Of a stretch of DNA of 64,000 nt, positions 1-64,000 are shown one piece after another (the stretch's first letter is position 1; every line of letters starts with the position of its first letter). The stretch is from Cellulomonas sp. Leaf334. GTDB taxonomy: Bacteria; Actinomycetota; Actinomycetes; Actinomycetales; Cellulomonadaceae. The position numbers were made by a program, and so were the translations under genes. The stretch lies in assembly GCF_001424195.1 (NCBI RefSeq), contig NZ_LMOO01000001.1, forward strand, positions 1,469,383 to 1,533,382, read 5' to 3'. The notes beneath the pieces were generated by a model. The model saw only the letters and a list, made by a program, of their open reading frames with translations. It did not search any database and had not been told where the DNA came from.

Positions 1-1034
1 CCGACGGGTCCGGCCGACAGCTGCGCCTCCACACCGATGAGGCGCGCCCGGTCCCGCCACCCGGTACGCCGCTGGCGTTCCAGGACCGTCGCCGCGACCG
101 CCGCGGTGTCCCGAGCGGTCTCGACGTCGCCGTCCAGCAGGCAGATCTGGGCCAGCCGGAGCTGTGCCTCCGCGCCCATGAACGGGACGTTCGCGGCACC
201 GAACTCGTCGACGGCGCGCGCCGCCGCCGCGCGCGCCTCGGGCAGCAGACGGAGGTCCGCCATCGTGTCGGCGTACTCCGCGTAGTACTCCCCCAGCGGC
301 AGACCGGCGTCGGCGTAGATCCGGGCCGCCGCCTCGAAGTCGCGCAGGCCGCGCGCCAGCTGCCCGGACTGGACGGCGATCCACGCCCGGCTCTGGATCG
401 CGGGCGCCGCGGCCGCGGGTCCCAACCGGTCGGCGACGGCGACCGCCTGGTCCGCCCGCCGCATCGCCTCCGCGTGACCGCCGCGCTCGGCCACGATGAG
501 CGCGAGGTTGTTGAGCAGCTTGTAGCGGTCGGTGTCGGTCAGGTCGGGCAGGTCGACCAGGGACCGGTACTGCGCCTCCGCGCGGTCGAGCAGGCCGGCG
601 TTGTGGTCGAAGGTCGCCCGCTGCGCCCGGATGTGCAGGAGGACCTCGCGCCGCTCCCCGTCGCCCACGTCGGACGCACCCTCGACCGCGACCAGCGCCG
701 CGTCGAGGTCACGCCGGGCCGCCGCGACCCGCCCCATCTCCTGCCGGACGGCCTGCCGGGTCATCAGCAGGTGCGCCTCGAGCATGCCGAGATCGTGCCG
801 ACGGCTCACCCGGACCGCCTCACCGAGCAGCCGTTCCGCCGTCGCGTGGTCCCACGCCGACCTGCGCGCCCACGCCAGAGCACGAAGGCTCCACGCGAGA
901 GCCTCGGGATCTGCCATCCTCCGAGCCAGGGCAACCGCGTCGAGCGCATCCGGCTCTCCCCGGCGGGGGTCCGTGCTCACCACATCAAAAAGTGCCCGTG
1001 CATGTATCACGAGCGCCACCGGCTGCTCTAACAC
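1..1034 (-). CDS. TPR-repeat protein, partial (C-terminus beyond left edge)
   Basis: The frame is open without a stop from a GTG at 1034 to the window edge, giving 344 visible residues. The N-terminus reads VLEQPVALVIHARALFDVV. The rest is almost wholly helical with Ala/Leu/Arg-rich repeats of TPR type, for example the segments LLNNLALIVAERGGHAEAM and GQLARGLRDFEAAARIYADA. No signal peptide or membrane segment is visible. An internal ATG at 919 is an alternative start. The gene diverges from the S8 protease operon across 86 bases. In actinobacteria, TPR proteins beside an S8 protease and a sigma factor often carry a C-terminal CHAT (caspase-like) domain. That part would lie outside the window, so the CHAT assignment is inference. 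The plus-strand open frames over this stretch are shadows. Confidence 0.72.
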   Translation of the reverse strand, partial: MLEQPVALVIHARALFDVVSTDPRRGEPDALDAVALARRMADPEALAWSLRALAWARRSAWDHATAERLLGEAVRVSRRHDLGMLEAHLLMTRQAVRQEMGRVAAARRDLDAALVAVEGASDVGDGERREVLLHIRAQRATFDHNAGLLDRAEAQYRSLVDLPDLTDTDRYKLLNNLALIVAERGGHAEAMRRADQAVAVADRLGPAAAAPAIQSRAWIAVQSGQLARGLRDFEAAARIYADAGLPLGEYYAEYADTMADLRLLPEARAAAARAVDEFGAANVPFMGAEAQLRLAQICLLDGDVETARDTAAVAATVLERQRRTGWRDRARLIGVEAQLSAGPV

Positions 1035-1120
1035 TTCAGACCGGTCGGGGCTCGAGGACCGGGCACTCGAGGACCGCGGGTACACACCTGCGGATTCTAG
1101 GCGGACGAAAGGGACCGAAC
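1035..1120. promoter_or_regulatory. Divergent control region with an 11-base direct repeat
   Basis: These 86 bases separate the divergent TPR and S8 genes and must hold both promoters. CTCGAGGACCG occurs at 1051-1061 and again at 1066-1076, a 15-base period. A GAAAGGGA ribosome-binding site (1107-1114) precedes the GTG at 1121. No clear -35/-10 pair was identified for either direction. Confidence 0.35.
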
Positions 1121-2533
1121 GTGACGAACTCCGGCGACGGCGGACAGCCCGGCCTGCCCTTCGGCAGCGACTACACGCCCGACGCGGCAGCGGCAGAGCC
1201 CGGGGCGCGGGTGCGACGACGCGTCCAACGGCAGGTCGAAGAGCTCTCGACGAACCGCACCAACCCCGTCTCACAACGACAGCTCGTCCGCGCCGTCAGC
1301 AGCCGCTACCAGGAGCGTCGTGGCCGCAGGCTCGCCACGGTCGTCGACCCCCGCGGGCTCGACGTGCTGCTCGTCTCCGACGAGATCCTCGTCACCGAGC
1401 AGACCTGGGCCGACCCGGGCGCCCGCGGCTACCTGGAGCGTCAGGGGCTGAGCGAAGACGACCTCGGCTGTCCCGACCTGGAGAGCCGCCTCGTCCGGCT
1501 GGTGACCTCGGAGGACCGGACCGCGCAGGACCTCGACGACATCGCCACGGAGCTCCGCAGCCGCGGGTTCGCCGCCTCGCTCACCCACATCACGCCCTGT
1601 TCCCCGGTCATCAAGTCCCGCAGCCTGGGCGGGCCCGCACCCGCCGACGGGCTCGTCCCCTTCGCCGACTACCCCGTCGTGGACGCCGGCAGCGGACCCG
1701 TGGCACGCGTGGCCGTCATCGACACCGGGATCGTCGGCGCCCCCCGGACCGACGGGTGGCTCCAGTCCGTGGAGCGGCACCGCCGGGACGACCCCGACAC
1801 GCACGGGAACGAGAACAACATCGACCTGCTCGACGTCGAGCCGCGCGACGGGCTCCTGGACTTCTCGGACGGGCACGGGACGTTCGTGAGCGGCATCGTC
1901 GCCCAGGTGGCACCGTCGGCGGACATCGCGGTGTACCGGGCCCTGCGGGGCGGCGGCGCCGGCAGCGAGCTCGACGTCGCCTGCGCGATGGTGCGCGCGG
2001 TGAAGGCCGGAGCCCAGGTCCTCAACCTCTCCCTCGGCTGCCAGACGCGTCACGACCAGCCGTCGTTGGCGATCGCCGCCGCGCTCGACTGGATCGGCGA
2101 GTTCGAGCGGACCCACGACGCCGAGGTCGTCGTGGTCGCGGCCGCAGGCAACTACGGCGACACCGCTCCGGTGTGGCCCGCCGCCTTCCGGCGCGTCGTC
2201 TCGGTCGCTGCGCTCGCGAGCGACCTGCGAGCCACGCCCTGGTCGAGCCACGGCTTCTGGGTGGACTGCTCGACGGTCGGCGAGGGCATCCAGTCCACGT
2301 TCGTCGAGGGCACCGAGTCCTACGAGTTCACCGGCGAGCCCGACACCTTCGGCCCCAACGCGTTCGCGCACTGGAGCGGCACCTCGTTCGCCGCACCGCA
2401 GGTCACCGGCGCGATCGCCCGAGCCATGCACGAGCACGGTCTCGGACCCCGCGAGGCATTCAGGTGGCTGATGGCTCGGGGCCGTGCGATCCCCGACTTC
2501 GGCCAGGCGCTGAGCATCCTCCCCGGCGTGTGA
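1121..2533 (+). CDS. S8 family subtilisin-like serine protease, apparently cytoplasmic
   Basis: A 470-residue protein with a complete subtilase catalytic set: Asp201 in VAVIDTGIVG, His252 in DGHGTFVSGIVAQ, oxyanion Asn344 in AAAGNYGD and Ser422 in WSGTSFAAPQVTGAIA. The start is the GTG at 1121, preceded by a GAAAGGGA ribosome-binding site; the frame is open further upstream but has no better start. The N-terminus (MTNSGDGGQPGLPFG) has no signal peptide, which is unusual for S8 proteases and suggests an intracellular target. About 190 residues before the catalytic domain match no family I recognise and could be an inhibitory or sensing region. The sigma factor gene follows after 48 bases. The protease fold is certain; the substrate is unknown. 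Cleavage of a neighbouring product such as the TPR protein is a hypothesis only. Confidence 0.9.
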   Translation: MTNSGDGGQPGLPFGSDYTPDAAAAEPGARVRRRVQRQVEELSTNRTNPVSQRQLVRAVSSRYQERRGRRLATVVDPRGLDVLLVSDEILVTEQTWADPGARGYLERQGLSEDDLGCPDLESRLVRLVTSEDRTAQDLDDIATELRSRGFAASLTHITPCSPVIKSRSLGGPAPADGLVPFADYPVVDAGSGPVARVAVIDTGIVGAPRTDGWLQSVERHRRDDPDTHGNENNIDLLDVEPRDGLLDFSDGHGTFVSGIVAQVAPSADIAVYRALRGGGAGSELDVACAMVRAVKAGAQVLNLSLGCQTRHDQPSLAIAAALDWIGEFERTHDAEVVVVAAAGNYGDTAPVWPAAFRRVVSVAALASDLRATPWSSHGFWVDCSTVGEGIQSTFVEGTESYEFTGEPDTFGPNAFAHWSGTSFAAPQVTGAIARAMHEHGLGPREAFRWLMARGRAIPDFGQALSILPGV

Positions 2534-2581
2534 GCCTTCGGACAAGGGCCGCGCGGAGCGACATGATGAGGGAGGGGAAGA

Positions 2582-3247
2582 ATGCGCGGATCTGAGAGGG
2601 AATGCGTCATGGAGCTAGAACCCGACCTCACCGACTCGTACCGGACGTGGGGGACGACCGCGCTCGTCACCGGTGCCCTCGGGGGCGACGAGCAGGCCTG
2701 GAACGAGATCGTCCGCCGGTACGCCCCTGCCGTCCTCGCCCGGGTCAGGCAGTTCCGGCTCACCCCCGACCTGGCCGAGGACGTCGCGCAGACCGTCTGG
2801 CTCAACCTGCTCGAGAACCTCGACAAGCTCCGTGAGCCCAAGGCGCTGCCCGGGTGGATCGCGACCACGGCGCACCACGAGTGCATCCGCGTCACCACGC
2901 GCAACCGCCGGTCGGTCCCCGTGGACCCGCTCGCGGGCAAGCTCGACGGACAGCTGGTCGTGGACCTCGACGAGGGCATCGACCGCGTCGAACGCCAGCG
3001 CGTGCTGCGGGAGAGCCTCAGCGAGCTCAACGAGCACCAGCGAGAGCTGCTCATGCTGCTGGTGGACGACCCTCCGCTCCCGTACGCGGAGATCGCACGA
3101 CGGCTGGACATCCCGGTCGGTTCGATCGGTCCCACCCGGGGCCGCATCCTGGCGCGGCTGCGACAGACAGCCGCGATACGCAACTACGTCGCGGCGAACG
3201 TCGCCGCATTCGGGGAGGAGGGTCACAGTGTCCTGGCACTCGAGTGA
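2582..3247 (+). CDS. Sigma-70 family (ECF-like) RNA polymerase sigma factor
   Basis: A 221-residue protein with sigma region 2 at about residues 30-100 (DEQAWNEIVRRYAPAVL, DLAEDVAQTVWLNLLENL) and region 4 at about 140-195 (LSELNEHQRELLMLLV, then the helix-turn-helix YAEIARRLDIPVGSIG followed by RGRILARLRQ). There is no region 1 or 3, as in ECF sigma factors. A GGAGGGG ribosome-binding site at 2571-2577 supports the ATG at 2582; an ATG at 2609 with GAGAGGG upstream is a credible alternative. The gene lies 48 bases after the S8 protease and overlaps the following gene by 20 bases, so all three are probably cotranscribed. No zinc-binding anti-sigma factor is adjacent; the next small protein is the only positional candidate for that role. 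Confidence 0.9.
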   Translation: MRGSERECVMELEPDLTDSYRTWGTTALVTGALGGDEQAWNEIVRRYAPAVLARVRQFRLTPDLAEDVAQTVWLNLLENLDKLREPKALPGWIATTAHHECIRVTTRNRRSVPVDPLAGKLDGQLVVDLDEGIDRVERQRVLRESLSELNEHQRELLMLLVDDPPLPYAEIARRLDIPVGSIGPTRGRILARLRQTAAIRNYVAANVAAFGEEGHSVLALE

Positions 3248-3755
3248 CGGCGCGAACGAATCAGGCAGGGGCATGCACCCCGCCAACAGGTGGAGCGACG
3301 ACGAGGCGCTGAGCGCGGAGCTGGTCGACGCGCTCATCGAAGGGCCGCTCTACGACCGCGTGGTCGCCGGTGCGACCACGGCCTTCCGCACCCACCGCCG
3401 GATGCTGGCGGACGACGACCAGATGGACTTCATCCTGCTGTCGCTCGTCCACGACTCCCGGATCTCGGGTGACGTGGTCGGTGTGCGCGACCGGACCGGT
3501 GGCGCCGCGCGGACCCTCGTCTTCCACGGCGACGACCTCGGCGTCGAGGTGGAGGTGCAGGCGGACGCGATCGACGGTCAGCTCGTGCCGCCGCGACCGG
3601 GTCAGGTCATCGTGCACGCCCCGGACGGCGTCGTGACGACGGTGGAGACGGACGAGGTCGGGTGCTTCCGCGTGGAGCTCGAGGCCGGCGGTCTGCTGCG
3701 CCTCGAGTGCAAGAGCGCCGGGAGCAGGTGCCTGACGGAGTGGTTCCCCTGGTGA
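3228..3755 (+). CDS. Uncharacterised protein of the protease-sigma operon
   Basis: A 175-residue protein starting at GTG 3228 behind a strong GGGGAGGAGG site, overlapping the sigma gene's 3' end by 20 bases, so the two are likely translationally coupled. The N-terminal third (DDEALSAELVDALIEG, DDDQMDFILLSLVHDS) is acidic and helical. The C-terminal half (from about residue 80) is predicted beta-rich (TLVFHGDDLGVEVEVQAD, GQVIVHAPDGVVTTVETD, GCFRVELEAG) and resembles the small beta-sandwich seen in carboxypeptidase-regulatory-like domains. There is no signal peptide or membrane helix. I do not recognise the family. Position suggests a partner or modulator of the sigma factor or protease. A strong hairpin terminator follows the stop codon. 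Confidence 0.8.
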   Translation: MSWHSSDGANESGRGMHPANRWSDDEALSAELVDALIEGPLYDRVVAGATTAFRTHRRMLADDDQMDFILLSLVHDSRISGDVVGVRDRTGGAARTLVFHGDDLGVEVEVQADAIDGQLVPPRPGQVIVHAPDGVVTTVETDEVGCFRVELEAGGLLRLECKSAGSRCLTEWFPW

Positions 3756-3770
3756 CCTGACGGGTCACAC

Positions 3771-3809
3771 GACGAAGGCCCGGTCCGCAGGGGGGACCGG
3801 GCCTTCGTC
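3771..3809. terminator. Bidirectional hairpin terminator
   Basis: A perfect 16-bp stem (3771-3786 paired with 3794-3809) closes a 7-base loop. It lies between the convergent ends of the protease-sigma operon (plus) and rplA (minus), so it can serve both strands. Confidence 0.85.
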
Positions 3810-3824
3810 GTGCTGGCGCAACCG

Positions 3825-4544
3825 TCAGGCGGCGTCGTCCTCCGACGTGAGGTTCCGCGTCTTGTTCTGGTCGACGAGGATGCCGGGGCCGTTCGTCGTC
3901 GAGAAGGTCGCCTTCGCGATGTAGCGGCCCTTCGAGGCGGACGGCTTCAGACGCAGGATCTCGTCGAGCGCGGCGGCGTAGTTCTCCACCAGCGCGGTGT
4001 CGCTGAACGAGGTCTTGCCGATGATGAAGTGCAGGTTCGCGTGACGGTCCACGCGGAACTCGATCTTCCCGCCCTTGATGTCGGACACGGCCTTGGCCAC
4101 GTCCATCGTCACGGTGCCCGTCTTCGGGTTCGGCATGAGACCACGCGGGCCCAGGACCTTGCCCAGTCGACCGACCTTGCCCATGAGGTCGGGCGTCGCG
4201 ACGGCGGAGTCGAAGTCGGTGTACCCGGCCGCGACCTTGTCGATCAGCTCGTCGCCGCCGACCTCGTCGGCGCCGGCCGCACGGGCCTGCTCGGCACGCT
4301 CGCCCGTCGCGAAGACGATGACGCGGGCGGTCTTGCCGGTGCCGTGGGGCAGGTTGACCGTGCCACGGACCATCTGGTCCGCCTTGCGCGGGTCGACACC
4401 GAGGCGGAAGGCCACCTCGACGGTCGCGTCGTACTTGGTGGTCGACGTCGTCTGCGCGAGGCGGACGGCCTCGAGGGGCGTGTAGAGGTGCCCCTCCTCG
4501 ATCTTCTCGACCGCGGCGCGGTACGCCTTGCTGTGCTTGGCCAT
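3825..4544 (-). CDS. rplA: 50S ribosomal protein L1
   Basis: A 239-residue protein of full L1 length. It binds 23S rRNA at the mobile L1 stalk, and in many bacteria it also represses its own mRNA. Diagnostic segments include [14 protein letters not shown] at the start, [20 protein letters not shown] near the middle, and [20 protein letters not shown] in the C-terminal part. It is the last gene of the minus-strand block tRNA-Trp-secE-nusG-rplK-rplA, the standard bacterial order. A 139-base spacer with a hairpin separates it from rplK, and a strong bidirectional terminator lies just past its stop. Confidence 0.98.
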
Positions 4545-4633
4545 GCTGTTCTCCTGTCGTGGTCAGTCGGGCTGTTCAGGCCCTTCCACATGTGTCTCAG
4601 CGAGCCGGACTCGGCCCACTGTGTCGTGCTGTC

Positions 4634-4667
4634 GGTCAGCCCGAGGTTCCTTCTTCTCGGTCTGACC
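4634..4667 (-). promoter_or_regulatory. Hairpin in the rplK-rplA spacer
   Basis: Arms 4634-4645 and 4656-4667 form a 12-bp stem with one mismatch around a 10-base loop, about 90 bases upstream of the rplA start. There is no U-tract, so it may be an mRNA processing or partial termination structure. I could not match it to a known L1 operator. Confidence 0.4.
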
Positions 4668-4683
4668 TTCGCTCACACTCCGG

Positions 4684-5115
4684 TCAGCCCTCGACCTTGA
4701 TGCCCATCGAGCGGGCCGTGCCGGCGATGATCTTCTCGGCCGCGGCGAGGTCGTTCGCGTTGAGGTCCTCGAGCTTGGTGCTCGCGATCTCGCTGATCTG
4801 CGCCTTGGTGAGAGTGGCGACCTTCACGGTGTGCGGCGTCGGGGAGCCCTTGGCGACACCGGCGGCCTTCTTGATCAGCTCAGCGGCCGGCGGCGTCTTC
4901 GTGATGAAGGTGAACGAGCGGTCCTCGTACACCGTGATCTCCACGGGGATGACGTTGCCGCGCTGCGCCTCGGTGGCCGCGTTGTACGCCTTGCAGAACT
5001 CCATGATGTTGACGCCGTGCTGGCCCAGTGCCGGACCGATGGGCGGCGCAGGAGTGGCCGCGCCGGCCTTGATCTGGAGCTTGATCAGGCCGGTGACCTT
5101 CTTCTTCGGGGGCAT
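4684..5115 (-). CDS. rplK: 50S ribosomal protein L11
   Basis: A 143-residue protein of normal length. It forms the GTPase-associated centre with 23S rRNA and is needed for RelA-type stringent signalling. Recognisable segments are [20 protein letters not shown] and [19 protein letters not shown] at the N-terminus and the RNA-binding C-terminal part around [10 protein letters not shown]. It follows nusG by 82 bases on the minus strand and precedes rplA, the conserved order. Confidence 0.98.
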
Positions 5116-5197
5116 TGCTACATCCGTTCGTGTCGTGGGCCGACGCCGTGGGCGATGACCCGGTTGCAGTGCTCGCCCGCAGCGCGGGGAGCGTCAG

Positions 5198-6010
5198 TCA
5201 GATCTTGGCGACCTGGCTGAAGGACAGCTCGACCGGGGTCTCCCGGCCGAAGATGGAGACGAGGACCTTGAGCTTCTGGTTCTCGGCGTTGATCTCGGAG
5301 ATCGTCGCGGGCAGCGTGTCGAACGGGCCGTCCGTGACGGTGACCGACTCGCCGACGGTGAAGTCGACCTTGATCTGCGACGCGGCCTTCGCGGCACCCG
5401 CGGCCGTGGTCGGCTGCTTGGGCTCCAGCGACGGCGCGAGCATCGAGAAGACCTCGTCGAGCGTCAGCGGCACGGGCTGGTGCGTGTGGCCGACGAAGCC
5501 GGTCACGCCCGGCGTGTGCCGGACGGCGCCCCACGACTCGTCGGTGAGGTCCATGCGGACCAGGACGTACCCGGGGATCCGGACGCGCTTGACGACCTTG
5601 CGCTGCGCGTTCTTGATCTCCACGACCTCTTCCATGGGGACCTCCACCGCGAAGATGTAGTCCTCCATGTTCAGGCTCTGGCGACGGTTCTCGAGGTTCG
5701 CCTTCACGCGGTTCTCGTAGCCCGCGTAGGAGTGGATGACGTACCAGTCACCGAGCTGGCTCCGGAGCTGCGCCTTGAACGCGGCGACCGGGTCCTCCTC
5801 GACGTCGGGCTCGTCCTCGGCCTCCTCGGCCTCGTCGGCGGCAGGCTCAGCACCCTCGTCGGCCGGCTCGTCGCTCTCGGTGGCGTCGGCGACGACGTCC
5901 TCGGACGAGGCGTCCTCGACGGCCGACGACTCGACGGCCTCGACCGACGCGATGGCGTCCTCGAGCTCCGCCTCGGCGCCCGTGGTGGGCTCCTGCGACT
6001 CCTGCGACAC
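5198..6010 (-). CDS. nusG: Transcription termination/antitermination protein NusG with acidic N-terminal extension
   Basis: A 270-residue NusG; the E. coli protein is 181. Residues 1-80 or so are an extension very rich in Glu, Asp, Ala and Ser (for example [18 protein letters not shown]-like runs). The NGN domain follows ([43 protein letters not shown]), then a linker and the KOW domain ([37 protein letters not shown]). It binds RNA polymerase and links it to Rho or the ribosome. Acidic extensions are common on actinobacterial NusG proteins, but their function is not settled. The gene sits between secE and rplK. Confidence 0.97.
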
Positions 6011-6119
6011 GTGCGAACCTGCTTTCTCCTGCGTGTGCGCCCCGGCGTGCCGGTGCGATGTGTGCTCGACCCAGGTGGGGCGACATCCTCGTTCGTCGGA
6101 GCCGGAGCCCCGCGCGGTG

Positions 6120-6407
6120 TCAGCCTCCGAAGACCCAGAACGTGAGCTTGCCGATGCCCAGGTCGACCACCGTGACGAAGGCCATGACCACCGCGACGAA
6201 CACCAGGACGACGCTCGTGTAGGTGATCAGCTCCGACCGCGTGGGTCGGACGACCTTCTTCAGCTCCGCGACGACCTGGCGGACGAAGAGCGCGATGCGC
6301 GCGAACAGTCCGCCACGGGACTCGCCCTTGCGGGCGGCCTTGGACGTCGACGGGCGTGCCGCCGAACCCTCGGCGTCGGACGCCGCAGCCGGTGCTGTTT
6401 CGCTCAC
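6120..6407 (-). CDS. secE: Preprotein translocase subunit SecE
   Basis: A 95-residue single-span SecE of the short Gram-positive type. After a basic, Ala-rich N-terminal tail comes the conserved amphipathic segment ([20 protein letters not shown]) and one transmembrane helix near the C-terminus ([19 protein letters not shown]). It clamps SecY in the membrane. Its position between tRNA-Trp and nusG is the classic actinobacterial arrangement and confirms the call despite the short length. Confidence 0.96.
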
Positions 6408-6558
6408 GTCTGGCCCCTACGTCTCGTGATGGTTCGTCGAGCCGAGTTCCGTGCGGAAATCGGCGAACGGACGGGCCGACGCGTCGCGCCGGACCGACCG
6501 GCGGTCCTGCTCGCTTCTCCTGGACCACCGGGCGAACCCGGAGAACCAGACGCGTGCG

Positions 6559-6631
6559 CAGGGCAGACAGGACTCGAACCTGCAACCTGCGGTTTTGGAG
6601 ACCGCTGCGCTACCAATTGCGCCACTGCCCT
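6559..6631 (-). tRNA. tRNA-Trp (anticodon CCA)
   Basis: A 73-base cloverleaf. The acceptor strands AGGGCAG and CTGCCCT pair fully, the anticodon loop reads CTCCAAA, and the T-arm contains GGTTCGAGTCC. The 3' CCA is not encoded. It lies directly upstream of secE. Confidence 0.95.
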
Positions 6632-6758
6632 ACGGCGGTCTGGCCTCCATGACCGGACCCGCGCGACACCGACGGACACCACCCGGAGGGGGTCCGTGCA
6701 GCTACCGGAGTTCTCCGGGGCACGGCTGATCATGGCGGACGTCAACCGCCGGGGGTCC

Positions 6759-6788
6759 ACTGTACGCGACGAGCGCCGATGGGTCGAA
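6759..6788 (-). promoter_or_regulatory. Candidate promoter for the tRNA-Trp-secE-nusG block
   Basis: Reading the minus strand, TTCGAC (6783-6788) and TACAGT (6759-6764) are separated by 18 bases, a sigma-A-like spacing. The rest of the 6632-6875 gap between tRNA-Trp and the divergent aspC holds only a short CCGGAG/CTCCGG hairpin and the aspC promoter. Confidence 0.35.
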
Positions 6789-6875
6789 CCGTCCTCGAGG
6801 CGGCGTGAAACCCACCGATATCACTCCCCGACATCGATGGGCACCGGCGGACGTGACCTCTGCCACTATGGCCCC

Positions 6876-8096
6876 GTGAGCGAGCAGACCCCTCCCCGTG
6901 CCCGTGTGTCCGCCCGACTGGCCGCGATCGCCGAGTCCGCGACGCTGGCGGTCGACGCCAAGGCCAAGGCGCTCAAGGCCGCCGGTCGCCCCGTGATCGG
7001 CTTCGGCGCCGGGGAGCCCGACTTCCCGACGCCCGGTTACATCGTCGAGGCCGCGATCGCCGCGGCGAAGGACCCGGTCAACCACCGCTACACGCCCGCC
7101 GCGGGACTGCCGGCGCTGCGGGAGGCGGTCGCCGCGAAGACGCTGCGCGACTCCGGGTACGAGGTGAAGCCGTCGAGCGTGCTGGTCACCAACGGCGGCA
7201 AGCAGGCGGTCTACCAGTCGTTCGCGGCGATCGTGGACCCGGGCGACGAGGTCCTGCTCCCCGCCCCCTACTGGACCACCTACCCGGAGGCGATCCGGCT
7301 GGCGGGCGGCGTGCCCGTCGAGGTGTTCGCGGGGGTCGACCAGGGCTACCTCGTGACGGTCGAGCAGCTCGAGGCCGCGCGCACGCCGCGCACCAAGGTG
7401 CTGCTGTTCTGCTCGCCGTCCAACCCGACCGGTGCGGTGTACTCGCCCGAGCAGACCGCCGCGATCGGCCGCTGGGCCCTCGAGCACGGAGTCTGGGTCA
7501 TCACCGACGAGATCTACGAGCACCTCACCTACGACGACGCGGTGTTCACGCCCATCGTTCGCGCGGTGCCGGAGCTGGCGGACACGACGATCGTCCTCAA
7601 CGGCGTCGCCAAGACCTACGCGATGACGGGGTGGCGGGTCGGCTGGATGATCGGCCCGGCCGACGTCATCACCGCCGCGACGAACCTGCAGTCGCACCTG
7701 ACGTCGAACGTCGCGAACGTGTCGCAGCGGGCCGCGATCACCGCGCTCACGGGCGACCTCGCCGCCGTCGAGGAGATGCGGACCGCGTTCGACCGGCGCC
7801 GGCGCACGATCGTCGAGATGCTGTCGCAGATCGACGGCGTGCGGATCCCCGCACCCGAGGGGGCGTTCTACGTCTACCCGTCCGTCGAGGGCGTGCTGGG
7901 CCGCACGATCCGGGGCGTGACGCCGCGCACGTCGGCGGAGCTGGCCACCCTGATCCTGGAGCAGGCCGAGGTCGCGGTGGTGCCCGGTGAGGCGTTCGGC
8001 CCGAGCGGGTACCTGCGGCTGTCCTACGCGCTGAGCGACGCCGACCTGGTCGAGGGCGTCACCCGGATCCAGGCGCTGCTGGCCGAGGCCGAGTAG
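6876..8096 (+). CDS. aspC: PLP-dependent class I aminotransferase, aspartate aminotransferase-like
   Basis: A 406-residue fold-type I aminotransferase. Visible features are [13 protein letters not shown] near the N-terminus, the substrate loop [10 protein letters not shown], the PLP ring-binding [11 protein letters not shown], the Asp/Tyr pair in ITDEIYEHL, the Schiff-base Lys246 in [16 protein letters not shown] and a C-terminal Arg in LRLSYALS. It probably transfers the aspartate amino group to 2-oxoglutarate. The GTG at 6876 is chosen because the protein then starts at the family's usual point and because a CACTAT -10 element lies 6 bases upstream, suggesting a leaderless mRNA. The adjacency of aspC and secE is also known in Streptomyces. 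Confidence 0.93.
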
Positions 8097-8103
8097 TCCG
8101 GCG

Positions 8104-8957
<854 letters not shown>

Positions 8958-8961
<4 letters not shown>

Positions 8962-9794
8962 GCGACGTCGACACGCGGACGCGGCTTCCCGGCGTGCTGC
9001 GCCTCGGGGCCGCGCGGACCGGCTACGAGGTCCGGACGTTCTTCCGCGAGCGCGACGCGGTCGTCTTCATCTTCGCGTACCCGATCATCATGCTCGCGAT
9101 CTTCGCGACGGTGTTCGGCCAGGACGGCGCGACGGTCGGCCCGCCGCCGGGGATCCCGTTCGCGCAGTACTTCCTGCCCGGGATGCTGGCCACGGGCATC
9201 ATGCTGTCGAGCTTCCAGCATCTCGCCATCTCCATCGCCGTCGAGCGTGACGAGGGTGGCCTCAAGCGCCTGCGCGGCACCCCGCTGCCTCCGTCCGCGT
9301 TCTTCCTGGGCAAGATCGGCGAGGTGCTCGTGACCTCCGTGGTCCAGACAGCGCTGCTGCTGACAGCCGCGGCGCTGATGTTCGGCGTCGCGCTGCCCAC
9401 GACCGCGACGGCCTGGGCGACGTTCGCGTGGGTGTTCGTGCTGGGTACGGCCACGGGCACGCTCTGCGGGGTCGCCTTCTCCTCGGTCCCCCGCTCCGGC
9501 AGGTCCGCGAGCGCGGTCGTGACGCCGATCGTCCTGGTGCTGCAGTTCATCTCCGGGGTGTTCTTCGTGTTCAACGACCTGCCCACGTGGATGCAGCAGG
9601 TGGCGTCGGTGTTCCCGCTGAAGTGGATGGCGCAGGGCATGCGGTCGGTCTTCCTGCCGCCGAGCGCGGAGTCGTGGGAGGTCAGCGGGTCGTGGCAGCA
9701 CGGGGCGACCGCCGTCGTCCTGCTCGTGTGGGCGGTCGCCGCCCTCGTCGTCGGGGTCCGCACGTTCCGCTGGCAGCGTCGCGACGACGGTTGA
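8958..9794 (+). CDS. ABC-2 type transporter permease
   Basis: A 278-residue membrane protein of the ABC-2 family with about six hydrophobic segments (for example VVFIFAYPIIMLAIFATVFG, LPGMLATGIMLSSFQHLAIS and VVTPIVLVLQFISGVFFVF). It starts with ATG 4 bases inside the upstream ATPase gene, so the two form one coupled exporter. The conserved segment ERDEGGLKRLRGTPLPPSAF between the second and third spans is typical of the family. Confidence 0.92.
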
Positions 9795-9803
9795 GCCGAG
9801 CCC

Positions 9804-9834
9804 TTGATCCTGACGCCGCGTGAGGTCCTAGCGT
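9804..9834 (+). promoter_or_regulatory. MerR-type autoregulated promoter with operator in a 19-bp spacer
   Basis: TTGATC (9804-9809) and TAGCGT (9829-9834) are 19 bases apart, the elongated spacing diagnostic of MerR-controlled promoters. The spacer carries a dyad, CCTGACGCCGCGTGAGG at 9809-9825, that is symmetric about 9817 with one mismatched pair. The start codon at 9842 lies 7 bases past the -10, implying a leaderless mRNA. Confidence 0.75.
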
Positions 9835-9841
9835 CGGTCGC

Positions 9842-10603
9842 ATGACAGGACATCGGGTGGGCGAGCTGGCGACCGCGACCGGGCTGACGGTGCGGACGCT
9901 GCACTACTACGAGCAGATCGGGTTGCTGACCCCGTCGGGCCGCAGTCCCGCAGGGCACCGGATCTACGACGCGGCCGACGAGGCACGGTTGTACCGCGTC
10001 AGCCTCCTGCGCCGGCTGGGCATGGACCTCGCCGAGGTCCGGCGCGTGCTCGACGACCCCGCGTGGGACCTCACGTCGGCCCTGGAGGCCCACCTGGTCG
10101 CGCTCGACGCGCGCCTCGACGCGACGGCCCGGCTGCGGTCGAGGGTCGCCGGTGCGCTGGCTGCGGGCGGCGCGGACCTGCTCGCGGTCGTCGAGGAGCT
10201 GACGCTGCTCGACCCGCCCGCGCAGCGACGGATCGTCCTGCTCGTCTACGCCGACATCGGCGCGGCGCACGCGTGGCTGGTCGAGCGGTTCGGGCTGCTG
10301 CCGGGCGAGCTCGTGCGGGACGGCGACGGTCGCGCGGTGCACGGCGAGGTGCACGCCGGCGACGGCGTGATCTGGTTGCACCCGGAGCAGGAGTCGTACC
10401 GGCTGGCCTCGCCCCGCACGGTCGGCGCGACCACCTCCTCGATCGCGGTGCTGGTGGACGACGTCGACGCGCACCACGAGCGGTCGGTCGCGGCCGGCGT
10501 CGACGTCCGCCAGCAGCCGGTGGACCAGGACTACGGGTACCGGGTGTACAGCGCGTACGACCTGGAGGGGCACCTGTGGTCGTTCCTGCGGTCGCTGGAC
10601 TGA
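9842..10603 (+). CDS. MerR family regulator fused to a VOC/glyoxalase-like domain
   Basis: A 253-residue protein. Residues 1-70 are a MerR winged helix-turn-helix (VGELATATGLTVRTLHYYEQ, then IGLLTPSGRSPAGHRIY), followed by the dimerising helix (to about residue 125). From about 130 a VOC-like fold follows: VYADIGAAHAWLVERFGLLP, a middle part with GDGVIWLHPEQE, SIAVLVDDVDAHHERSVAAG and a terminal YDLEGHLWSFLRSL. VOC domains bind metals or small ligands, so this is probably the sensor half. The upstream dyad in a 19-bp spacer indicates autoregulation. The ABC exporter ends 47 bases upstream and could be a target, but it lies on the far side of the operator. The ligand is unknown. Confidence 0.9.
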   Translation: MTGHRVGELATATGLTVRTLHYYEQIGLLTPSGRSPAGHRIYDAADEARLYRVSLLRRLGMDLAEVRRVLDDPAWDLTSALEAHLVALDARLDATARLRSRVAGALAAGGADLLAVVEELTLLDPPAQRRIVLLVYADIGAAHAWLVERFGLLPGELVRDGDGRAVHGEVHAGDGVIWLHPEQESYRLASPRTVGATTSSIAVLVDDVDAHHERSVAAGVDVRQQPVDQDYGYRVYSAYDLEGHLWSFLRSLD

Positions 10604-10646
10604 GAGCACCTGCGCATCGTCGTGCGCGACGGACATACTTGCGTCC

Positions 10647-12188
10647 ATGTCCCGCAGCGCCAGCGCCGGTCGCCGCGCCGACCTCACCGGCGCGACGACG
10701 GGTGCCATCCCCGCCTACCAGCGCACGCTGGCGCACCTGACGGTCCGCGCCCGGTTGCTGACCGCCGTGGTGGTGCTCTCGGCCCTGACGGTGATGATCG
10801 CCGGCGGGACGGCGTTCGCGCTGCAGGCGGCGGAGACCGACGAGCGCATCGACAACTCCCTGTCCCGGACCGTCGCCGCGCTGCGCGTCGTCGAGGCCAA
10901 TGCGAACCCGGAGACCGGCCAGCCGTTCACCAGCGTGGCCGAGGTGCTCATCGAAGGCATCCGCTCCCGCGTGCCCGGCAAGAACGAGGGCGTCGTGACC
11001 CTGCTCGACGGCAAGCTCCACAAGCAGCCCGCTCCCGAGACGAGGTCGGTGCGGCTGGCGGAGGATCCCGAGCTCGTCGCCGTCCTCGCTGCTCTCCCCC
11101 CCGACGGCCCGGCGGTGCCGCGGACGGTCACCACGTCCCTGACGCAGTACCGCCTGATCGCCGTCCCGGTCCTGATGAACGGCGACCCCAGCGCCGGGTT
11201 GTTCGTCGGCGCGTTCGACCGGTCGGCCGAGATGTCGGGGCTGCGCAGCACGTTCCTGACCTACACCGCGGTCGGGCTCGCCGCCCTGGCGGCCATCTCC
11301 GTCGTGGCGTGGTTCGTCGTCGGCCGCCTCCTGCGACCGATCCGGCTCCTGCGGGACACCACGCGCCGCATCACGGAGTCCGACCTCTCGGAGCGCATCA
11401 CCGTGACGGGCAAGGACGACCTGTCCAACCTGGCCCGCACGGTGAACGCGATGCTCGACCGCCTGGAGCGCGCGTTCGGGTCGCAGCGTGAGCTCCTCGA
11501 CGACGTCGGGCACGAGCTGCGCACTCCCCTGACGATCGTGCGCGGGCACCTCGAGCTGGTCGACGCGGACGACCCCGACGACGTCCGCGCGACGCAGGCG
11601 CTCGCGCTGGACGAGCTGGACCGCATGCAGCGGCTCGTGGACGACCTCATGACGCTCGCGACGGCGGACCGGCCGGACTTCGTGCGGCTCGGCCCCACCG
11701 ACGTCGGCCGTCTGACGGACGACGTGCACGACAAGGCACGAGGCCTCGGTGACCGCCGGTGGGTGGTCGCCTCACGGGCGGACGTGGTCGTGCTGCTCGA
11801 TGCCCAGCGGATCACCCAGGCGTGGCTCCAGCTCCTCGCGAACGCGCACCGCTACTCGGCGCCGGGCTCCACGGTGCGGCTCGGCAGCGAGCTTTCGGGC
11901 GACCGGCTGCTGCTCTGGGTGCGCGACGAGGGACCCGGCGTGCCACCCGAGGAGACCGACCGGATCTTCGAGCGGTTCCACCGCGGGCAGGCCGACCGGA
12001 TCTCGCACGGTGCCGGGCTGGGGCTGCCGATCGTCGCCGCCATCGCACACGCCCACCACGGACGTGTGTTCGTGGAGCATCCACCGGCTAACGTCGGCTC
12101 CGGCGTGGTCTTCGTGCTTGACCTGCCGGCCGTCGACCTCGTGGACGGACGACCCCAACCTGTCACGGAGCTGGTGGAGTACATATGA
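10647..12188 (+). CDS. Sensor histidine kinase
   Basis: A 513-residue membrane kinase. The order is a cytoplasmic N-tail, TM1 (about residues 35-58, ARLLTAVVVLSALTVMIAGG), an extracytoplasmic sensor of about 145 residues, TM2 (about 205-228), a HAMP domain, the phosphoacceptor His in DDVGHELRTPLTIVRGHLEL, and an HATPase domain with an N-box-like LANAHRYS, G1 DEGPGVP, F-box IFERFHRG and G2 GAGLGLPIVAAIAHAHHG. The N-box is slightly degenerate but otherwise complete. It overlaps the response regulator gene by 4 bases. A CATACT -10 element 7 bases before the ATG suggests leaderless transcription. The signal sensed is not evident. Confidence 0.93.
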   Translation: MSRSASAGRRADLTGATTGAIPAYQRTLAHLTVRARLLTAVVVLSALTVMIAGGTAFALQAAETDERIDNSLSRTVAALRVVEANANPETGQPFTSVAEVLIEGIRSRVPGKNEGVVTLLDGKLHKQPAPETRSVRLAEDPELVAVLAALPPDGPAVPRTVTTSLTQYRLIAVPVLMNGDPSAGLFVGAFDRSAEMSGLRSTFLTYTAVGLAALAAISVVAWFVVGRLLRPIRLLRDTTRRITESDLSERITVTGKDDLSNLARTVNAMLDRLERAFGSQRELLDDVGHELRTPLTIVRGHLELVDADDPDDVRATQALALDELDRMQRLVDDLMTLATADRPDFVRLGPTDVGRLTDDVHDKARGLGDRRWVVASRADVVVLLDAQRITQAWLQLLANAHRYSAPGSTVRLGSELSGDRLLLWVRDEGPGVPPEETDRIFERFHRGQADRISHGAGLGLPIVAAIAHAHHGRVFVEHPPANVGSGVVFVLDLPAVDLVDGRPQPVTELVEYI

Positions 12189-12880
12189 CGCACATCCTCA
12201 TCGCGGAGGACGAGGAACGCATCGCCGCGTTCGTCGCCAAGGGCCTGCGTGCCTCCGGCTTCGAGACGAGCGCGGTGACCTCCGGCGAAGAGGCGCTGAC
12301 CCGCGTGCAGTCCGGCGACGTCGACCTGCTCATCCTGGACCTCGGGCTCGTCGACATCGACGGCTTCGAGGTCCTGCGCCGGCTGCGCGCCGCCGGCGAG
12401 ACCGTCCCCGTGATCGTGCTGACGGCCCGGTCGTCGGTCACGGACACCGTCACGGGCCTGGAGTCCGGGGCCGACGACTACATGGCCAAGCCGTTCCGCT
12501 TCGAGGAGCTGCTGGCCCGGGTCCGGCTGCGGCTGCGGGCGCAGGGCGTGTCACCGGGCGAGGCGACGGTGCTCAAGCACGGCGCCCTCCAGCTGGACCT
12601 GCGGACGCGCCGGATGAAGGTCGGCAACCAGGAGGTCGACCTGTCGGCCCGGGAGTTCGCGCTGGCGGAGACCTTCCTGCGTCACCCCGGCGACGTCCTG
12701 ACGCGCGAGCGTCTGCTGTCGGAGGTGTGGGGCTTCGACTTCGACCCGGGCTCGAACGTCGTCGACGTGTACGTCCGGTACCTGCGCCGGAAGGTGGGCG
12801 CCGAGCACTTCGACACCGTCCGGGGCGTCGGCTACCGGTTGATCGACGCGACCACCACCACGAGCACGGCTGGGGTGTGA
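12185..12880 (+). CDS. OmpR/PhoB-family response regulator
   Basis: A 231-residue regulator. The receiver domain (1-118) has the acidic pair Asp9/Glu10, phosphoacceptor Asp52 in LILDLGLVDIDGFEVLRRL, the switch Thr in VIVLTARS and Lys in YMAKPFRFEELLARVR. The C-terminal winged helix (about 130-225) shows LSAREFALAETFLRHPGDVL and the recognition region GSNVVDVYVRYLRRKVG. Its start overlaps the kinase stop (ATGA) and its stop overlaps the GTG of the deaminase-like gene, so the three are translationally coupled. It presumably activates or represses genes outside the window as well. Confidence 0.94.
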   Translation: MTHILIAEDEERIAAFVAKGLRASGFETSAVTSGEEALTRVQSGDVDLLILDLGLVDIDGFEVLRRLRAAGETVPVIVLTARSSVTDTVTGLESGADDYMAKPFRFEELLARVRLRLRAQGVSPGEATVLKHGALQLDLRTRRMKVGNQEVDLSAREFALAETFLRHPGDVLTRERLLSEVWGFDFDPGSNVVDVYVRYLRRKVGAEHFDTVRGVGYRLIDATTTTSTAGV

Positions 12881-13896
12881 CCCGAGATCTGAGCCTCCTG
12901 CCGAAGGCTCACCTCCACCTGCACTTCACGGGCTCGATGCGGGTCTCGACGCTGGCCGACCTGGCGGCGACGCACGGCATCCGGCTCCCGGCCGCCCTGC
13001 TCGACGCCGACCCGCTGCACGTGCCGGCCGACGAGCGCGGCTGGTTCCGGTTCCAGCGCCTCTATGACGCGGCGCGGGCGTGCGTGCGCAGCGAGGCGGA
13101 CATGCGGCGGATCGTCGCGGAGGCGGCGCAGGACGACGCCGCGGAGGGGTCGGGCCGCCTCGAGATCCAGGTGGACCCGACGTCCTACGCCCCGTTCGTC
13201 GGCGGCATCACGCCCGCCCTGGAGATCGTGCTGGACGCGGCCCGGCAGGCGTCGGTGGACACGGGGGTGGACGTCGGCGTGATCGTCGCGGCGTCCCGGA
13301 TGCGGCACCCGCTGGAGGCGCGCACGCTCGCCCGGCTGGCCGCGCACCACGCGGGCGACGGTCCGGGGCAGGTCGTCGGCTTCGGGCTGTCCAACGACGA
13401 GCGGCGGGGCGAGACGTCGGAGTTCGCGCCGGCGTTCGCGATCGCCCGGGCGGCGGGGCTGGCGTCCGTGCCGCACGGTGGCGAGCTGCTGGGACCCGCG
13501 CACGTCGAGGACGTGGTCGGGAACCTGCGCCCGGACCGGCTGGGGCACGGGGTGCGCTCGGCGGAGGATCCCCGGGTGCTCGAGCGGGTGGTCGACGAGG
13601 GTGTGGCGCTGGAGGTGTGCCCCGCGTCGAACGTGTCCCTCGGGGTGTACGCGTCGACGGACGACGTCCCGCTGCGCGCGCTCGTGGCAGCCGGGGCGAC
13701 CGTGGCGCTCGGGGCCGACGACCCGTTGCTGTTCCACTCGCGCCTGGTGGACCAGTACGTGATCGCCCGTGACGTGCACGGGTTCGCCGACGAGGAGCTC
13801 GCGGAGCTCGCACGCGCGTCGGTCCGGGCCAGCCGCGCGGCGGACGACGTGCGGGCGCGGCTGCTCGCGGGGATCGACGCCTGGCTGGCCGCTTGA
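12877..13896 (+). CDS. Adenosine deaminase-like amidohydrolase
   Basis: A 339-residue TIM-barrel metal hydrolase of the adenosine/adenine/6-aminodeoxyfutalosine deaminase family. Zinc ligands and catalytic residues are present: HLHLHFTGS near the N-terminus, His200 and Glu203 in VPHGGELLGP, RLGHGVRSAEDP, CPASNVSLGVY and LGADDPLLFHS. The usual SLNTDDP motif is LGADDP here, a small deviation. The GTG start overlaps the response regulator stop (GTGA). Adenosine is the likeliest substrate, but the FTGS in place of the usual LDGS and the presence of a menaquinone pathway elsewhere leave other aminopurine substrates possible. Its coupling to a two-component system is unusual. Confidence 0.87.
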   Translation: MTRDLSLLPKAHLHLHFTGSMRVSTLADLAATHGIRLPAALLDADPLHVPADERGWFRFQRLYDAARACVRSEADMRRIVAEAAQDDAAEGSGRLEIQVDPTSYAPFVGGITPALEIVLDAARQASVDTGVDVGVIVAASRMRHPLEARTLARLAAHHAGDGPGQVVGFGLSNDERRGETSEFAPAFAIARAAGLASVPHGGELLGPAHVEDVVGNLRPDRLGHGVRSAEDPRVLERVVDEGVALEVCPASNVSLGVYASTDDVPLRALVAAGATVALGADDPLLFHSRLVDQYVIARDVHGFADEELAELARASVRASRAADDVRARLLAGIDAWLAA

Positions 13897-13917
13897 CCGG
13901 CGGCCGATCCTGAGTCA

Positions 13918-13947
13918 TTGTGTCAATACATTGACTGATTGATACAA
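13918..13947 (+). promoter_or_regulatory. Palindromic operator covering the promoter of the membrane protein-gntR operon
   Basis: TTGTGTCAA (13918-13926) and TTGATACAA (13939-13947) form an inverted repeat with 8 of 9 matches and a 12-base centre. TTGTGT (13918-13923) and GATACA (13941-13946) are also spaced 17 apart, so the dyad sits exactly on a sigma-A-like promoter. The AT-rich patch stands out from the GC-rich surroundings. AAAGGAG (13946-13952) is the ribosome-binding site for the gene at 13958. Confidence 0.65.
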
Positions 13948-13957
13948 AGGAGCGTCG

Positions 13958-14890
13958 ATGTCCGGCTTGGTCCTCCTCGTGCTCGTGGCGATCGCCGCCA
14001 CGATCGGCATGGCCCTGCGGCCGACCCGCACGGTCGGCCCCGTCAGTCCGTCCGTCGCGTGGCTGACGGCCGCGCGGCACGCCGGTCGCGTCACCGCGAG
14101 CGCCTGGACGGCTCTCGTGGCGGCTCCCACGCTGGTCCTCGTCGCCGTCGTCCCGGAGCTGTCCGGCCTGGCGGTCGGCCTCTCCATGGGACTGCTCCCG
14201 GCGACCGGCGGCGCGGCGTTCCTGGCTGTGCACGCCGTCGGGGAGCTCACCTGGCCGCGGCCGACCGGCGTCGTCCGCCGAGCCGCGCTGGCCCGGCGCG
14301 GGCTCCGGGAGATCACACCGACCGGCCTGGGCGTCCTCGTCCTCGGCTGGTCGGTGGCACTCCTCACGCTCCTGGCCCTGTGCGCGGCGGTGGCGACCGA
14401 TGACGGGCGCGCCCTGCCGTGGCGCCACGGTCCGGACGTGACGAGCGCGGCGGGCCCCTTCCCCGGCTCGTTCTACGGGCGCTGGCTCGTCCTCGCCGTC
14501 GCGGTCCTGCTGGTCGGCTGCGTCGCCGTCCTGCTCCTGGTGGCGCGTCGCCCCGCGGTGAGCGACACGTCCGCCGGCGACGACACCGCCCTGCGCCGCC
14601 TCTCGGCACGACGGGTCCTCGGTGGCGCGCAGCTGGTCCTCGGCTGGACGCTCGCGGGCTGCCTCGGTGTCGCGAGCCGGGCGCTGCGCGGCACCCAGGG
14701 GGGCGCGGTCGACGGTGTGGCGCTCGGCGACCCGACCGTCGTGGCCGTCGCCGACGCGGGGGTGGTCATCGCGATCGTGGTGGCCCTGACGGCGGCGGTC
14801 GTCGCCGGTCGGTCCGCCGCCCGTCCACAGGGCGAGGGCTCACCCGGGCAGCCGGTCGTCGAGGCTGCGGCGCAGGAGCACGCGTCATGA
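13958..14890 (+). CDS. Multi-pass membrane protein of unknown function
   Basis: A 310-residue protein with about six to seven hydrophobic segments, among them LVLLVLVAIAATIGMAL at the start, LVAAPTLVLVAVV, GLGVLVLGWSVALLTLLAL, LVLAVAVLLVGCVAVLLLVA and VVIAIVVALTAAVVAG near the end. The C-tail is soluble and Gln/Glu/Pro-rich. I do not recognise a specific family. It shares a promoter with the downstream gntR (start overlaps its stop, ATGA), a pairing common for GntR/YtrA-type regulators with the transporter or membrane protein they control. It carries a clear AAAGGAG ribosome-binding site. Confidence 0.85.
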   Translation: MSGLVLLVLVAIAATIGMALRPTRTVGPVSPSVAWLTAARHAGRVTASAWTALVAAPTLVLVAVVPELSGLAVGLSMGLLPATGGAAFLAVHAVGELTWPRPTGVVRRAALARRGLREITPTGLGVLVLGWSVALLTLLALCAAVATDDGRALPWRHGPDVTSAAGPFPGSFYGRWLVLAVAVLLVGCVAVLLLVARRPAVSDTSAGDDTALRRLSARRVLGGAQLVLGWTLAGCLGVASRALRGTQGGAVDGVALGDPTVVAVADAGVVIAIVVALTAAVVAGRSAARPQGEGSPGQPVVEAAAQEHAS

Positions 14891-15327
14891 CCGCGGCGCT
14901 GGAGGTCGACCTCACGTCCGGGGTCCCTGCGTTCGAGCAGATCCGCGCGCAGGTCGTCGCGCACGTCGCGGCCGGTCGTCTGGTCGCCGGGGACCGGCTG
15001 CCGACCATCCGCGCCCTCGCCACGGACCTGGGGCTGGCCGCGGGCACGGTCGCGCGGGCGTTCCGGGAGCTGGAGGCCGACGGTGTCGTCGAGACCCGCC
15101 GCCGCGCGGGCACGGTCATCGCCGAAGGTGCGTCGGTGCCGACGGACCTCGCGCGCCGTGCCGCCGAGACGTACGTGTCGGCGGTGCGGGCCGCCGGGCT
15201 GACCGACGACGAGGCGCTCGTGCTGGTGCACGGCGCCCTGCTCGGGCGTCAGAGCGTGACGCCCACCAGCACGGGCTCGGGCTTGAGCTCCACGCCGAAG
15301 GTCGACCGGACGCCGTCGCGGACCTGA
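14887..15327 (+). CDS. GntR family (YtrA-like) transcriptional regulator
   Basis: A 146-residue protein. The N-terminal winged helix-turn-helix reads VPAFEQIRAQVVAHVAAGRL and RLPTIRALATDLGLAAGTV, then ARAFRELEADGVVETRRRAG. There is only a short helical C-terminal tail and no ligand-binding domain, as in the YtrA subfamily. Its ATG overlaps the membrane protein's stop. The last 79 bases overlap the convergent 3' end of murB, and the final 30 or so residues (STGSGLSSTPKVDRTPS) look like read-through of the murB antisense strand rather than conserved protein. It most likely represses its own operon through the palindrome at 13918-13947. Confidence 0.88.
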   Translation: MTAALEVDLTSGVPAFEQIRAQVVAHVAAGRLVAGDRLPTIRALATDLGLAAGTVARAFRELEADGVVETRRRAGTVIAEGASVPTDLARRAAETYVSAVRAAGLTDDEALVLVHGALLGRQSVTPTSTGSGLSSTPKVDRTPSRT

Positions 15328-16403
15328 CGTGCGAGGGCGAGCAGGTCCTCGGACTTCGCTCCCCCGCGGTTCGTCAGCGCGAGGGTGTGCTTCGTCGACA
15401 GGCTCGCCGGACCGGGGGCACCGAAGCCGCGGGAGAACCCGGACCGCTCGATGAGCCAGGCGGCGCTGGTCTTGACGCGTCCGTCGTCGGCCGGGAACCG
15501 CGGCGCGTCGTCCGGCAGCGCAGCAGCGGCGTCGGCGCCGAGGAACGGGTTGGTGAAGAACGATCCCGCGCTCCACGTGTCGTGGTCGGCCGCGTCGAGC
15601 ACCATGCCCTTGCGGCCGCGCAGGGCCAGCACGGTGTCGCGGACGTCGGCCAGCGGGGCCCGCTCGCCGACCTCGACCCCGAGCGTGCGGGCGAGCTCCG
15701 CGTAGGCGATCGGTCGGGACAGCGTGCCGGGGCGCAGCTGGAACGTCACGTCGAGGACCACGTAGCGGGGGGTCGGCGACCAGGGGGCCTGCGGGTCGGC
15801 CGGGTCGGCGCCGCGCATCGAGCGCTTGAGCAGGGAGGTGCGGTACCCGAACGCCAGGGTGACCAGCGGGAGCGTGCGGACCTTGCCGCGGCCGCGGTCC
15901 CAGACCCGGACGGTCGCGATGCTCTGCGACACCTCCTGCCCGTACGCACCCACGTTCTGCACCGGTGTCGCGCCCGTGGAACCCGGGATGCCGGACAGCG
16001 CCTCGATCCCGGTCAGCTCCTGCTCGACCGCGTACCGGACCACGTCGTCCCAGGGCGTCCCGGCGGGGACGGTCAGCGTGGCACCGGCGCACGCGGATGC
16101 GTCGGGCACCTCGATGCCGCTGCGCACGTCGCGCACGACGACCCCGTCGAAGCCCGCGTCGGCGACCAGGAGGTTCGACCCGCCGCCGAGCACCAGCAGC
16201 GGCTCGCCATCGGCATCGGCTGCGCGGACCGCGTCGACCAGCCCGGCCTCGGTCGTCGTCTCCACGTACCGTCGCGGCGCCCCGCCGACCCGCAGCGTCG
16301 TGAGCTCCGCGAGGGTGGACGAGGGGGTGGTCCGGGCCGGCCAGGTGATCGTCGGGGGGACGGTCGCCGGCGAGCAGTCGGCCGCGCTCAGCTCTGTCTG
16401 CAC
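15249..16403 (-). CDS. murB: UDP-N-acetylenolpyruvoylglucosamine reductase
   Basis: A 384-residue FAD enzyme that reduces the enolpyruvyl group to make UDP-MurNAc for peptidoglycan. Seen are the FAD-binding LLVLGGGSNLLVADAGF, GIPGSTGATPVQNVGAYGQE, AFGYRTSLLKRS, the catalytic Ser in WSAGSFFTNPF and the C-terminal STKHTLALTNRGGA. It begins 9 bases downstream of the second MFS carrier and is probably in that operon, an uncommon setting for an essential wall gene. The 3' end overlaps gntR on the opposite strand by 79 bases. Confidence 0.96.
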   Translation of the reverse strand: MQTELSAADCSPATVPPTITWPARTTPSSTLAELTTLRVGGAPRRYVETTTEAGLVDAVRAADADGEPLLVLGGGSNLLVADAGFDGVVVRDVRSGIEVPDASACAGATLTVPAGTPWDDVVRYAVEQELTGIEALSGIPGSTGATPVQNVGAYGQEVSQSIATVRVWDRGRGKVRTLPLVTLAFGYRTSLLKRSMRGADPADPQAPWSPTPRYVVLDVTFQLRPGTLSRPIAYAELARTLGVEVGERAPLADVRDTVLALRGRKGMVLDAADHDTWSAGSFFTNPFLGADAAAALPDDAPRFPADDGRVKTSAAWLIERSGFSRGFGAPGPASLSTKHTLALTNRGGAKSEDLLALARQVRDGVRSTFGVELKPEPVLVGVTL

Positions 16404-16412
16404 GCGCCCAGG

Positions 16413-17690
16413 CTAACCCTGGGCCGTCTTCTTCAGCGGCGCGGCGGCGTTGACGACGAGCAGACCGAGCACGATCGGGACGATGATCACGAGCAGGGCG
16501 TGCCGGTAGCCGACGTGCTGGGCGAGCAGGCCGAGCAGCGGCGGGCCGGCGAGGAACGCGCTGTAGCCGATGGTGGAGACCACGCTCACGCGGGCTGCGG
16601 CGCGCAGCGGGTCGTCGGCGGCGGCGCTCATGCCGACGGGGAACCCGAGGGCGGCACCGGCACCCCAGGCCACGATGCCGACCACGGCGAGCCACAGCGG
16701 GCCCGCGAGGCCGAAGACCAGCAGGCCCACGAGCGACAGTGCCGCGCACAGGCGCAGGACCGTCACGCGGCCGTACCGGTCGAGCAGGGTGGTGCCGAAC
16801 CAGCGCATGGCGGTCATCGCCGTGACGAAGACGGCGAACGCGACCGCACCCACGGCGTCCTGCACGTCGAAGCCGTCGACGACCGCGAGGCTGACCCAGT
16901 CGTTCGCGGAGCCCTCGGTCAGCGCGGCGGCGAGGACGACCAGGCCGATGAGCAGCGTGCGCGGCTCCAGCCAGGCGGCGAGCGCGCCCCTGGCGCCCTT
17001 CCTGCTGTGCTGTGTGGTGCCTTCGTCCCCTTGCTGCACCTCGGGCTCGTCGACGATCGGGAGGAAGGCGCGCACCGCGAACGCGACCCCGACGACCGAC
17101 AGGACCACGGCGACGGGGACGTGCACGACGACCGGCACGTGCAGGGCGGCGGCGATCGCGGCGATCCCGGCGGCGGCCACCGTGCCGAACGAGAACCCGG
17201 CGTGGTAGCGCGGCATCACGGTGCGGCCGACGTGCTGCTCCACGACGGCACCCTCGACGTTCATCGACGCGTCCCAGACGCCCGTGCCCACACCGAACAT
17301 GACGAGACCGAACCCGACGACGAGGACCTCGCCGAGCGCGACGCCGACCGAGGCCACGATCAGGCCGCTCGCGTTCAGGCACGCGAACGCCAGGACCGTG
17401 CGCCGGGCACCGAGCCGCTCGACCACCATCCCGGACAGCGGCAGCGCGACGAGCGACCCGACGGAGCCGACCAGCAGGAGCAGCCCCATCTGCGCGGGCG
17501 AGAAGTCCAGACCGTCGCGGATGGCGGGCAGCCGGGCGGCCCAGGTGGCGAAGTTGAACCCGTTGAGGAAGAAGACCGCGAACACGGCGATCGACGCCCG
17601 TTCGACGGACCGCGAGACGCGTCCGGGCGCGCTCGTGGTCAGCTCGTCGTCGTGTCCCGCTGGCGTCGTCATCGGCCCTCCGGTGCTCAT
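16413..17690 (-). CDS. MFS transporter, YbjJ-like (paralogue of next gene)
   Basis: A 425-residue major facilitator carrier with about 12 membrane segments. Starting motifs include FFLNGFNFATWAARLPAIR, LLLLVGSVGSLVALPLSG and RLGARRTVLAFACLNASG, and the central loop is charged (EPEVQQGDEG). The segment LTEGSANDWVSLAVVDGFDV recurs almost verbatim in the adjacent carrier, so the pair arose by tandem duplication. The ATG at 17690 overlaps the upstream stop (ATGA); an ATG at 17672 is an alternative. The substrate is unknown; relatives include sugar-type and efflux carriers. Confidence 0.9.
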   Translation of the reverse strand: MSTGGPMTTPAGHDDELTTSAPGRVSRSVERASIAVFAVFFLNGFNFATWAARLPAIRDGLDFSPAQMGLLLLVGSVGSLVALPLSGMVVERLGARRTVLAFACLNASGLIVASVGVALGEVLVVGFGLVMFGVGTGVWDASMNVEGAVVEQHVGRTVMPRYHAGFSFGTVAAAGIAAIAAALHVPVVVHVPVAVVLSVVGVAFAVRAFLPIVDEPEVQQGDEGTTQHSRKGARGALAAWLEPRTLLIGLVVLAAALTEGSANDWVSLAVVDGFDVQDAVGAVAFAVFVTAMTAMRWFGTTLLDRYGRVTVLRLCAALSLVGLLVFGLAGPLWLAVVGIVAWGAGAALGFPVGMSAAADDPLRAAARVSVVSTIGYSAFLAGPPLLGLLAQHVGYRHALLVIIVPIVLGLLVVNAAAPLKKTAQG

Positions 17691-19087
17691 GATGTCGTCC
17701 GTCTCGTGGTCAGGGCACGCGCACGGGATCGGCGGCGCCGGAGGGAACGGGTGCGGGCAGTGACGTGGTCGGCGTGCCGGGCCTCGATCGCGGCGTACGG
17801 GTCGGGGTCGGCGTCGGCGAGGTGGGTGAGCGGCTCGTCGTCGTCATGACGCTCGGGCGCATCCTCGATCGACGCCCGCTCGGGCGCGACCCGGCCCGCC
17901 AGCAGGACGCTCGCGACCATGGCCACCACGATGAGCACCAGGGCGTGCCGGGCGCCCGTCGACGCGGCGGCGATCCCGAGCAGCGGCGGTGCCGCGACGG
18001 AGGCCACCGACGCGAAGGACGACACGACCGCCACGCGGCCGGCGGCGCGCATCGGGTCGTCCGACGCCGCCGCGATGCCCACCGGCACCGCGAGGGCTGC
18101 GCCGAACCCCCACAGCACGATGCCGACACCGGCGAGCGCGAACGTCGGCGCGAACCCGAACAGCAGCAGCCCCACGATCGACACCGTCCCCGAGACGCGG
18201 AGCACGTCCACGCGGCCGAACCGGTCGATCAGGCGCGTACCGAGAAGCCGGACGAGGGTCATCGCGCCGACGAACACCCCGAGCATGGCGCCGCCGACCG
18301 CTTCGGTCTGGTCGAACCCGTCGACGACCGCGAGCGACAGCCAGTCGTTGGCGGACCCCTCGGACAGGGCGGCGGCCATGACGACGACGCCGATCAGGAG
18401 CGTGCGTGGCTCGCGCCAGGAGTCCAGGGCGGTGGCGATGCGGCGACGACGTCCGACCGTGACGGCGCCGGGAAGTGCGCGGCTCGGCGTCCGCGGGCGG
18501 TCGCCCACCGAGTCCGGCAGGACGAGGCCTCGCAGCGATGCGAGGCGCCAGACGACGGCGAGCAGCGCGACGACGGTGAACTGCACCGCGACCGAGATGC
18601 CGAGGTGCGACGCCGTCGCGCCGAGCGCCGAGCCGGCCACGGCCCCGATGGAGAACGCCGCGTGGAACTGCGGGATGACGGTGCGGCCCATCGCGCGCTC
18701 GACGCGGGCGGACTCGACGTTGAGCGGCACGTTGCCGAGCGCGACCGCGACGCCGTTGAGGAAGATGCCGACGCCGAGCAGGGCGACCGAGCCGACGGTC
18801 GGGCCGACGCCCATGAGGACGAGCGCCGCGGCGAGCACGCCGGTCGACGCGACGATCCCGACCCGGCTGCCGAAGCGCTGCACGAGGACACCGGACACCG
18901 TGACGGTGAGCAGGGCGCCCACCGAGCCGACGAGGAGCAGCAGGCCGAGCTCGGACGTGGACAGGTCCAGCAGGTCGCGGACCGTGGGGATCCGCGCCAG
19001 CCAGCTGGAGAACGTGATCCCCGTGAGGGCGAAGAGGCCCATGAGGAGCCAGCGGGCTCGACTCACGGCAGGGGCGGGGTGGCGCAC
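17687..19087 (-). CDS. MFS transporter, YbjJ-like (first gene of LacI-controlled operon)
   Basis: A 466-residue carrier with about 12 membrane segments: LLMGLFALTGITFSSWLARI, LLLLVGSVGALLTVTVSG, and the shared LSEGSANDWLSLAVVDGF. A GTG at 19087 with GGAG 8 bases upstream is taken as the start. The frame stays open to an ATG at 19177, but that start would put both LacI-type operators inside the coding sequence and add no conserved residues. The C-terminal tail is acidic and basic-mixed and not part of the carrier core. The gene is divergent from lacI and probably repressed by it. Confidence 0.88.
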   Translation of the reverse strand: MRHPAPAVSRARWLLMGLFALTGITFSSWLARIPTVRDLLDLSTSELGLLLLVGSVGALLTVTVSGVLVQRFGSRVGIVASTGVLAAALVLMGVGPTVGSVALLGVGIFLNGVAVALGNVPLNVESARVERAMGRTVIPQFHAAFSIGAVAGSALGATASHLGISVAVQFTVVALLAVVWRLASLRGLVLPDSVGDRPRTPSRALPGAVTVGRRRRIATALDSWREPRTLLIGVVVMAAALSEGSANDWLSLAVVDGFDQTEAVGGAMLGVFVGAMTLVRLLGTRLIDRFGRVDVLRVSGTVSIVGLLLFGFAPTFALAGVGIVLWGFGAALAVPVGIAAASDDPMRAAGRVAVVSSFASVASVAAPPLLGIAAASTGARHALVLIVVAMVASVLLAGRVAPERASIEDAPERHDDDEPLTHLADADPDPYAAIEARHADHVTARTRSLRRRRSRARALTTRRTTS

Positions 19088-19115
19088 GGGCTCGCTCCAT
19101 CGTTCTGGCTTCCGT

Positions 19116-19131
19116 ATCGAATCGATTCGAT
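19116..19131. promoter_or_regulatory. LacI-type operator 1 (perfect 16-bp palindrome)
   Basis: ATCGAATCGATTCGAT is a perfect palindrome with the central CG pair typical of LacI family sites. It lies 28 bases upstream of the first MFS gene in the divergent region. Confidence 0.75.
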
Positions 19132-19150
19132 CGTGCGCCGTCGGGTCATG

Positions 19151-19164
19151 TCGAATCGATTTGA
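19151..19164. promoter_or_regulatory. LacI-type operator 2
   Basis: TCGAATCGATTTGA matches 13 of 14 bases of operator 1's core (19117-19130), centred 34 bp away, about three helical turns. It overlaps TTGAGG (19161-19166), a possible -35 for lacI with TACGCT (19186-19191) as -10 at a long 19-base spacing, so it could also mediate autorepression. Confidence 0.7.
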
Positions 19165-19271
19165 GGGACGGCTTCATTCTGCGGGTACGCTGGCCGCTGC
19201 GTCAAACCTGTGCGCGCTGCCCGCGCGTCGCGTCCCCCGCGGTCCCGCGACGCCGAACCGGAGGTCCGACC

Positions 19272-20339
19272 CTGTCTCCGCAACGCCCCACCCTGGCCGA
19301 CGTCGCCGCCGCCGCGCACGTCTCGGTGTCGACCGCCTCGCTCGCCTTCTCCGGCGCCGGGCCGATCGCGGCCGCGACCCGTCAGCGGGTGCTGGACGCC
19401 GCAGCCGCGCTCGACTACTCCGGTCCCAACCCCCTCGGGCGCCAGCTGCGCCGCGGGCGGTCCGGGATCGTCGGCGTCGTCGTCGGGGACTCGCTGCGCC
19501 GGTCGTTCCGCGACCCTGTCGCGATCCAGGTGCTCGACGGCCTCGTCAGCACCCTCGGTCCGCTCGACCTGGGCGTCCTGCTGATCCCCGGCTCGAGCGA
19601 CCCGAGCGGTCCTGCGGTCGACCCGCTCCTCGAGACCGCCGCCATGGACGTCGCCGTCATCATGTGGGGCGGCACCACCGACGACCCGATGCTCGGTGCG
19701 CTGCGTCGGCGCGGGACACCGACCGTGCTCGTCGAGGGGCAGCACGCCCCGGACGTGGCCTCCGTCGGCATCGACGACCGCGGCGGGATGCGTCAGGCCA
19801 CCGAGCACCTGCTGGAGCTCGGGCACACCCGGATCGCCACGGTGACGCTCCCGTTCGACCGCTGCCGCGGCGAGGGCCTCGTCTCGCCGGACGAGATGGA
19901 CCACCTCTCCTGGGAGATCACCCGCCGACGCCTGGCCGGCGTGACAGACGCCGGCGTGACGCCCGTGGCGATCTGGGCCACCCCGGCGTCGCTGGTCGAG
20001 CACGGCCGCAGCGCGGGGGTGGCGCTGCTGACCGGCGCCGACCGCCCCACCGCCATCGCCTGCCAGTCCGACCTGCTCGCCTCCGGCGTCGTGCTCGCGG
20101 CGCGCGAGCTCGGCCTCCGGGTGCCCGAGGACGTCTCCGTCAGCGGGTTCGACGGCCTGGACCTGCCATGGCTCGCCCCCGACGTGCTCACCACGGTGGT
20201 GCAGCCCCTCGCCGAGAAGGGCGCCGCCGTCGGGCACGCCGTCGAGGACTTCCTGTCCGGGGCAGGGCCGTCGACACGCGAGCTGCCCGTGACCCTGCGG
20301 ATCGGGACGACGACCGGGCCGGCGCCCGACGTCAGCTGA
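19272..20339 (+). CDS. LacI family transcriptional regulator, probable CTG start
   Basis: A 355-residue regulator. The helix-turn-helix LADVAAAAHVSVSTASLAF begins about 8 residues in, followed by the hinge-like LDYSGPNPLGRQLRRGRSG and a periplasmic-binding-like sensor domain (VVVGDSLRRSF, GGMRQATEHLLELGHTRIA, GFDGLDLPWLAPDVLTTVVQ). No in-frame ATG or GTG exists near the start. The only codon with a ribosome-binding site is CTG at 19272, with GGAGG at 19260-19264. An upstream TTG at 19161 would add 37 non-conserved residues and overlap operator 2. Two matching operators lie in the divergent promoter. The effector is probably a sugar but is not identified. Confidence 0.88.
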   Translation: MSPQRPTLADVAAAAHVSVSTASLAFSGAGPIAAATRQRVLDAAAALDYSGPNPLGRQLRRGRSGIVGVVVGDSLRRSFRDPVAIQVLDGLVSTLGPLDLGVLLIPGSSDPSGPAVDPLLETAAMDVAVIMWGGTTDDPMLGALRRRGTPTVLVEGQHAPDVASVGIDDRGGMRQATEHLLELGHTRIATVTLPFDRCRGEGLVSPDEMDHLSWEITRRRLAGVTDAGVTPVAIWATPASLVEHGRSAGVALLTGADRPTAIACQSDLLASGVVLAARELGLRVPEDVSVSGFDGLDLPWLAPDVLTTVVQPLAEKGAAVGHAVEDFLSGAGPSTRELPVTLRIGTTTGPAPDVS

Positions 20340-20745
20340 GGCGGACCAGCGCCTGGGCCTTGCCGAGCACGCGGACACCGTCCACGGCGACCGTGAGGTC
20401 GATGCGCGCGGTCCCGGCGTCCGGGTCGAGAGCGCCGACGACGGCGGTCACCTCGATCGTCGCCGCACCGGGGTCCGGCACGGGGACGGGGCGCGTGAAG
20501 CGCACCTGGTAGTCGAGCACCGCACCGGGGTCCCCGATCCAGTCGGCGACGACGCTCGACGCCGCACCCATCGTCCACATGCCGTGCGCGATGACGCCCG
20601 GCAGGCCGACCGAGGTGGCGACGCGGTCGTTCCAGTGGATGGGGTTGAAGTCCCCGCTCGCACCGGCGTACCGGACGAGGCGGGCGCGGTCGACGGTGAT
20701 CTCGCGGCGGGCGACCTCGTCGCCGACGGTCAGGGCGTCGGTCAT
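20332..20745 (-). CDS. hadB: MaoC-like dehydratase, HadB type
   Basis: A 137-residue hot-dog fold protein with the hydratase signature region YAGASGDFNPIHWNDRVA followed by LPGVIAHGMWTMG; the Asp and His of the hydratase 2 motif are in DFNPIH. The ATG at 20745 overlaps the hadA stop by 4 bases, and the 3' end overlaps lacI by 8 bases. In mycobacteria HadAB dehydrates 3-hydroxyacyl-ACP in FAS-II mycolate elongation. Here, without any sign of mycolate synthesis, it more likely serves another acyl-(ACP/CoA) dehydration. Confidence 0.88.
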   Translation of the reverse strand: MTDALTVGDEVARREITVDRARLVRYAGASGDFNPIHWNDRVATSVGLPGVIAHGMWTMGAASSVVADWIGDPGAVLDYQVRFTRPVPVPDPGAATIEVTAVVGALDPDAGTARIDLTVAVDGVRVLGKAQALVRLS

Positions 20746-21191
20746 GACTCCTCCGGGCGCACGGCGAGCGTGGAGACGACGGTGCACACCGGCTCGCCGT
20801 CCTCGGCCGAGATCTCGGCGCGGGTCGTGATCATGGCGAGCCCGGCGCGGACGGTGATCGAGTCCACGTGCAGCACGGTCACCAGGCGGTCGCCCGCGTG
20901 GATGGGACGGTGGTGCGTGAAGCGCTCGTCGGCGTGCACGACGCGGCTGAAGTCGATCCCCGCGGCGGGGTCCTCGAACAGCTGGGCCTCTGCCCGCTGG
21001 GCCACGACGACGGCGAACGTCGGCGGCGCGATGACGTCGGGATACCCGAGCGTGCGCGCCACCGACGGCTCCGTGTGGGCCTGGTGGGAGGCGCCGACCG
21101 CGTCGGCGAACTCCTGCAGCTTCTGGCGGCCTACCTCGTAGGCAGCGGTCGGCGGGTACTGACGACCCGCGTAACCGACGTCGACCGGCAT
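20742..21191 (-). CDS. hadA: MaoC-like dehydratase N-terminal type, HadA/UPF0336
   Basis: A 149-residue partner of HadB. Conserved segments are YEVGRQKLQEFADAVG, the substrate-tunnel region YPDVIAPPTFAVVVAQ and FTHHRPIHAGDRL. HadA subunits lack the catalytic motif and provide the acyl channel. It lies 10 bases downstream of rpmG and overlaps hadB, the same order (rpmG-hadA-hadB) as in mycobacteria. Confidence 0.88.
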   Translation of the reverse strand: MPVDVGYAGRQYPPTAAYEVGRQKLQEFADAVGASHQAHTEPSVARTLGYPDVIAPPTFAVVVAQRAEAQLFEDPAAGIDFSRVVHADERFTHHRPIHAGDRLVTVLHVDSITVRAGLAMITTRAEISAEDGEPVCTVVSTLAVRPEES

Positions 21192-21201
21192 CGGTCCGAG
21201 G

Positions 21202-21372
21202 TCAGCGGGTCTCGCGGTGCAGGGTGTGACGGTTGTCGCGAGGGCAGAACTTCTTCATCTCGAGACGGTCGGGGTCGTTCCGACGGTTCTTCTTGGTGAT
21301 GTAGTTCCGCTCCTTGCACTCCGTGCACGCGAGCGTGATCTTCGGACGGACGTCCGAGCTCTTGCTGGCCAT
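21202..21372 (-). CDS. rpmG: 50S ribosomal protein L33
   Basis: A 56-residue L33 starting [19 protein letters not shown], with [20 protein letters not shown] and a C-terminus HTLHRETR. An upstream in-frame ATG at 21408 adds 12 non-conserved residues and is not used. The first zinc knuckle CTEC is intact, but the second is CPRD where zinc-binding L33 has CPxC, so one ligand is missing (His residues follow and might replace it). It follows tRNA-Met on the same strand. Confidence 0.95.
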
Positions 21373-21458
21373 GGTCTTGCCACCTCTCGCACCCGGTACG
21401 GGATGCATGCGATCTTGTCATTGCGCGCCGGCCGACGCGCAGGTATGTCACTGGGATG

Positions 21459-21532
21459 TAGCGGGAGCGGGGCTCGAACCCGCGACCTCACGATTATGAG
21501 TCGTGCGCTCTGACCAGCTGAGCTACCCCGCC
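21459..21532 (-). tRNA. tRNA-Met (anticodon CAT)
   Basis: A 74-base cloverleaf. GGCGGGG pairs with TCCCGCT through two G-U pairs, the D-arm has GCTCAGCTGGTCAGAGC, the anticodon loop is CTCATAA, and the T-arm is GCGGGTTCGAGCCCCGC. It looks like the elongator type (no C1:A72 mismatch). CCA is not encoded. Confidence 0.93.
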
Positions 21533-21581
21533 TCGGGTGATGCCGGGGTGCGACCTGAGCCGCACCCCGAACACACCACAG

Positions 21582-21654
21582 AGCCCCGAAAGGGAATCGA
21601 ACCCTTGACCTTCTCCTTACCATGGAGACGCTCTGCCGACTGAGCTATCGGGGC
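21582..21654 (-). tRNA. tRNA-Thr (anticodon GGT)
   Basis: A 73-base cloverleaf. GCCCCGA pairs fully with TCGGGGC, the anticodon loop is ATGGTAA, and the T-arm is AAGGGTTCGATTCCCTT. It is the first of the minus-strand series tRNA-Thr, tRNA-Met, rpmG, hadA, hadB. Confidence 0.95.
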
Positions 21655-21782
21655 AGCGCGAGCAAGGTTACACGGGCTGTGGGGTGCTCGCGAAATCGGC
21701 TGCGACGAGCGATCGGGCGGCGCGTTGCCTAAACGATTCATCTCATGGTCCGCTCCGCTCCGCACGTGCCACGATCCGGCCC

Positions 21783-22235
21783 ATGCGCCAGACCCGACGC
21801 AGCATCGTTGCTGCCCTCACGCTCTCCGCCGCCCTGCTCAGCACCGCCGCCTGCACCGGCGGCGGGGGCGAGGACGACGCCCCGGATGCCACCGCCGAGG
21901 TGACCACGCCCGCATGGCCCACCGCGATCGACCCGACCACGACGACCGAGCCGTTCTTCGTCGTCTGGACCGAGATCGTGGAGACCGGCGAAGGCGACGT
22001 CACCGCGCTCCAGCCGGCGATCGACTCGCTGTCCGCGCTGGGCTACCAGACCCTCCCCTGGGACCCGGCCTGCCAGAGCGGGACCGAGGAGAAGCTGGCC
22101 GGCCTCACGGGCTTCGCGGACCCGCTCGGCGTCGGCGTCGTCTTCGCGACCGCCCAGGACGCAGGCATGTTCGACACCCTGTACGAGGGCAGCACCGTCT
22201 CCGTGACCGAGGGCACCTACACCTGCGGCGCCTGA
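21783..22235 (+). CDS. Putative secreted lipoprotein
   Basis: A 150-residue protein with a lipoprotein signal: RQTRRSIVAALTLSAALL followed by the lipobox STAAC and a Gly-rich tether. The mature part is small and acidic (EDDAPDATAEVTTPAWPTAI, ETGEGDVTALQPAIDSL) with two further Cys (DPACQSG and TYTCGA) that could form a disulphide. I do not recognise a family. A CACGAT -10-like element 7 bases before the ATG fits leaderless expression. It is followed 18 bases later by the nicotinamidase gene. Confidence 0.78.
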   Translation: MRQTRRSIVAALTLSAALLSTAACTGGGGEDDAPDATAEVTTPAWPTAIDPTTTTEPFFVVWTEIVETGEGDVTALQPAIDSLSALGYQTLPWDPACQSGTEEKLAGLTGFADPLGVGVVFATAQDAGMFDTLYEGSTVSVTEGTYTCGA

Positions 22236-22253
22236 ACCGCGCATGATGGTCGG

Positions 22254-22856
22254 ATGGGCACCCGGGCACTGATCGTCGTCGACGTCCAGGACGACTTCTG
22301 CGAGGGCGGCGCGCTCGCCGTCAGCGGTGGGAACGCCGTCGCCCGCGCCGTGACCGGCTACCTCGCCCAGCACGCCGACCGGTACGCCGTGGTCGTCGCG
22401 ACGCGGGACTGGCACGCGCCGCTCCCGGACACCAACGACGGCCACTTCGCGGTCGGCGCCGAGCCCGACTACGTCTCCACCTGGCCGGTGCACTGCGTCG
22501 CCGGCACGCCCGGCGCCCGGTACCACCCGGACCTGCGGCTTCCTGAGCGCACCGTGCACGTCCGCAAGGGGCAGGGCCGCCAGGACTACTCCGGGTTCGA
22601 GGGCGAGGTCGTCGGGGCCGGCGGCACCCCGCTCGCGGGCGTCCTGGCCGAGGCGGGGGTGACCGACGTCGACGTCGTCGGCCTGGCCACCGACCACTGC
22701 GTCGCGGCGACCGCGTCGGACGCCCGGGCGGCGGGCCTCGCGGCAACCGTCCTGCTCGACCTCACGGCCGCCGTGGCCCTGCCCACGACCCTGCACGCCG
22801 TCGCCCGGCTGTCGCAGCGGGGCGTCGCCCTGACGACGAGCGACGCGCCCGCCTGA
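22254..22856 (+). CDS. pncA: Nicotinamidase / isochorismatase-family hydrolase
   Basis: A 200-residue cysteine hydrolase with the full triad: Asp10 in LIVVDVQDDF, Lys105 in VHVRKGQGRQDYSGFEG and Cys149 in GLATDHCVAATA. Metal-binding residues occur in TRDWHAPLPDTNDGHFAVG, with TWPVHCVAGTPGA. It converts nicotinamide to nicotinate for NAD salvage. CATGAT 6 bases before the ATG suggests a leaderless mRNA. Convergent to recQ with only 7 bases between. Confidence 0.93.
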   Translation: MGTRALIVVDVQDDFCEGGALAVSGGNAVARAVTGYLAQHADRYAVVVATRDWHAPLPDTNDGHFAVGAEPDYVSTWPVHCVAGTPGARYHPDLRLPERTVHVRKGQGRQDYSGFEGEVVGAGGTPLAGVLAEAGVTDVDVVGLATDHCVAATASDARAAGLAATVLLDLTAAVALPTTLHAVARLSQRGVALTTSDAPA

Positions 22857-22863
22857 GCACCCG

Positions 22864-24969
22864 TCAGCCGCGCAGCGCGAGCGCGAACGGCAGCACCGCC
22901 GACGCCCCCGCCAGCCGCACCTCACGCGCCGCGACGGTCATCGTCCAGCGGCTGTCCACCAGGTCGTCGACGAGCAGCACCGGTCCGCCCGGGAGCGCCA
23001 GGCCGGACGCGTCCAGACGTCCCCAGACGCCCGCGAGACGGAACGCGCTGTTCCCGCCCGGCCCGCCGGCGGGGCCGCCGTCGCGAGGCGTGAGGGCACC
23101 CGCGTAGGGCAGCCGGCCAATCTCCGCGAGCCCGCGGGCCAGGGAGTCGACCAGCAGCGGGTGACGCCGCGACGGCAGCGCGACGACGGCGGTCGGCCGC
23201 TCGTCCCACCCCCACTCCGCCAGCACCCGCACGCAGCCCTGGAGCATCGCGGGGCTGATCGGGGCGTCGGCCGCACCGGCTGCGAAGACGTCGCGCAGGG
23301 CGGTCCCCCAGCCCAGGTCGGTCAGCCGCGCGAGAGCCCGGCCCTCGACGGCCCGCTCCCCCTCGCCGATCTTGCCGCGCACCGGCAGGCCGAGCCGGTC
23401 GGCACCGACGGGCCACTGTGCTCGCGGTTCGATCGGCACCCCGACCCGGTCCAGCGACCGCTCCGCCGACGCTGCCGCGCCCTCGGCGATGCCCTCCGGG
23501 TACCAGGCGCCCGTGCACGAGTCGCAGCGCCCGCACGGGGCGGCCGTCTCGTCGTCGAGGCTGCGCTGCAGGAACTCCATCCGGCAGCCGTCCGTCCGCT
23601 CGTACTCGAGCATGTGCTCCTGCTCGGCCTGACGGGCCGCCGCGATGCGCGCGTACCGCTCGGCGTCGTAGGTCCACGGCTGCCCGGTGGACACCCACCC
23701 GCCCTGGACGCGACGGACGGCGCCGTCGACGTCGAGCACCTTGAGGAGCAGCTCCAGGGGCGTGCGCCGGACGTCGACGCGGGCCTCCAGCGCCGGGGTC
23801 GACAGCGGTCGTTCGGAGAGCTCGGCGATCACGCGCTGTGCCCGGTCCTCGTCGGGCATGGAGGCCGTCGCGAAGTACTGCCAGATGTCCCGGTCCTCGG
23901 GGCCGGGCAGGAGCAGCACGTCGGCGCTCGCCGTCGCGCGGCCGGCACGTCCGACCTGCTGGTAGTACGACACGGGCGACGAGGGCGCCCCGAGGTGCAG
24001 CACGAAGCCGAGGTCGGGCTTGTCGAAGCCCATGCCGAGCGCGCTCGTGGCGACCAGCGCCTTGACGGTGTTGGCCTTCAGCGCCGCCTCCGCGGCCTCG
24101 CGGTCGGCCGGGTCGGTCTGGCCCGTGTACGCGCGCACGTCGTGCCCCGCCTCGCGCAGCAGGCGCGCGGTGTCCTGCGCGGCGGCCACCGTGAGCGTGT
24201 AGATGATGCCGGAACCCGGCAGGTCCCCCAGGTGGCTGAGCAGCCACCCCAGCCGGGCGCGGGCGCTGGGCAGCCGCAGGACGCCGAGACGCAGCGACGC
24301 GCGCGCGAGCGGCCCGCGGATGGTCAGGACGCCGTCCGTGCCGCCGGTGCCCAGCTGCTCCGCGACGTCGGCCACCACCCGGCTGTTCGCCGTGGCCGTC
24401 GTCGCCAGCACCGGGACTCCCGCGGGCATCGTCGCGATGAGGTCGCGCAGGCGGCGGTAGTCCGGGCGGAAGTCGTGACCCCAGTCGCTGATGCAGTGCG
24501 CCTCGTCGACCACCAGCAGGCCGAGGCGCTGGACCAGGGCGGGTAGCTGCTCCTCCCGGAACCTGGGGTTGTTCAGCCGCTCGGGCGAGACGAGCAGCAC
24601 GTCGACCTCGTCCGCGGCGAGCCGCGCCAGCAGCTCGTCCCACTCGTGGGCGTTGGTCGAGTTGATCGCCACCGCACGCACCCCGGCACGCTCCGCGGCG
24701 GCGACCTGGTCCCGCATCAGGGCGAGCAGCGGGGACACCAGCACCGTCGGACCGGCTCCCCGCTCCCGGAGCAGCATCGTCGCGACGAAGTACACCGCCG
24801 ACTTCCCCCACCCGGTGCGCTGCACGACGAGCGCGCGTCGGTGGTCGTCGACGAGCGTCTCGATCGCCTCGAACTGACCGTCGTGGAAGTCGGCGTCGGG
24901 GTTGCCGACGAGGCGTCGCAGGACGGCAAGAGCCGACGCACGGGTGGTACTGCGGGTGGTCTGCTGCAC
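22864..24969 (-). CDS. recQ: RecQ-family DNA helicase with C-terminal phosphoribosyltransferase-like domain
   Basis: A 701-residue SF2 helicase. Walker A (RTGWGKS, 51-57), DEAH (155-158, VVDEAHCISDWGHDFRPDY), motif VI QQVGRAGRA and the RecQ zinc site (CRMEFLQRS, then CGRCDSC) are present. After the zinc region there is no clear HRDC domain. The last part instead has VLLVDDLVDSRWTMT (about 664-678), the PRPP-loop signature of type I phosphoribosyltransferases, within AREVRLAGASAVLPFAL. The GTG at 24969 is used; the upstream ATG at 25041 would run through the tRNA-Tyr terminator. The helicase call is firm; whether the C-terminal domain is enzymatically active is unknown. Confidence 0.92.
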   Translation of the reverse strand: MQQTTRSTTRASALAVLRRLVGNPDADFHDGQFEAIETLVDDHRRALVVQRTGWGKSAVYFVATMLLRERGAGPTVLVSPLLALMRDQVAAAERAGVRAVAINSTNAHEWDELLARLAADEVDVLLVSPERLNNPRFREEQLPALVQRLGLLVVDEAHCISDWGHDFRPDYRRLRDLIATMPAGVPVLATTATANSRVVADVAEQLGTGGTDGVLTIRGPLARASLRLGVLRLPSARARLGWLLSHLGDLPGSGIIYTLTVAAAQDTARLLREAGHDVRAYTGQTDPADREAAEAALKANTVKALVATSALGMGFDKPDLGFVLHLGAPSSPVSYYQQVGRAGRATASADVLLLPGPEDRDIWQYFATASMPDEDRAQRVIAELSERPLSTPALEARVDVRRTPLELLLKVLDVDGAVRRVQGGWVSTGQPWTYDAERYARIAAARQAEQEHMLEYERTDGCRMEFLQRSLDDETAAPCGRCDSCTGAWYPEGIAEGAAASAERSLDRVGVPIEPRAQWPVGADRLGLPVRGKIGEGERAVEGRALARLTDLGWGTALRDVFAAGAADAPISPAMLQGCVRVLAEWGWDERPTAVVALPSRRHPLLVDSLARGLAEIGRLPYAGALTPRDGGPAGGPGGNSAFRLAGVWGRLDASGLALPGGPVLLVDDLVDSRWTMTVAAREVRLAGASAVLPFALALRG

Positions 24970-25004
24970 GCGCCCACCCTGCCAGCCCTCGCCCACACCA
25001 ACGA

Positions 25005-25036
25005 CACGACCCCGGACCGCAGGGTCCGGGGTCGTG
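25005..25036. terminator. Hairpin terminator downstream of tRNA-Tyr
   Basis: A perfect 14-bp stem (25005-25018 with 25023-25036) and 4-base GCAG loop, about 10 bases past the 3' end of tRNA-Tyr. Confidence 0.85.
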
Positions 25037-25045
25037 GTCACAACG

Positions 25046-25127
25046 TGGCGGGTGAGGGATTCGAACCCCCGTAGGCGTTGCCAGCTGATTTACAGTCAGC
25101 CCCCTTTGGCCACTCGGGTAACCCGCC
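25046..25127 (-). tRNA. tRNA-Tyr (anticodon GTA)
   Basis: An 82-base class II tRNA with a long variable arm. GGCGGGT pairs with ACCCGCC, discriminator A, anticodon loop CTGTAAA, T-arm GGGGGTTCGAATCCCTC. CCA is not encoded. A strong terminator follows. Confidence 0.94.
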
Positions 25128-25269
25128 GGGGATGCCCGCCGAACGAGCCGACGCCTCAGGGGCGAACGCGCGTGCAGCGTGCGGGTGGAAGGATAGCAAC
25201 ACCCGGGCGGTGCTAGCGAAACGCCCCAGCGACCAGTCCCACGGAACCGTGGGCAGCAGGAGGAGAGCC

Positions 25270-25776
25270 ATGGCGAGCGAAGCCTCGTTCGACGTCGTCA
25301 GCAAGGTCGACCGCCAGGAGGTGGACAACGCGCTCAACCAGGCCGGCAAGGAGATCGCCCAGCGGTACGACTTCAAGGGCGTGGGCGCGTCGATCGCGTG
25401 GAGCGGCGAGAAGATCCTGATGATCGCCAACTCGTCCGAGCGCGTGCTCGCGGTCCTCGACGTGTTCCAGACCAAGCTGATCCGCCGCGGCATCTCGCTG
25501 AAGTCGCTGGACACCGGCGGTGACGACGGCCCCGAGCCGAAGCCGTCCGGCAAGGAGTACCGCCTCGAGGCCCTCATCAAGGAGGGCCTGAGCAGCGAGA
25601 CCGCCAAGAAGGTGGCCAAGATCATCCGCGACGAGGGGCCCAAGGGCATCAAGACGCAGATCCAGGGCGACGAGCTGCGCGTGACCGGCAAGAGCCGCGA
25701 CGACCTGCAGACGGTCATCGCGCTGCTCAAGGGCGCCGACGTCGACGCCGACCTGCAGTTCACCAACTACCGCTGA
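25270..25776 (+). CDS. yajQ: YajQ family cyclic di-GMP/nucleotide-binding protein
   Basis: A 168-residue protein covering the whole YajQ family: [37 protein letters not shown], the middle KTLIRRG-like [12 protein letters not shown], and [20 protein letters not shown] with [16 protein letters not shown]. Two ferredoxin-like subdomains are expected. Homologues bind c-di-GMP and act with transcription factors in Xanthomonas; the role in actinobacteria is not established. The ATG at 25270 follows AGGAGGAGAG. A small CCCACGG/CCGTGGG hairpin lies in its leader. Confidence 0.95.
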
Positions 25777-25789
25777 GCCGTCCGGCGAC

Positions 25790-26674
25790 TCAGTAGCGCG
25801 AGATGCCGTCCTGCGGGCCCGCCTGGGCCTGCAGGCGGGCGATGCGGTCGGCCATGGGCGGGTGCGTCGAGAAGAGGCGGGCCAGGCCGGCGCCGCGGAA
25901 CGGGTTCGCGATCATCAGGTGCGACACGTCCACCAGCTCGCGGTCCTGCGGGAGCGGACGCGCCCTGGTGCCCTGCTCGAGCTTGCGCAGCGCGGACGCC
26001 AGCGCGAGCGGGTCGCCGGTCAGCCGGGCGCCGTCCTCGTCGGCGTCGAACTCGCGCGTGCGGGTGATCGCGAGCTGGATCATCATCGCGGCCAGCGGCG
26101 CGAGGATGGCCAGCAGCAGGCCGGCGATGGGGTTGCCGCCGCGGTCACGGTCGCTGCCGCCCCCGAAGAAGAGCGCGAACTGCGCGAGCGACGTGATCAC
26201 GCCGGCGACCGCAGCGGCCACCGAGGACGTGAGGATGTCCCGGTTGTAGACGTGCATGAGCTCGTGGCCGAGGACACCGCGCAGCTCGCGCTCGTCGAGG
26301 ATCTGCAGGATGCCCTCGGTGCAGCAGACCGCGGCGTTCTTCGGGTTGCGGCCCGTCGCGAAGGCGTTGGGTGCGACCGTCGGCGAGACGTAGAGCCGCG
26401 GCATGGGCTGGCGCGCGGCGGTGGAGAGCTCGCGCACGATGCGGTACATCGCCGGCTGCTCGATCTCGCTGACCGGGCGGGCCTTCATCGCGCGGATCGC
26501 GATCTTGTCGGAGTTCCAGTAGCTGTACGCCGTCGCGACGAGGCCGATCGCCGTGAACAGCAGCAGGAACCTCGGGCTACCGCGGCCGAGCAACCAGCCG
26601 ATGCCGAGCAGGACGGCCCACATCACGCCGAACAGCGCTGCCGTCTTCAAGCCGTTGTAGTGCCGGTGACCCAT
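25790..26674 (-). CDS. htpX: HtpX-family membrane zinc metalloprotease
   Basis: A 294-residue M48 protease. Two N-terminal spans (about 12-30 and 35-52) are followed by the zinc motif HELMH (137-141), two more hydrophobic segments (about 150-170, 183-203) and the third ligand Glu208 in RTREFDADEDG. Other family segments are PRLYVSPTVAPNAFATGRNP and FSTHPPMADRI. It degrades damaged membrane proteins and is often stress-induced. The upstream region carries a GGAAC-N18-GTT arrangement reminiscent of an ECF sigma promoter. The ATG at 26674 matches the family start; the longer open frame upstream is not used. Confidence 0.95.
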   Translation of the reverse strand: MGHRHYNGLKTAALFGVMWAVLLGIGWLLGRGSPRFLLLFTAIGLVATAYSYWNSDKIAIRAMKARPVSEIEQPAMYRIVRELSTAARQPMPRLYVSPTVAPNAFATGRNPKNAAVCCTEGILQILDERELRGVLGHELMHVYNRDILTSSVAAAVAGVITSLAQFALFFGGGSDRDRGGNPIAGLLLAILAPLAAMMIQLAITRTREFDADEDGARLTGDPLALASALRKLEQGTRARPLPQDRELVDVSHLMIANPFRGAGLARLFSTHPPMADRIARLQAQAGPQDGISRY

Positions 26675-26707
26675 GGGTGCTCTCTCTCGTGACTCCTGTG
26701 CACCGGT

Positions 26708-26735
26708 GGAACGCTCGCGGTCGCGCACCGGTTCC
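26708..26735. promoter_or_regulatory. Possible ECF-type promoter, symmetric on both strands
   Basis: GGAAC (26708-26712) and GTTCC (26731-26735) form an inverted pair 18 bases apart. Read on either strand this gives GGAAC-N18-GTT, close to SigH/SigR/SigE-type promoters, in the gap between htpX (minus) and the lipoprotein gene (plus). GCACCGGT also occurs twice here. Such short motifs can arise by chance. Confidence 0.35.
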
Positions 26736-26780
26736 CTCGTATCCTGACCCCCACGCCACCCCGAGACCCCGGAGCACGCC

Positions 26781-27620
26781 GTGCGCAGAGCCCGCTGGAC
26801 CACCCTCGCCGCCCTTGCCGCCCTCGCCCTCGCCGCCTGCGCACCGACCGACGACGCCGGCACGTCCGACGACGCGACGGACGGCTCGCTGCCCACCGTC
26901 ACGGACGGCGTCCTGACGATCGCCACCTCCGACCCCGCCTACGAGCCCTGGGTGGTCGACAGCGACCCGACGAACGGGGAGGGCTTCGAGTCCGCCGTGG
27001 CGTACGCGGTGGCCGACCAGCTGGGCTTCGACAAGGACCACGTCGAGTGGACCGTCGCCAGCTTCGACCAGATCATCGCGCCGGGCGCCAAGGACTTCGA
27101 CTTCGCGATCAACCAGGTGTCGATCAGCGACGAGCGCAAGGCCAACCTGGACTTCTCGTCGCCCTACTACACGACCTCGCAGGCAGTCGTCACGCTCGAG
27201 GGGTCGGCCGGTGCGGCAGCGACGACGCTCGCCGACCTGAAGGCCCTGAAGATCGGCGCGATGGTGGGCACGACGAGCCTCACCGCCGCCCAGGAGACCA
27301 TCGACCCGACCACCCCGGTGTCGCCGTTCAACGACAACGACCAGGTCAAGCAGGCCCTGACCGCCGGGCTGGTCGACGCGATCGTCGTCGACCTGCCTAC
27401 CGCGCTGTACATCACCGCGGCGGAGCTCGACGGCGGGATCCTGCTGGGCCAGCTGCCGGACAGCGCCGGCGGCGACCAGTTCGGGCTCGTGCTGGACAAG
27501 GGCAGCGCCCTGACCGCCGCAGTCAGCGACGCGGTCGACGCCCTGAGCGAGGACGGCACCCTCGGCGACCTCGAGGCGGAGTGGCTCACCGACGCCGCGG
27601 GTGCACCGGTCCTCCAGTGA
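26781..27620 (+). CDS. Amino acid ABC transporter substrate-binding lipoprotein
   Basis: A 279-residue family 3 solute-binding protein. The GTG start gives RRARWTTLAALAALALAAC with lipobox Cys20. The mature protein has FESAVAYAVADQLGF, FDFAINQVSISDERK, FSSPYYTTSQAVVTL, LKIGAMVGTTSLTAAQ and QFGLVLDKGSALTAAVSDAV, all typical of polar amino acid binders. It is the first of three coupled genes forming one importer. The ligand (Glu, Gln, His, Arg or another) cannot be read from the sequence. TATCCT (about 26740) may be its -10. Confidence 0.94.
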   Translation: MRRARWTTLAALAALALAACAPTDDAGTSDDATDGSLPTVTDGVLTIATSDPAYEPWVVDSDPTNGEGFESAVAYAVADQLGFDKDHVEWTVASFDQIIAPGAKDFDFAINQVSISDERKANLDFSSPYYTTSQAVVTLEGSAGAAATTLADLKALKIGAMVGTTSLTAAQETIDPTTPVSPFNDNDQVKQALTAGLVDAIVVDLPTALYITAAELDGGILLGQLPDSAGGDQFGLVLDKGSALTAAVSDAVDALSEDGTLGDLEAEWLTDAAGAPVLQ

Positions 27621-28483
27621 GCTGGGTGCCCTCCGAGCGCCAGCAGGAGCGGGACGCCTACCGCCGCAGCCGCGCCCAGCGGTCGACCGCGGTGGCCGTC
27701 GTCTCGACGGTCGCGCTCGTCGCCGTCGCCGTCCTCGCGCTCACGTCCTCCCCCGGGTGGCCGCGGGTCAAGGCGTCGTTCTTCGACTGGGAGGTCGCCC
27801 AGGAGTCGTTCCCCGCGATCCTCCAGGGCCTCTGGCTGAACATCCGGGTCATGGCCGTCAGTGCGGTCCTCATCGTGATCGTCGCGATGGGCCTCGCGCT
27901 CGCCCGCACCCTGCGCGGGCCGGTGTTCTTCCCCGTCCGGGCGCTGGCCACCGGGTACGTCGACGTGTTCCGCGGCCTGCCCCTGATCCTCGTCCTCCTG
28001 CTCGTCGGGTTCGGGCTGCCGGGCCTGCGCCTGCAGGGCGTCCCGACGTCGGCCGTCGCGCTCGGCACGCTCGCGCTCGTGCTCACCTACTCCGCGTACG
28101 TCGCGGAGGTGTTCCGCGCCGGCATCGAGTCCGTGCACCCGTCCCAGGTCGCCGCCGCCCGCTCGCTCGGGCTGACCCGCGCGCAGGCGATGCGGCACGT
28201 GGTGCTCCCCCAGGCGGTCCGGCGCGTCGTCCCGCCGCTCCTGAACGACCTGGTCGCCCTGTCGAAGGACTCCGGGCTCATCTCGATCCTCGGGGCCATC
28301 GACGCCGTCCGTGCCGCCCAGATCGAGACCGCGCGCTACGCCAACTTCACGCCCTACGTCGTCGCCGGGGTGCTGTTCGTCGCGCTGACCATCCCCCTGA
28401 CGCGGTTCACCGACGTGCTCGCACGACGTTCCGGCTGGGTCGGGGCCCAGAGCACGCTCGCCGGCGGCGGGGCGCTGCGATGA
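27617..28483 (+). CDS. Amino acid ABC transporter permease
   Basis: A 288-residue permease of the His/Glu/Gln type with about five to six spans (ATAVVSTVALVAVAVLAL-like TM1, VMAVSAVLIVIVAMGLALA, GLPLILVLLLVGFGLPGL). The EAA loop that contacts the ATPase is EVFRAGIESVHPSQVAAARS. The GTG at 27617 overlaps the upstream stop (GTGA); a second in-frame GTG at 27626 is an alternative. A single permease gene implies a homodimeric channel. Confidence 0.93.
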   Translation: MSWVPSERQQERDAYRRSRAQRSTAVAVVSTVALVAVAVLALTSSPGWPRVKASFFDWEVAQESFPAILQGLWLNIRVMAVSAVLIVIVAMGLALARTLRGPVFFPVRALATGYVDVFRGLPLILVLLLVGFGLPGLRLQGVPTSAVALGTLALVLTYSAYVAEVFRAGIESVHPSQVAAARSLGLTRAQAMRHVVLPQAVRRVVPPLLNDLVALSKDSGLISILGAIDAVRAAQIETARYANFTPYVVAGVLFVALTIPLTRFTDVLARRSGWVGAQSTLAGGGALR

Positions 28484-29268
28484 GCCCGGGACGCCTGAAG
28501 GACCCGAGCCTGCGGCACCCCCCGAGCCTCGGACGCCCGTTGCTGTCCGTGCGCGGGGTCCGCAAGGCGTTCGGTGACCACGTCGTGCTCGACGACCTCT
28601 CCCTCGACGTCCACGCGCACCAGGTCGTCGTGCTCATCGGTGCCTCCGGCTCGGGCAAGTCCACCCTGCTGCGGTGCATCGACCTGCTCGAGGACGTCGA
28701 CGACGGCGTGATCGAGCTGGAGGGGCAGGACATCACCGACCCGCGCCTGGACGCCAACGCCGTGCGCGCCCGGATCGGCATGGTGTTCCAGGCCTACAAC
28801 CTGTTCCCGCACCTGCGCGTGATCGACAACGTGACCCTCGCGCCGCGGCTGGTGCACAAGACGTCGCCCGAGCAGGCGCGGGCCGACGCGCTGGCCGTGC
28901 TGGAACGCGTCGGCCTGGCCGCCAAGGCGCAGGCCTTCCCCGACGAGCTGTCCGGCGGTCAGCAGCAACGCGTCGCGATCGCCCGCGCCCTCGTCGCCAA
29001 GCCCGCCGTCATGCTGCTCGACGAGGTGACCAGCGCGCTCGACCCCGAGCTCGTCGGCGAGGTGCTCTCGCTCCTGACCGAGCTCAAGCAGACCGGGCTG
29101 ACCATGGTCGTCGCGACCCACGAGATGGGCTTCGCCCGTGAGGTCGCCGACGAGGTCTGCTTCCTGCACGAAGGTCGGGTCCACGAGCGCGGCACGCCCG
29201 CACAGGTGCTGGAGAACCCCCGCCAGGAGCGCACGCGCGAGTTCCTGCGCCGCATCACGGGCCCGTAA
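28480..29268 (+). CDS. Amino acid ABC transporter ATP-binding protein
   Basis: A 262-residue ATPase of the GlnQ/HisP type. Walker A GASGSGKSTLLRC, Q-loop MVFQAYNLFPHL, signature LSGGQQQRVAIARAL, Walker B VMLLDEVTSALDPEL and the switch His in VATHEMGFAREVADEV are all intact. It overlaps the permease stop (ATGA). The first 20 residues are a Pro/Leu-rich extension. A twin-hairpin repeat follows the stop. Confidence 0.95.
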   Translation: MSPGRLKDPSLRHPPSLGRPLLSVRGVRKAFGDHVVLDDLSLDVHAHQVVVLIGASGSGKSTLLRCIDLLEDVDDGVIELEGQDITDPRLDANAVRARIGMVFQAYNLFPHLRVIDNVTLAPRLVHKTSPEQARADALAVLERVGLAAKAQAFPDELSGGQQQRVAIARALVAKPAVMLLDEVTSALDPELVGEVLSLLTELKQTGLTMVVATHEMGFAREVADEVCFLHEGRVHERGTPAQVLENPRQERTREFLRRITGP

Positions 29269-29274
29269 GCACCG

Positions 29275-29317
29275 ACGTCCGAGGAAGTGAGCGCTGGAGC
29301 AACCACTTCCTCGGACG
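29275..29317. repeat. Palindromic repeat copy 1
   Basis: A perfect 14-bp stem (29276-29289 with 29304-29317). The 20-base unit ACGTCCGAGGAAGTGAGCGC (29275-29294) recurs at 29338-29357. It lies just after the ABC importer operon and could terminate it. Confidence 0.8.
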
Positions 29318-29334
29318 CACCAGTTCCGGGAACA

Positions 29335-29384
29335 GCAACGTCCGAGGAAGTGAGCGCCAGAGCGGCCGCTTCCTCGGACGTTGC
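29335..29384. repeat. Palindromic repeat copy 2
   Basis: A perfect 16-bp stem (29335-29350 with 29369-29384) built on the same unit as copy 1. Placed between convergent genes, it probably acts as a terminator for fprA on the minus strand. Two near-identical hairpins in tandem suggest a dispersed genomic repeat rather than an ordinary terminator. Confidence 0.8.
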
Positions 29385-29392
29385 GGGTGGTG

Positions 29393-30766
29393 CTAGGAGC
29401 GGCCGAGCGAGATCGACACCATCTCGTCGCGCGGGACCAGCTTCACGCGCTCGCGGCCGTGCGGCTCGCCCAGCGAGCGCTCGTAGGCGTCGAGGAGCTC
29501 CCAGCCCTGCCAGGTGATGACGTCGACGCCGCGGCCGTGCAGGAACTCGGTGACGGCCTCGGGGTCACGGTCGGTGGCGGTGTAGAACGCCTCGCCGCCC
29601 GCGGCCACGTCCTCGCCGAGGTGCCGGATGGTCTCCGACGCGTCCGACTTGGTGTGGCCGATGAGGCCGACGGGACCGCGCTTGATCCAGCCGGTCGCGT
29701 AGACGCCCGGCAGCTGGTCGCCGTCGACGTCGACCACGCGGCCCTCGCGGTTCGGGATCACGCCCGCCACGTCGTCGAACGGGATGTCCACCAGCGGCGA
29801 GCCGAAGTAGCCGACCGCGCGGTAGACGGCCTGCACGGGCCAGTCGTGCGTCTGGCCGGTGCCCGTGACGTTGCCGTCGCCGTTCAGCGCGGTGCGCTCC
29901 GTGCGGACGCCGACGACGCGCCCGTCCTCGCCGAGGATCTCGACCGGCTTGTGCAGGAAGTGCAGGTGGATGCGTCGGCTCGCGGTGTTCTCCTCCGGCT
30001 CCTTCAGCGTCCAGTCCGTGAGGGTCTTGACGACCTGCTTGGTCTGGTTGGACGAGTGGATGGCCGCCATCGACCCCTCGTCGAAGTCGAAGTCCTCCGG
30101 GTAGACGATGACGTCGACGTCCGGGACGTGACCCAGCTCGCGCAGCTCCAGCGGGGAGAACTTGACCTGGGCGGGGCCGCGGCGCGCGAACAGGTGCACG
30201 TCGGTGACCGGCGACGCCTTGAGGAGGTCGTACACGTTGGCGGGGACCTCGGTGGGCAGCAGGTCGTCGGCGTGCTTGGCCAGGATGCGGGCCACGTCGA
30301 GCGCGACGTTGCCGGCGCCGAGGACGGCGACGTGCTGGGCGTCCAGCGGCCACGTGCGCGGGACGTCCGGGTGCCCGTCGTACCAGGACACGAAGTCGGC
30401 GGCGCCGTACGAGCCCTCGAGGTCGATGCCCGGCACCGGCAGGGCGGCGTCGCGGATGGAGCCCGTCGAGAAGATGACGGCGTCGTAGAACTGGCGCAGG
30501 TCGTCCAGCTTGAGGTCCGTGCCGTAGTCGACGTTGGCCAGCAGGCGGATGTCGCCGCGCTCGAGGACCTTCTGCAGGGCCACGATGATCTGCTTGATGC
30601 GCGGGTGGTCCGGCGCGACGCCGTAACGCACGAGGCCGAACGGCGCGGGCAGGCGCTCGAAGAGGTCGATGCTGACGTCGAGGTCGGTCTTCGACAGGAT
30701 GTCGGCGGCGTAGATGCCGGCCGGGCCTGCGCCGACGACGGCCACTCGCAGAGTCGGGGTGCTCAC
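29393..30766 (-). CDS. fprA: Ferredoxin/adrenodoxin-type NADP reductase
   Basis: A 457-residue FAD/NADP enzyme of the adrenodoxin reductase family. The FAD-binding VAVVGAGPAGIYAADIL starts at residue 8, then FERLPAPFGLVRYGVAPDHP, the NADP-binding HVAVLGAGNVALDVARILA, LFARRGPAQVKFSPLELREL and the C-terminal GWIKRGPVGLIGHTKSDA. It moves electrons between NADPH and ferredoxin, for example for cytochrome P450s or isoprenoid enzymes. The GTG at 30766 places the FAD motif at the normal position; the 64 residues that could be added upstream are not conserved. A TACACT -10-like element lies at 30867-30872 (minus). Confidence 0.95.
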   Translation of the reverse strand: MSTPTLRVAVVGAGPAGIYAADILSKTDLDVSIDLFERLPAPFGLVRYGVAPDHPRIKQIIVALQKVLERGDIRLLANVDYGTDLKLDDLRQFYDAVIFSTGSIRDAALPVPGIDLEGSYGAADFVSWYDGHPDVPRTWPLDAQHVAVLGAGNVALDVARILAKHADDLLPTEVPANVYDLLKASPVTDVHLFARRGPAQVKFSPLELRELGHVPDVDVIVYPEDFDFDEGSMAAIHSSNQTKQVVKTLTDWTLKEPEENTASRRIHLHFLHKPVEILGEDGRVVGVRTERTALNGDGNVTGTGQTHDWPVQAVYRAVGYFGSPLVDIPFDDVAGVIPNREGRVVDVDGDQLPGVYATGWIKRGPVGLIGHTKSDASETIRHLGEDVAAGGEAFYTATDRDPEAVTEFLHGRGVDVITWQGWELLDAYERSLGEPHGRERVKLVPRDEMVSISLGRS

Positions 30767-30989
30767 GGGACGCGGGTGCCTTCCGATCAGGGGAGCCCTG
30801 CGGGGAGGTGCGTCAGGCCGGGTGCGTGCACGACCGACGGCACCGTGCAGGACTGTGCTCAGGGCCAGTGTAGGACCGGTGGTGAGGCGACCCTTGCTTG
30901 CGCGCCAGCATCTGGACACCCGTGAGACGGCGGGAGGGGTGGCGCCGCACACCTCCACGCGCTCGACGCCACCCCCGTTCGCGGGGTCC

Positions 30990-31021
30990 CGGTGCCGCCC
31001 GCCCCGGTTCGGACGGCACCG
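30990..31021 (-). terminator. Hairpin terminator after the amylase gene
   Basis: Arms 30990-31001 and 31010-31021 form a 12-bp stem with one mismatch around an 8-base loop, just past the amylase stop on the minus strand. The rest of the 30767-31039 gap is the leader of fprA and shows nothing else clear. Confidence 0.6.
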
Positions 31022-31039
31022 TGCTCATGCAAGAACCTC

Positions 31040-32839
31040 CTAGCCGCGCCAGGTGTCGGTCAGGGTGAGGACCCCGCTGGCCGGCACCGTCGCGGTGCGG
31101 TTGGACCCGGTCTCCCAGGTCACCGCACCGTTCGACTCCTTGCGCACGTACTTGTACTGGACGACCGTCCCGGCGGGCAGCGTCACGCTCGTCCGCCAGA
31201 CCGGGTACGTGGCCGACGAGAGCGCGATCGCGCTCGCCGGGTTCCAGCTGCCCAGCTCCGCCCGGTCACCCACGACGAAGACGTTCTGGCCCCACGACGT
31301 CGTCGCGGTGACGCCGAACGAGATCTGCGAGGCGCCCGTCGGCGTCGGTGTCGGTGTCGGTGTGGGAGTGCCCGTCCCACCCGCGAGCTGGCCGACGTGC
31401 ACGGCCACCGACCCGTTGGCGGGGACCGTGAACGTCGCGGAGCCGCCCGACGCCACGGTGACCGTGGTGCCGGAGCAACCGCCGCTGGTGGTAGCCCCGC
31501 TGATCACGTCGCAGTAGCGACCGGCCGGCAGCGACGTCTGGAAGGTGCGCTGCAGGGCGGAGCCGTTGCGGTTGATCGCCACGTACCCGAGCGACCCGCG
31601 CCCGTACGCCAGCCGCCCGCCGTCGCTCCAGACGTTGGTCAGGGCCGCGGTGCCGACGGCGTTGCGGAAGCCGACCATGTGCGCGGTCTCGTTCCAGCGG
31701 TGCGCGCACGTCCAGGTGCCCTGCCCGCAGACGGCGTCGTTCACCTTGCCGTTGCCCTGCTGCGGCGCCCCGGCGTCGTGGTTGCTGAACGCGTAGCCGG
31801 AGTACACCGTCGGCCAGCCGTACGGGTAGCTGAGCGCGAACACGTTGGCCAGGCGGTAGTCGGAGCCGTTCTTGTAGCTCAGGGTCTCGCCGTTGCGCTC
31901 GGTGTCGTGGTTGTCGACGAACACCGCCGCCCTGCCCGTCGGCAGCAGCCAGGACTGGTCCTTGAGGCCGCCGAGCGAGGAGAGGTTCCCGCTCTGGAAC
32001 ACCGACTTGAGGTTCCGGGAGTAGTTGAACTCGTTGGAGTCGCCGGAGCCGAAGTACTCGGCGGGCTGGATCGGCTCGCCGCCGCCCGCGATCACCTCGT
32101 GCTCGATGTAGACGCTCTGGTCGGTCAGCTTGCCCCGGATGGCCTCCAGGTCACCCGCGGCGATGTGCTTGGACGCGTCGACGCGGAACCCGCGGACGCC
32201 CAGCGAGATGAGGTCGTTGAGGTAGGCCGCGATCTCCGAGCGCACGTAGTCGCTGCCCGTGTCGAGGTCCTGCAGCCCGACCAGGCGGCAGTTCTGCACC
32301 TGGTACCGGTCGTTGTAGTTGCTGATGTTGGTCTTGCAGCTGTGGAAGTCCTGCGGGCCGTAGCCGCCCTCGGGTCCGGGGTAGCGCTCCTCGGAGTACG
32401 CCGTTCCCGCCCAGCCGGTGCCCGCGCTGGTCTGACCCGACATGTGGTTGACGACGACATCGGTGATGACCGAGACACCTGCGGCGCGGCAGGTGTCGAT
32501 CATCGCCTTGTACTCGGCGCGGGTGCCCAGCTTGGACGCGATCTTGTAGCTGACGGGCTGGTACGAGGTCCACCACTGGCCGGCGAGCACGACGTGCTCG
32601 TTGGGCGGGGAGGTCTGGACGTAGCCGTACCCGGCGGGTCCGAGCTGGGTGGTGCACTCCTGCGCGATCGAGTTCCACGTCCACTGGAAGAGGTTGGCGG
32701 CGGGGCGCATCGTGGCGGGCGCGGCGGTGGCGGTCTGCGCGGTCGTGAGTCCGGCGGCGGTCAGGCCCGCCAGGGACAGGACCGCGGCGAGCAGGGCGCC
32801 GAGCGCGGCTCGGCGGGGGTGGGTGGCTGGGGTCGTCAC
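31040..32839 (-). CDS. Secreted GH13 alpha-amylase with CBM20-like starch-binding domain
   Basis: A 599-residue secreted enzyme that hydrolyses alpha-1,4 bonds in starch. A Tat/Sec-type signal (ALGALLAAVLSLAGLTAAGL) ends near residue 42. The catalytic barrel shows all four GH13 regions: VITDVVVNHMSG, GFRVDASKHIAAGD (nucleophile Asp), YIEHEVI (Glu acid) and VFVDNHDTERNG (Asp). An all-beta domain C follows, then a TP-repeat linker (GTPTPTPTPTPTG) and a C-terminal domain with QISFGVTATTSWGQNVFVVG, ELGSWNPASAIAL and KYVRKESNGAVTWETGSNR, matching CBM20. The GTG at 32839 has GAGGAG 10 bases upstream; a longer open frame lacks a signal-compatible start. The upstream palindrome suggests maltose-type LacI regulation. 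Confidence 0.95.
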   Translation of the reverse strand: MTTPATHPRRAALGALLAAVLSLAGLTAAGLTTAQTATAAPATMRPAANLFQWTWNSIAQECTTQLGPAGYGYVQTSPPNEHVVLAGQWWTSYQPVSYKIASKLGTRAEYKAMIDTCRAAGVSVITDVVVNHMSGQTSAGTGWAGTAYSEERYPGPEGGYGPQDFHSCKTNISNYNDRYQVQNCRLVGLQDLDTGSDYVRSEIAAYLNDLISLGVRGFRVDASKHIAAGDLEAIRGKLTDQSVYIEHEVIAGGGEPIQPAEYFGSGDSNEFNYSRNLKSVFQSGNLSSLGGLKDQSWLLPTGRAAVFVDNHDTERNGETLSYKNGSDYRLANVFALSYPYGWPTVYSGYAFSNHDAGAPQQGNGKVNDAVCGQGTWTCAHRWNETAHMVGFRNAVGTAALTNVWSDGGRLAYGRGSLGYVAINRNGSALQRTFQTSLPAGRYCDVISGATTSGGCSGTTVTVASGGSATFTVPANGSVAVHVGQLAGGTGTPTPTPTPTPTGASQISFGVTATTSWGQNVFVVGDRAELGSWNPASAIALSSATYPVWRTSVTLPAGTVVQYKYVRKESNGAVTWETGSNRTATVPASGVLTLTDTWRG

Positions 32840-33144
32840 GTGGTGCACTCCTCGAGGTGGGGCCGACGACGTCGTCGGGCCGCTCGCGGTCGTCGCATCG
32901 TCGCGACGACCGGCCTGCATCCGCACGACGCGCACCGGGAGGGTGCCGGCACGCGGCAACGCGGTGGGGCCGGCGGGCCGACCCCGGGAGGAGGTGTGCC
33001 GACCGCCGGGATCCCCGGCGGAGGGCGCGCTGCACGAGCGCTCCAGGAGGGTGTAACAGACCCTGAAACGCCGGTGAAAGTTGCTGCAACCGGACACTAG
33101 GGGAGGTGTCACGCGTCGTCAACCGGGAACCTTAGGCTCGTCGG
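32840..33144. other. Divergent gap between amylase and rarD
   Basis: 305 bases without a gene. On the amylase side, TTTCAC and TTACAC are spaced 17 bases apart around 33050-33080 on the minus strand and could be its promoter; the operator-like palindrome lies just upstream of it. On the rarD side, TAGGCT (33133-33138) is a likely leaderless -10. The remaining 32840-33040 is a long GC-rich amylase leader with no clear structure. Confidence 0.4.
33080..33090. promoter_or_regulatory. Operator-like palindrome GTTGCTGCAAC upstream of amylase
   Basis: An 11-base perfect palindrome around a central T, resembling the TTGCxGCAA-type sites of MalR/CcpA-like LacI regulators near actinobacterial amylase genes. 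It sits next to the putative amylase -35. Confidence 0.45.
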
Positions 33145-34101
33145 GTGCCCGACTCCCCCACCGCCGCCCGCCCGGTCTCCGCACCCCTGGACCCGCTCGG
33201 CCTCGCGACGGGCGTCGGCGCCTACGTCCTGTGGGGCGTGCTCCCGCTGTACTTCCCGCTGCTGCAGCCGGCCGGTGCGGTCGAGATCATCGCGCACCGC
33301 GTCGTCTGGTCGCTGCTGTTCTGCCTCGTCCTGCTCGCCGCCACACGGACCTGGGGCGCGTTCGTCACCGCACTGCGCAACCGCCGCACGCTCGGGGTCC
33401 TGGCGGTCGCCGCGGTGCTCCTGGCGGTCAACTGGCTCGTCTTCGTGTTCGGCATCCTCACCGACCGCGTCGTCGACGCCGCCCTCGGTTACTACATCAA
33501 CCCGCTCGTCACCGTCACGCTCGCCGTGGTCGTGCTGCGCGAGCGGCTGCGCCCCGTGCAGTGGGTGGCCCTCGGCTTCGGTGCCGCCGCCGTCGTCGTC
33601 ATCACCGCCGGCTACGGGCAGCTGCCCTGGATCGCGCTGGTGCTCGCGCTCACCTTCGGGTTCTACGGGCTCATCAAGAACCGTGTCGGTCGCACCGTCG
33701 GGGCCGTGCCCGGGCTCGCCGTCGAGACCCTCGTCCTCGCCCCCGTCGCACTCGGGTACCTGGTCTGGATGAGCCTCGTCGGTCAGGGGACGTTCGAGAC
33801 GGAGGGCGCCGCGCACGCGCTGATCCTCGCGTCGTCGGGCGTGGTGACCGCCATCCCGCTGCTGCTCTTCAACTCCGCCGCGCGGCGGCTGCCCCTGTCC
33901 ATGCTCGGGCTGCTCCAGTACATCGCCCCCACGCTCCAGCTGCTCATCGGCGTCCTGGTGCTGCACGAGCAGATGCCCGCCGCGCGCTGGTGGGGCTTCG
34001 CGCTGGTGTGGACCGCGCTGGGCATCCTCACCGTCGACGGCATCCGCACCAGCAGGGCGCAGCGGCTCAGCCGGCGCGCGTCCGCGGTCAGCGAGCGCTG
34101 A
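33145..34101 (+). CDS. rarD: EamA-family membrane permease, RarD-like
   Basis: A 318-residue protein with about ten membrane spans in two EamA halves. Family markers are [74 protein letters not shown] and [19 protein letters not shown]. RarD homologues are chloramphenicol-resistance-linked permeases of uncertain substrate. GTG at 33145 follows TAGGCT by 6 bases, so the mRNA is probably leaderless. Its end overlaps the convergent phosphatase gene by 14 bases. Confidence 0.92.
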
Positions 34102-34822
34102 GCGTCGCGTCCAGGACGATCGCCGTCACGTTGTCGTGCCCGCCCGCGGCGAGCGCGGCCGCGACCAGGCGGTCCGCCGCCGCCTGCGCCTCGTCCTCGG
34201 CGCGCAGCTCGGCCTGGATGCGCGCGTCCGACAGCTCGTCCGTCAGCCCGTCCGAGCACACCAGCATGCGGTCCCCCGGGCTCACCGGGAGGAGCCACAC
34301 ATCCGGCTCCACGTCCGACGCACCACCGCCGAGCACCCGCGTCACCACGTTCCGGCGCGGGTGGTGCTGCGCGTCCGCGGCCCGGACCAGGCCACGCTCG
34401 ACCAGCTCCGCGACCTCCGAGTGGTCCCGCGTCACCTGCTCCAGCACACCGCCCGCCATCCGGTAGGTCCGCGAGTCGCCCACGTTCAGCACCAGCCAGC
34501 ACGGCGTCTCGCCGTGCGTCGTCACGACGACGCCCGTCACCGTGGTGCCCGGCCGGCGACCGGTGAGCGACGGGAGGTCCCGGACCGCGGCGTGCGCCGC
34601 CCGGACGTACGACCGGACGTCCGTCGGCGTCGGGGTCCCCGCACCCAGCCCTCGCAGGGAGTCGATGGCCGTCCGGCTGGCCACCTCGCCCGCCTCGTGG
34701 CCGCCCATGCCGTCCGCGACGAGGTAGACGCCGTCGGAGACGGAGACGCTGTCCTCGTTGCGCGTGCGCTGGGCACGCTCCGTCGCGACGCCGACACGGA
34801 GGCTCACGCGGGAGTCGGTCAT
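34088..34822 (-). CDS. PP2C-family serine/threonine protein phosphatase
   Basis: A 244-residue metal-dependent phosphatase of the PstP/PrpC type. Metal-binding motifs are present: [46 protein letters not shown] and [12 protein letters not shown]. There is no membrane anchor, and no Ser/Thr kinase gene is nearby. The ATG at 34822 is used, with CGGAG upstream; an ATG at 34864 would add 14 Asp/Pro-rich residues. Confidence 0.93.
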
Positions 34823-34935
34823 CGCGTGGGGCTCCGGTGCGTCATCGGCGTCCTTCGGGTGCATCAGGCGTGGGCCGCCCGACGTGAGTCGACGGTCAGC
34901 ATAGCCACTCCGGACGGCCGCACGTCGTGGTGCGA

Positions 34936-34956
34936 GTACCGCGTGACCTGCGGTAC
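34936..34956 (-). terminator. Hairpin past the polyprenyl synthase gene
   Basis: GTACCGC and GCGGTAC form a perfect 7-bp stem with a 7-base loop, about 20 bases after the polyprenyl synthase stop. Confidence 0.45.
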
Positions 34957-34974
34957 GACCAGGTGTGCCGACGG

Positions 34975-35982
34975 TCAGGCGGCGCGGTCCACGAGGGCGT
35001 CGGCGAACGAGACGAGCGCGTCCTTGACCGGCCCCGCGGGGAGCGGGTCGAGCTCGCGAACCGCCGCCTGGGCGAGCGCCACAGCCCGTGCGCGCGTGTC
35101 CGCCACCACGGGGTGCACCCGCAGCGCGGCGACCGCGGCGGCCAGGTCGTCGTCGCCCGACAGGTCCCCGTCGAGCAGGGCGACCAGCCGGCGGTCCTCG
35201 TCGGACGCACCTTCCTGCGCGGCACGGGCCCGCAGCAGGAGGGCCGGCATCGTCGGCACGCGCTCCCGCAGGTCGGTGCCGGGGGTCTTGCCCGTCACGT
35301 CGCCGTCCGAGGTGAGGTCGATGACGTCGTCGGCCAGCTGGAACGCGACGCCGATCTTCTCCCCGAACCCCGTCACGGTGGCGACGACGTCGGGCCGGCA
35401 GCCCGCGAACATCGCGCCGAACCGGGCCGACGTCGCGATGAGCGACGCCGTCTTGTCGGCGAGCACCTGCAGGTAGTGGGCCACCCGGTCGTCCTCGGGG
35501 CGGGGGCCGACCGTCTCGTGCAGCTGGCCCAGGCACAGCCGCTCGAAGGTGGCCGCCTGGATCCGGACCGCGTCCGGCCCGAGGCCCGCGACCGTCGCCG
35601 ACGCCCGCGCGAACAGCAGGTCACCGGTGAGGATCGCGACGGAGTTGCCCCAGACCTCGTGCGCCGCGGGCGCCCCACGGCGCAGCGGCGCGGAGTCCAT
35701 GACGTCGTCGTGGTACAGCGTGGCCAGGTGGGTCAGCTCGACGACGACCGCGGCGTCGACGACCTCGCGACGAGACCCGTCGCCCAGCTCGGCGGCGAGC
35801 AGGGTCAGCAGCGGGCGCAGCCGCTTGCCGCCCGCGTTGACCAGGTGCCGCGACGCGTCGTCGGCCAGCGGGTCCACGTTGGTCACGGCGTCGCGCAGAC
35901 GCTCCTCGACCAGCGCGAGCCGCGCGGCCAGCCGGTCGGCCAGGTCTGGGTCGGCCAGCGGGAAGGCCGTCGACGAAGTCAC
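34975..35982 (-). CDS. Polyprenyl diphosphate synthase
   Basis: A 335-residue trans-isoprenyl synthase that extends allylic diphosphates with IPP. The first Asp-rich motif is in LYHDDVMDSAPLRRG and the second in FQLADDVIDLTSDGDVTG; GGKRLRPLLTLLAAEL and GKTPGTDLRERVPT are also diagnostic. Small residues before the first motif point to a long-chain product. Placed directly after nuoN and near menaquinone genes, it probably makes the menaquinone side chain (GrcC/HepT/IspB role). It starts 62 bases after nuoN on the same strand and may belong to the nuo transcript. Confidence 0.94.
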   Translation of the reverse strand: MTSSTAFPLADPDLADRLAARLALVEERLRDAVTNVDPLADDASRHLVNAGGKRLRPLLTLLAAELGDGSRREVVDAAVVVELTHLATLYHDDVMDSAPLRRGAPAAHEVWGNSVAILTGDLLFARASATVAGLGPDAVRIQAATFERLCLGQLHETVGPRPEDDRVAHYLQVLADKTASLIATSARFGAMFAGCRPDVVATVTGFGEKIGVAFQLADDVIDLTSDGDVTGKTPGTDLRERVPTMPALLLRARAAQEGASDEDRRLVALLDGDLSGDDDLAAAVAALRVHPVVADTRARAVALAQAAVRELDPLPAGPVKDALVSFADALVDRAA

Positions 35983-36044
35983 GGCTAGAACCTATCCCGG
36001 CGCAGCGATCCCGCCGGACAGGACGACGTCACGGCGTCACAGCG

Positions 36045-37733
36045 TCATGCCAGGAACGTCGCCACCGAGGCGATGAGGTCGAGCACCGGGGACGGGAACA
36101 CCCCGAGCACGATCGTCACGAGCGCGCACACGGCGATCGCGACGACGGCGAACCCCTCGGTCCCGACCACCGTCGTCGACACGGTCGAGCGCGCCTGCAC
36201 GACCGGTTCCGCCTCCACGGCGACCGTCGAGTCCCCGCCGAGGGCGAAACCCTCCGCGGACGGGGCCAGGGACGACGGTGCCGCGCCCTCGTCCTGGGCG
36301 CCGGCGGGCTCCGTGAAGAACATCAGCACGATGATCCGCACGTAGAAGAACACCGCCACGGACGAGGCCAGGACACCGATGAGCGCCAGCGGCCACGCGC
36401 CACCCTCGACCGCGGCCGAGAACACGGAGAACTTCCCAGCGAAGCCCGCGGTCAGCGGGATGCCCGCGAACGAGAGCAGGAACAGCCCGAAGGTCAGGGC
36501 GAGCAGCGGGTTCGTCCGGCCGAGACCGGCCCACTGCGACAGGTGCGTCGCCTCTCCCAGGATGGGGCTGTCCGCACCTCCCGCGCGCTCCCGCACCAGC
36601 CACACGATGCCGAACGCGCCCACCGTCGCTGCCCCGTAGACGAGCAGGTAGAACAGCACCGCGACGATGCCGGCCTCGTTCAGCGCGATGATGCCGGTCA
36701 GGATGAATCCGGCGTGCGCGATCGAGGAGTACCCCAGGACACGCTTCATGTCCGTCTGGACCAGCGCCGCGACCGTGCCGACGACCATCGTCAGGATGGC
36801 GACGGTCCACAGCAGGACACCGAGGTCCCACGCGAGCCCGGGCAGCATCGTGTAGACGATCCGGAGCAGCGCCCCGAACGCCGCCGCCTTCGTGCACGCC
36901 GCCATGAACCCGGTGATCGGGGTCGGGGCGCCCTGGTAGACGTCGGGGGTCCACGTGTGGAAGGGCACCGCGCCGACCTTGAACAGCAGGCCGGACAGGA
37001 TCAGCACCGAGCCGACCAGCAGCAGGCTGTCCAGGCCGCCCGGGACCTGCGTGGCCTCCGAGATCTCCGAGAACCGCAGCGACCCCGAGTAGCCGTAGAC
37101 CAGGGCGATCCCGAAGAGCAGCAGTGCCGAGGAGAACGCGCCGAGCAGGAAGTACTTCATCGACGCCTCCTGCGAGAGCAGGCGACGGCGGCGGGCCATG
37201 CCCGTGAGCAGGTAGAGCGGCAGGGAGAGCACCTCGAGCGCGACGAAGAGCGTCAGCAGGTCACCCGTGGCGGGGAAGATCAGCATGCCGCCCGTGGCGA
37301 AGAGCACCAGCGGGTAGATCTCCGTCTGCTGCACCCCCTTGCGGCGTGCGAGCTCCTCGTAGTCGGAGCCCGGCACGGCGGCGGCGTTGGGCGCGAACGC
37401 GTCCTCCCCCGTCTCCGTGCGGTCCGCGATGATCAGCAGCGAGACCAGCGCGAGCAGCGCGATGGTGGCCTGCAGGACGAGCGTGGGCCCGTCGACCAGC
37501 AGGGAACCGCCGAGCACGACGGTGCCGCCGGTCTCCTCGACCCCGCTCCACAGCGCGGCGACCGCGATGACGGCGCCGGCGAGCGCGGCGACGGCGAGGG
37601 TCAGCTGCACGGTCCGGCGGGCCCGGGCGGGCACGAACGCCTCGACGAGCACCCCGACGACGGCGGCGAGCAGCACGATGACGACCGGGCTCAGCGCGGC
37701 CCAGTCGACCGTCGGTGCGACGAACTCGGTCAT
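36045..37733 (-). CDS. nuoN: NADH-quinone oxidoreductase subunit N
   Basis: A 562-residue antiporter-like membrane subunit of complex I with about 14 spans. The conserved proton-channel segments include YPLVLFATGGMLIFPATGDL, LLFKVGAVPFHTWTPDVYQG (the broken-helix region) and VLGYSSIAHAGFILTGI. A hydrophilic insert (DEGAAPSSLAPSAEGFALG) near residues 465-500 lies before the last span. It is the last nuo gene; its start overlaps nuoM's stop by 1 base. Confidence 0.97.
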   Translation of the reverse strand: MTEFVAPTVDWAALSPVVIVLLAAVVGVLVEAFVPARARRTVQLTLAVAALAGAVIAVAALWSGVEETGGTVVLGGSLLVDGPTLVLQATIALLALVSLLIIADRTETGEDAFAPNAAAVPGSDYEELARRKGVQQTEIYPLVLFATGGMLIFPATGDLLTLFVALEVLSLPLYLLTGMARRRRLLSQEASMKYFLLGAFSSALLLFGIALVYGYSGSLRFSEISEATQVPGGLDSLLLVGSVLILSGLLFKVGAVPFHTWTPDVYQGAPTPITGFMAACTKAAAFGALLRIVYTMLPGLAWDLGVLLWTVAILTMVVGTVAALVQTDMKRVLGYSSIAHAGFILTGIIALNEAGIVAVLFYLLVYGAATVGAFGIVWLVRERAGGADSPILGEATHLSQWAGLGRTNPLLALTFGLFLLSFAGIPLTAGFAGKFSVFSAAVEGGAWPLALIGVLASSVAVFFYVRIIVLMFFTEPAGAQDEGAAPSSLAPSAEGFALGGDSTVAVEAEPVVQARSTVSTTVVGTEGFAVVAIAVCALVTIVLGVFPSPVLDLIASVATFLA

Positions 37734-39265
37734 CAGTCGCTCCCTTCCTCAGTGGCTGCGGTGGCGGGCACGTCCTGGACTCCGACCTGCTCGAGCGTGA
37801 CGCTCGCGGGCGGGCGGACCAGGTCGAGCGCGGGACCGGGGACGAACCCGAAGACGACCATCAGGGCGAGCAGCGGCGCGACGACCCACCGCTCCCGCGT
37901 CCCCGCGTCGACCATGCCGGCCAGCTCGGGGCGCTCGGGACCGGTGAACATGCGCTGGTACGTCCAGAGCACGTAGATCGCCGCGAGGACCACGCCCAGG
38001 CTCGAGACGACCGCGGCGGCCGGATGACGGGCGAACGTTCCGACGATCACAAGGAACTCGCTGATGAACGTGGACAGGCCGGGCAGGGACAGCGCCGACA
38101 GGCCCGCGACCAGGAACGTCCCCGCGAGCACGGGCACGATCTTCTGCAGCCCGCCGAAGTCGGCGATCTGCTGCGACCCGCGCCGGGCGATCAGGAACCC
38201 GGCGATCAGGAACAGCGCGGCCGTGGAGAGCCCGTGGTTGACCATGTAGAACGACGAGCCCGCGACCGACGTCGACGTGAACGCGAAGATGCCCAGCACG
38301 ATGAACCCGAAGTGCGACACCGACGTGTAGGCGATGAGCCGCATCAGGTCCTTCTGGCCGATCGCGAGCAGCGCCCCGTAGAGGATCGAGATCACGGCGA
38401 GCACGATGACCACCGGCGCCGCCCAGCGGGACGCGTTAGGGAACAGCGGCAGGCAGAGCGTGAGCATCCCGAACGTGCCGACCTTGTCCAGCACGCCGAC
38501 CAGCAGCGTCGACGTCCCCGCGGGCGCCTGCTGTGCCGCGTCCGGGAGCCACGTGTGCACCGGGAACATCGGCGCCTTGATCGCGAAGGCCAGGAAGAAC
38601 GCGCAGAACATGAGCTTCTCGGCGGTCGGGTCCAGCGTCAGGCCCGTGAGGTTCTCCGTGAGGAAGCCCTGCGGTCCGCCCGGCCCCTGCAGGTACAGGG
38701 CGATCACGGCGACCAGCATGATCAGGCCGCCGGTCAGCGAGTAGAGCAGGAACTTCACGGCCGCGTAGCGACGCTGGGCGCCGCCGAACAGGCCGATCAT
38801 GAAGTACACCGGGATGAGCATCGCCTCGAACAGGACGTAGAAGAAGAACACGTCCCGGGCCGCGAACACGGCCACGATGAACGCCTCGAGGAGCAGCACG
38901 AGCGCGAGGTACCGGCGCAGCTGGTCGGTGGCCACGGTGAGGCTGCCCTGCTCACGCCAGGCGGCCAGCACCACCAGCGGCACGATCAGCACGGACATGA
39001 GCACGAGGATCAGGCCGACACCGTCGACACCGACTGCGTAGGACACCCCGAACGCGGGGATCCAGCCGTGCACCTCGAGGAGCTGGACGGAACCGGCCTC
39101 GGCGACGTCGAACGCCGCGAGCGCGGCGATGCCGAGCAGCAGCTCGAGCAGCGAGACGCCGAGCGCGACGGCTCGGGCGCGTCCGGCAGGGACCACCCAC
39201 AGCACCGCCGCGCCCAGCAGGGGCAGGACGATGAGGGCGGTCAGCCAGGGGAAGGAGGACGACAT
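37733..39265 (-). CDS. nuoM: NADH-quinone oxidoreductase subunit M
   Basis: A 510-residue antiporter-like subunit with about 14 spans. The essential Glu/Lys regions are in FEAMLIPVYFMIGLFGGAQR, FFLAFAIKAPMFPVHTWLPD and LMRLIAYTSVSHFGFIVLG. The product pumps protons together with NuoL and NuoN. Starts 15 bases after nuoL. Confidence 0.97.
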   Translation of the reverse strand: MSSSFPWLTALIVLPLLGAAVLWVVPAGRARAVALGVSLLELLLGIAALAAFDVAEAGSVQLLEVHGWIPAFGVSYAVGVDGVGLILVLMSVLIVPLVVLAAWREQGSLTVATDQLRRYLALVLLLEAFIVAVFAARDVFFFYVLFEAMLIPVYFMIGLFGGAQRRYAAVKFLLYSLTGGLIMLVAVIALYLQGPGGPQGFLTENLTGLTLDPTAEKLMFCAFFLAFAIKAPMFPVHTWLPDAAQQAPAGTSTLLVGVLDKVGTFGMLTLCLPLFPNASRWAAPVVIVLAVISILYGALLAIGQKDLMRLIAYTSVSHFGFIVLGIFAFTSTSVAGSSFYMVNHGLSTAALFLIAGFLIARRGSQQIADFGGLQKIVPVLAGTFLVAGLSALSLPGLSTFISEFLVIVGTFARHPAAAVVSSLGVVLAAIYVLWTYQRMFTGPERPELAGMVDAGTRERWVVAPLLALMVVFGFVPGPALDLVRPPASVTLEQVGVQDVPATAATEEGSD

Positions 39266-39280
39266 CGCTCAGGTGCTCCT

Positions 39281-41278
39281 TCAGCTCTGCACGAGCAGGA
39301 CGACGACGATGAGGACGACCAGCCCGAGCAGCATCGAGGCGGCGTAGGACCGGACGAACCCGGTCTGCAGACGCCGTACCCAGCCGCCCAGCAGGACCGT
39401 GGACAACCCGACTCCGGTGACGGTGCCGTCGATCACGGTCCGGTCGGCGTACACGAGCGAGCGCGTGAGCGCCTGACCGGGCTCCACCAGGGCGATGTCG
39501 TTGACCGAGTCCTGGTAGAGGTCCACGCGGGCGGCCCGGGTGAGCGCGGTGCCCACCGGCGGCACGACGGGGACCTGCGAGACCGCGTACCGGCGCCAGG
39601 CGATGACCACACCGAGCAGCACGAGCGCGAGCGTGAGGACCGTCAGCACCCAGATGGGCAGCACCGGCTCATGATGCTCGGAGTGCCCGAGCACCGGCTC
39701 CAGCCACTCCACGAACCGGCCTCCCGAGTTGAGGAAGAAGCCGAGCCCGACCGAGCCGACGGCCAGGACGATCATCGGCCACGTCATGAGCTTCGGGGAC
39801 TCGTGGGGGTGCTGCGCCGAGCCGTCGCGCTTGGTGGACCAGCGGCGCTCCCCCTCGAAGGTCATGAAGAACAGGCGCGACATGTAGAACGCCGTGATCC
39901 CGGCGGCCAGCATCGTGATGCTGCCGAACACCCAGGCCCGCCACGGCGCCCCGTCGACCGGGACGAACGCGGCCTCGATGATCTTGTCCTTGCTGAAGAA
40001 CCCGGAGAACGGCGGGATGCCGATGATGGCCAGCCAGCCGGCCATGAACGTCAGCCACGTGATCGTCATGTACCGCGCGAGCCCGCCGAACCGGCGCATG
40101 TTCACCTGGTCGTCCATGCCGTGCATGACCGACCCTGCACCGAGGAACATGCCGGCCTTGAAGAAGCCGTGCGTGATCAGGTGGAAGATCGCGAACGCGT
40201 ACCCGACCGGTCCCAGGCCTGCGGCCAGGATCATGTAGCCGATCTGCGACATCGTCGAGGCGGCCAGCGCCTTCTTGATGTCGTCCTTGGCGCAACCGAC
40301 GATCGCCCCGAACAGCAGGGTGATCGCACCGACGATGACGACGACGAGCTGGGCCGTCGGTGCCGCGTCGAACAGCGGCGCGGACCGCACGATCAGGTAG
40401 ACGCCGGCGGTGACCATGGTGGCGGCGTGGATGAGCGCGGAGACCGGGGTCGGACCCGCCATCGCGTCGCCGAGCCAGGACTGCAGCGGGAACTGCGCCG
40501 ACTTGCCGCACGCGGCCAGCAGGAGCATGAGCCCGATCGCGGTGAGCGTCCCCTCGCTGGCGCTGCCGTCCGCACCGCTGAGCACGGTGCCGAAGTCCAC
40601 GGCACCGAAGGTCGCGAACATGATCCCGAGGGCGATGATCAGGCCGAGGTCACCGATGCGGTTGGCGACGAACGCCTTCTTCGCGGCGACCGCGTACTCG
40701 GTGTTGTAGTTCCAGAACCCGATGAGCAGGTACGACGCCAGACCGACACCCTCCCAGCCGACGAACAGCAGCAGGTAGCTGTCGGCCAGCACGAGGATGA
40801 GCATCGCCGCGACGAACAGGTTCAGGTACGCGAAGAACCGCCGCCGGTCGACGTCGTGGTCCATGTACGCCACGGCGTAGACGTGGATGAGCGTGCCGAC
40901 GAACGTCACCAGCAGGACGAACGTCATCGACAGCGGGTCGAGCCGCATGCCGGCGTCCAGCTGGAACGCGCCTGCGTCGATCCAGGTGCCGAGCGACACG
41001 TCGATGACACGCGACTCCGCAGACCGCTGGAGCATCGCGACGAACACGATCGCGGCCACCACGAACGAGGCGGCCGACGCGAGCACGCCGAGCCAGTGTC
41101 CCCACTTGTCCGAGCGCCGGCCGGCCAGCAGCAGCACCGCGGCGCTGAGCAGGGGCAGTCCGACCAGCAGCGGCGCGACGAGCAGGACACCGGCGCGCAC
41201 GGTCTCAGAGGCAGGGGAAAAGCTGTCTGTGTACATGCCGGACGGCAGGCTCGCAGCCAGAGTTGTCAGGGTGTGCAC
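39281..41278 (-). CDS. nuoL: NADH-quinone oxidoreductase subunit L
   Basis: A 665-residue subunit: the antiporter core plus the long C-terminal lateral helix that braces the membrane arm. Motifs are [60 protein letters not shown] and [20 protein letters not shown]. Start GTG 41278, 10 bases after nuoK. The 1197-codon open frame on the opposite strand across nuoM-nuoL is a shadow. Confidence 0.97.
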
Positions 41279-41288
41279 GTCGCCGCCC

Positions 41289-41588
41289 TCAGCTCTTCAA
41301 CAGGTTGATGTCGTCGACCGAGGCCGAGCGCCGGGTGCGGAAGATCGCCACGATGATCGCGAGCCCGACGACGACCTCGGCGGCGGCGACGACCATCACG
41401 AAGAACGCGAGCACCTGACCCGTCAGGTCGCCGTGGATCCGGGCGAACGTCACGAGCATGAGGTTCGTGGCGTTGAGCATGAGCTCGACGCCCATGAACA
41501 CGATGATCGCGTTCCTGCGCAGCAGGACGGTCGTCGCGCCGATCGAGAAGAGGATCGTCGAGAGGACCAGGTAGTGGGTGAGGCTCAC
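41289..41588 (-). CDS. nuoK: NADH-quinone oxidoreductase subunit K
   Basis: A 99-residue three-span subunit. The two buried Glu residues of the proton path are in [18 protein letters not shown] and [22 protein letters not shown] start at 41588 overlaps the nuoJ stop by 4 bases. Confidence 0.96.
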
Positions 41589-42517
41589 GTGGCGTCCTCC
41601 TGTCCGACGACGCCGGTGGCGCCGGTCGACGGGCCGTCCTGGCCGGTGTCGCTCACCGCGGCACCCAGCTCGGGGGCGTTCACCGCGGCACCCTCGGGCG
41701 CGGCCTGGGGCGGCGGGTTGCCGCGCACCTGGGACACGCCGGCGAGGACCCGCTCGGTCCGCGCCGCGAACTCCTCCGCGTCGGCCTCCTGCCCGCGCAC
41801 GCGCAGCACGCGCGGGACGGACGCCTCGAGCGGCTGCCCGTCCGGCCCGAGGGCGGGGACGTCCATGGCGTTGTGCCGCGCGTACACACCCGGTGCCGGC
41901 AGCGGCGTCAGGGTCGCACCGGCGGCGACGCGGGCGTCGGCCCGCTCCTTCTGGCCGACCCGCGGCGTGAGCCGCTGCCGGTGCGTCAGGACCAGCGCCC
42001 CGAGCGCCGCGGTGACGAGCAGGGCGCCGACGACCTCGAACGCGAACACGTACTGGCCGAAGATGATGTGCGCGACCCCGGTCGGGTTGTTGTCCACCGC
42101 CTCGCCGCTCAGCCCGTACGGCTTGCCGTAGGTCGCGCGGCCGACGACGCCGACGAGCACCGCCCCGAGACCGATCCCCGCCAGCAGGCCGATCCAGCGC
42201 TGCCCGCGGATGGTCTCCACCAGGGAGTCCGAGCTGTCGACGCCGACGAGCATGAGGACGAACAGGAAGAGCATCATCACCGCGCCGGTGTAGACGACCA
42301 CCTGGACGACCCCGAGGAACACCGCGTCCTGCGCGACGTAGAGGAACGCCAGCGAGATCATCACCACGATCACGGCGAGCGCGGCGTGCACGGCCTTCTT
42401 GACGAACAGCAGCCCCAGCGCGGAGAGCACCATGATCGGCCCGAGCGTCCAGAACAGCACCGCCTCGGCGGTGGTCGTCTCCCCCGTCTCGAGCAGGGTG
42501 GTGGCGAGCCCGCTCAT
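41585..42517 (-). CDS. nuoJ: NADH-quinone oxidoreductase subunit J, with C-terminal extension
   Basis: A 310-residue subunit with five spans in the first 190 residues ([39 protein letters not shown]). The next 110 residues are a hydrophilic Ala/Pro/Glu-rich tail, making the protein much longer than the E. coli version (184). Starts 4 bases inside nuoI. Confidence 0.95.
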
Positions 42518-43371
42518 CGGGTGCCCTGCTTCGTCGCCCCAGCAACCGTCGCCGCCATCACGGCCGCCGTCGGACCGGGCACGTTGGCCGCGTCCAGACC
42601 GGCGCCGCCGGGCAGCGTCGGGTCGTCGGGCCGGTGCTCCGTGACCCACGCGACCTGCGCGGGGGTGGAGCCCGTGACCTCGCCCCGGTAGTAGTCGGTG
42701 TCCGTCGTGCCCTCGACCATCGGGTGCGGTGCCTGGAGCATCCCGCTGCGCAGCGGGGCGAGCAGGTCCTCCTTCTCCCAGATCATCCCGGCGCGCGTCG
42801 GACCGGCCAGCTCGTACTCGTTGGTCATCGTCAGCGCGCGGGTCGGGCACGCCTCGATGCACAGGCCGCAGAAGATGCAGCGCAGGTAGTTGATCTGGTA
42901 GACGCTGCCGTACCGCTCCCCCGGCGAGCGCTGGTTGTCGGGGGTGTTGTCGGCGCCCTCGACGTAGATCGCGTCCGCGGGGCACGCCCAGGCGCACAGC
43001 TCGCAGCCGATGCACTTCTCCAGGCCGTCCGCGTACCGGTTGAGCTGGTGGCGCCCGTGGTACCGGGGCTTGGCCGGCACCTTCTCCGACGGGTACTGCT
43101 CGGTCACGGTCGGTCGGAACATGTTCGACAGCGTGACGCCGAACCCGCCGACGGGAGCGAGGAAGTCGGAGACGGCGCCGCGCGGCTCGATGAGCGACGT
43201 GTAGCCCTCGGGCTCGGCCGCGGCGACCTCGCCGGCGGGCTTGCGCGGTGCGACCGCCTTGCCCTTCGCCGGCGGGGCAGCCTTGCGCGCGGGCGCGGGC
43301 TTGCGCGCGGGCGCGGGCTTGCGTGCGGGCACGCCCTTGCCGGACGGGTCGGGCTTGCGCTGGTCAGCCAC
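42514..43371 (-). CDS. nuoI: NADH-quinone oxidoreductase subunit I, with Lys/Pro/Ala-repeat N-terminus
   Basis: A 285-residue subunit carrying the two [4Fe-4S] clusters N6a/N6b: [16 protein letters not shown] and [16 protein letters not shown]. Residues 13-40 are an unusual basic repeat ([18 protein letters not shown]) coded by three 18-bp DNA repeats at 43282-43335. The C-terminus extends about 60 residues beyond the core. GTG at 43371 has AGGAGGT 6 bases upstream and overlaps nuoH by 8 bases. Confidence 0.95.
43282..43335. repeat. Three tandem 18-bp repeats inside nuoI
   Basis: Units at 43282-43299, 43300-43317 (identical) and 43318-43335 (diverged) encode the repeated basic PARKPA motif of the NuoI N-terminal tail. 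Confidence 0.85.
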
Positions 43372-44719
43372 CGTGCACCTCCTGGGTGACCTGGGGGGTC
43401 GTCGTGGTCTGAGTGTCGGTAGCAGCGTCCGCGGCCTCTCTCGCGCGCTGCTTGCGTGGTGACGGCGGGAGCACCTGCCCGGGCAGCGGAGGCACGGGGT
43501 AGCCACCGGCGTACGGGTCGTACACCTGCGGACCGGGCGGTCGCTTCGGCGCGGGCGGCTGCTTCTTCTCCGGGATCAGGAACGAGATCACGAGCCCGAC
43601 GACCACGATGCCGGCGAGGACGAACAGCACCGTGCGCAGCTCCAGACCGGAGAACTGCCGCACGCCCTGGACCACGCCGACCGCGACCACCCAGATGAGC
43701 GCGGCCGGGATGAGCACCTTCCAGCCGATCTTCATGAACTGGTCGTACCGGAACCTCAGGACGGACCCGCGGATCCACACGAAGACGAACATGAGCGCCC
43801 AGAGCTTGGCCAGGAACCACAGGACCGGCCACCAGCCCTCGTTGAACATGCCGTCGTTGATCGCGGAGATCGGCCACGGGGCACGCCACCCGCCGAGGAA
43901 CAGCGTGGTGGCGACGGCCGAGACGTTGAGCATGTTGATGTACTCGGCGAGGAAGAACCACGCGAACTTCATCGAGGAGTACTCGGTCATGTACCCCGAC
44001 ACCAGCTCGCCCTCGGCCTCAGGGAGGTCGAACGGCAGGCGGTTGGTCTCCCCGACCATCGAGATGATGTAGATGACGAACGCCGGCAGCAGCGGCAGGA
44101 ACCACCACACCGCGGTCTGCGACGTGACGATCTGCGACGTCGACATCGAGCCGGCCAGGATGAAGACGCTCACCAGGGACAGGCCCATCGCCAGCTCGTA
44201 GGAGATGACCTGGGCGGTCGAGCGCACGGCCCCGAGCAGCGGGTACGTGGACCCGGAGGACCAGCCGCCGAGCACGATCCCGTACACGCCCACGGATGCG
44301 CAGGCGAGGATGTAGAGGACCGCGACCGGGAAGTCGGTGAGCTGGATCGGGGTGTTCACCCCGAACATGCTGACGTTCGGACCGAACGGGATGACCGCGA
44401 ACGTGAGCAGCGAGCAGAACACCGCGATCATCGGCGCGACGATGTAGACCAGCTTGTCCGCGGCCTTGACCGTCATGTCCTCCTTGACCAGGAGCTTCAT
44501 GGCGTCGGCGAGCGACTGGAGCAGGCCGAAGGGGCCGTGCACGTTCGGGCCGGGCCGCACCTGCATGCGGGCGACGACCTTGCGCTCGAACCAGATGGCG
44601 ATGAGCACGCTCGTCAGCAGGAACACGACGATGGCGACGGCCTTGATCAGCCAGATCCACCACGTGTCGTTGCTGAAGTCGGCCGTCACCGGCGCGACCG
44701 CCTCGCTGAGGATCCTCAT
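43364..44719 (-). CDS. nuoH: NADH-quinone oxidoreductase subunit H
   Basis: A 451-residue, eight-span subunit that forms part of the quinone chamber. Markers are [60 protein letters not shown] and [19 protein letters not shown]. The last 60-70 residues (Pro-rich, then basic and Thr-rich) form a cytoplasmic tail absent from E. coli NuoH. Starts 4 bases inside nuoG. Confidence 0.96.
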
Positions 44720-47295
44720 GCGCGGGCCTCCAGGTCTCGCGGACCGGCCGCGAGGCGCACGACGGCGCCTGCGTCGGCGTGCAGCGCGTCGCGGACACCC
44801 GCACCCGCGGCGTTCGTCGGCAGCCAGACCACGTGGTCCGGCATCTCGGTGAGCACGGCGGGCAGCGTGAGCGTTCCCGCGTCGGTCGACACGGTCAGGG
44901 AGCCGCCGTCCTGCACCCCGACCGCCGCGGCCGTGCCGGCGGAGATGCGCGCGACGGGTCGCTTGGCCGTCCCGGCGAGGAACTGTTCCCCGGACTGCAG
45001 CCGGCCTGCGTCGAGCAGCTGGTGCCAGGTAGCCAGCACGGCCGACCCCGGGGGCACCGCGGGCGGCTCGGCCGCCGTCACGTCGGGCGCACCGACGCGG
45101 GCGCCGTCCCAGCCGCCCAGCTGGTCGAGCTCGGCGTGCACGGCGGCGAGCGACTGCAGCCCCAGCTCCACCCCGAGGGCGTCGGCCAGGCGGTCGAGCA
45201 CGCGGTGGTCGGCCATCGCGTGCGAGGTCAGTGCCTGCGGGAAGGGGCGAGGACGACCCTCCCAGGTCACGAAGGTGCCGGACTTCTCGGTGGGCGGCGC
45301 GACCGGGAGGACGACGTCCGCGCGGTCGGTCACCTCCGAGTGCCGGACCTCGAGCGAGACGACGAACGGGACCCGGTCGAGCGCCTCGCGGGCGATGGCC
45401 GGGTCGGGCAGGTCCGCGAGCTCGAGGCCGCCGACGACGAGCGCGCCGAGCTGACCCGCACGCGCGGCGGCGAGGATCTGCGCGGTGGCGCGCCCCGGCT
45501 CCGCCGGCAGGTGCTCCACCCCCCAGGTGACCGCCAGGTCGACCCGGGCCGCGGAGTCCGCCACCGGACGACCGCCCGGGAGCAGCGAGGGCAGCAGGCC
45601 GGCCTCGACCGCGGAACGCTCGCCCACCCGGCGCGGGACCCAGGCGAGCCGGGCCCCGGTGCGCTGCGCGAGCCGGACAGCGGCGGAGAAGCCGCCGGGC
45701 ACACCTGCCAGGCGCTCACCGACCAGTACGATCGCGCCCGCGGAACCGAGCAGCTCGGCCGTCTCCCGCAGGGACGGGTCGGTGCCGATGCCGTCGAGGA
45801 TCTCCGCCTCGGTCCCGGGCGCCGCCGGCAGCAGCGTGCCCGACAGCCGCTCGAGGCCACGGCTGGCCAGCGGGGCGACGGACAGCACCCGCAGCTTGCG
45901 GGAGATGACCGAGTCGCGCAGGCGCAGGAACGCGATCCCCGCCTCCTCCTCCGCCTCGAGGCCGACGAGCAGCACCGCAGGTGCACGGTCGAGGTCCGCG
46001 AACGTGACCTCCAGCGTGCGGCCGGCGACGTGGTGGCCGAGGAACGTCTCCTCCTCCTCCGAGTGGGGGCGGGCCCGGCCGTCGACGTCGTTGGTGCCGA
46101 GTGCGACCCGGGCGAACTTCCCGTACGCGTAGGCGTCCTCCAGCGTGAGGCGACCACCGGGCAGCATGGCGACACCCGACGCGGTCTCGCGGGGGTCGGT
46201 CGGCTGCTGCGCGGCCTGCAGACCGGCCGCGGCGACGTCGAGCGCCTCGACCCAGCTGGCCGGCTCGAGCTCGCCGTCGGCGTTGCGGACCAGCGGCGTC
46301 GTGATGCGGTCCGGCGCGGACTGCCACGTGAACGCGAAGCGGTCCTTGTCGGTGATCCACTCCTGGTTGACCGTCGGGTCCTCGCCCGCCAGCCGGCGCA
46401 GGACGACGCCGCGGCGGTGGTCGATGCGGATGGCCGACCCCTGCGAGTCGTGCTCGGCGATGCCGGGTGTGGAGACCAGGTCGAAGGGCCGCGACCGGAA
46501 CCGGTATGCGGCGCTGGTCAGCGCTCCGACCGGGCAGATCTGCACGGTGTTGCCGGAGAAGTACGACGCGAACGGACGACCGGAGGTGTCCTCGGCGGCG
46601 GCACCCAGCGGCGCCTCGCCGACGAAGCCGAGCACGGACGTGTCGAACGTGCCGATCTGCTGGTTCGCTCCGCGCTTCTGCAGGTCGATGAACACGTCGC
46701 CCGCGATCTCCTCGGAGAACCGCGTGCAGCGCTGGCACAGGATGCAGCGCTCCCGGTCGAGCAGGATCTGCGTCGAGATCGCGATCGGCTTGGGGAACGT
46801 GCGCTTGACGTCGACGAACCGCGTGCTGGCGCGGCCGTTGCTCATCGCCTGGTTCTGCAGGGGGCACTCGCCGCCCTTGTCGCAGACCGGGCAGTCGAGC
46901 GGGTGGTTGATGAGCAGCAGCTCCATGACGCCGTGCTGGGCCTTGTCGGCCTCCGCCGACGTGTGCTGCGTCTTGACCTGCATGCCCGGCGTGGCCTCGA
47001 GGGTGCAGCTGGCCTGGGGCTTGGGCATCTTGGCCAGGGCGCCGTCGCGACCCGGTGCCCAGACCTCGACCAGGCACTGGCGGCAGGCACCCGCCGGGGC
47101 GAGCAGGGGGTGGTCGCAGAAGCGCGGGATCTGGATGCCGAGCTGCTCCGCGGCGCGGATGACCAGGGTGCCCTTGGGCACCGCGGTCTCGATGCCGTCG
47201 ACGGTGAACGTGACCGTCTCGCCCGCAGGCTCGACGGCGGCGACCGGGGCGGCGGGGACCAGGGAGGTCGTCGGCCCGGAGGACAGGATCGTCAT
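44716..47295 (-). CDS. nuoG: NADH-quinone oxidoreductase subunit G
   Basis: An 859-residue iron-sulphur subunit. The N-terminal [2Fe-2S] ferredoxin domain has [20 protein letters not shown], then the His-Cys cluster and [15 protein letters not shown], and the [4Fe-4S] site [17 protein letters not shown]. The molybdopterin-oxidoreductase-like domain follows without an evident cofactor. It overlaps nuoF by 4 bases. Confidence 0.96.
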
Positions 47296-48623
47296 GCGTG
47301 CACCCCAGCGAGCTCGTGCTTCGGCGTGTAGGAGAACAGCGAGCTCTGCTCCGGCGGGAACAGCACGTCCGCCGGGGTGTGCGTCCCCGCCACGAACTCG
47401 TCGCGGAAATACTGCACGGCCGAGGTGATCGGGCTGGTGGCGCCGTCACCGAGTGCGCAGAACGCCTTCCCGAGGATGTTGTCGCACAGGTCGAGCAGCA
47501 GGTCGATGTCCGCGAGCGTGCCCTGCCCGGCCTCGATCCGCTGCAGCACCTGCGTCAGCCAGTACGTGCCCTCGCGGCACGGGGTGCACTTGCCGCAGGA
47601 CTCGTGCTTGTAGAACTCGGTCCACCGCGTCACCGCGCGCACCACCGAGGTGGTCTCGTCGAAGATCTGCAGCGCACGCGTCCCGAGCATCGACCCCGCC
47701 TCGCCGACCGACTCGTAGTCGAGCGGGACGTCGAGGTGCTCGGCCGTGAAGATCGGTGTCGACGAGCCGCCGGGCGTCCAGAACTTCAGCTCGTGGCCCT
47801 CCCGGATGCCGCCGGCCATCTCCAGCAGCTCGCGCAGCGTGATGCCCAGGGGCGCCTCGTACTGTCCCGGCCGCGTCACGTGACCGGACAGGGAGAACAG
47901 CCCGTGCCCCGTCGACTTCTCGGTGCCCATCGACCGGAACCAGTCGGAGCCGCCGAGCACGATGCCCGGCACAGACGCGATGGACTCGACGTTGTTCACC
48001 ACGGTCGGCCGCGCGTACAGCCCGGCGACGGCGGGGAACGGCGGCTTGAGCCGCGGCTGGCCGCGCAGGCCCTCCAGCGAGTCCAGCAGCGCCGTCTCCT
48101 CGCCGCAGATGTAGGCGCCCGCACCGGCGTGCAGCGTGATCTCCAGGTCGAAGCCGGAGCCCAGGATGTCGGTCCCGAGGTAGCCCGCCGCGCGCGCCTC
48201 CTCGATCGACTTCAGCAGGCGGCGGTAGACGTGCAGGACCTCGCCGCGCACGTAGAGGAACGCGTGGTGGCAGCCGATCGCGTAGCTCGTGATGATCATG
48301 CCCTCGATCAGGTGCTGCGGGCTGGCCATCATGAGCGGGATGTCCTTGCAGGTCCCCGGCTCGGACTCGTCGGCGTTGACGACGAGGTAGCGCGGTCCGC
48401 CGTCGGGCGCGGGCAGGAAGCCCCACTTCATGCCCGTCGGGAAGCCCGCTCCCCCGCGGCCGCGCAGGCCCGAGTCCTTGACCATGGTGACGACGTCGGC
48501 GGCCTGCATGCCCAGGGCACGACGCAGGCCGCGGTAGCCGCCCGCCTGCTCGTACGTCGCCAGCGACCAGGAGCGTTCGGCATCCCACGTGTCCGTGAGG
48601 ACGGGGGTGAGGGTCGTCGCCAT
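47292..48623 (-). CDS. nuoF: NADH-quinone oxidoreductase subunit F
   Basis: A 443-residue flavoprotein that oxidises NADH. FMN/NADH-binding motifs are [17 protein letters not shown] and [19 protein letters not shown]; the N3 [4Fe-4S] ligands are in [15 protein letters not shown] and a later Cys ([13 protein letters not shown]). Its ATG overlaps the nuoE stop by 1 base. Confidence 0.97.
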
Positions 48624-49471
48624 CACGACTCCTTCGCGTCGTCGGTGGACTGCTTCTTCTTCTCCGCCGCGGGCGAGACGTCGGCCGGCGTGGTGGCCGG
48701 CCGCTCGGCGCTCGACTGCTCGCCACCGACCTTCGGCGCCGTGGCGCCCGCACCGGCCGAGACCGTCGCGTCGGGGAAGTCCGGTGCGGTCCAGCCCTCG
48801 GCCCGGGCCAGCTCGACGCCACGCAGCGTCGGCACCCCGGCACCGGCACCCTCGTCGGCCCGCCCGTCGTCGAAGCCTGCGAGCACGCGGGACATCTCCT
48901 TGAACGAGCAGACGCTGTCCGCGCCGCGCGTCGGGACGACAGGCTTCCCCGCGGTCAGGTCGTCGGCGAGCTGCCGGGCGCTGTCGGGCGTCTGGTTGTC
49001 GAAGAACTCCCAGTTGACCATCACGACCGGTGCGTAGTCGCAGGCCGCGTTGCACTCGACGCGCTCCAGGGTGATGACCCCGTCGTCGGTGGTCTCGTCG
49101 TGCCCCACGCCCAGGTGGTCCGAGAGGTCCTCCCAGATGGCGTCGCCGCCCATGATCGCGCAGAGCGTGTTGGTGCAGACGCCGACGGTGTACGTGCCGT
49201 TCGGGTGGCGCTTGTACTGCGTGTAGAACGTCGCGACCGCGGACACCTCAGCGGTGGACAGGCCCAGGTGGGCCGCGCAGAACGCGATCCCGCGCGGGCT
49301 GACGTAGCCGTCCTCGGACTGCACCAGGTGCAGCATCGGCAGGAGGGCCGAGCGCGCCTGCGGGTAGCGGGCGACGATCACGTCGGAGTCCGCGGTCAGG
49401 CGCGCGTGCGTCTCGGCGTCGTACGACGTGCTGTGTCTTTGGCCGGCGATCCGGCCAGTCTCGACGCTCAT
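48623..49471 (-). CDS. nuoE: NADH-quinone oxidoreductase subunit E, with C-terminal extension
   Basis: A 282-residue [2Fe-2S] subunit; E. coli NuoE is 166. The cluster ligands are in [18 protein letters not shown] and [17 protein letters not shown]. Residues from about 205 form an extra tail ending in [13 protein letters not shown]. Overlaps nuoD by 4 bases. Confidence 0.95.
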
Positions 49472-50817
49472 CGGTCCACCCCTCCCAGCACCGGGTCGAG
49501 GGACGCGACGGCGACGACGACGTCGGCCACCTGCCCGCCCTCGCACATGATCGACGTGGCCTGCAGGTTGTTGAACGACGGGTCCCGGAAGTGCGCGCGG
49601 TACGGCCGCGTCCCGCCGTCGGACACGAGATGCACGCCCAGCTCGCCGCGGGGGTGCTCGACCGTCTGGAACACCTGACCGGCCGGCACGCGGAAGCCCT
49701 CGGTGACCAGCTTGAAGTGGTGGATCAGGGCCTCCATCGAGGTGCCCATGATCTCCCGGATGTGGTCGAGGGAGTTGCCCATGCCGTCCGAGCCGATGGC
49801 CATCTGCGCAGGCCAGGCCACCTTCTTGTCCTCGACCATGACCGGGCCGGGGCCCATCTTCTGGAGGCGGTCCAGGGTCTGCTCGACGATCCGCATCGAC
49901 TGGTAGCACTCCTCGACGCGGAGCACGAGGCGCCCCCACGAGTCCGCGGTCTGCGCGACGGGGACCTCGAAGTCGTACGTCTCGTAGCCGCAGTACGGGT
50001 TGGCCTTGCGCACGTCGTACGGCAGGCCGGCCGACCGGAGCACCGGTCCCGTGACGCCCAGCGCCATGCAGCCGGACAGACCCAGGTAGCCGACGTCCTT
50101 GAGGCGCAGGTGCAGGATCGGGTTGGCCATCATGAGGTCTTCGAGCTGCTTGAAGTAGTGCCGGACGAGCACCAGCGACTCGCGGATGGTGTCGATCGCA
50201 CCCGGTGGGATGTCCTGCGCCACACCGCCCGGCCGGATGTAGGCGTGGTTCATGCGCAGGCCGGAGATCAGCTCGAAGATCTTGAGGATCTCCTCGCGGG
50301 CGGTGAAGCCCACGGTCATGATCGTCGTCGCGCCCAGCTCGTTGCCGCCGGTGGCCAGGCAGACGAGGTGCGAGGTGATCCGGTTGAGCTCCATCATCAG
50401 CACCCGGATGACGGTCGCACGCTCGGGGACGTCGTCCGTGATGCCCAGCAGCTTCTCGACCGCGAGGCAGTACGCGGCCTCCTGGAACAGCGGCGCCACG
50501 TAGTCCATGCGCGTGCAGAACGTCACGCCCTGGGTCCAGGTGCGGAACTCCATGTTCTTCTCGATGCCGGTGTGCAGGTAGCCGATGCCCGCGCGGGCCT
50601 CGGTCACCGTCTCGCCGTCGATCTCGAGCATGAGGCGGAGCACACCGTGGGTCGACGGGTGCTGCGGGCCCATGTTGACGACGATCCGCTCCTCGCCGAG
50701 GCGGGCGGCCTCCTCGGCGATGTCGGACCAGTCGCCGCCGGACGCCTCGAAGGACGGGACACCCTCGGTGTCCGCGTCCACGACGCGCGGCGTGGCGCGG
50801 GGGGTCTGGGTGGTCAT
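49468..50817 (-). CDS. nuoD: NADH-quinone oxidoreductase subunit D
   Basis: A 449-residue subunit that with NuoB forms the quinone-reduction site. Markers are [60 protein letters not shown] and the C-terminal [19 protein letters not shown]. Overlaps nuoC by 4 bases. Confidence 0.97.
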
Positions 50818-51602
50818 CGGTACGACCTCCGCTGGTCCGGGGGCGGGATGGTGGCGCCCTTGTACTCGACCGGGATGCCGCCGAGCGGGTAGTCCTTGCG
50901 CTGCGGGTGGCCCGGCCAGTCGTCGGGCATCTCGATACGCGCCAGTGCGGGGTGACCGTCGAAGATCATCCCGAAGAAGTCGTACGTCTCGCGCTCGTGC
51001 CAGTCGTTGGTCGGGTAGACCGAGACCGTCGACGGCAGATGGGGGTCGGCGTCGGGGACCGCGACCTCGAGCCGCAGGCGGCGCGAGTGGGTCACCGAGA
51101 CCAGGTGGTACACGGCGTGCAGCTCACGGCCGGCGTCGTGCGGGTAGTGCACGCCCGAGACGCCGAGGCTGAGCTCGAACCGCAGGTCCTGGTCGTCCCG
51201 GAGCACCTGCGCGACCTCGACGAGGTGCTCGCGCGCGACGTGCAGCGTGAGCTCCTCGCGGTCGACGACGACGGACTCGACGGCCGCCGCGTAGGTGGTC
51301 CCGGACTCGTCGAGGACCTCCGTGAGGATGTCCACGGCCTCGTCGAACCAGCCGCCGTACGGTCGCTCGCTCGGACCCGGCAGCGCGATCGCGGTGACCA
51401 GCCCGCCGTACCCGGAGGTGTCCCCCGAGCCGCTGGCGCCGAACATGCCGCGCCGGACGTCGACGACCTCGATCTGCGCGCGCCCCTCGGCCGGGACGTT
51501 CTGCGATCCCGCCTCGAGCGCGGCCTGGGTGGTGGGCTGCGCGGCCGTCGTGGCGTCGCCCGGCTTCGCTGCCGCGGCGGCGTCGGCCTTCTCGTCCGTC
51601 AC
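50814..51602 (-). CDS. nuoC: NADH-quinone oxidoreductase subunit C, with Ala-rich N-terminal extension
   Basis: A 262-residue 30-kDa subunit. After an Ala/Gln-rich N-terminal stretch of about 60 residues ([20 protein letters not shown]) comes the family core with [40 protein letters not shown] and [23 protein letters not shown] start 51602 overlaps nuoB by 4 bases. Confidence 0.95.
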
Positions 51603-52150
51603 TTCAGCAGCCCCGTCATCTGCGACGTCGGCGTCGCGGCCAGTGCGGCAGCCTCCGCCGCCGCGGCCGCGGCCGCGCGGTTGGCGCCCAGCGGCTCGTT
51701 CTGGATCTGCTCGTGCAGCGCGAGGATCGCGTTGATCAGCATCTCGGGACGCGGCGGGCAGCCGGGCAGGTAGATGTCGACCGGCACGATGTGGTCGACG
51801 CCCTGCACGATCGCGTAGTTGTTGAACATGCCGCCGGAGCTGGCGCAGACGCCCATGGACAGGACCCACTTGGGCTCGGACATCTGGTCGTAGACCTGAC
51901 GCACGACCGGCGCCATCTTCTGGCTCACGCGGCCCGCGACGATCATGAGGTCCGCCTGGCGCGGCGACGCGCGGAACACCTCCATGCCGAACCGGGAGAG
52001 GTCGTACCGGGGGGCGCCCGCGGCCATCATCTCGATGGCGCAGCAGGCCAGGCCGAACGTCACGGGCCACAGCGACCCCTTGCGGAAGTAGCCGACGATG
52101 TCCTCGACCGTCGTCAGCAGGAACCCCGAGGGTGCCTCTTCGATGCCCAT
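51599..52150 (-). CDS. nuoB: NADH-quinone oxidoreductase subunit B
   Basis: A 183-residue subunit binding cluster N2, the electron donor to quinone. The tandem Cys pair is in [20 protein letters not shown], with further ligands in [20 protein letters not shown] and [17 protein letters not shown]. The C-terminal 25 residues are Ala-rich. Starts 27 bases after nuoA. Confidence 0.97.
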
Positions 52151-52177
52151 CTCAAACCTCCTGCGGAAGGGCCGGCG

Positions 52178-52540
52178 TCAGTCCCACTCGAACCCGCCGC
52201 GCTTCCACTCGTAGACGAACGGGACGGTGATGAGCACCAGGAACGCGATCATCGCCACGAGACCGAACAGGGCCAGCTCCGTGAAGCTGACGGCCCACGG
52301 GTAGAGGAACACCACCTCGATGTCGAAGATGATGAAGGTCATCGCGACCAGGTAGTACTTGATCGGGAACCGGCCGCCGCCGATGGCGTGCGGCGTGGGC
52401 TCGATGCCGCACTCGTACGCCTCGAGCTTGGCGCGGTTGTACCGCTTGGGTCCCAGGATCACGCTCGAGCCGACACCGCCGAGGGCGAGGACGGCGGCGA
52501 TGCCCATGAGGAAGAGCAGCGGGACGTACGGGTTGTCCAT
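52178..52540 (-). CDS. nuoA: NADH-quinone oxidoreductase subunit A
   Basis: A 120-residue three-span subunit: LLFLMGIAAVLALGGVGSSV, AYECGIEPTPHAIGGGRFPI and FLYPWAVSFTELALFGLVAM. It is the first nuo gene, 32 bases after the geranylgeranyl reductase gene on the same strand. Confidence 0.96.
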   Translation of the reverse strand: MDNPYVPLLFLMGIAAVLALGGVGSSVILGPKRYNRAKLEAYECGIEPTPHAIGGGRFPIKYYLVAMTFIIFDIEVVFLYPWAVSFTELALFGLVAMIAFLVLITVPFVYEWKRGGFEWD

Positions 52541-52572
52541 CGCGCGTCACTCCACTTCGTTGTGGTCGGGGG

Positions 52573-53850
52573 TCATGCTGCGGGGGCGATCCGGGCCAGG
52601 CCGGCGATGACCCGGTCGACCAGGTCACCGCCCTTCGGCTCGTAGCAGTCGGACAGGAGCTTGAGGACGAACTTCATCACGAGCGGCCGGGGCAGCCCGT
52701 AGCGCGTGCACACCCGCATGACCTCGGGGTGCTCGATGAGCCGCACGAACACCCGGCCGAGCGTGTAGTACCCGCCCAGGTCGTCCTTCATGCGGCGCTC
52801 GTAGGTGCCGAACGCCCGCTCGCGGCCGGCCGCGGTCCCGCGCGCGAGCCCCTGGGCGATCGCGTCGGCGGCGACGCGTCCCGCCTGCAGCCCGTACGCG
52901 ATGCCCTCACCGTTGAACGGGCTGATCATGCCGGCGGAGTCGCCCGCGAGCAGGAGGCCGTTGCCGTAGAGCGGGCCGCGGTTGAAGCCCATCGGCAGCG
53001 CGGCACCCTTGACGGGCCCCACCTGGTTGTCGGGGGTGAACTCCCACTCGGCGGGCACGTGGCGCATCCAGGTGGCGAACAGCTTCTTGTAGTCGACCTT
53101 CGTCGGCGCCGCCGTCGAGGCCACCGAGCCGAGCCCGACGTTCGCGGTCCCGTCGCCCAGGGAGAAGATCCAGCCGTACCCGGGCATCAGGTTGCCGTCG
53201 TCGTCGCGGAGCTCGAGGTGGCTCTCCATCCACGGGTCGTCGTGCCGCGGGGTCTGGAAGTAGGTGCGGACCGCGACGCCCATGGGGCGGTCCATCCGCT
53301 TCTCCAGACCCATCCCCGTGGCGAGCCGGGCGGAGACCCCGTCGGCCGCGATGACGACGGGTGCGCGGTACGTGGCGACGTCCCCGTCGACCTTGGCCTG
53401 GACACCCACCACGCGGCCCGAGCGCTCGTCGCGCACCGGTCCCGTCACGGTGGTGCGTTCCTGCAGCTTGGCGCCCGCGGCCCGTGCGTGGTCCGCGAGC
53501 GTGTGGTCCAGCGACATCCGCGACCTCGCCAGCCCGTACGACGGGTAGCTGGACAGCTCGGGCCAGGCGAGCTCAAGGCGGTGACCGCCCCCGATCACCC
53601 GCAGACCGACGTTGCGGATCCAGCCGTCCTGCTCCCGGATGGGGAGCCCCATGCGCACCAGCTCGGCGACCGCGCGTGGCGTCAGGCCGTCCCCGCAGAC
53701 CTTGTCCCGGGGGAACTCCGACTTCTCCAGGAGCAGCACGTCCAGGCCCGCGGAGGCGCAGTGGAACGCGGCGGCAGACCCAGCCGGGCCTGCGCCGACG
53801 ACGATGACATCCGCGTCATCGTGCGTAGCTCCCACCACCACTGACCCCAC
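52573..53850 (-). CDS. Geranylgeranyl reductase family flavoprotein (MenJ-like)
   Basis: A 425-residue FAD oxidoreductase. FAD-binding motifs are ADVIVVGAGPAGSAAAFHCA at the N-terminus, EFPRDKVCGDGLTPRAVAEL and LLLAGDSAGMISPFNGEGIA. Members saturate isoprenoid double bonds; in mycobacteria MenJ reduces one unit of the menaquinone side chain. Placement immediately before nuoA supports that role here. GTG at 53850; a TACACT/CAGACA promoter and a CRP-like site lie upstream. It may be the first gene of a very long transcript reaching nuoN. Confidence 0.9.
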   Translation of the reverse strand: MGSVVVGATHDDADVIVVGAGPAGSAAAFHCASAGLDVLLLEKSEFPRDKVCGDGLTPRAVAELVRMGLPIREQDGWIRNVGLRVIGGGHRLELAWPELSSYPSYGLARSRMSLDHTLADHARAAGAKLQERTTVTGPVRDERSGRVVGVQAKVDGDVATYRAPVVIAADGVSARLATGMGLEKRMDRPMGVAVRTYFQTPRHDDPWMESHLELRDDDGNLMPGYGWIFSLGDGTANVGLGSVASTAAPTKVDYKKLFATWMRHVPAEWEFTPDNQVGPVKGAALPMGFNRGPLYGNGLLLAGDSAGMISPFNGEGIAYGLQAGRVAADAIAQGLARGTAAGRERAFGTYERRMKDDLGGYYTLGRVFVRLIEHPEVMRVCTRYGLPRPLVMKFVLKLLSDCYEPKGGDLVDRVIAGLARIAPAA

Positions 53851-53851
53851 T

Positions 53852-53867
53852 TGTGACGTTGTTCACG
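53852..53867. promoter_or_regulatory. CRP/GlxR-like operator
   Basis: TGTGACGTTGTTCACG matches TGTGA-N6-TCACA except for the last base. It sits 2 bases upstream of the MenJ-like start codon and downstream of the putative -10, a position expected for repression. Confidence 0.5.
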
Positions 53868-53881
53868 TACTGCTCCCGGCG

Positions 53882-53910
53882 AGTGTAACCAGCGCCACAT
53901 GGGCTGTCTG
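53882..53910 (-). promoter_or_regulatory. Candidate promoter of the menJ-nuo operon
   Basis: On the minus strand CAGACA (53905-53910) and TACACT (53882-53887) are separated by 17 bases. The start codon of the MenJ-like gene lies 32 bases below. Confidence 0.5.
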
Positions 53911-54030
53911 CGAAGGCATTCCTAACCTCGGGGCAGCGTGTCCGGGACGTGGCGTGATCACCCGGACGACGGCACGACGGAACCGCCACGAGGAGACGGT
54001 CGCCACCCATTGTTCACCCGCACGGCGCAG

Positions 54031-54059
54031 CCGGACAGTTGTCCGGACGACACGTGTCG
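54031..54059. terminator. Two consecutive palindromes after the SipW cassette
   Basis: CCGGACAGTTGTCCGG (54031-54046; 7-bp arms, GT centre) and CGACACGTGTCG (54048-54059, perfect) lie within 35 bases of the surface protein's stop. They could terminate the cassette, or one could be an operator; loops are too short for an ideal terminator. Confidence 0.4.
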
Positions 54060-54064
54060 GAGCG

Positions 54065-54757
54065 TCAGTCCTCGCCGCGACGAACGCGGCGGCGTGACAC
54101 GAGGAGCAGCACGCCGACTCCGGCCGTGACCAGGCTCACGACGAGGGTTCCAGCGACATCCTGACCGGTGCGCGCCAGCCCCCCGTGCGGGCTCGCGCCG
54201 GAGGCGGTCGGGCTGGACGTGGTCACGGGCGCGGGGCCGGCACTCGGGCTGGCGGAGGTTCCCGCCGTAGGCCCGGGGGCGGCCCCGGTCTGCACGAGCA
54301 GCACCCCGTCGAGCACCGCGGCCGCACTCAGCTGGCTGGTGCTCTGCGACGCGGCGGAGAACGAGACGACGAGAGGGATCCGGACGGCGGCCCCGGGGAC
54401 GAGCACCGGCCCGTCCCATCGCGCGCCACCGCTCACCGGGTCGCCGTCGATCGACAACGCCAGGTCACCGGCGAACGTCCCCGGCGTCACCCCGAGGTCG
54501 TCGGCCACGTCGATCCGTACCTGCGCCGCGTCGGTGCTCGCGTTGCGCACCCAGAGCGCCGACGCGACGACGTCACCCGGGACGACGAGCTCGGGCGTCG
54601 GGAAGAGCGGACCGGTGAGCGTGCTCGACCAGGTCGTGCCGTCGTCAGAGAGCTCGAGCTCCCCCGCAGCCGCCGCCTGTCCGGCGGGCACGACGATCGC
54701 CAGCGCGACGAGGAGCGCGAGCGGCACTCCTCGCAGCCATCGACGCGAGGTGGTCAC
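54065..54757 (-). CDS. LARTG-anchored cell-surface protein
   Basis: A 230-residue secreted protein. Signal peptide GVPLALLVALAIVVPAGQAA ends near residue 33. The mature part is beta-rich (LSDDGTTWSSTLTGPLFPTP, ELVVPGDVVASALWVRNAST) and ends with a Ser/Pro/Thr-rich stalk, the sorting signal GGLARTG, a hydrophobic span (GTLVVSLVTAGVGVLLLVS) and RRRVRRGED. LAxTG is the motif of class E sortases of high-GC Gram-positives. No sortase gene is in the window. GTG at 54757 overlaps the signal peptidase stop by 4 bases. Confidence 0.85.
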   Translation of the reverse strand: MTTSRRWLRGVPLALLVALAIVVPAGQAAAAGELELSDDGTTWSSTLTGPLFPTPELVVPGDVVASALWVRNASTDAAQVRIDVADDLGVTPGTFAGDLALSIDGDPVSGGARWDGPVLVPGAAVRIPLVVSFSAASQSTSQLSAAAVLDGVLLVQTGAAPGPTAGTSASPSAGPAPVTTSSPTASGASPHGGLARTGQDVAGTLVVSLVTAGVGVLLLVSRRRVRRGED

Positions 54758-55377
54758 GACGACGCCTGTGCCGTCTCGGCGAGCTCGGTCGAGGACTCGG
54801 TCGGCTCGGCCTCGGCGTCCGGCTCGTCGGCTCCGGTCGCGGCTCGTCGTCGGAGCCGCTCGCGCGCACCACCCACGACGAGGACCAGGCCATAGGTCAT
54901 CAACGCTCCCGCGACGACCTTCAGGAGCCAGCCCGGCCGGTTGATACCGACCCAGGTGTTCACGTAGCCGAGGTAGGGCACCGCGTAGGCGACCGTGCCG
55001 CGCACCTGGACGGCCCGCACCGGCTCGTCGTCCATGGTGTTCGCGTCGCCCCGGGTGATCAGGGACCGCTCGCCGGTGGAGTCCCACCCCAGGCCGATCA
55101 CGCGGTGCGTCACCACGTCCGGCTCGTTGCTGCGCAGCTGGTAGGTGACGACGTCGCCGATCGCGATGTCGTCGACGGGCGTGGGTCTGCTGACGACGAG
55201 GGTCCCCGGCGGCATCGACGGCTGCATGCTTCCGGTCAGCACCGTGAACGGCGTGGCCTTCATGGCCAGGGGCACCACGATCATGACGAGCGCCACCCCG
55301 GCGATGCACACGAGCGCGAGGCTGGACAGGGTGCCGCTGACCCACCGCCGCAGCCGGCCGGCTCCCGGGCCGGTCAT
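54754..55377 (-). CDS. SipW-type (ER/archaeal-like) signal peptidase I
   Basis: A 207-residue S26B peptidase. One N-terminal span (LALVCIAGVALVMIVVPLAM) precedes the catalytic Ser50 in VLTGSMQPSMPPGTLVVS; the second catalytic residue is His91 in DVVTHRVIGL instead of the Lys of ordinary SPase I, and RGDANTMDDEPV (about 109-120) gives the Asp region. A second hydrophobic segment near 165-182 is followed by a charged tail. SipW peptidases cleave alternate-type signals of matrix proteins such as TasA, so the three upstream neighbours are its likely substrates. Confidence 0.92.
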   Translation of the reverse strand: MTGPGAGRLRRWVSGTLSSLALVCIAGVALVMIVVPLAMKATPFTVLTGSMQPSMPPGTLVVSRPTPVDDIAIGDVVTYQLRSNEPDVVTHRVIGLGWDSTGERSLITRGDANTMDDEPVRAVQVRGTVAYAVPYLGYVNTWVGINRPGWLLKVVAGALMTYGLVLVVGGARERLRRRAATGADEPDAEAEPTESSTELAETAQASS

Positions 55378-55895
55378 GCGCACTCCAGGTAGTAGAGGAA
55401 CAGCCAGTTGCGGTCCACGCCGACGGTGTTCGAGACTGCCGACGTCCAGGTGGTCCCGGGGAGCACCACCCGTGTCTGGACGGCCAGCGTCGTCGTCCCG
55501 TCCTGCGTGATCGCGCCGGGCGCGATGGTCCGCACCGTCGTCGTGTCCGCGGCGCTGACCTCGGTGGTGGCCCCGCCGGCGCCCACCGCGACGACCACGT
55601 ACTGCCGGGTCGCCCCCGCCGGCAACGTCTGGACCGGTGCCGTCCAGGACAGCCGGATGTTGAGCAGCCCGCTCTCCGTGCAGCCGAGACCCGTCGGAGG
55701 CAGCAGCTGGACCGCCGACGCGCTCCCGTTCAGGGAGCCACTGATCGCCCACCACGCCCACGCGGCGCCGCCGCCGCCCAGGACGAGGAGTGCGGCGGCC
55801 GCCACGGCGACCGTGGTGCGGGTCCAGAACGCGGCCGCGCGCGTGGCCCGGTCGCGTGGGAGCGGCGACGGAGGCGTGCGCCGTGTGCGATGCAT
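55374..55895 (-). CDS. Small exported protein with alternate-type signal (SipW cassette)
   Basis: A 173-residue protein with a long basic N-tail then VAVAAAALLVLGGGGAAWAW and a WAISGSLNGSASAVQL cleavage region. The mature part is Thr/Val-rich and beta-predicted, with Cys in GLGCTESG and a terminal LECA. I do not recognise a family. An excellent GGAGGGAGAG ribosome-binding site supports the ATG at 55895. It overlaps the signal peptidase gene by 4 bases, tying it to that enzyme. Confidence 0.78.
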   Translation of the reverse strand: MHRTRRTPPSPLPRDRATRAAAFWTRTTVAVAAAALLVLGGGGAAWAWWAISGSLNGSASAVQLLPPTGLGCTESGLLNIRLSWTAPVQTLPAGATRQYVVVAVGAGGATTEVSAADTTTVRTIAPGAITQDGTTTLAVQTRVVLPGTTWTSAVSNTVGVDRNWLFLYYLECA

Positions 55896-55942
55896 CGCTC
55901 TCCCTCCTCGACCGACGTTCTCGTGGACTCGCATTGATCGAC

Positions 55943-56431
55943 TCAGCTCGTCGACTGGTTCCTGCCGCTGATCACGACCGTGAACCCGGACGACGTGCCC
56001 TGAGCGGCGCTCGGGGCACCTGCTCCGAGGGTCGCGTGGACGCAGATGTCGACCGTGGTGCCGTTGGGCTGGACCGCGCTCCAGGCGCCGGCGGGGATCG
56101 CCGTCGCCGTGCAGGCGCCGCCGGAGAAGGTCGTGTAGGTCACCGTGAGCCCCGAGAGCGAGGCAGTCCCGGTCGCCGACGCCACGAGGTACTGCCAGCG
56201 GCCGTGCCCCGTGTGGGCAACCCGAGCGACCCCGGTACGGGTCTCACCCGGCCACATGGCGGTGGTCGGCACCGGCGTGACCCAGCTGACCGCGACCGCG
56301 AAGTTCCCCGACCTGACGTTCGGCGTCGCCGCCATCGCCGCGGACCTCGACCATGCGGCGTAGGCCGTCGCGCTCCCGCTGAGCAGGAGCGCGACGACCA
56401 CGACGGCGACGAGCCGGGTACGCATCGACAT
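55943..56431 (-). CDS. Small exported protein with alternate-type signal (SipW cassette)
   Basis: A 162-residue protein starting RTRLVAVVVVALLLSGSATA followed by YAAWSRSAAMAATPNVRSG. The mature region is Thr/Ala/Gly-rich with Cys in GGACTATAIP and VDICVHATL. The GSATAYAAWS segment matches the ATAYWS-like end of SipW-dependent signals. A second ATG at 56425 is possible. Function unknown; by context a surface or matrix component. Confidence 0.78.
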   Translation of the reverse strand: MSMRTRLVAVVVVALLLSGSATAYAAWSRSAAMAATPNVRSGNFAVAVSWVTPVPTTAMWPGETRTGVARVAHTGHGRWQYLVASATGTASLSGLTVTYTTFSGGACTATAIPAGAWSAVQPNGTTVDICVHATLGAGAPSAAQGTSSGFTVVISGRNQSTS

Positions 56432-56457
56432 GACAGGCCTTCAGGAGAGAAGGGGGA

Positions 56458-57054
56458 TCAGGGGAAGGCGATCTGCTTGACGACGATGTTCGCGCCCGAC
56501 AGGTTGAAGGACTGCCCGATGGTCGTGTTGTCGACGGCGGTCCCGAACGGGAACGTCACGACGGACTTGACGGTGACGTCGAACGTGACCGCGGTGGAGA
56601 CGTTCGGCGTGATCGCGAGGACCGTGCCGGTCGGGCCCGCGGCCGACGTGAGCGTCGTCGGGGTCGTGACGGTCGCGCCGGTGATGGTGGTGACGGGCGT
56701 CCCGAGAGCGGCCAGCATCGCGGCGTTGCCGCCGACGGCGGGGGCGAGGTCGAGGGCGATCTCCGCCTTGAGGTGGTCGCCGCGAGCGGTGACCGTGAAG
56801 ACCTGCGTGCGGGTCACGACGTCACCGGGGACGATGCGCGAGTTCGCGACGTCGAAGGCCGTCGTGGTGGTGCCCCAGGTCCAGGCCGCGGTCGTCGCGC
56901 CCACCTTGGGGACGATCGAGAGCGTGCCGGACTGGATGCCCGTCGTGCTGTCGACGGTCGTACCGACCTGCCAGTACGCCAGCGTGCCGGCGCCGCCCAG
57001 CAGCAGTGCCACTCCCGCGCCGATCGCGATGGCGCCCTTCGTCGTCTTGCGCAT
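56458..57054 (-). CDS. Alternate signal-mediated exported protein (SipW substrate family)
   Basis: A 198-residue protein with the hallmark signal KTTKGAIAIGAGVALLLGGA followed by GTLAYWQVGTTVDS, recognised from the family of actinobacterial SipW-dependent exported proteins. The mature part, about 165 residues, is almost entirely Thr/Val/Ala/Gly beta sequence (RTQVFTVTARGDHLKAEIAL, FDVTVKSVVTFPFGTAVDN). ATG 57054 has GGGAGGC upstream. It is the first cassette gene and the likeliest major subunit of a secreted fibre or coat, an inference from context. Confidence 0.85.
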   Translation of the reverse strand: MRKTTKGAIAIGAGVALLLGGAGTLAYWQVGTTVDSTTGIQSGTLSIVPKVGATTAAWTWGTTTTAFDVANSRIVPGDVVTRTQVFTVTARGDHLKAEIALDLAPAVGGNAAMLAALGTPVTTITGATVTTPTTLTSAAGPTGTVLAITPNVSTAVTFDVTVKSVVTFPFGTAVDNTTIGQSFNLSGANIVVKQIAFP

Positions 57055-57170
57055 GATGATGCCTCCCGTAGCCGTGTACCGGCTGCACCACCGGCTCTGG
57101 GTCACTCGGGAGGTGGACACACGTCCATGAGCGGTACAGAACTGTCTTCATCCGCTTTCACGCGGTCATA

Positions 57171-57189
57171 CGGGGGTTACCACCCCCCG
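57171..57189 (-). terminator. G/C hairpin after menG
   Basis: CGGGGGT (57171-57177) pairs with the ACCCCCCG run (57182-57189; one extra C) around TACC. It lies 45-60 bases past the menG stop on the same strand, just ahead of the SipW cassette promoter region. The 57055-57170 stretch also holds ACAGAACTGT, a 10-base palindrome. Confidence 0.45.
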
Positions 57190-57232
57190 CAGAACCGAAA
57201 CGCCACAGCATCCGCGACATCACGGACACGTG

Positions 57233-57931
57233 TCACCCCTGGGGGCGGGCGCCTCGGTGCAGGGCGACGATCCCGCCGGACAGGTTCCGGTACGCCACGT
57301 GCTCCCAGCCGGCGTGCTTGATGCGCAGACCCAGCGCGTGCTGGTCCGGCCACTCGCGGATCGACTCCGCCAGGTACACGTACGCCTCCGGCTCCTTGGA
57401 CACCGCACGGGCCACCGGAGGCAGGGCACGCATCAGGTAGTTCTGGTAGACGGTCCGGAAGGGCGCGAACGTGGGCCGGGAGAACTCGCAGACCACCAGC
57501 CGGCCGCCGGGCTTCGTCACCCGCAGCAGCTCGTCGAGGGCGGCGTCGACGTCGTTCACGTTGCGCAGGCCGAACGACATCGTCACCGCGTCGAACGACG
57601 CGTCGGCGAACGGCAGGTGCAGGGCGTCGCCCGCGACGAACGCGAGGTCCGGCCGACGGCGCTTGCCGACGTCGAGCATGCCGACCGACAGGTCGCACGC
57701 GACCACCCGCACGCCCGCGTCCGCCATGGGCTCGGCCGAGGTCCCCGTGCCGGCCGCCAGGTCCAGCACCGTCTCACCGGGCTGCGCGTCGAGCGCCTTG
57801 AGCGTCGCCCGGCGCCACGCACGGTCCTGACCGAGCGAGATGACGTCGTTCGTCCGGTCGTACCGGTGGGCCACCGCGTCGAACATGGCGGCGACGTCCT
57901 GAGGGTCCTTGTCGAGGGAGGCGCGGGACAT
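57233..57931 (-). CDS. menG: Demethylmenaquinone methyltransferase
   Basis: A 232-residue UbiE/MenG methyltransferase, the last step of menaquinone synthesis. Motifs are [18 protein letters not shown] (SAM-binding), [40 protein letters not shown] and [14 protein letters not shown]. Divergent from menF across 72 bases. Confidence 0.95.
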
Positions 57932-58003
57932 GTGTCCATCGTCGCAGGTCCAGAGCGCCTCTTCGACAGGGCGGACCCCGCGGCGAGGCCTACGCTGGAA
58001 GCG

Positions 58004-59347
58004 ATGAGCACGCAGCCCTCGTCCTCCGCGGACGTCGTCCCCCAGCCGCTCCTCGTCCGGACGGTCGCCCTCGACGACCTGGGCGACGCCGGCGCAGCGG
58101 ATCCGCACGACCTCCTCGACCTCCTGCCGACGGAGCGTCCGCTCGCCTGGGTGCGGCGCGGCGACGGCCTCGTGGCGTGGGGCGAGACCCTGCGCGTCGA
58201 GGTCGGCGGTGCCGACCGGTTCGCCGACGCCGAGCGGGCCTGGCAGGACGTCCTCGCCCGCGCGATCGTCCGCGACGAGGTCCAGGTGCCCGGCACCGGC
58301 CCGGTGGCGTTCGGCTCGTTCGCGTTCGACGACCGGTCGGCCGCCGGCGGCGTGATCGTCGTCCCGAAGGTCGTCGTGGGCCGCCGTGGCGGTCGCACGT
58401 GGCTGACGACGATCACCACGGGCGCCCGGCTGCACCCCGCACCCGCGCTGTCGGACGTCGTCGGCCCCCGCGTGCCGCCCCTCGACCCCGGCGCGGTCGT
58501 CTACGCCGACGGCGCCGTCAGCGCCGACGGCTGGCGCGACGTCGTCGCCCGCGGCATCGCCGCCATCAAGGCGGGCGACGTCGAGAAGGTGGTCCTCGCC
58601 CGCGACGTGCACGCGCGCGCCGAGCACCCCGTCGACGTGCGGTGGGCCCTGGAGCGGCTCGCGGCGGAGTACCCGTCGTGCTGGACGTTCAGCGTCGACG
58701 GCATGGTGGGCGCGACGCCCGAGCTGCTCGTCCGGTCCGAGAAGGGTCTGGTCACGTCACGCGTGCTCGCGGGGACCATCCGGCGCACCGGCGACGACGC
58801 GGCGGACCTGGCCCGCGCGGCGATCCTCGCGCACTCGTCGAAAGACCTCGAGGAGCACGAGTACGCCGTGACGTCCGTGGCGCACGCCCTGGAGCCGTTC
58901 TGCTCGTCGACCAACGTGCCCGACGTCCCGTTCGTGCTGCACCTGCCCAACGTGCTGCACCTCGCGTCCGACGTCACCGGGGTGCTCGCCGCGCCCGGCG
59001 GCGACGCCCGGCACCCGTCGTCGCTCGCGCTCGCGGCGGCCCTCCACCCGACTGCAGCCGTCTGCGGCACCCCGACGGTCGCGGCGCGCGAGCTCATCCG
59101 CAGCATCGAGGGCATGGACCGGGCCCGGTACGCGGGGCCCGTCGGCTGGTTCGGGGCCGACGGCGACGGCGAGTGGGGCATCGCCCTGCGGTCCGCGGCG
59201 ATCGACCCCGACGACCCGCGACGGGTCCGGCTGTTCGCCGGCTGCGGCGTCGTCGCCGCGTCCGACCCGCCCGCCGAGCTCGCGGAGTCCGAGGCCAAGC
59301 TGGTCCCCATGCGGTACGCACTCGGCCGGGACACCAGCCGCGGCTGA
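58004..59347 (+). CDS. menF: Isochorismate synthase
   Basis: A 447-residue chorismate-utilising enzyme. The C-terminal catalytic half has [75 protein letters not shown] and [20 protein letters not shown]. It commits chorismate to menaquinone; an entC (siderophore) role is not supported by the neighbours. ATG at 58004 is preceded by TACGCT 7 bases upstream, so the mRNA may be leaderless. Confidence 0.94.
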
Positions 59348-59429
59348 CGTCCCGGCCGAGGGCCGTGTCCCGGGCCGGAGGGGTGGCAACCGGGACGGCG
59401 TGCGGTCCGGGTAGGACCACAGGTGCCGA

Positions 59430-59466
59430 CGGCCGCGGGCCCGTGGGGGGACTCGCCCGGCGGCCG
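59430..59466. terminator. Candidate terminator between menF and the HtrA gene
   Basis: Arms 59430-59440 and 59455-59466 form an 11-bp GC stem with one bulged base. It lies between convergent genes, 18 bases from the HtrA stop. Confidence 0.45.
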
Positions 59467-59483
59467 CCGGCTGTCAGGGAGGG

Positions 59484-61136
59484 TCAGCCCTGGCCACCCT
59501 GCTGCTGGAACCACTCCCACAGCTGCTCGGGGCTGAGCCCGTCGGGGATGCCGGAGCCGCCCTGCTGCTCGTCCGGAGCCTGCTGGCCCGGCTCCTGCTG
59601 CGGCTGCTCCTGCTGGACGTTCTCGGGGCGCACCGCGAGCGTGACGTCGACCTCGATGGTCTTGCCGTCGCGGACCACCGTCAGGGTGCTGTCCGCGCCG
59701 GACGCGAGCGCCCGCACGTACGCGGTGAGGGACTCGGCACCGCCGACGGCCTTGCCGTCGATCGCGACGATCGTGTCCTCGACCTGCAGCTCGGCCTTCG
59801 CGGCCGGCGACCCCTCGGAGACGGACTCCACGACCGCGCCGCGGCGCGTGACGCCGTCGGCGGTCGCCGTGCCGTCGGACAGGCCCACCCCGAGGAACGC
59901 GTGCTCCGCGGTGCCGTCCTCGACCAGCTGGGCGGCGATGTTCTTCACCAGGTCGACGGGGATGGCGAAGCCGAGACCGATCGAGCCGGACTCGCTGGAC
60001 AGCGTGGCGATCGACGAGTTGATGCCGATGACCTTGCCGCTCGCGTCGAACAGCGGACCGCCGGAGTTGCCGGGGTTGACGGCCGCGTCGATCTGGATCG
60101 CGTTCGTGACGGTGCCCTCGCCGCCGCCGTCGCCCGCCGTCGAGACGGGGCGGTCGATCGCGGAGACGATGCCCGTCGTGACCGTGTTGGCCAGGCCGAG
60201 CGGGTTGCCGACGGCCATGACCGGCTGGCCGACGATCACCTTGGACGAGTCGCCCAGGGCCGACGCCTTGAGGTCGTCCGGGACGTCCTTGAGCTTGATG
60301 ACGGCGAGGTCGGTCGTCGGGTCGAGACCGACGATGGAGGCCTCGAACAGGCGCCCGTCCGTCAGGGTGACCTGCACGTCGCCGTCCGCGCCGGCGACGA
60401 CGTGGTTGTTGGTGACGATGTGGCCCTCGTCGTCGATGATGACGCCGGAGCCCTGCGCACCACCGCCGTTGCCGTCGCTGACCTGGATGGCCACGACCGA
60501 CTGCTGGACCGCCTTCGCGACGGCCTCCCAGTCCGGGTCGTCCGACGTCGAGCCGGCGACCGGCACGGCGTCGTTGCTCGACTGGCCGATCGAGGCGAGC
60601 GACGCGGGCCGGTCGCCGGAGGCGGCGTCGTCGGACAGCGCGTGCGTGAGACCGGCGGTGGCGACGGCGGCGACGATCGCCGCAGCGGCTGCGGCGCCTG
60701 TCACGGGGAGCCAGAGGTTGCGCTTGCGCTGCGTCGGGACGTTCCCCGGGGGCACCGGGCCAGGCACGGCTGCGGACTGGCCCGCGTACGCGGCGACCGG
60801 CTGCTGCACGGGGACCGGCTGGTGGGCGGCGGCACGCTGGGCGGCCTCCCACTGGGCGCGGCGCACGGCCTCGAACTGGTCCACGTGCACGGGCTGCTGC
60901 GCGGCGGCAGCGCGCTGGGCGGCCTCGTACGCGGCGCGCTGGTCCGCCGGGGCGGCCGGGTGCGGCGGCGTGAAGGGGTTGGTCGGGTGCGGCTGCGCCG
61001 GGGCGGCCGGCAGCGGCTGGGTCGCGTGGACCGGCAGCGGCTGCGTCGCGCCCACGGGCGGCAGCGGCTGGGTGGTGAACGTCTGGGGGTTCTGGTCGGC
61101 AGCGTTGCTCGCGCCGTTCTCAGGGGTGGTCGTCAT
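59484..61136 (-). CDS. HtrA/DegP-like membrane-anchored serine protease with PDZ domain
   Basis: A 550-residue S1C protease. The cytoplasmic N-terminal 135 residues are Pro/Gln/Ala-rich with an imperfect repeat (AAYEAAQRAAAAQQPVHV against AQWEAAQRAAAHQPVPV). A transmembrane segment (LPVTGAAAAAAIVAAVATAG) follows, then the trypsin fold with His245 (TNNHVVAG), Asp276 (TTDLAVIKL) and Ser358 (VNPGNSGGPLFDASG), then one PDZ domain (GAVVESVSEGSPAAKAELQ). The C-tail is Gln-rich and ends WEWFQQQGGQG. It degrades or refolds envelope proteins under stress. Sitting among men genes, it has no evident link to menaquinone. Confidence 0.94.
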   Translation of the reverse strand: MTTTPENGASNAADQNPQTFTTQPLPPVGATQPLPVHATQPLPAAPAQPHPTNPFTPPHPAAPADQRAAYEAAQRAAAAQQPVHVDQFEAVRRAQWEAAQRAAAHQPVPVQQPVAAYAGQSAAVPGPVPPGNVPTQRKRNLWLPVTGAAAAAAIVAAVATAGLTHALSDDAASGDRPASLASIGQSSNDAVPVAGSTSDDPDWEAVAKAVQQSVVAIQVSDGNGGGAQGSGVIIDDEGHIVTNNHVVAGADGDVQVTLTDGRLFEASIVGLDPTTDLAVIKLKDVPDDLKASALGDSSKVIVGQPVMAVGNPLGLANTVTTGIVSAIDRPVSTAGDGGGEGTVTNAIQIDAAVNPGNSGGPLFDASGKVIGINSSIATLSSESGSIGLGFAIPVDLVKNIAAQLVEDGTAEHAFLGVGLSDGTATADGVTRRGAVVESVSEGSPAAKAELQVEDTIVAIDGKAVGGAESLTAYVRALASGADSTLTVVRDGKTIEVDVTLAVRPENVQQEQPQQEPGQQAPDEQQGGSGIPDGLSPEQLWEWFQQQGGQG

Positions 61137-61231
61137 CGGTGTGCCCTCCTTGGTCGAGGTACATCACACCGGGCAGGGCTGGAGAGAGCCTTCGCAGAAC
61201 CTGGGAATTCGCTGCGAGTTTCGAGTGGACG

Positions 61232-63067
61232 TCAGGTGGCCAGCGCGGCCTCGACCGCGGAGGCGACCTCGGCCGTGAGCCGCTCGCCCAGGGCTCGGCG
61301 CCCGAGGCGGTCGACCCGGACCTCCACGACGCTGAGGCCCGGGCCCGGTGCGGCGAGCGCGGGGAGCAGACCGTCGACGTCGCTGACGCGCGTGTGCCGG
61401 ACGCCGTAGCCCGCGCAGAGCGCAGCGAGGTCCGCACCGTGCGGGGTACCGAAGACCCGCTCGAACACGTCGGCCCGGTCCGGCTCCCCCGGCTCGAGGG
61501 TCGCGAAGATCGACCCGCCGTCGTCGTTCGCCACGATCAGCTGCAGGTGCACCGGAGCCTCGAGCGGACCCCGGAGCAGACCGCCGACGTCGTGCAGGAA
61601 CGTCAGGTCCCCGAGCAGGGCCCGGACGCGACGCTCCGGCATCCCGAGCGCGGCGCCCACGGCCGTGGAGACCGTGCCGTCGATGCCCGCGAGACCGCGG
61701 TTGGCCAGGACGACCGGCGGGGTGTCCCACCGTGCGACCAGGTCCAGGTCCCGCACCGGGTTCGAGGAGCCGACCACCAGCGCGTCGCCCGCACCGGTCA
61801 CCTGGGCGACCACGCGCGCGAGCGCCGGACCGGTAACCCGGGTCCCGCTGCGTGACCGTCGGCCTGCGTCGAGCCCGTCGAGCACCTCGTCGATCGCGGC
61901 TCCCGCGGCCGCGTCGGCCGTCCGCCACGCGTCCAGCCACCCGGCCGGTGCGGGCATCCTGCCCTGCCGCATGCGGGCGGGCGGGTCGAGCAGGACGTCG
62001 GTCGCGTTCCGCGCGGCGTCGGGCCAGTCCCGGCCGCGCGGGGCGATCACGACGACCTCGACGTCCTGCCGGGCGAGGAGGTGCTGCACCGGTCGGGACA
62101 GGGTGGGGCGGCCGAGCACGACGACCCGGCGGACCGCTCCCCCGAGCCGCGGGTGCTCCAGCAGGAGCCGGTAGGCCGCGATCGCGTGCGTGCCACCGCG
62201 GGCGCCGGACGACGGTTCCGCGAGCAACGGCCACCCGTTGACCTCGGCCAGCCGGCGCGCGGCCGGGCCGGCCCCGTCCCCGGCGATCAGCACGGTCGCC
62301 ACTCCCCCGCGCCGCGCCGGTGCCGAGGGGTCGACGGTCGGCAGGGCGCCCGTGGTGGCCGTCGGTGCGACGTGCCGGGTCTGCACGAGAGTGAGACCGG
62401 CGGTCGACGGTTCCGGCCACGGTGCGCCCCCCGGGACGAGCGGCTCCCGGAACGCGAGGTCGAGGTGCACCGGCCCGGGGTCGCCGGTCCGTGCGCCCGT
62501 CGCGGCCGCGACCGCGCGCGAGACGGTGCGACGCATGCCGCGGGCCTCGTCGGGCAGCCCGACGGGGGCGGGGAGGTCGACCGTCAGCCGCACCGCGCCG
62601 GCGAAGATGCCGACCTGGTCGGTGGTCTGGTTGGCGCCCGTGCCGCGCAGCTCGTGGGGCCGGTCCGCGGTGAGCAGGATCAGTGGCAGCCCGCTGTGGT
62701 GCGCCTCCAGGACGGCGGGGTGCAGGTTGGCGACGGCGGTGCCCGACGTGGTGACCACCGCGACCGGTCGCGGTGGGTGCCGCTCGTCCCCCGCGCCGTG
62801 GGCGGAGGCACGTGTGAGGCCGACCGCGAGGAACGCGGCCGACCGCTCGTCCACCCGCACGTGCAGGCGCAGACGCGGCGCCCCGGCCGGGCGCTCCTGG
62901 TCGGGACGGGCCGCGTCCGCGAGCGCGTAGGCCAGCGGTGCGCTGCGGGAGCCGGGGGCGAGCACGACGTCCTCGACCCCCAGGGCGGCGAGCGCCTGCA
63001 CCAGCACCCGGGCCGCCGTCGTCGCCGGGTCGGGATCGAGGGGCGACGGCATCACGCCCGCCATCAT
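61232..63067 (-). CDS. menD: SEPHCHC synthase (menaquinone biosynthesis)
   Basis: A 611-residue TPP-dependent enzyme joining isochorismate and 2-oxoglutarate. Motifs are LGVEDVVLAPGSRSAPLAYA, RLHVRVDERSAAFLAVGLTR, GTAVANLHPAVLEAHHSGL, RGTGANQTTDQVGIF and the TPP-binding GIDGTVSTAVGAALGMP with LLGDLTFLHDVGGLL and IVANDDGGSIFATL. ATG 63067 overlaps the menC stop by 4 bases; ATG at 63052 is an alternative that drops five non-conserved residues. Confidence 0.94.
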   Translation of the reverse strand: MMAGVMPSPLDPDPATTAARVLVQALAALGVEDVVLAPGSRSAPLAYALADAARPDQERPAGAPRLRLHVRVDERSAAFLAVGLTRASAHGAGDERHPPRPVAVVTTSGTAVANLHPAVLEAHHSGLPLILLTADRPHELRGTGANQTTDQVGIFAGAVRLTVDLPAPVGLPDEARGMRRTVSRAVAAATGARTGDPGPVHLDLAFREPLVPGGAPWPEPSTAGLTLVQTRHVAPTATTGALPTVDPSAPARRGGVATVLIAGDGAGPAARRLAEVNGWPLLAEPSSGARGGTHAIAAYRLLLEHPRLGGAVRRVVVLGRPTLSRPVQHLLARQDVEVVVIAPRGRDWPDAARNATDVLLDPPARMRQGRMPAPAGWLDAWRTADAAAGAAIDEVLDGLDAGRRSRSGTRVTGPALARVVAQVTGAGDALVVGSSNPVRDLDLVARWDTPPVVLANRGLAGIDGTVSTAVGAALGMPERRVRALLGDLTFLHDVGGLLRGPLEAPVHLQLIVANDDGGSIFATLEPGEPDRADVFERVFGTPHGADLAALCAGYGVRHTRVSDVDGLLPALAAPGPGLSVVEVRVDRLGRRALGERLTAEVASAVEAALAT

Positions 63068-64000
63068 GCCCGAGCCTCGACCGCGGCGAGCCGGGCGACC
63101 CACCGGGCGGTGAGCTCGTCGGACGCGCGGGTGGCGGCCAGCAGGTCGGGGTCGGGTTCGGGTCGGCGGACGTCGAGCGCCCCGTCGACGGGCCGGAACG
63201 GGTCGGTGACCAGGTCGCCCTCGAACAGCTGCGCGGTGGCCAGACCGCACGCGTAGTGCAGCTCGGGGAGCGCGGCAGCGAGCGCGATCCCGGCTGCGAG
63301 CCCCACGGACGACTCGAGGGCCGACGAGACGACCACCGGCAGCCCGATGCGCTCCGCGAGCTCCAGGCACGCGCGCACCCCACCGAGGGGCTGGACCTTG
63401 AGCACGACGACGTCCGCGGCGTGCGCGCGCGCGACGGCGAGCGGGTCGTCGGCGCGGCGGATCGACTCGTCGGCCGCGATCGGCACGTGCGTGCGTCGCC
63501 GCAGGGCCGCGAGGTCGTCGACGCCGGGGACCGGCTGCTCCGCGTACTCGAGGCCTCCGGCGGCACGGTCGAGCGCGGCCAGCCGGGCCACGGCGACCTC
63601 GACGTCCCACGCGGCGTTGGCGTCGACCCTGATCGCGCCGGCGGGTCCGAGCGCGTCACGGACGGCCTCCAGGCGGGCGATCTCGTCGGCGAGCGTCTGG
63701 CCCGGCTCCGCCACCTTGACCTTGGCCGTCCGGCAGCCACCGGACTCGCGCACGATCCGGTGGGCGGTCTCGGCACCGACGGCGGGGACGGTGACGTTGA
63801 CCGGGATCCGCGTCCGCACCGGTGCCGGCCAGCCCGTGTCGGCGGCTTCTCGCGCGGCGTGCCACCACGCCACCGACTCGACGGCGCCGTAGTCCCAGAA
63901 CGGGCTGAACTCCCCCCACCCGGCGGCGCCGCGCACGAGCAGCCCGTCACGGACGGTGAGCCCGCGGAACCTCGTCCGGAGCGGCAGCGACCAGACGTGC
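63064..64000 (-). CDS. menC: o-Succinylbenzoate synthase, 5' end missing
   Basis: The C-terminal 312 residues of an enolase-superfamily enzyme; the 5' end is beyond the right edge. The first visible residues read HVWSLPLRTRFRGLTVRDGL, part of the substrate-binding cap, followed by GAAGWGEFSPFWDYGA. Catalytic residues are the Lys pair in TAKVKVAEPG, metal ligands Asp in RVDANAAWDVE, Glu in EYAEQPV and Asp in IAADESIRRADD, and the final Lys in VVVLKVQPLGG. A start codon at 63936 exists but would cut off the conserved cap. Coupled to menD by a 4-base overlap. Confidence 0.92.
   Translation of the reverse strand, partial: HVWSLPLRTRFRGLTVRDGLLVRGAAGWGEFSPFWDYGAVESVAWWHAAREAADTGWPAPVRTRIPVNVTVPAVGAETAHRIVRESGGCRTAKVKVAEPGQTLADEIARLEAVRDALGPAGAIRVDANAAWDVEVAVARLAALDRAAGGLEYAEQPVPGVDDLAALRRRTHVPIAADESIRRADDPLAVARAHAADVVVLKVQPLGGVRACLELAERIGLPVVVSSALESSVGLAAGIALAAALPELHYACGLATAQLFEGDLVTDPFRPVDGALDVRRPEPDPDLLAATRASDELTARWVARLAAVEARA

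Follow-up and report, generated by a model that had tools for sequence, protein, structure and literature searches.

The locus at the left end of the analyzed window (a stretch of 64,000 nucleotides from Cellulomonas sp. Leaf334) may be an autoregulated protease-sigma switch of the ECF54 type, with a likelihood that we place just short of even, in which a small protein of 175 residues would hold an ECF-type sigma factor and a TPR-CHAT protein would cut that small protein. The computed evidence consists of the gene identities, the intact active sites, the pairing of sigma factor and small protein, the co-divergence of the encoded proteins and a promoter-like motif with its position. From this combination we infer promoter function, binding, cleavage, the sign of regulation, the signal and the outcome of the switch, as follows. 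The small beta-sandwich protein would keep the sigma factor inactive, and the TPR superhelix of the TPR-CHAT protein would perceive a signal. Activated CHAT would cleave the small protein, the candidate site being an invariant arginine (Arg87) whose loop is modeled with low confidence. The released sigma factor would transcribe at least its own unit via the motif GTATCA(G/C)-N15-17-CTC, raising the amounts of S8 protease, sigma factor and inhibitor, and the second protease (S8 or trypsin-like) would either mature or trim CHAT or constitute the output.

Organization of the locus

All four genes lie where the sequence-only reading had placed them. The N-terminal part of the TPR-CHAT gene occupies positions 1..1034 on the minus strand, with a GTG at about 1034, and the gene exits the left edge; in full (L007:8392-11034) it takes in 1609 more bases left of the window and encodes 880 aa, with the suspected CHAT domain at the C-terminus (PF12770, E 3.2e-26). 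Its true start may lie slightly downstream of that GTG, since a promoter-like motif (GTATCAC-N15-CTC, 1004..1028, plus strand) overlaps its first codons. The motif is directed at three plus-strand genes. The first (1121..2533) encodes a subtilisin-like serine protease of 470 aa (PF00082, E 1.1e-28), assigned to peptidase family S8 by its subtilase domain with a D/H/S triad. The triad had been described as intact, and D201, H252 and S422 are indeed kept in 57/57, 60/60 and 60/60 of the relatives with a residue at each position, as is N344 in 60/60 (60 aligned); no signal peptide was seen on inspection of the N-terminus by eye, in keeping with its earlier description as signal-less. The second gene (2582..3247, in-frame alternative start 2609) encodes an ECF-type sigma factor with regions 2 and 4, which scores above the cut-off of TIGR02937 (E 5.6e-18) and just below the Pfam cut-off for region 4 models. 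The third, encoding the small protein (3228..3755), overlaps the sigma gene by 20 bases. In Cellulomonas the module is bordered by rplJ on the left (here L007:7570-8148) and by rplA (L1; here 3825..4544, minus strand) on the right, and at this locus only the four module genes lie between them. A 17-bp perfect hairpin read from the sequence at 3770..3810, with no strand assigned, lies in the gap separating the module from the convergent rplA gene and is a possible terminator; it has no T-run after it and is absent from the list of the terminator scan.

In the 880-aa TPR-CHAT protein, Pfam finds the CHAT domain, two weak TPR matches and nothing else. The His/Cys dyad is intact, H752 being kept in 57/57 and C792 in 56/56 of the relatives with a residue there (62 aligned). 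The predicted structure (pLDDT 86.9) resembles Csx29 of Craspase, separase and the anti-sigma factor DdvA in fold: VIA-align ranks Csx29 first (8eey_B, Z 33.1, rmsd 7.8, 535 aligned), Foldseek ranks separase first (9hma, E 3.0e-16), and DdvA is matched both as 8rot_A (Z 25.1, rmsd 4.6, 626 aligned) and, in Foldseek, as 8rw5 (E 5.9e-14), above the first Csx29 row. Given that DdvA is, by its PDB title, a transmembrane anti-sigma factor, the TPR-CHAT protein might itself be the anti-sigma factor, leaving another role for the small protein. We regard this as quite improbable: a Pfam scan of the 880-aa protein gives no anti-sigma domain, no membrane segment is apparent on reading the sequence, and the dyad is invariant wherever aligned, as expected of a protease.

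Conservation of the gene set

Of 24 Cellulomonas-type loci, 21 show the order rplJ, CHAT, S8, sigma, small protein, rplA, in some cases with additional genes ahead of rplA, and this exceeds chance; in L055, L059 and L060, rplJ and/or CHAT are missing within the stretch fetched. Ten further Cellulomonas seats comprise sigma factor, small protein and CHAT without S8, and a trypsin-like protease gene adjoins the module in the two of these that were read; the second protease, S8 here, is apparently trypsin-like in some other Cellulomonas. Outside this genus the gene set also holds together, a point that the sequence-only reading had proposed to check: the same genes recur side by side in many genera, in 11 different complete arrangements among 86 loci, and the motif recurs with them, so that it is hardly credible that the four genes are unrelated neighbors.

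The small protein is the near-constant partner of the sigma factor. It accompanies 75 of 80 sigma-anchored loci (CHAT 73/80, S8 71/80), and, conversely, of 46 small-protein loci that do not belong to the main Cellulomonas set, 44 also carry the sigma gene, with the gene order differing among them. In 5 of the 46 stretches fetched there, the pair occurs without S8 or CHAT, and another trigger would therefore be needed at those loci. Among the sigma-anchored loci, no small protein was found at L252 and L278 despite room beside the sigma gene, while at L098 and L134 the small protein stands without the sigma factor. L066 (G136) was dropped as a weak match without a module.

The ECF54 group is said to originate from Casas-Pastor 2021. 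The neighborhood of the locus matches this known type as far as the available part of PMC8999054 describes it: carboxypeptidase, subtilase and CHAT neighbors are named there, and CHAT, subtilase and carboxypeptidase(-regulatory) domains all occur at these loci. The listed model sigma factor comes from Geodermatophilus (PMC8999054, in part), and among relatives from that genus L235 and L246 carry all four genes and L240 only sigma factor and small protein. The sequence-only reading, which had not named this precedent, holds for the CHAT domain, the cross-genus gene set and the candidacy of the small protein. The ECF54 "carboxypeptidase" is probably this non-enzymatic beta-sandwich protein, because CarboxypepD_reg (PF13620) matches 16 of 22 family members scanned; the copy in the window has no Pfam match of its own.

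The small protein as candidate inhibitor and substrate

The model of the small protein comprises two N-terminal helices, of low model confidence, and an Ig-like beta-sandwich of CarboxypepD_reg type. Fold searches return Ig-like beta-sandwiches, none outstanding (best Z 9.0, rmsd 2.0, 72 aligned), and the best match of the family profile to PDB sequences is a biofilm-associated surface protein (E 1.9e-05), covering only the sandwich. Csx30 is absent from the profile matches up to E = 10 and from the listed fold matches. Arg87 is invariant (86/86) and followed in 86/86 by S, G, D, A or N; the surrounding block 81-90 has a pLDDT of 55, and the role of the residue may be structural.

The small protein is a candidate both for holding the sigma factor and for being a protease substrate. 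The sequence-only reading had singled it out by position as the likely sigma partner, and it is now the best candidate by co-occurrence and co-divergence. Pairing and co-divergence reveal a partnership and not its sign, and the small protein could instead be a co-activator, a stabilizer or an output, with the protease pair acting on it or on other substrates. This we consider rather unlikely by analogy, since an ECF sigma factor with a constant partner is, as a rule, inhibited by it.

Co-divergence of the four proteins

Co-divergence was assessed through rank partial correlations with bootstrap ranges over 86 distinct loci, those with any of the four proteins too short or with a sigma factor near-identical to another having been left out. 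Sigma factor and small protein (0.57 [0.48,0.65]), S8 and CHAT (0.58 [0.48,0.66]) and, at a lower level, small protein and CHAT (0.26 [0.14,0.38]) co-diverge, with lower values for sigma-S8 (-0.13 [-0.22,0.00]), sigma-CHAT (0.10 [-0.03,0.20]) and small-S8 (0.09 [-0.03,0.21]). These patterns, which are indirect evidence, fit a chain running from sigma factor through small protein and CHAT to S8, though not in every subset. The small-CHAT link holds where the two genes are not adjacent (0.30 [0.14,0.40], n = 64); where they are, it is 0.20 [-0.26,0.57] (n = 22). In the subset omitting only loci up to L060 (n = 74), small-CHAT is 0.19 [0.04,0.32] and sigma-S8 -0.16, and the chain is not seen at the 38 loci where S8 adjoins the sigma gene (sigma-CHAT 0.41, small-S8 0.35, S8-CHAT 0.22). 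The CHAT-S8 value is in line with the earlier suggestion that these two proteins act on each other.

The correlations also bear on how the sigma factor might be controlled. In the available part of PMC8999054, ECF54 regulation is put forward, as a proposal only, as proteolysis without an anti-sigma factor, in which the proteases degrade the sigma factor itself and keep the system off. The carboxypeptidase, subtilase and CHAT neighbors on which that proposal draws, the proteases present at most sigma loci and the sigma-CHAT value where S8 adjoins sigma all speak for it. With the other proteins accounted for, however, the sigma factor does not co-diverge with S8 or CHAT over the 86 loci, the "carboxypeptidase" is probably non-enzymatic and the pair persists without proteases in the 5 stretches noted above; we therefore find degradation of the sigma factor unlikely. 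The same sigma-CHAT value over the full set argues against TPR-CHAT as the anti-sigma factor, yet that in the S8-adjoining subset does not.

A recurrent promoter-like motif

The motif GTATCA(G/C)-N15-17-CTC recurs ahead of S8 or sigma genes across genera. It is directed toward the start of S8, sigma or small protein in 46/70 and 36/80 loci of two overlapping sets, which have genomes in common and give counts that are not independent; copies directed only away from a module gene number 6 and 20, respectively. Scrambled -35 controls, one of which was present twice under two names, gave no copy directed at any module gene in the same 70 and 80 loci. The gene nearest to the 87 copies is S8 in 56, sigma in 27, small protein in 4 and CHAT in none, with distances measured in many loci to domain edges rather than start codons. 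The -10 element is weaker than the -35: GTATCA(G/C) alone faces a module gene in 47/70 and 53/80 loci, 17 of 55 such copies in the named set are without CTC at the stated spacing, and CTC occurs at spacing 8-10 in 13 and 14 loci and at the remaining spacings in 3 and 1, and 0 and 0. The orientation was picked after the data were seen; the opposite reading, GAG-N15-17-(C/G)TGATAC toward CHAT, was dropped, as under the chosen one the motif stands ahead of an S8, sigma or small-protein gene in many different arrangements. A second motif, GGGCAC-N16-18-CATGATG, lies between S8 and sigma in part of the Cellulomonas loci only.

If it functions as a promoter, the recurrence of the motif before S8 or sigma suggests autoregulation; a closed autoregulatory loop is at most suggested. 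Further sigma targets may exist beyond the module, because copies of a looser motif elsewhere exceed the reversed control: 13 sites in the own genome, 1 at the module and 12 elsewhere versus 2 with the reversed pattern, and 29 sites in four relatives, one at each module and 25 elsewhere versus 11. The stricter TGTATCA form gives 9 module sites, assigned from the result rows, and 7 elsewhere versus 4 reversed in 10 module genomes, and 6 sites (one, in G057, at a variant module) versus 0 in 10 other genomes; the latter are imperfect as controls, a diverged CHAT next to rplJ being present in 13 of the 20 listed genomes that gave no small-protein match. Close copies of one site, which precedes a DoxX-like gene (L145), occur in three further genomes, the downstream gene having been read in the own genome only; the site includes an inverted repeat and might belong to a different regulator.

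Comparison with known systems

As to a possible role in defense, the models of defense systems in PADLOC matched neither CHAT nor the small protein, gave a generic subtilase (1.4e-11) and IetS (7.4e-06) for S8, and one marginal match (0.011) for the sigma factor. Related caspase-TPR-ECF sigma neighborhoods are described as conflict systems in the accessible part of PMC8195603; those of the Caspase/EACC2-TRADD-N kind likewise combine a caspase-like protease, trypsin-like peptidases, a TPR protein and an ECF sigma factor, with proteolytic activation proposed, but involve other families (EACC2, DUF1822). Separase shares the predicted helical superhelix and caspase-like domain and provides the top Foldseek matches, yet is eukaryotic, cleaves cohesin and has no sigma-factor link. 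DdvA has a TPR-CHAT-like fold and is a transmembrane anti-sigma factor by title, whereas the TPR-CHAT protein has no detected anti-sigma domain and the small partner is a protein of its own. ECF54 loci share the ECF sigma factor beside CHAT, subtilase and "carboxypeptidase" genes; the available ECF54 summary (PMC8999054) has no anti-sigma factor, whereas the small beta-sandwich protein is proposed here as a constant sigma partner, its near-constant pairing being an addition to that summary. Were it the missing ECF54 partner, the group could be put to a direct test using four proteins and one promoter.

In Craspase (type III-E: gRAMP/Cas7-11, Csx29, Csx30, RpoE), a TPR-CHAT protease cleaves Csx30, the binding partner of the sigma factor RpoE, reportedly after Leu407 (PMC9729208, in the part available). 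The TPR-CHAT protease fold with its His/Cys dyad, the ECF-type sigma factor and a third protein as proposed sigma-bound substrate are common to both. Craspase has a gRAMP/Cas7-11 gene, whereas none lies between rplJ and rplA at this locus; the 175-aa protein has no detected similarity to Csx30, the reported cut after Leu rather than Arg speaks against an analogy at Arg87, and a second serine protease belongs to the unit only here. A more specific reading, doubtful on balance though not far-fetched, is that the locus represents a widespread, CRISPR-free actinobacterial counterpart to the output arm of Craspase, in which a separase-like TPR-CHAT protease would cut a small CarboxypepD_reg-type inhibitor at the invariant Arg and free an ECF sigma factor feeding back chiefly on its own operon, making the unit self-amplifying, while its serine protease, of subtilisin or trypsin type, could be exchanged. 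If true, the TPR-CHAT, substrate and sigma factor logic of Craspase would be a general signaling unit outside CRISPR.

Conservation of the four-gene module

Inspection of the interval between rplJ and rplA identified the four genes that the sequence-only reading had placed in one locus: a TPR-CHAT gene on the minus strand, located mostly left of the window (880 aa), and, on the plus strand, an S8 protease (1121-2533; Pfam Peptidase_S8, E 1.1e-28), a sigma factor (2582-3247; Sigma70_r2, E 1.9e-11) and an ORF for a 175-residue small protein (3228-3755), for which a Pfam scan returned no match. The CHAT domain suspected in the TPR protein is present and of the PF12770 type (Pfam, E 3.2e-26). The sigma factor and small-protein genes share a 20-base overlap, which suggests translational coupling.

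The small protein as query found matches in 31 of 200 genomes searched in the family; its profile did so in 79 of 394 searched in the class, spanning 41 of 138 genera. The order rplJ, CHAT, S8, sigma, small protein, rplA is found in 21 of 24 Cellulomonas-type loci. Another 46 small-protein loci, of which the family search contributed 6 and a hand-picked selection from the class search the other 40, present 14 gene arrangements, incomplete ones included, and harbor sigma (44/46), CHAT (39/46) and S8 (36/46) within the fetched stretches, some of which end at contig edges. Recurrence of the gene set across genera was also seen in a separate sigma-factor scan of named genomes, where the best 80 of 391 relatives were accompanied by the small protein in 75, CHAT in 73 and S8 in 71. 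Among sigma loci lacking the small protein, three stretches (L251, L256, L279) run out immediately after sigma; in L252 and L278 there is sufficient room for the small protein, yet it is absent. Named genera with relatives include Nocardioides, Geodermatophilus, Blastococcus (small protein 4.3 kb distant), Actinoplanes, Micromonospora, Kribbella and Nonomuraea.

Several loci depart from this composition. Two (L098, L134) present the small protein with no sigma factor found in the fetched stretch; five (L111, L113, L116, L123, L130) present sigma and small protein with neither CHAT nor S8 in the fetched stretch, and their neighbours, read by eye, are unlike the module's. At one locus (L040:9265-10122), two extra ORFs separate the small protein from rplA; judged by eye, one is a further S8-like ORF, shorter than the first, and the other is transporter-like.

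The small protein as putative sigma partner

Partial rank correlations of pairwise distances were computed for 86 distinct loci. The highest values were obtained for CHAT-S8 (0.58) and sigma-small protein (0.57), followed by small protein-CHAT (0.26), with the remaining pairs at 0.10 (sigma-CHAT), 0.09 (small-S8) and -0.13 (sigma-S8). Plain distances in an earlier 52-locus set gave 0.78 for sigma-small, 0.66 for CHAT-S8 and 0.26 for small-CHAT. The small-CHAT link is 0.30 where the two genes are not adjacent (n=64), 0.34 where the small protein adjoins S8 (n=28; small-S8 -0.02) and not clear where small protein and CHAT are adjacent (n=22; 0.20 [-0.26,0.57]). The pattern breaks down in loci where S8 adjoins sigma (n=38; sigma-CHAT 0.41, small-S8 0.35, small-CHAT 0.34, sigma-small 0.29, S8-CHAT 0.22, sigma-S8 0.17). 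The overall pattern is indirect evidence for a putative contact order sigma - small protein - CHAT - S8. The sequence-only reading had guessed at the third protein as sigma partner, and this candidate pairing is its best-supported proposal, given the 75/80 co-occurrence and the sigma-small correlation.

The AlphaFold2 model of the small protein comprises two low-confidence helices (blocks 21-70, pLDDT 63-69) plus a beta-sandwich modelled with confidence (blocks 91-175, pLDDT 83-96), whose matches among solved structures are Ig-like sandwiches. PF13620 CarboxypepD_reg, a regulatory-like, non-catalytic domain, was matched by 16 of 22 members scanned (best E 2.4e-05). PMC8999054 lists a 'carboxypeptidase' in the neighbourhood of the ECF54 sigma group; given the regulatory-like nature of the domain, this is probably the small beta-sandwich protein. 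Full invariance across 86 distinct members is limited to three residues, R87, G117 and G145. R87 falls in a model block with pLDDT 55, is preceded by Val in 72/86 and is followed by Ser, Gly, Asp, Ala or Asn in 86/86; an Arg-specific caspase-like protease would, hypothetically, cut here.

Apparent exchange of the second protease

The CHAT dyad and S8 triad are kept in every relative with a residue aligned there, which argues for both being probably active proteases. Twenty Cellulomonas genomes listed without a small-protein match in the family search were sampled, and CHAT was matched in 14, 13 of them at 31-34% identity and adjoining rplJ. Ten of these seats have their two borders on a single contig (L282-L291), and broader profiles recovered sigma, small protein and CHAT in 10/10; the earlier absence of the small protein therefore partly reflects what the query could detect. 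S8 was absent from all ten at E 0.01. Gene-by-gene reading of two seats (L282, L284) showed that the operon is adjoined by a divergent gene for a trypsin-like protein of ~600 aa (Trypsin_2, E 1.3e-05 and 3.6e-05, neither reaching the curated cut-off). Genome G152 has an empty seat of ~470 bases, and in G177 the seat carries other ORFs. At one locus, L055, the two versions are adjacent (1-2700 and 2787-8085; gene orders sigma-small protein-CHAT and CHAT-S8-sigma-small protein), with a motif copy for each.

Trypsin-like proteases of ~560-630 aa adjoin the module at L067:8461-10146, L055:8196-10088 and L282:6361-8160, the first two with long PFTE/PFTQ repeats near the C-terminus.

A promoter-like motif

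The motif GTATCA(G/C)-N15-17-CTC, present in the window at 1004-1028, points toward the start of an S8, sigma or small-protein gene in 46/70 and 36/80 loci (overlapping sets), versus zero copies for a scrambled -35 control in the same loci; further copies aim only away from module genes in 6 and 20 cases (two locus sets). The nearest gene of 87 copies, at a median distance of 95 bases, is S8 (56), sigma (27), small protein (4) or CHAT (0). Copies at L064 and L067 aim at trypsin-like genes, and some in Nocardioides at a small divergent gene, detected in 11 of 30 loci examined. The stricter TGTATCA form occurs at the module in 9 of 10 module-bearing Cellulomonas genomes, with seven copies in total elsewhere across these ten; the looser form occurs elsewhere 12 times in the own genome (2 in a reversed control) and 25 times in four relatives (11 in the control). 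We infer from these sequences that the module is autoregulated through the motif, possibly with a few additional targets; CHAT, where divergent, lies outside this proposed loop and could be a standing sensor.

The divergent ORF (L204:7456-7890 and ten other Nocardioides-type loci) starts MTW(N/T), diverges from sigma and is often targeted by the motif; its Pfam match is weak. At L145:1501-1621, a motif-like site with an inverted repeat precedes a gene that we take to be DoxX-like; near-identical sites occur in genomes G179, G181 and G188.

Comparison with known systems

The gene neighbourhood agrees with that of ECF54; what is new here, all of it computational, is the putative partner assignment, the motif, the apparent protease exchange and the Craspase-like reading. 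For the CHAT model (pLDDT 86.9), the top VIA-align match was Craspase Csx29 (8eey_B, Z 33.1, rmsd 7.8, 535 aligned; also 7y83_D, Z 32.7), closely followed by an APC/C subunit, whose TPR part aligned with model residues 1-404 (4ui9_O, Z 32.1), then separases (5u1s_A, Z 29.9) and DdvA (8rot_A, Z 25.1, rmsd 4.6, 626 aligned). In the Foldseek ranking, human separase came out on top (E 3.0e-16), with DdvA in eighth place (5.9e-14) and Csx29 in eleventh (1.1e-13); by sequence search the Csx29 match is weak (E 0.16). According to PMC9729208, the TPR-CHAT protease of Craspase cleaves RpoE-bound Csx30, and CHAT substrates are often encoded close by. The TPR-CHAT fold of Csx29 resembles the CHAT model of the module.
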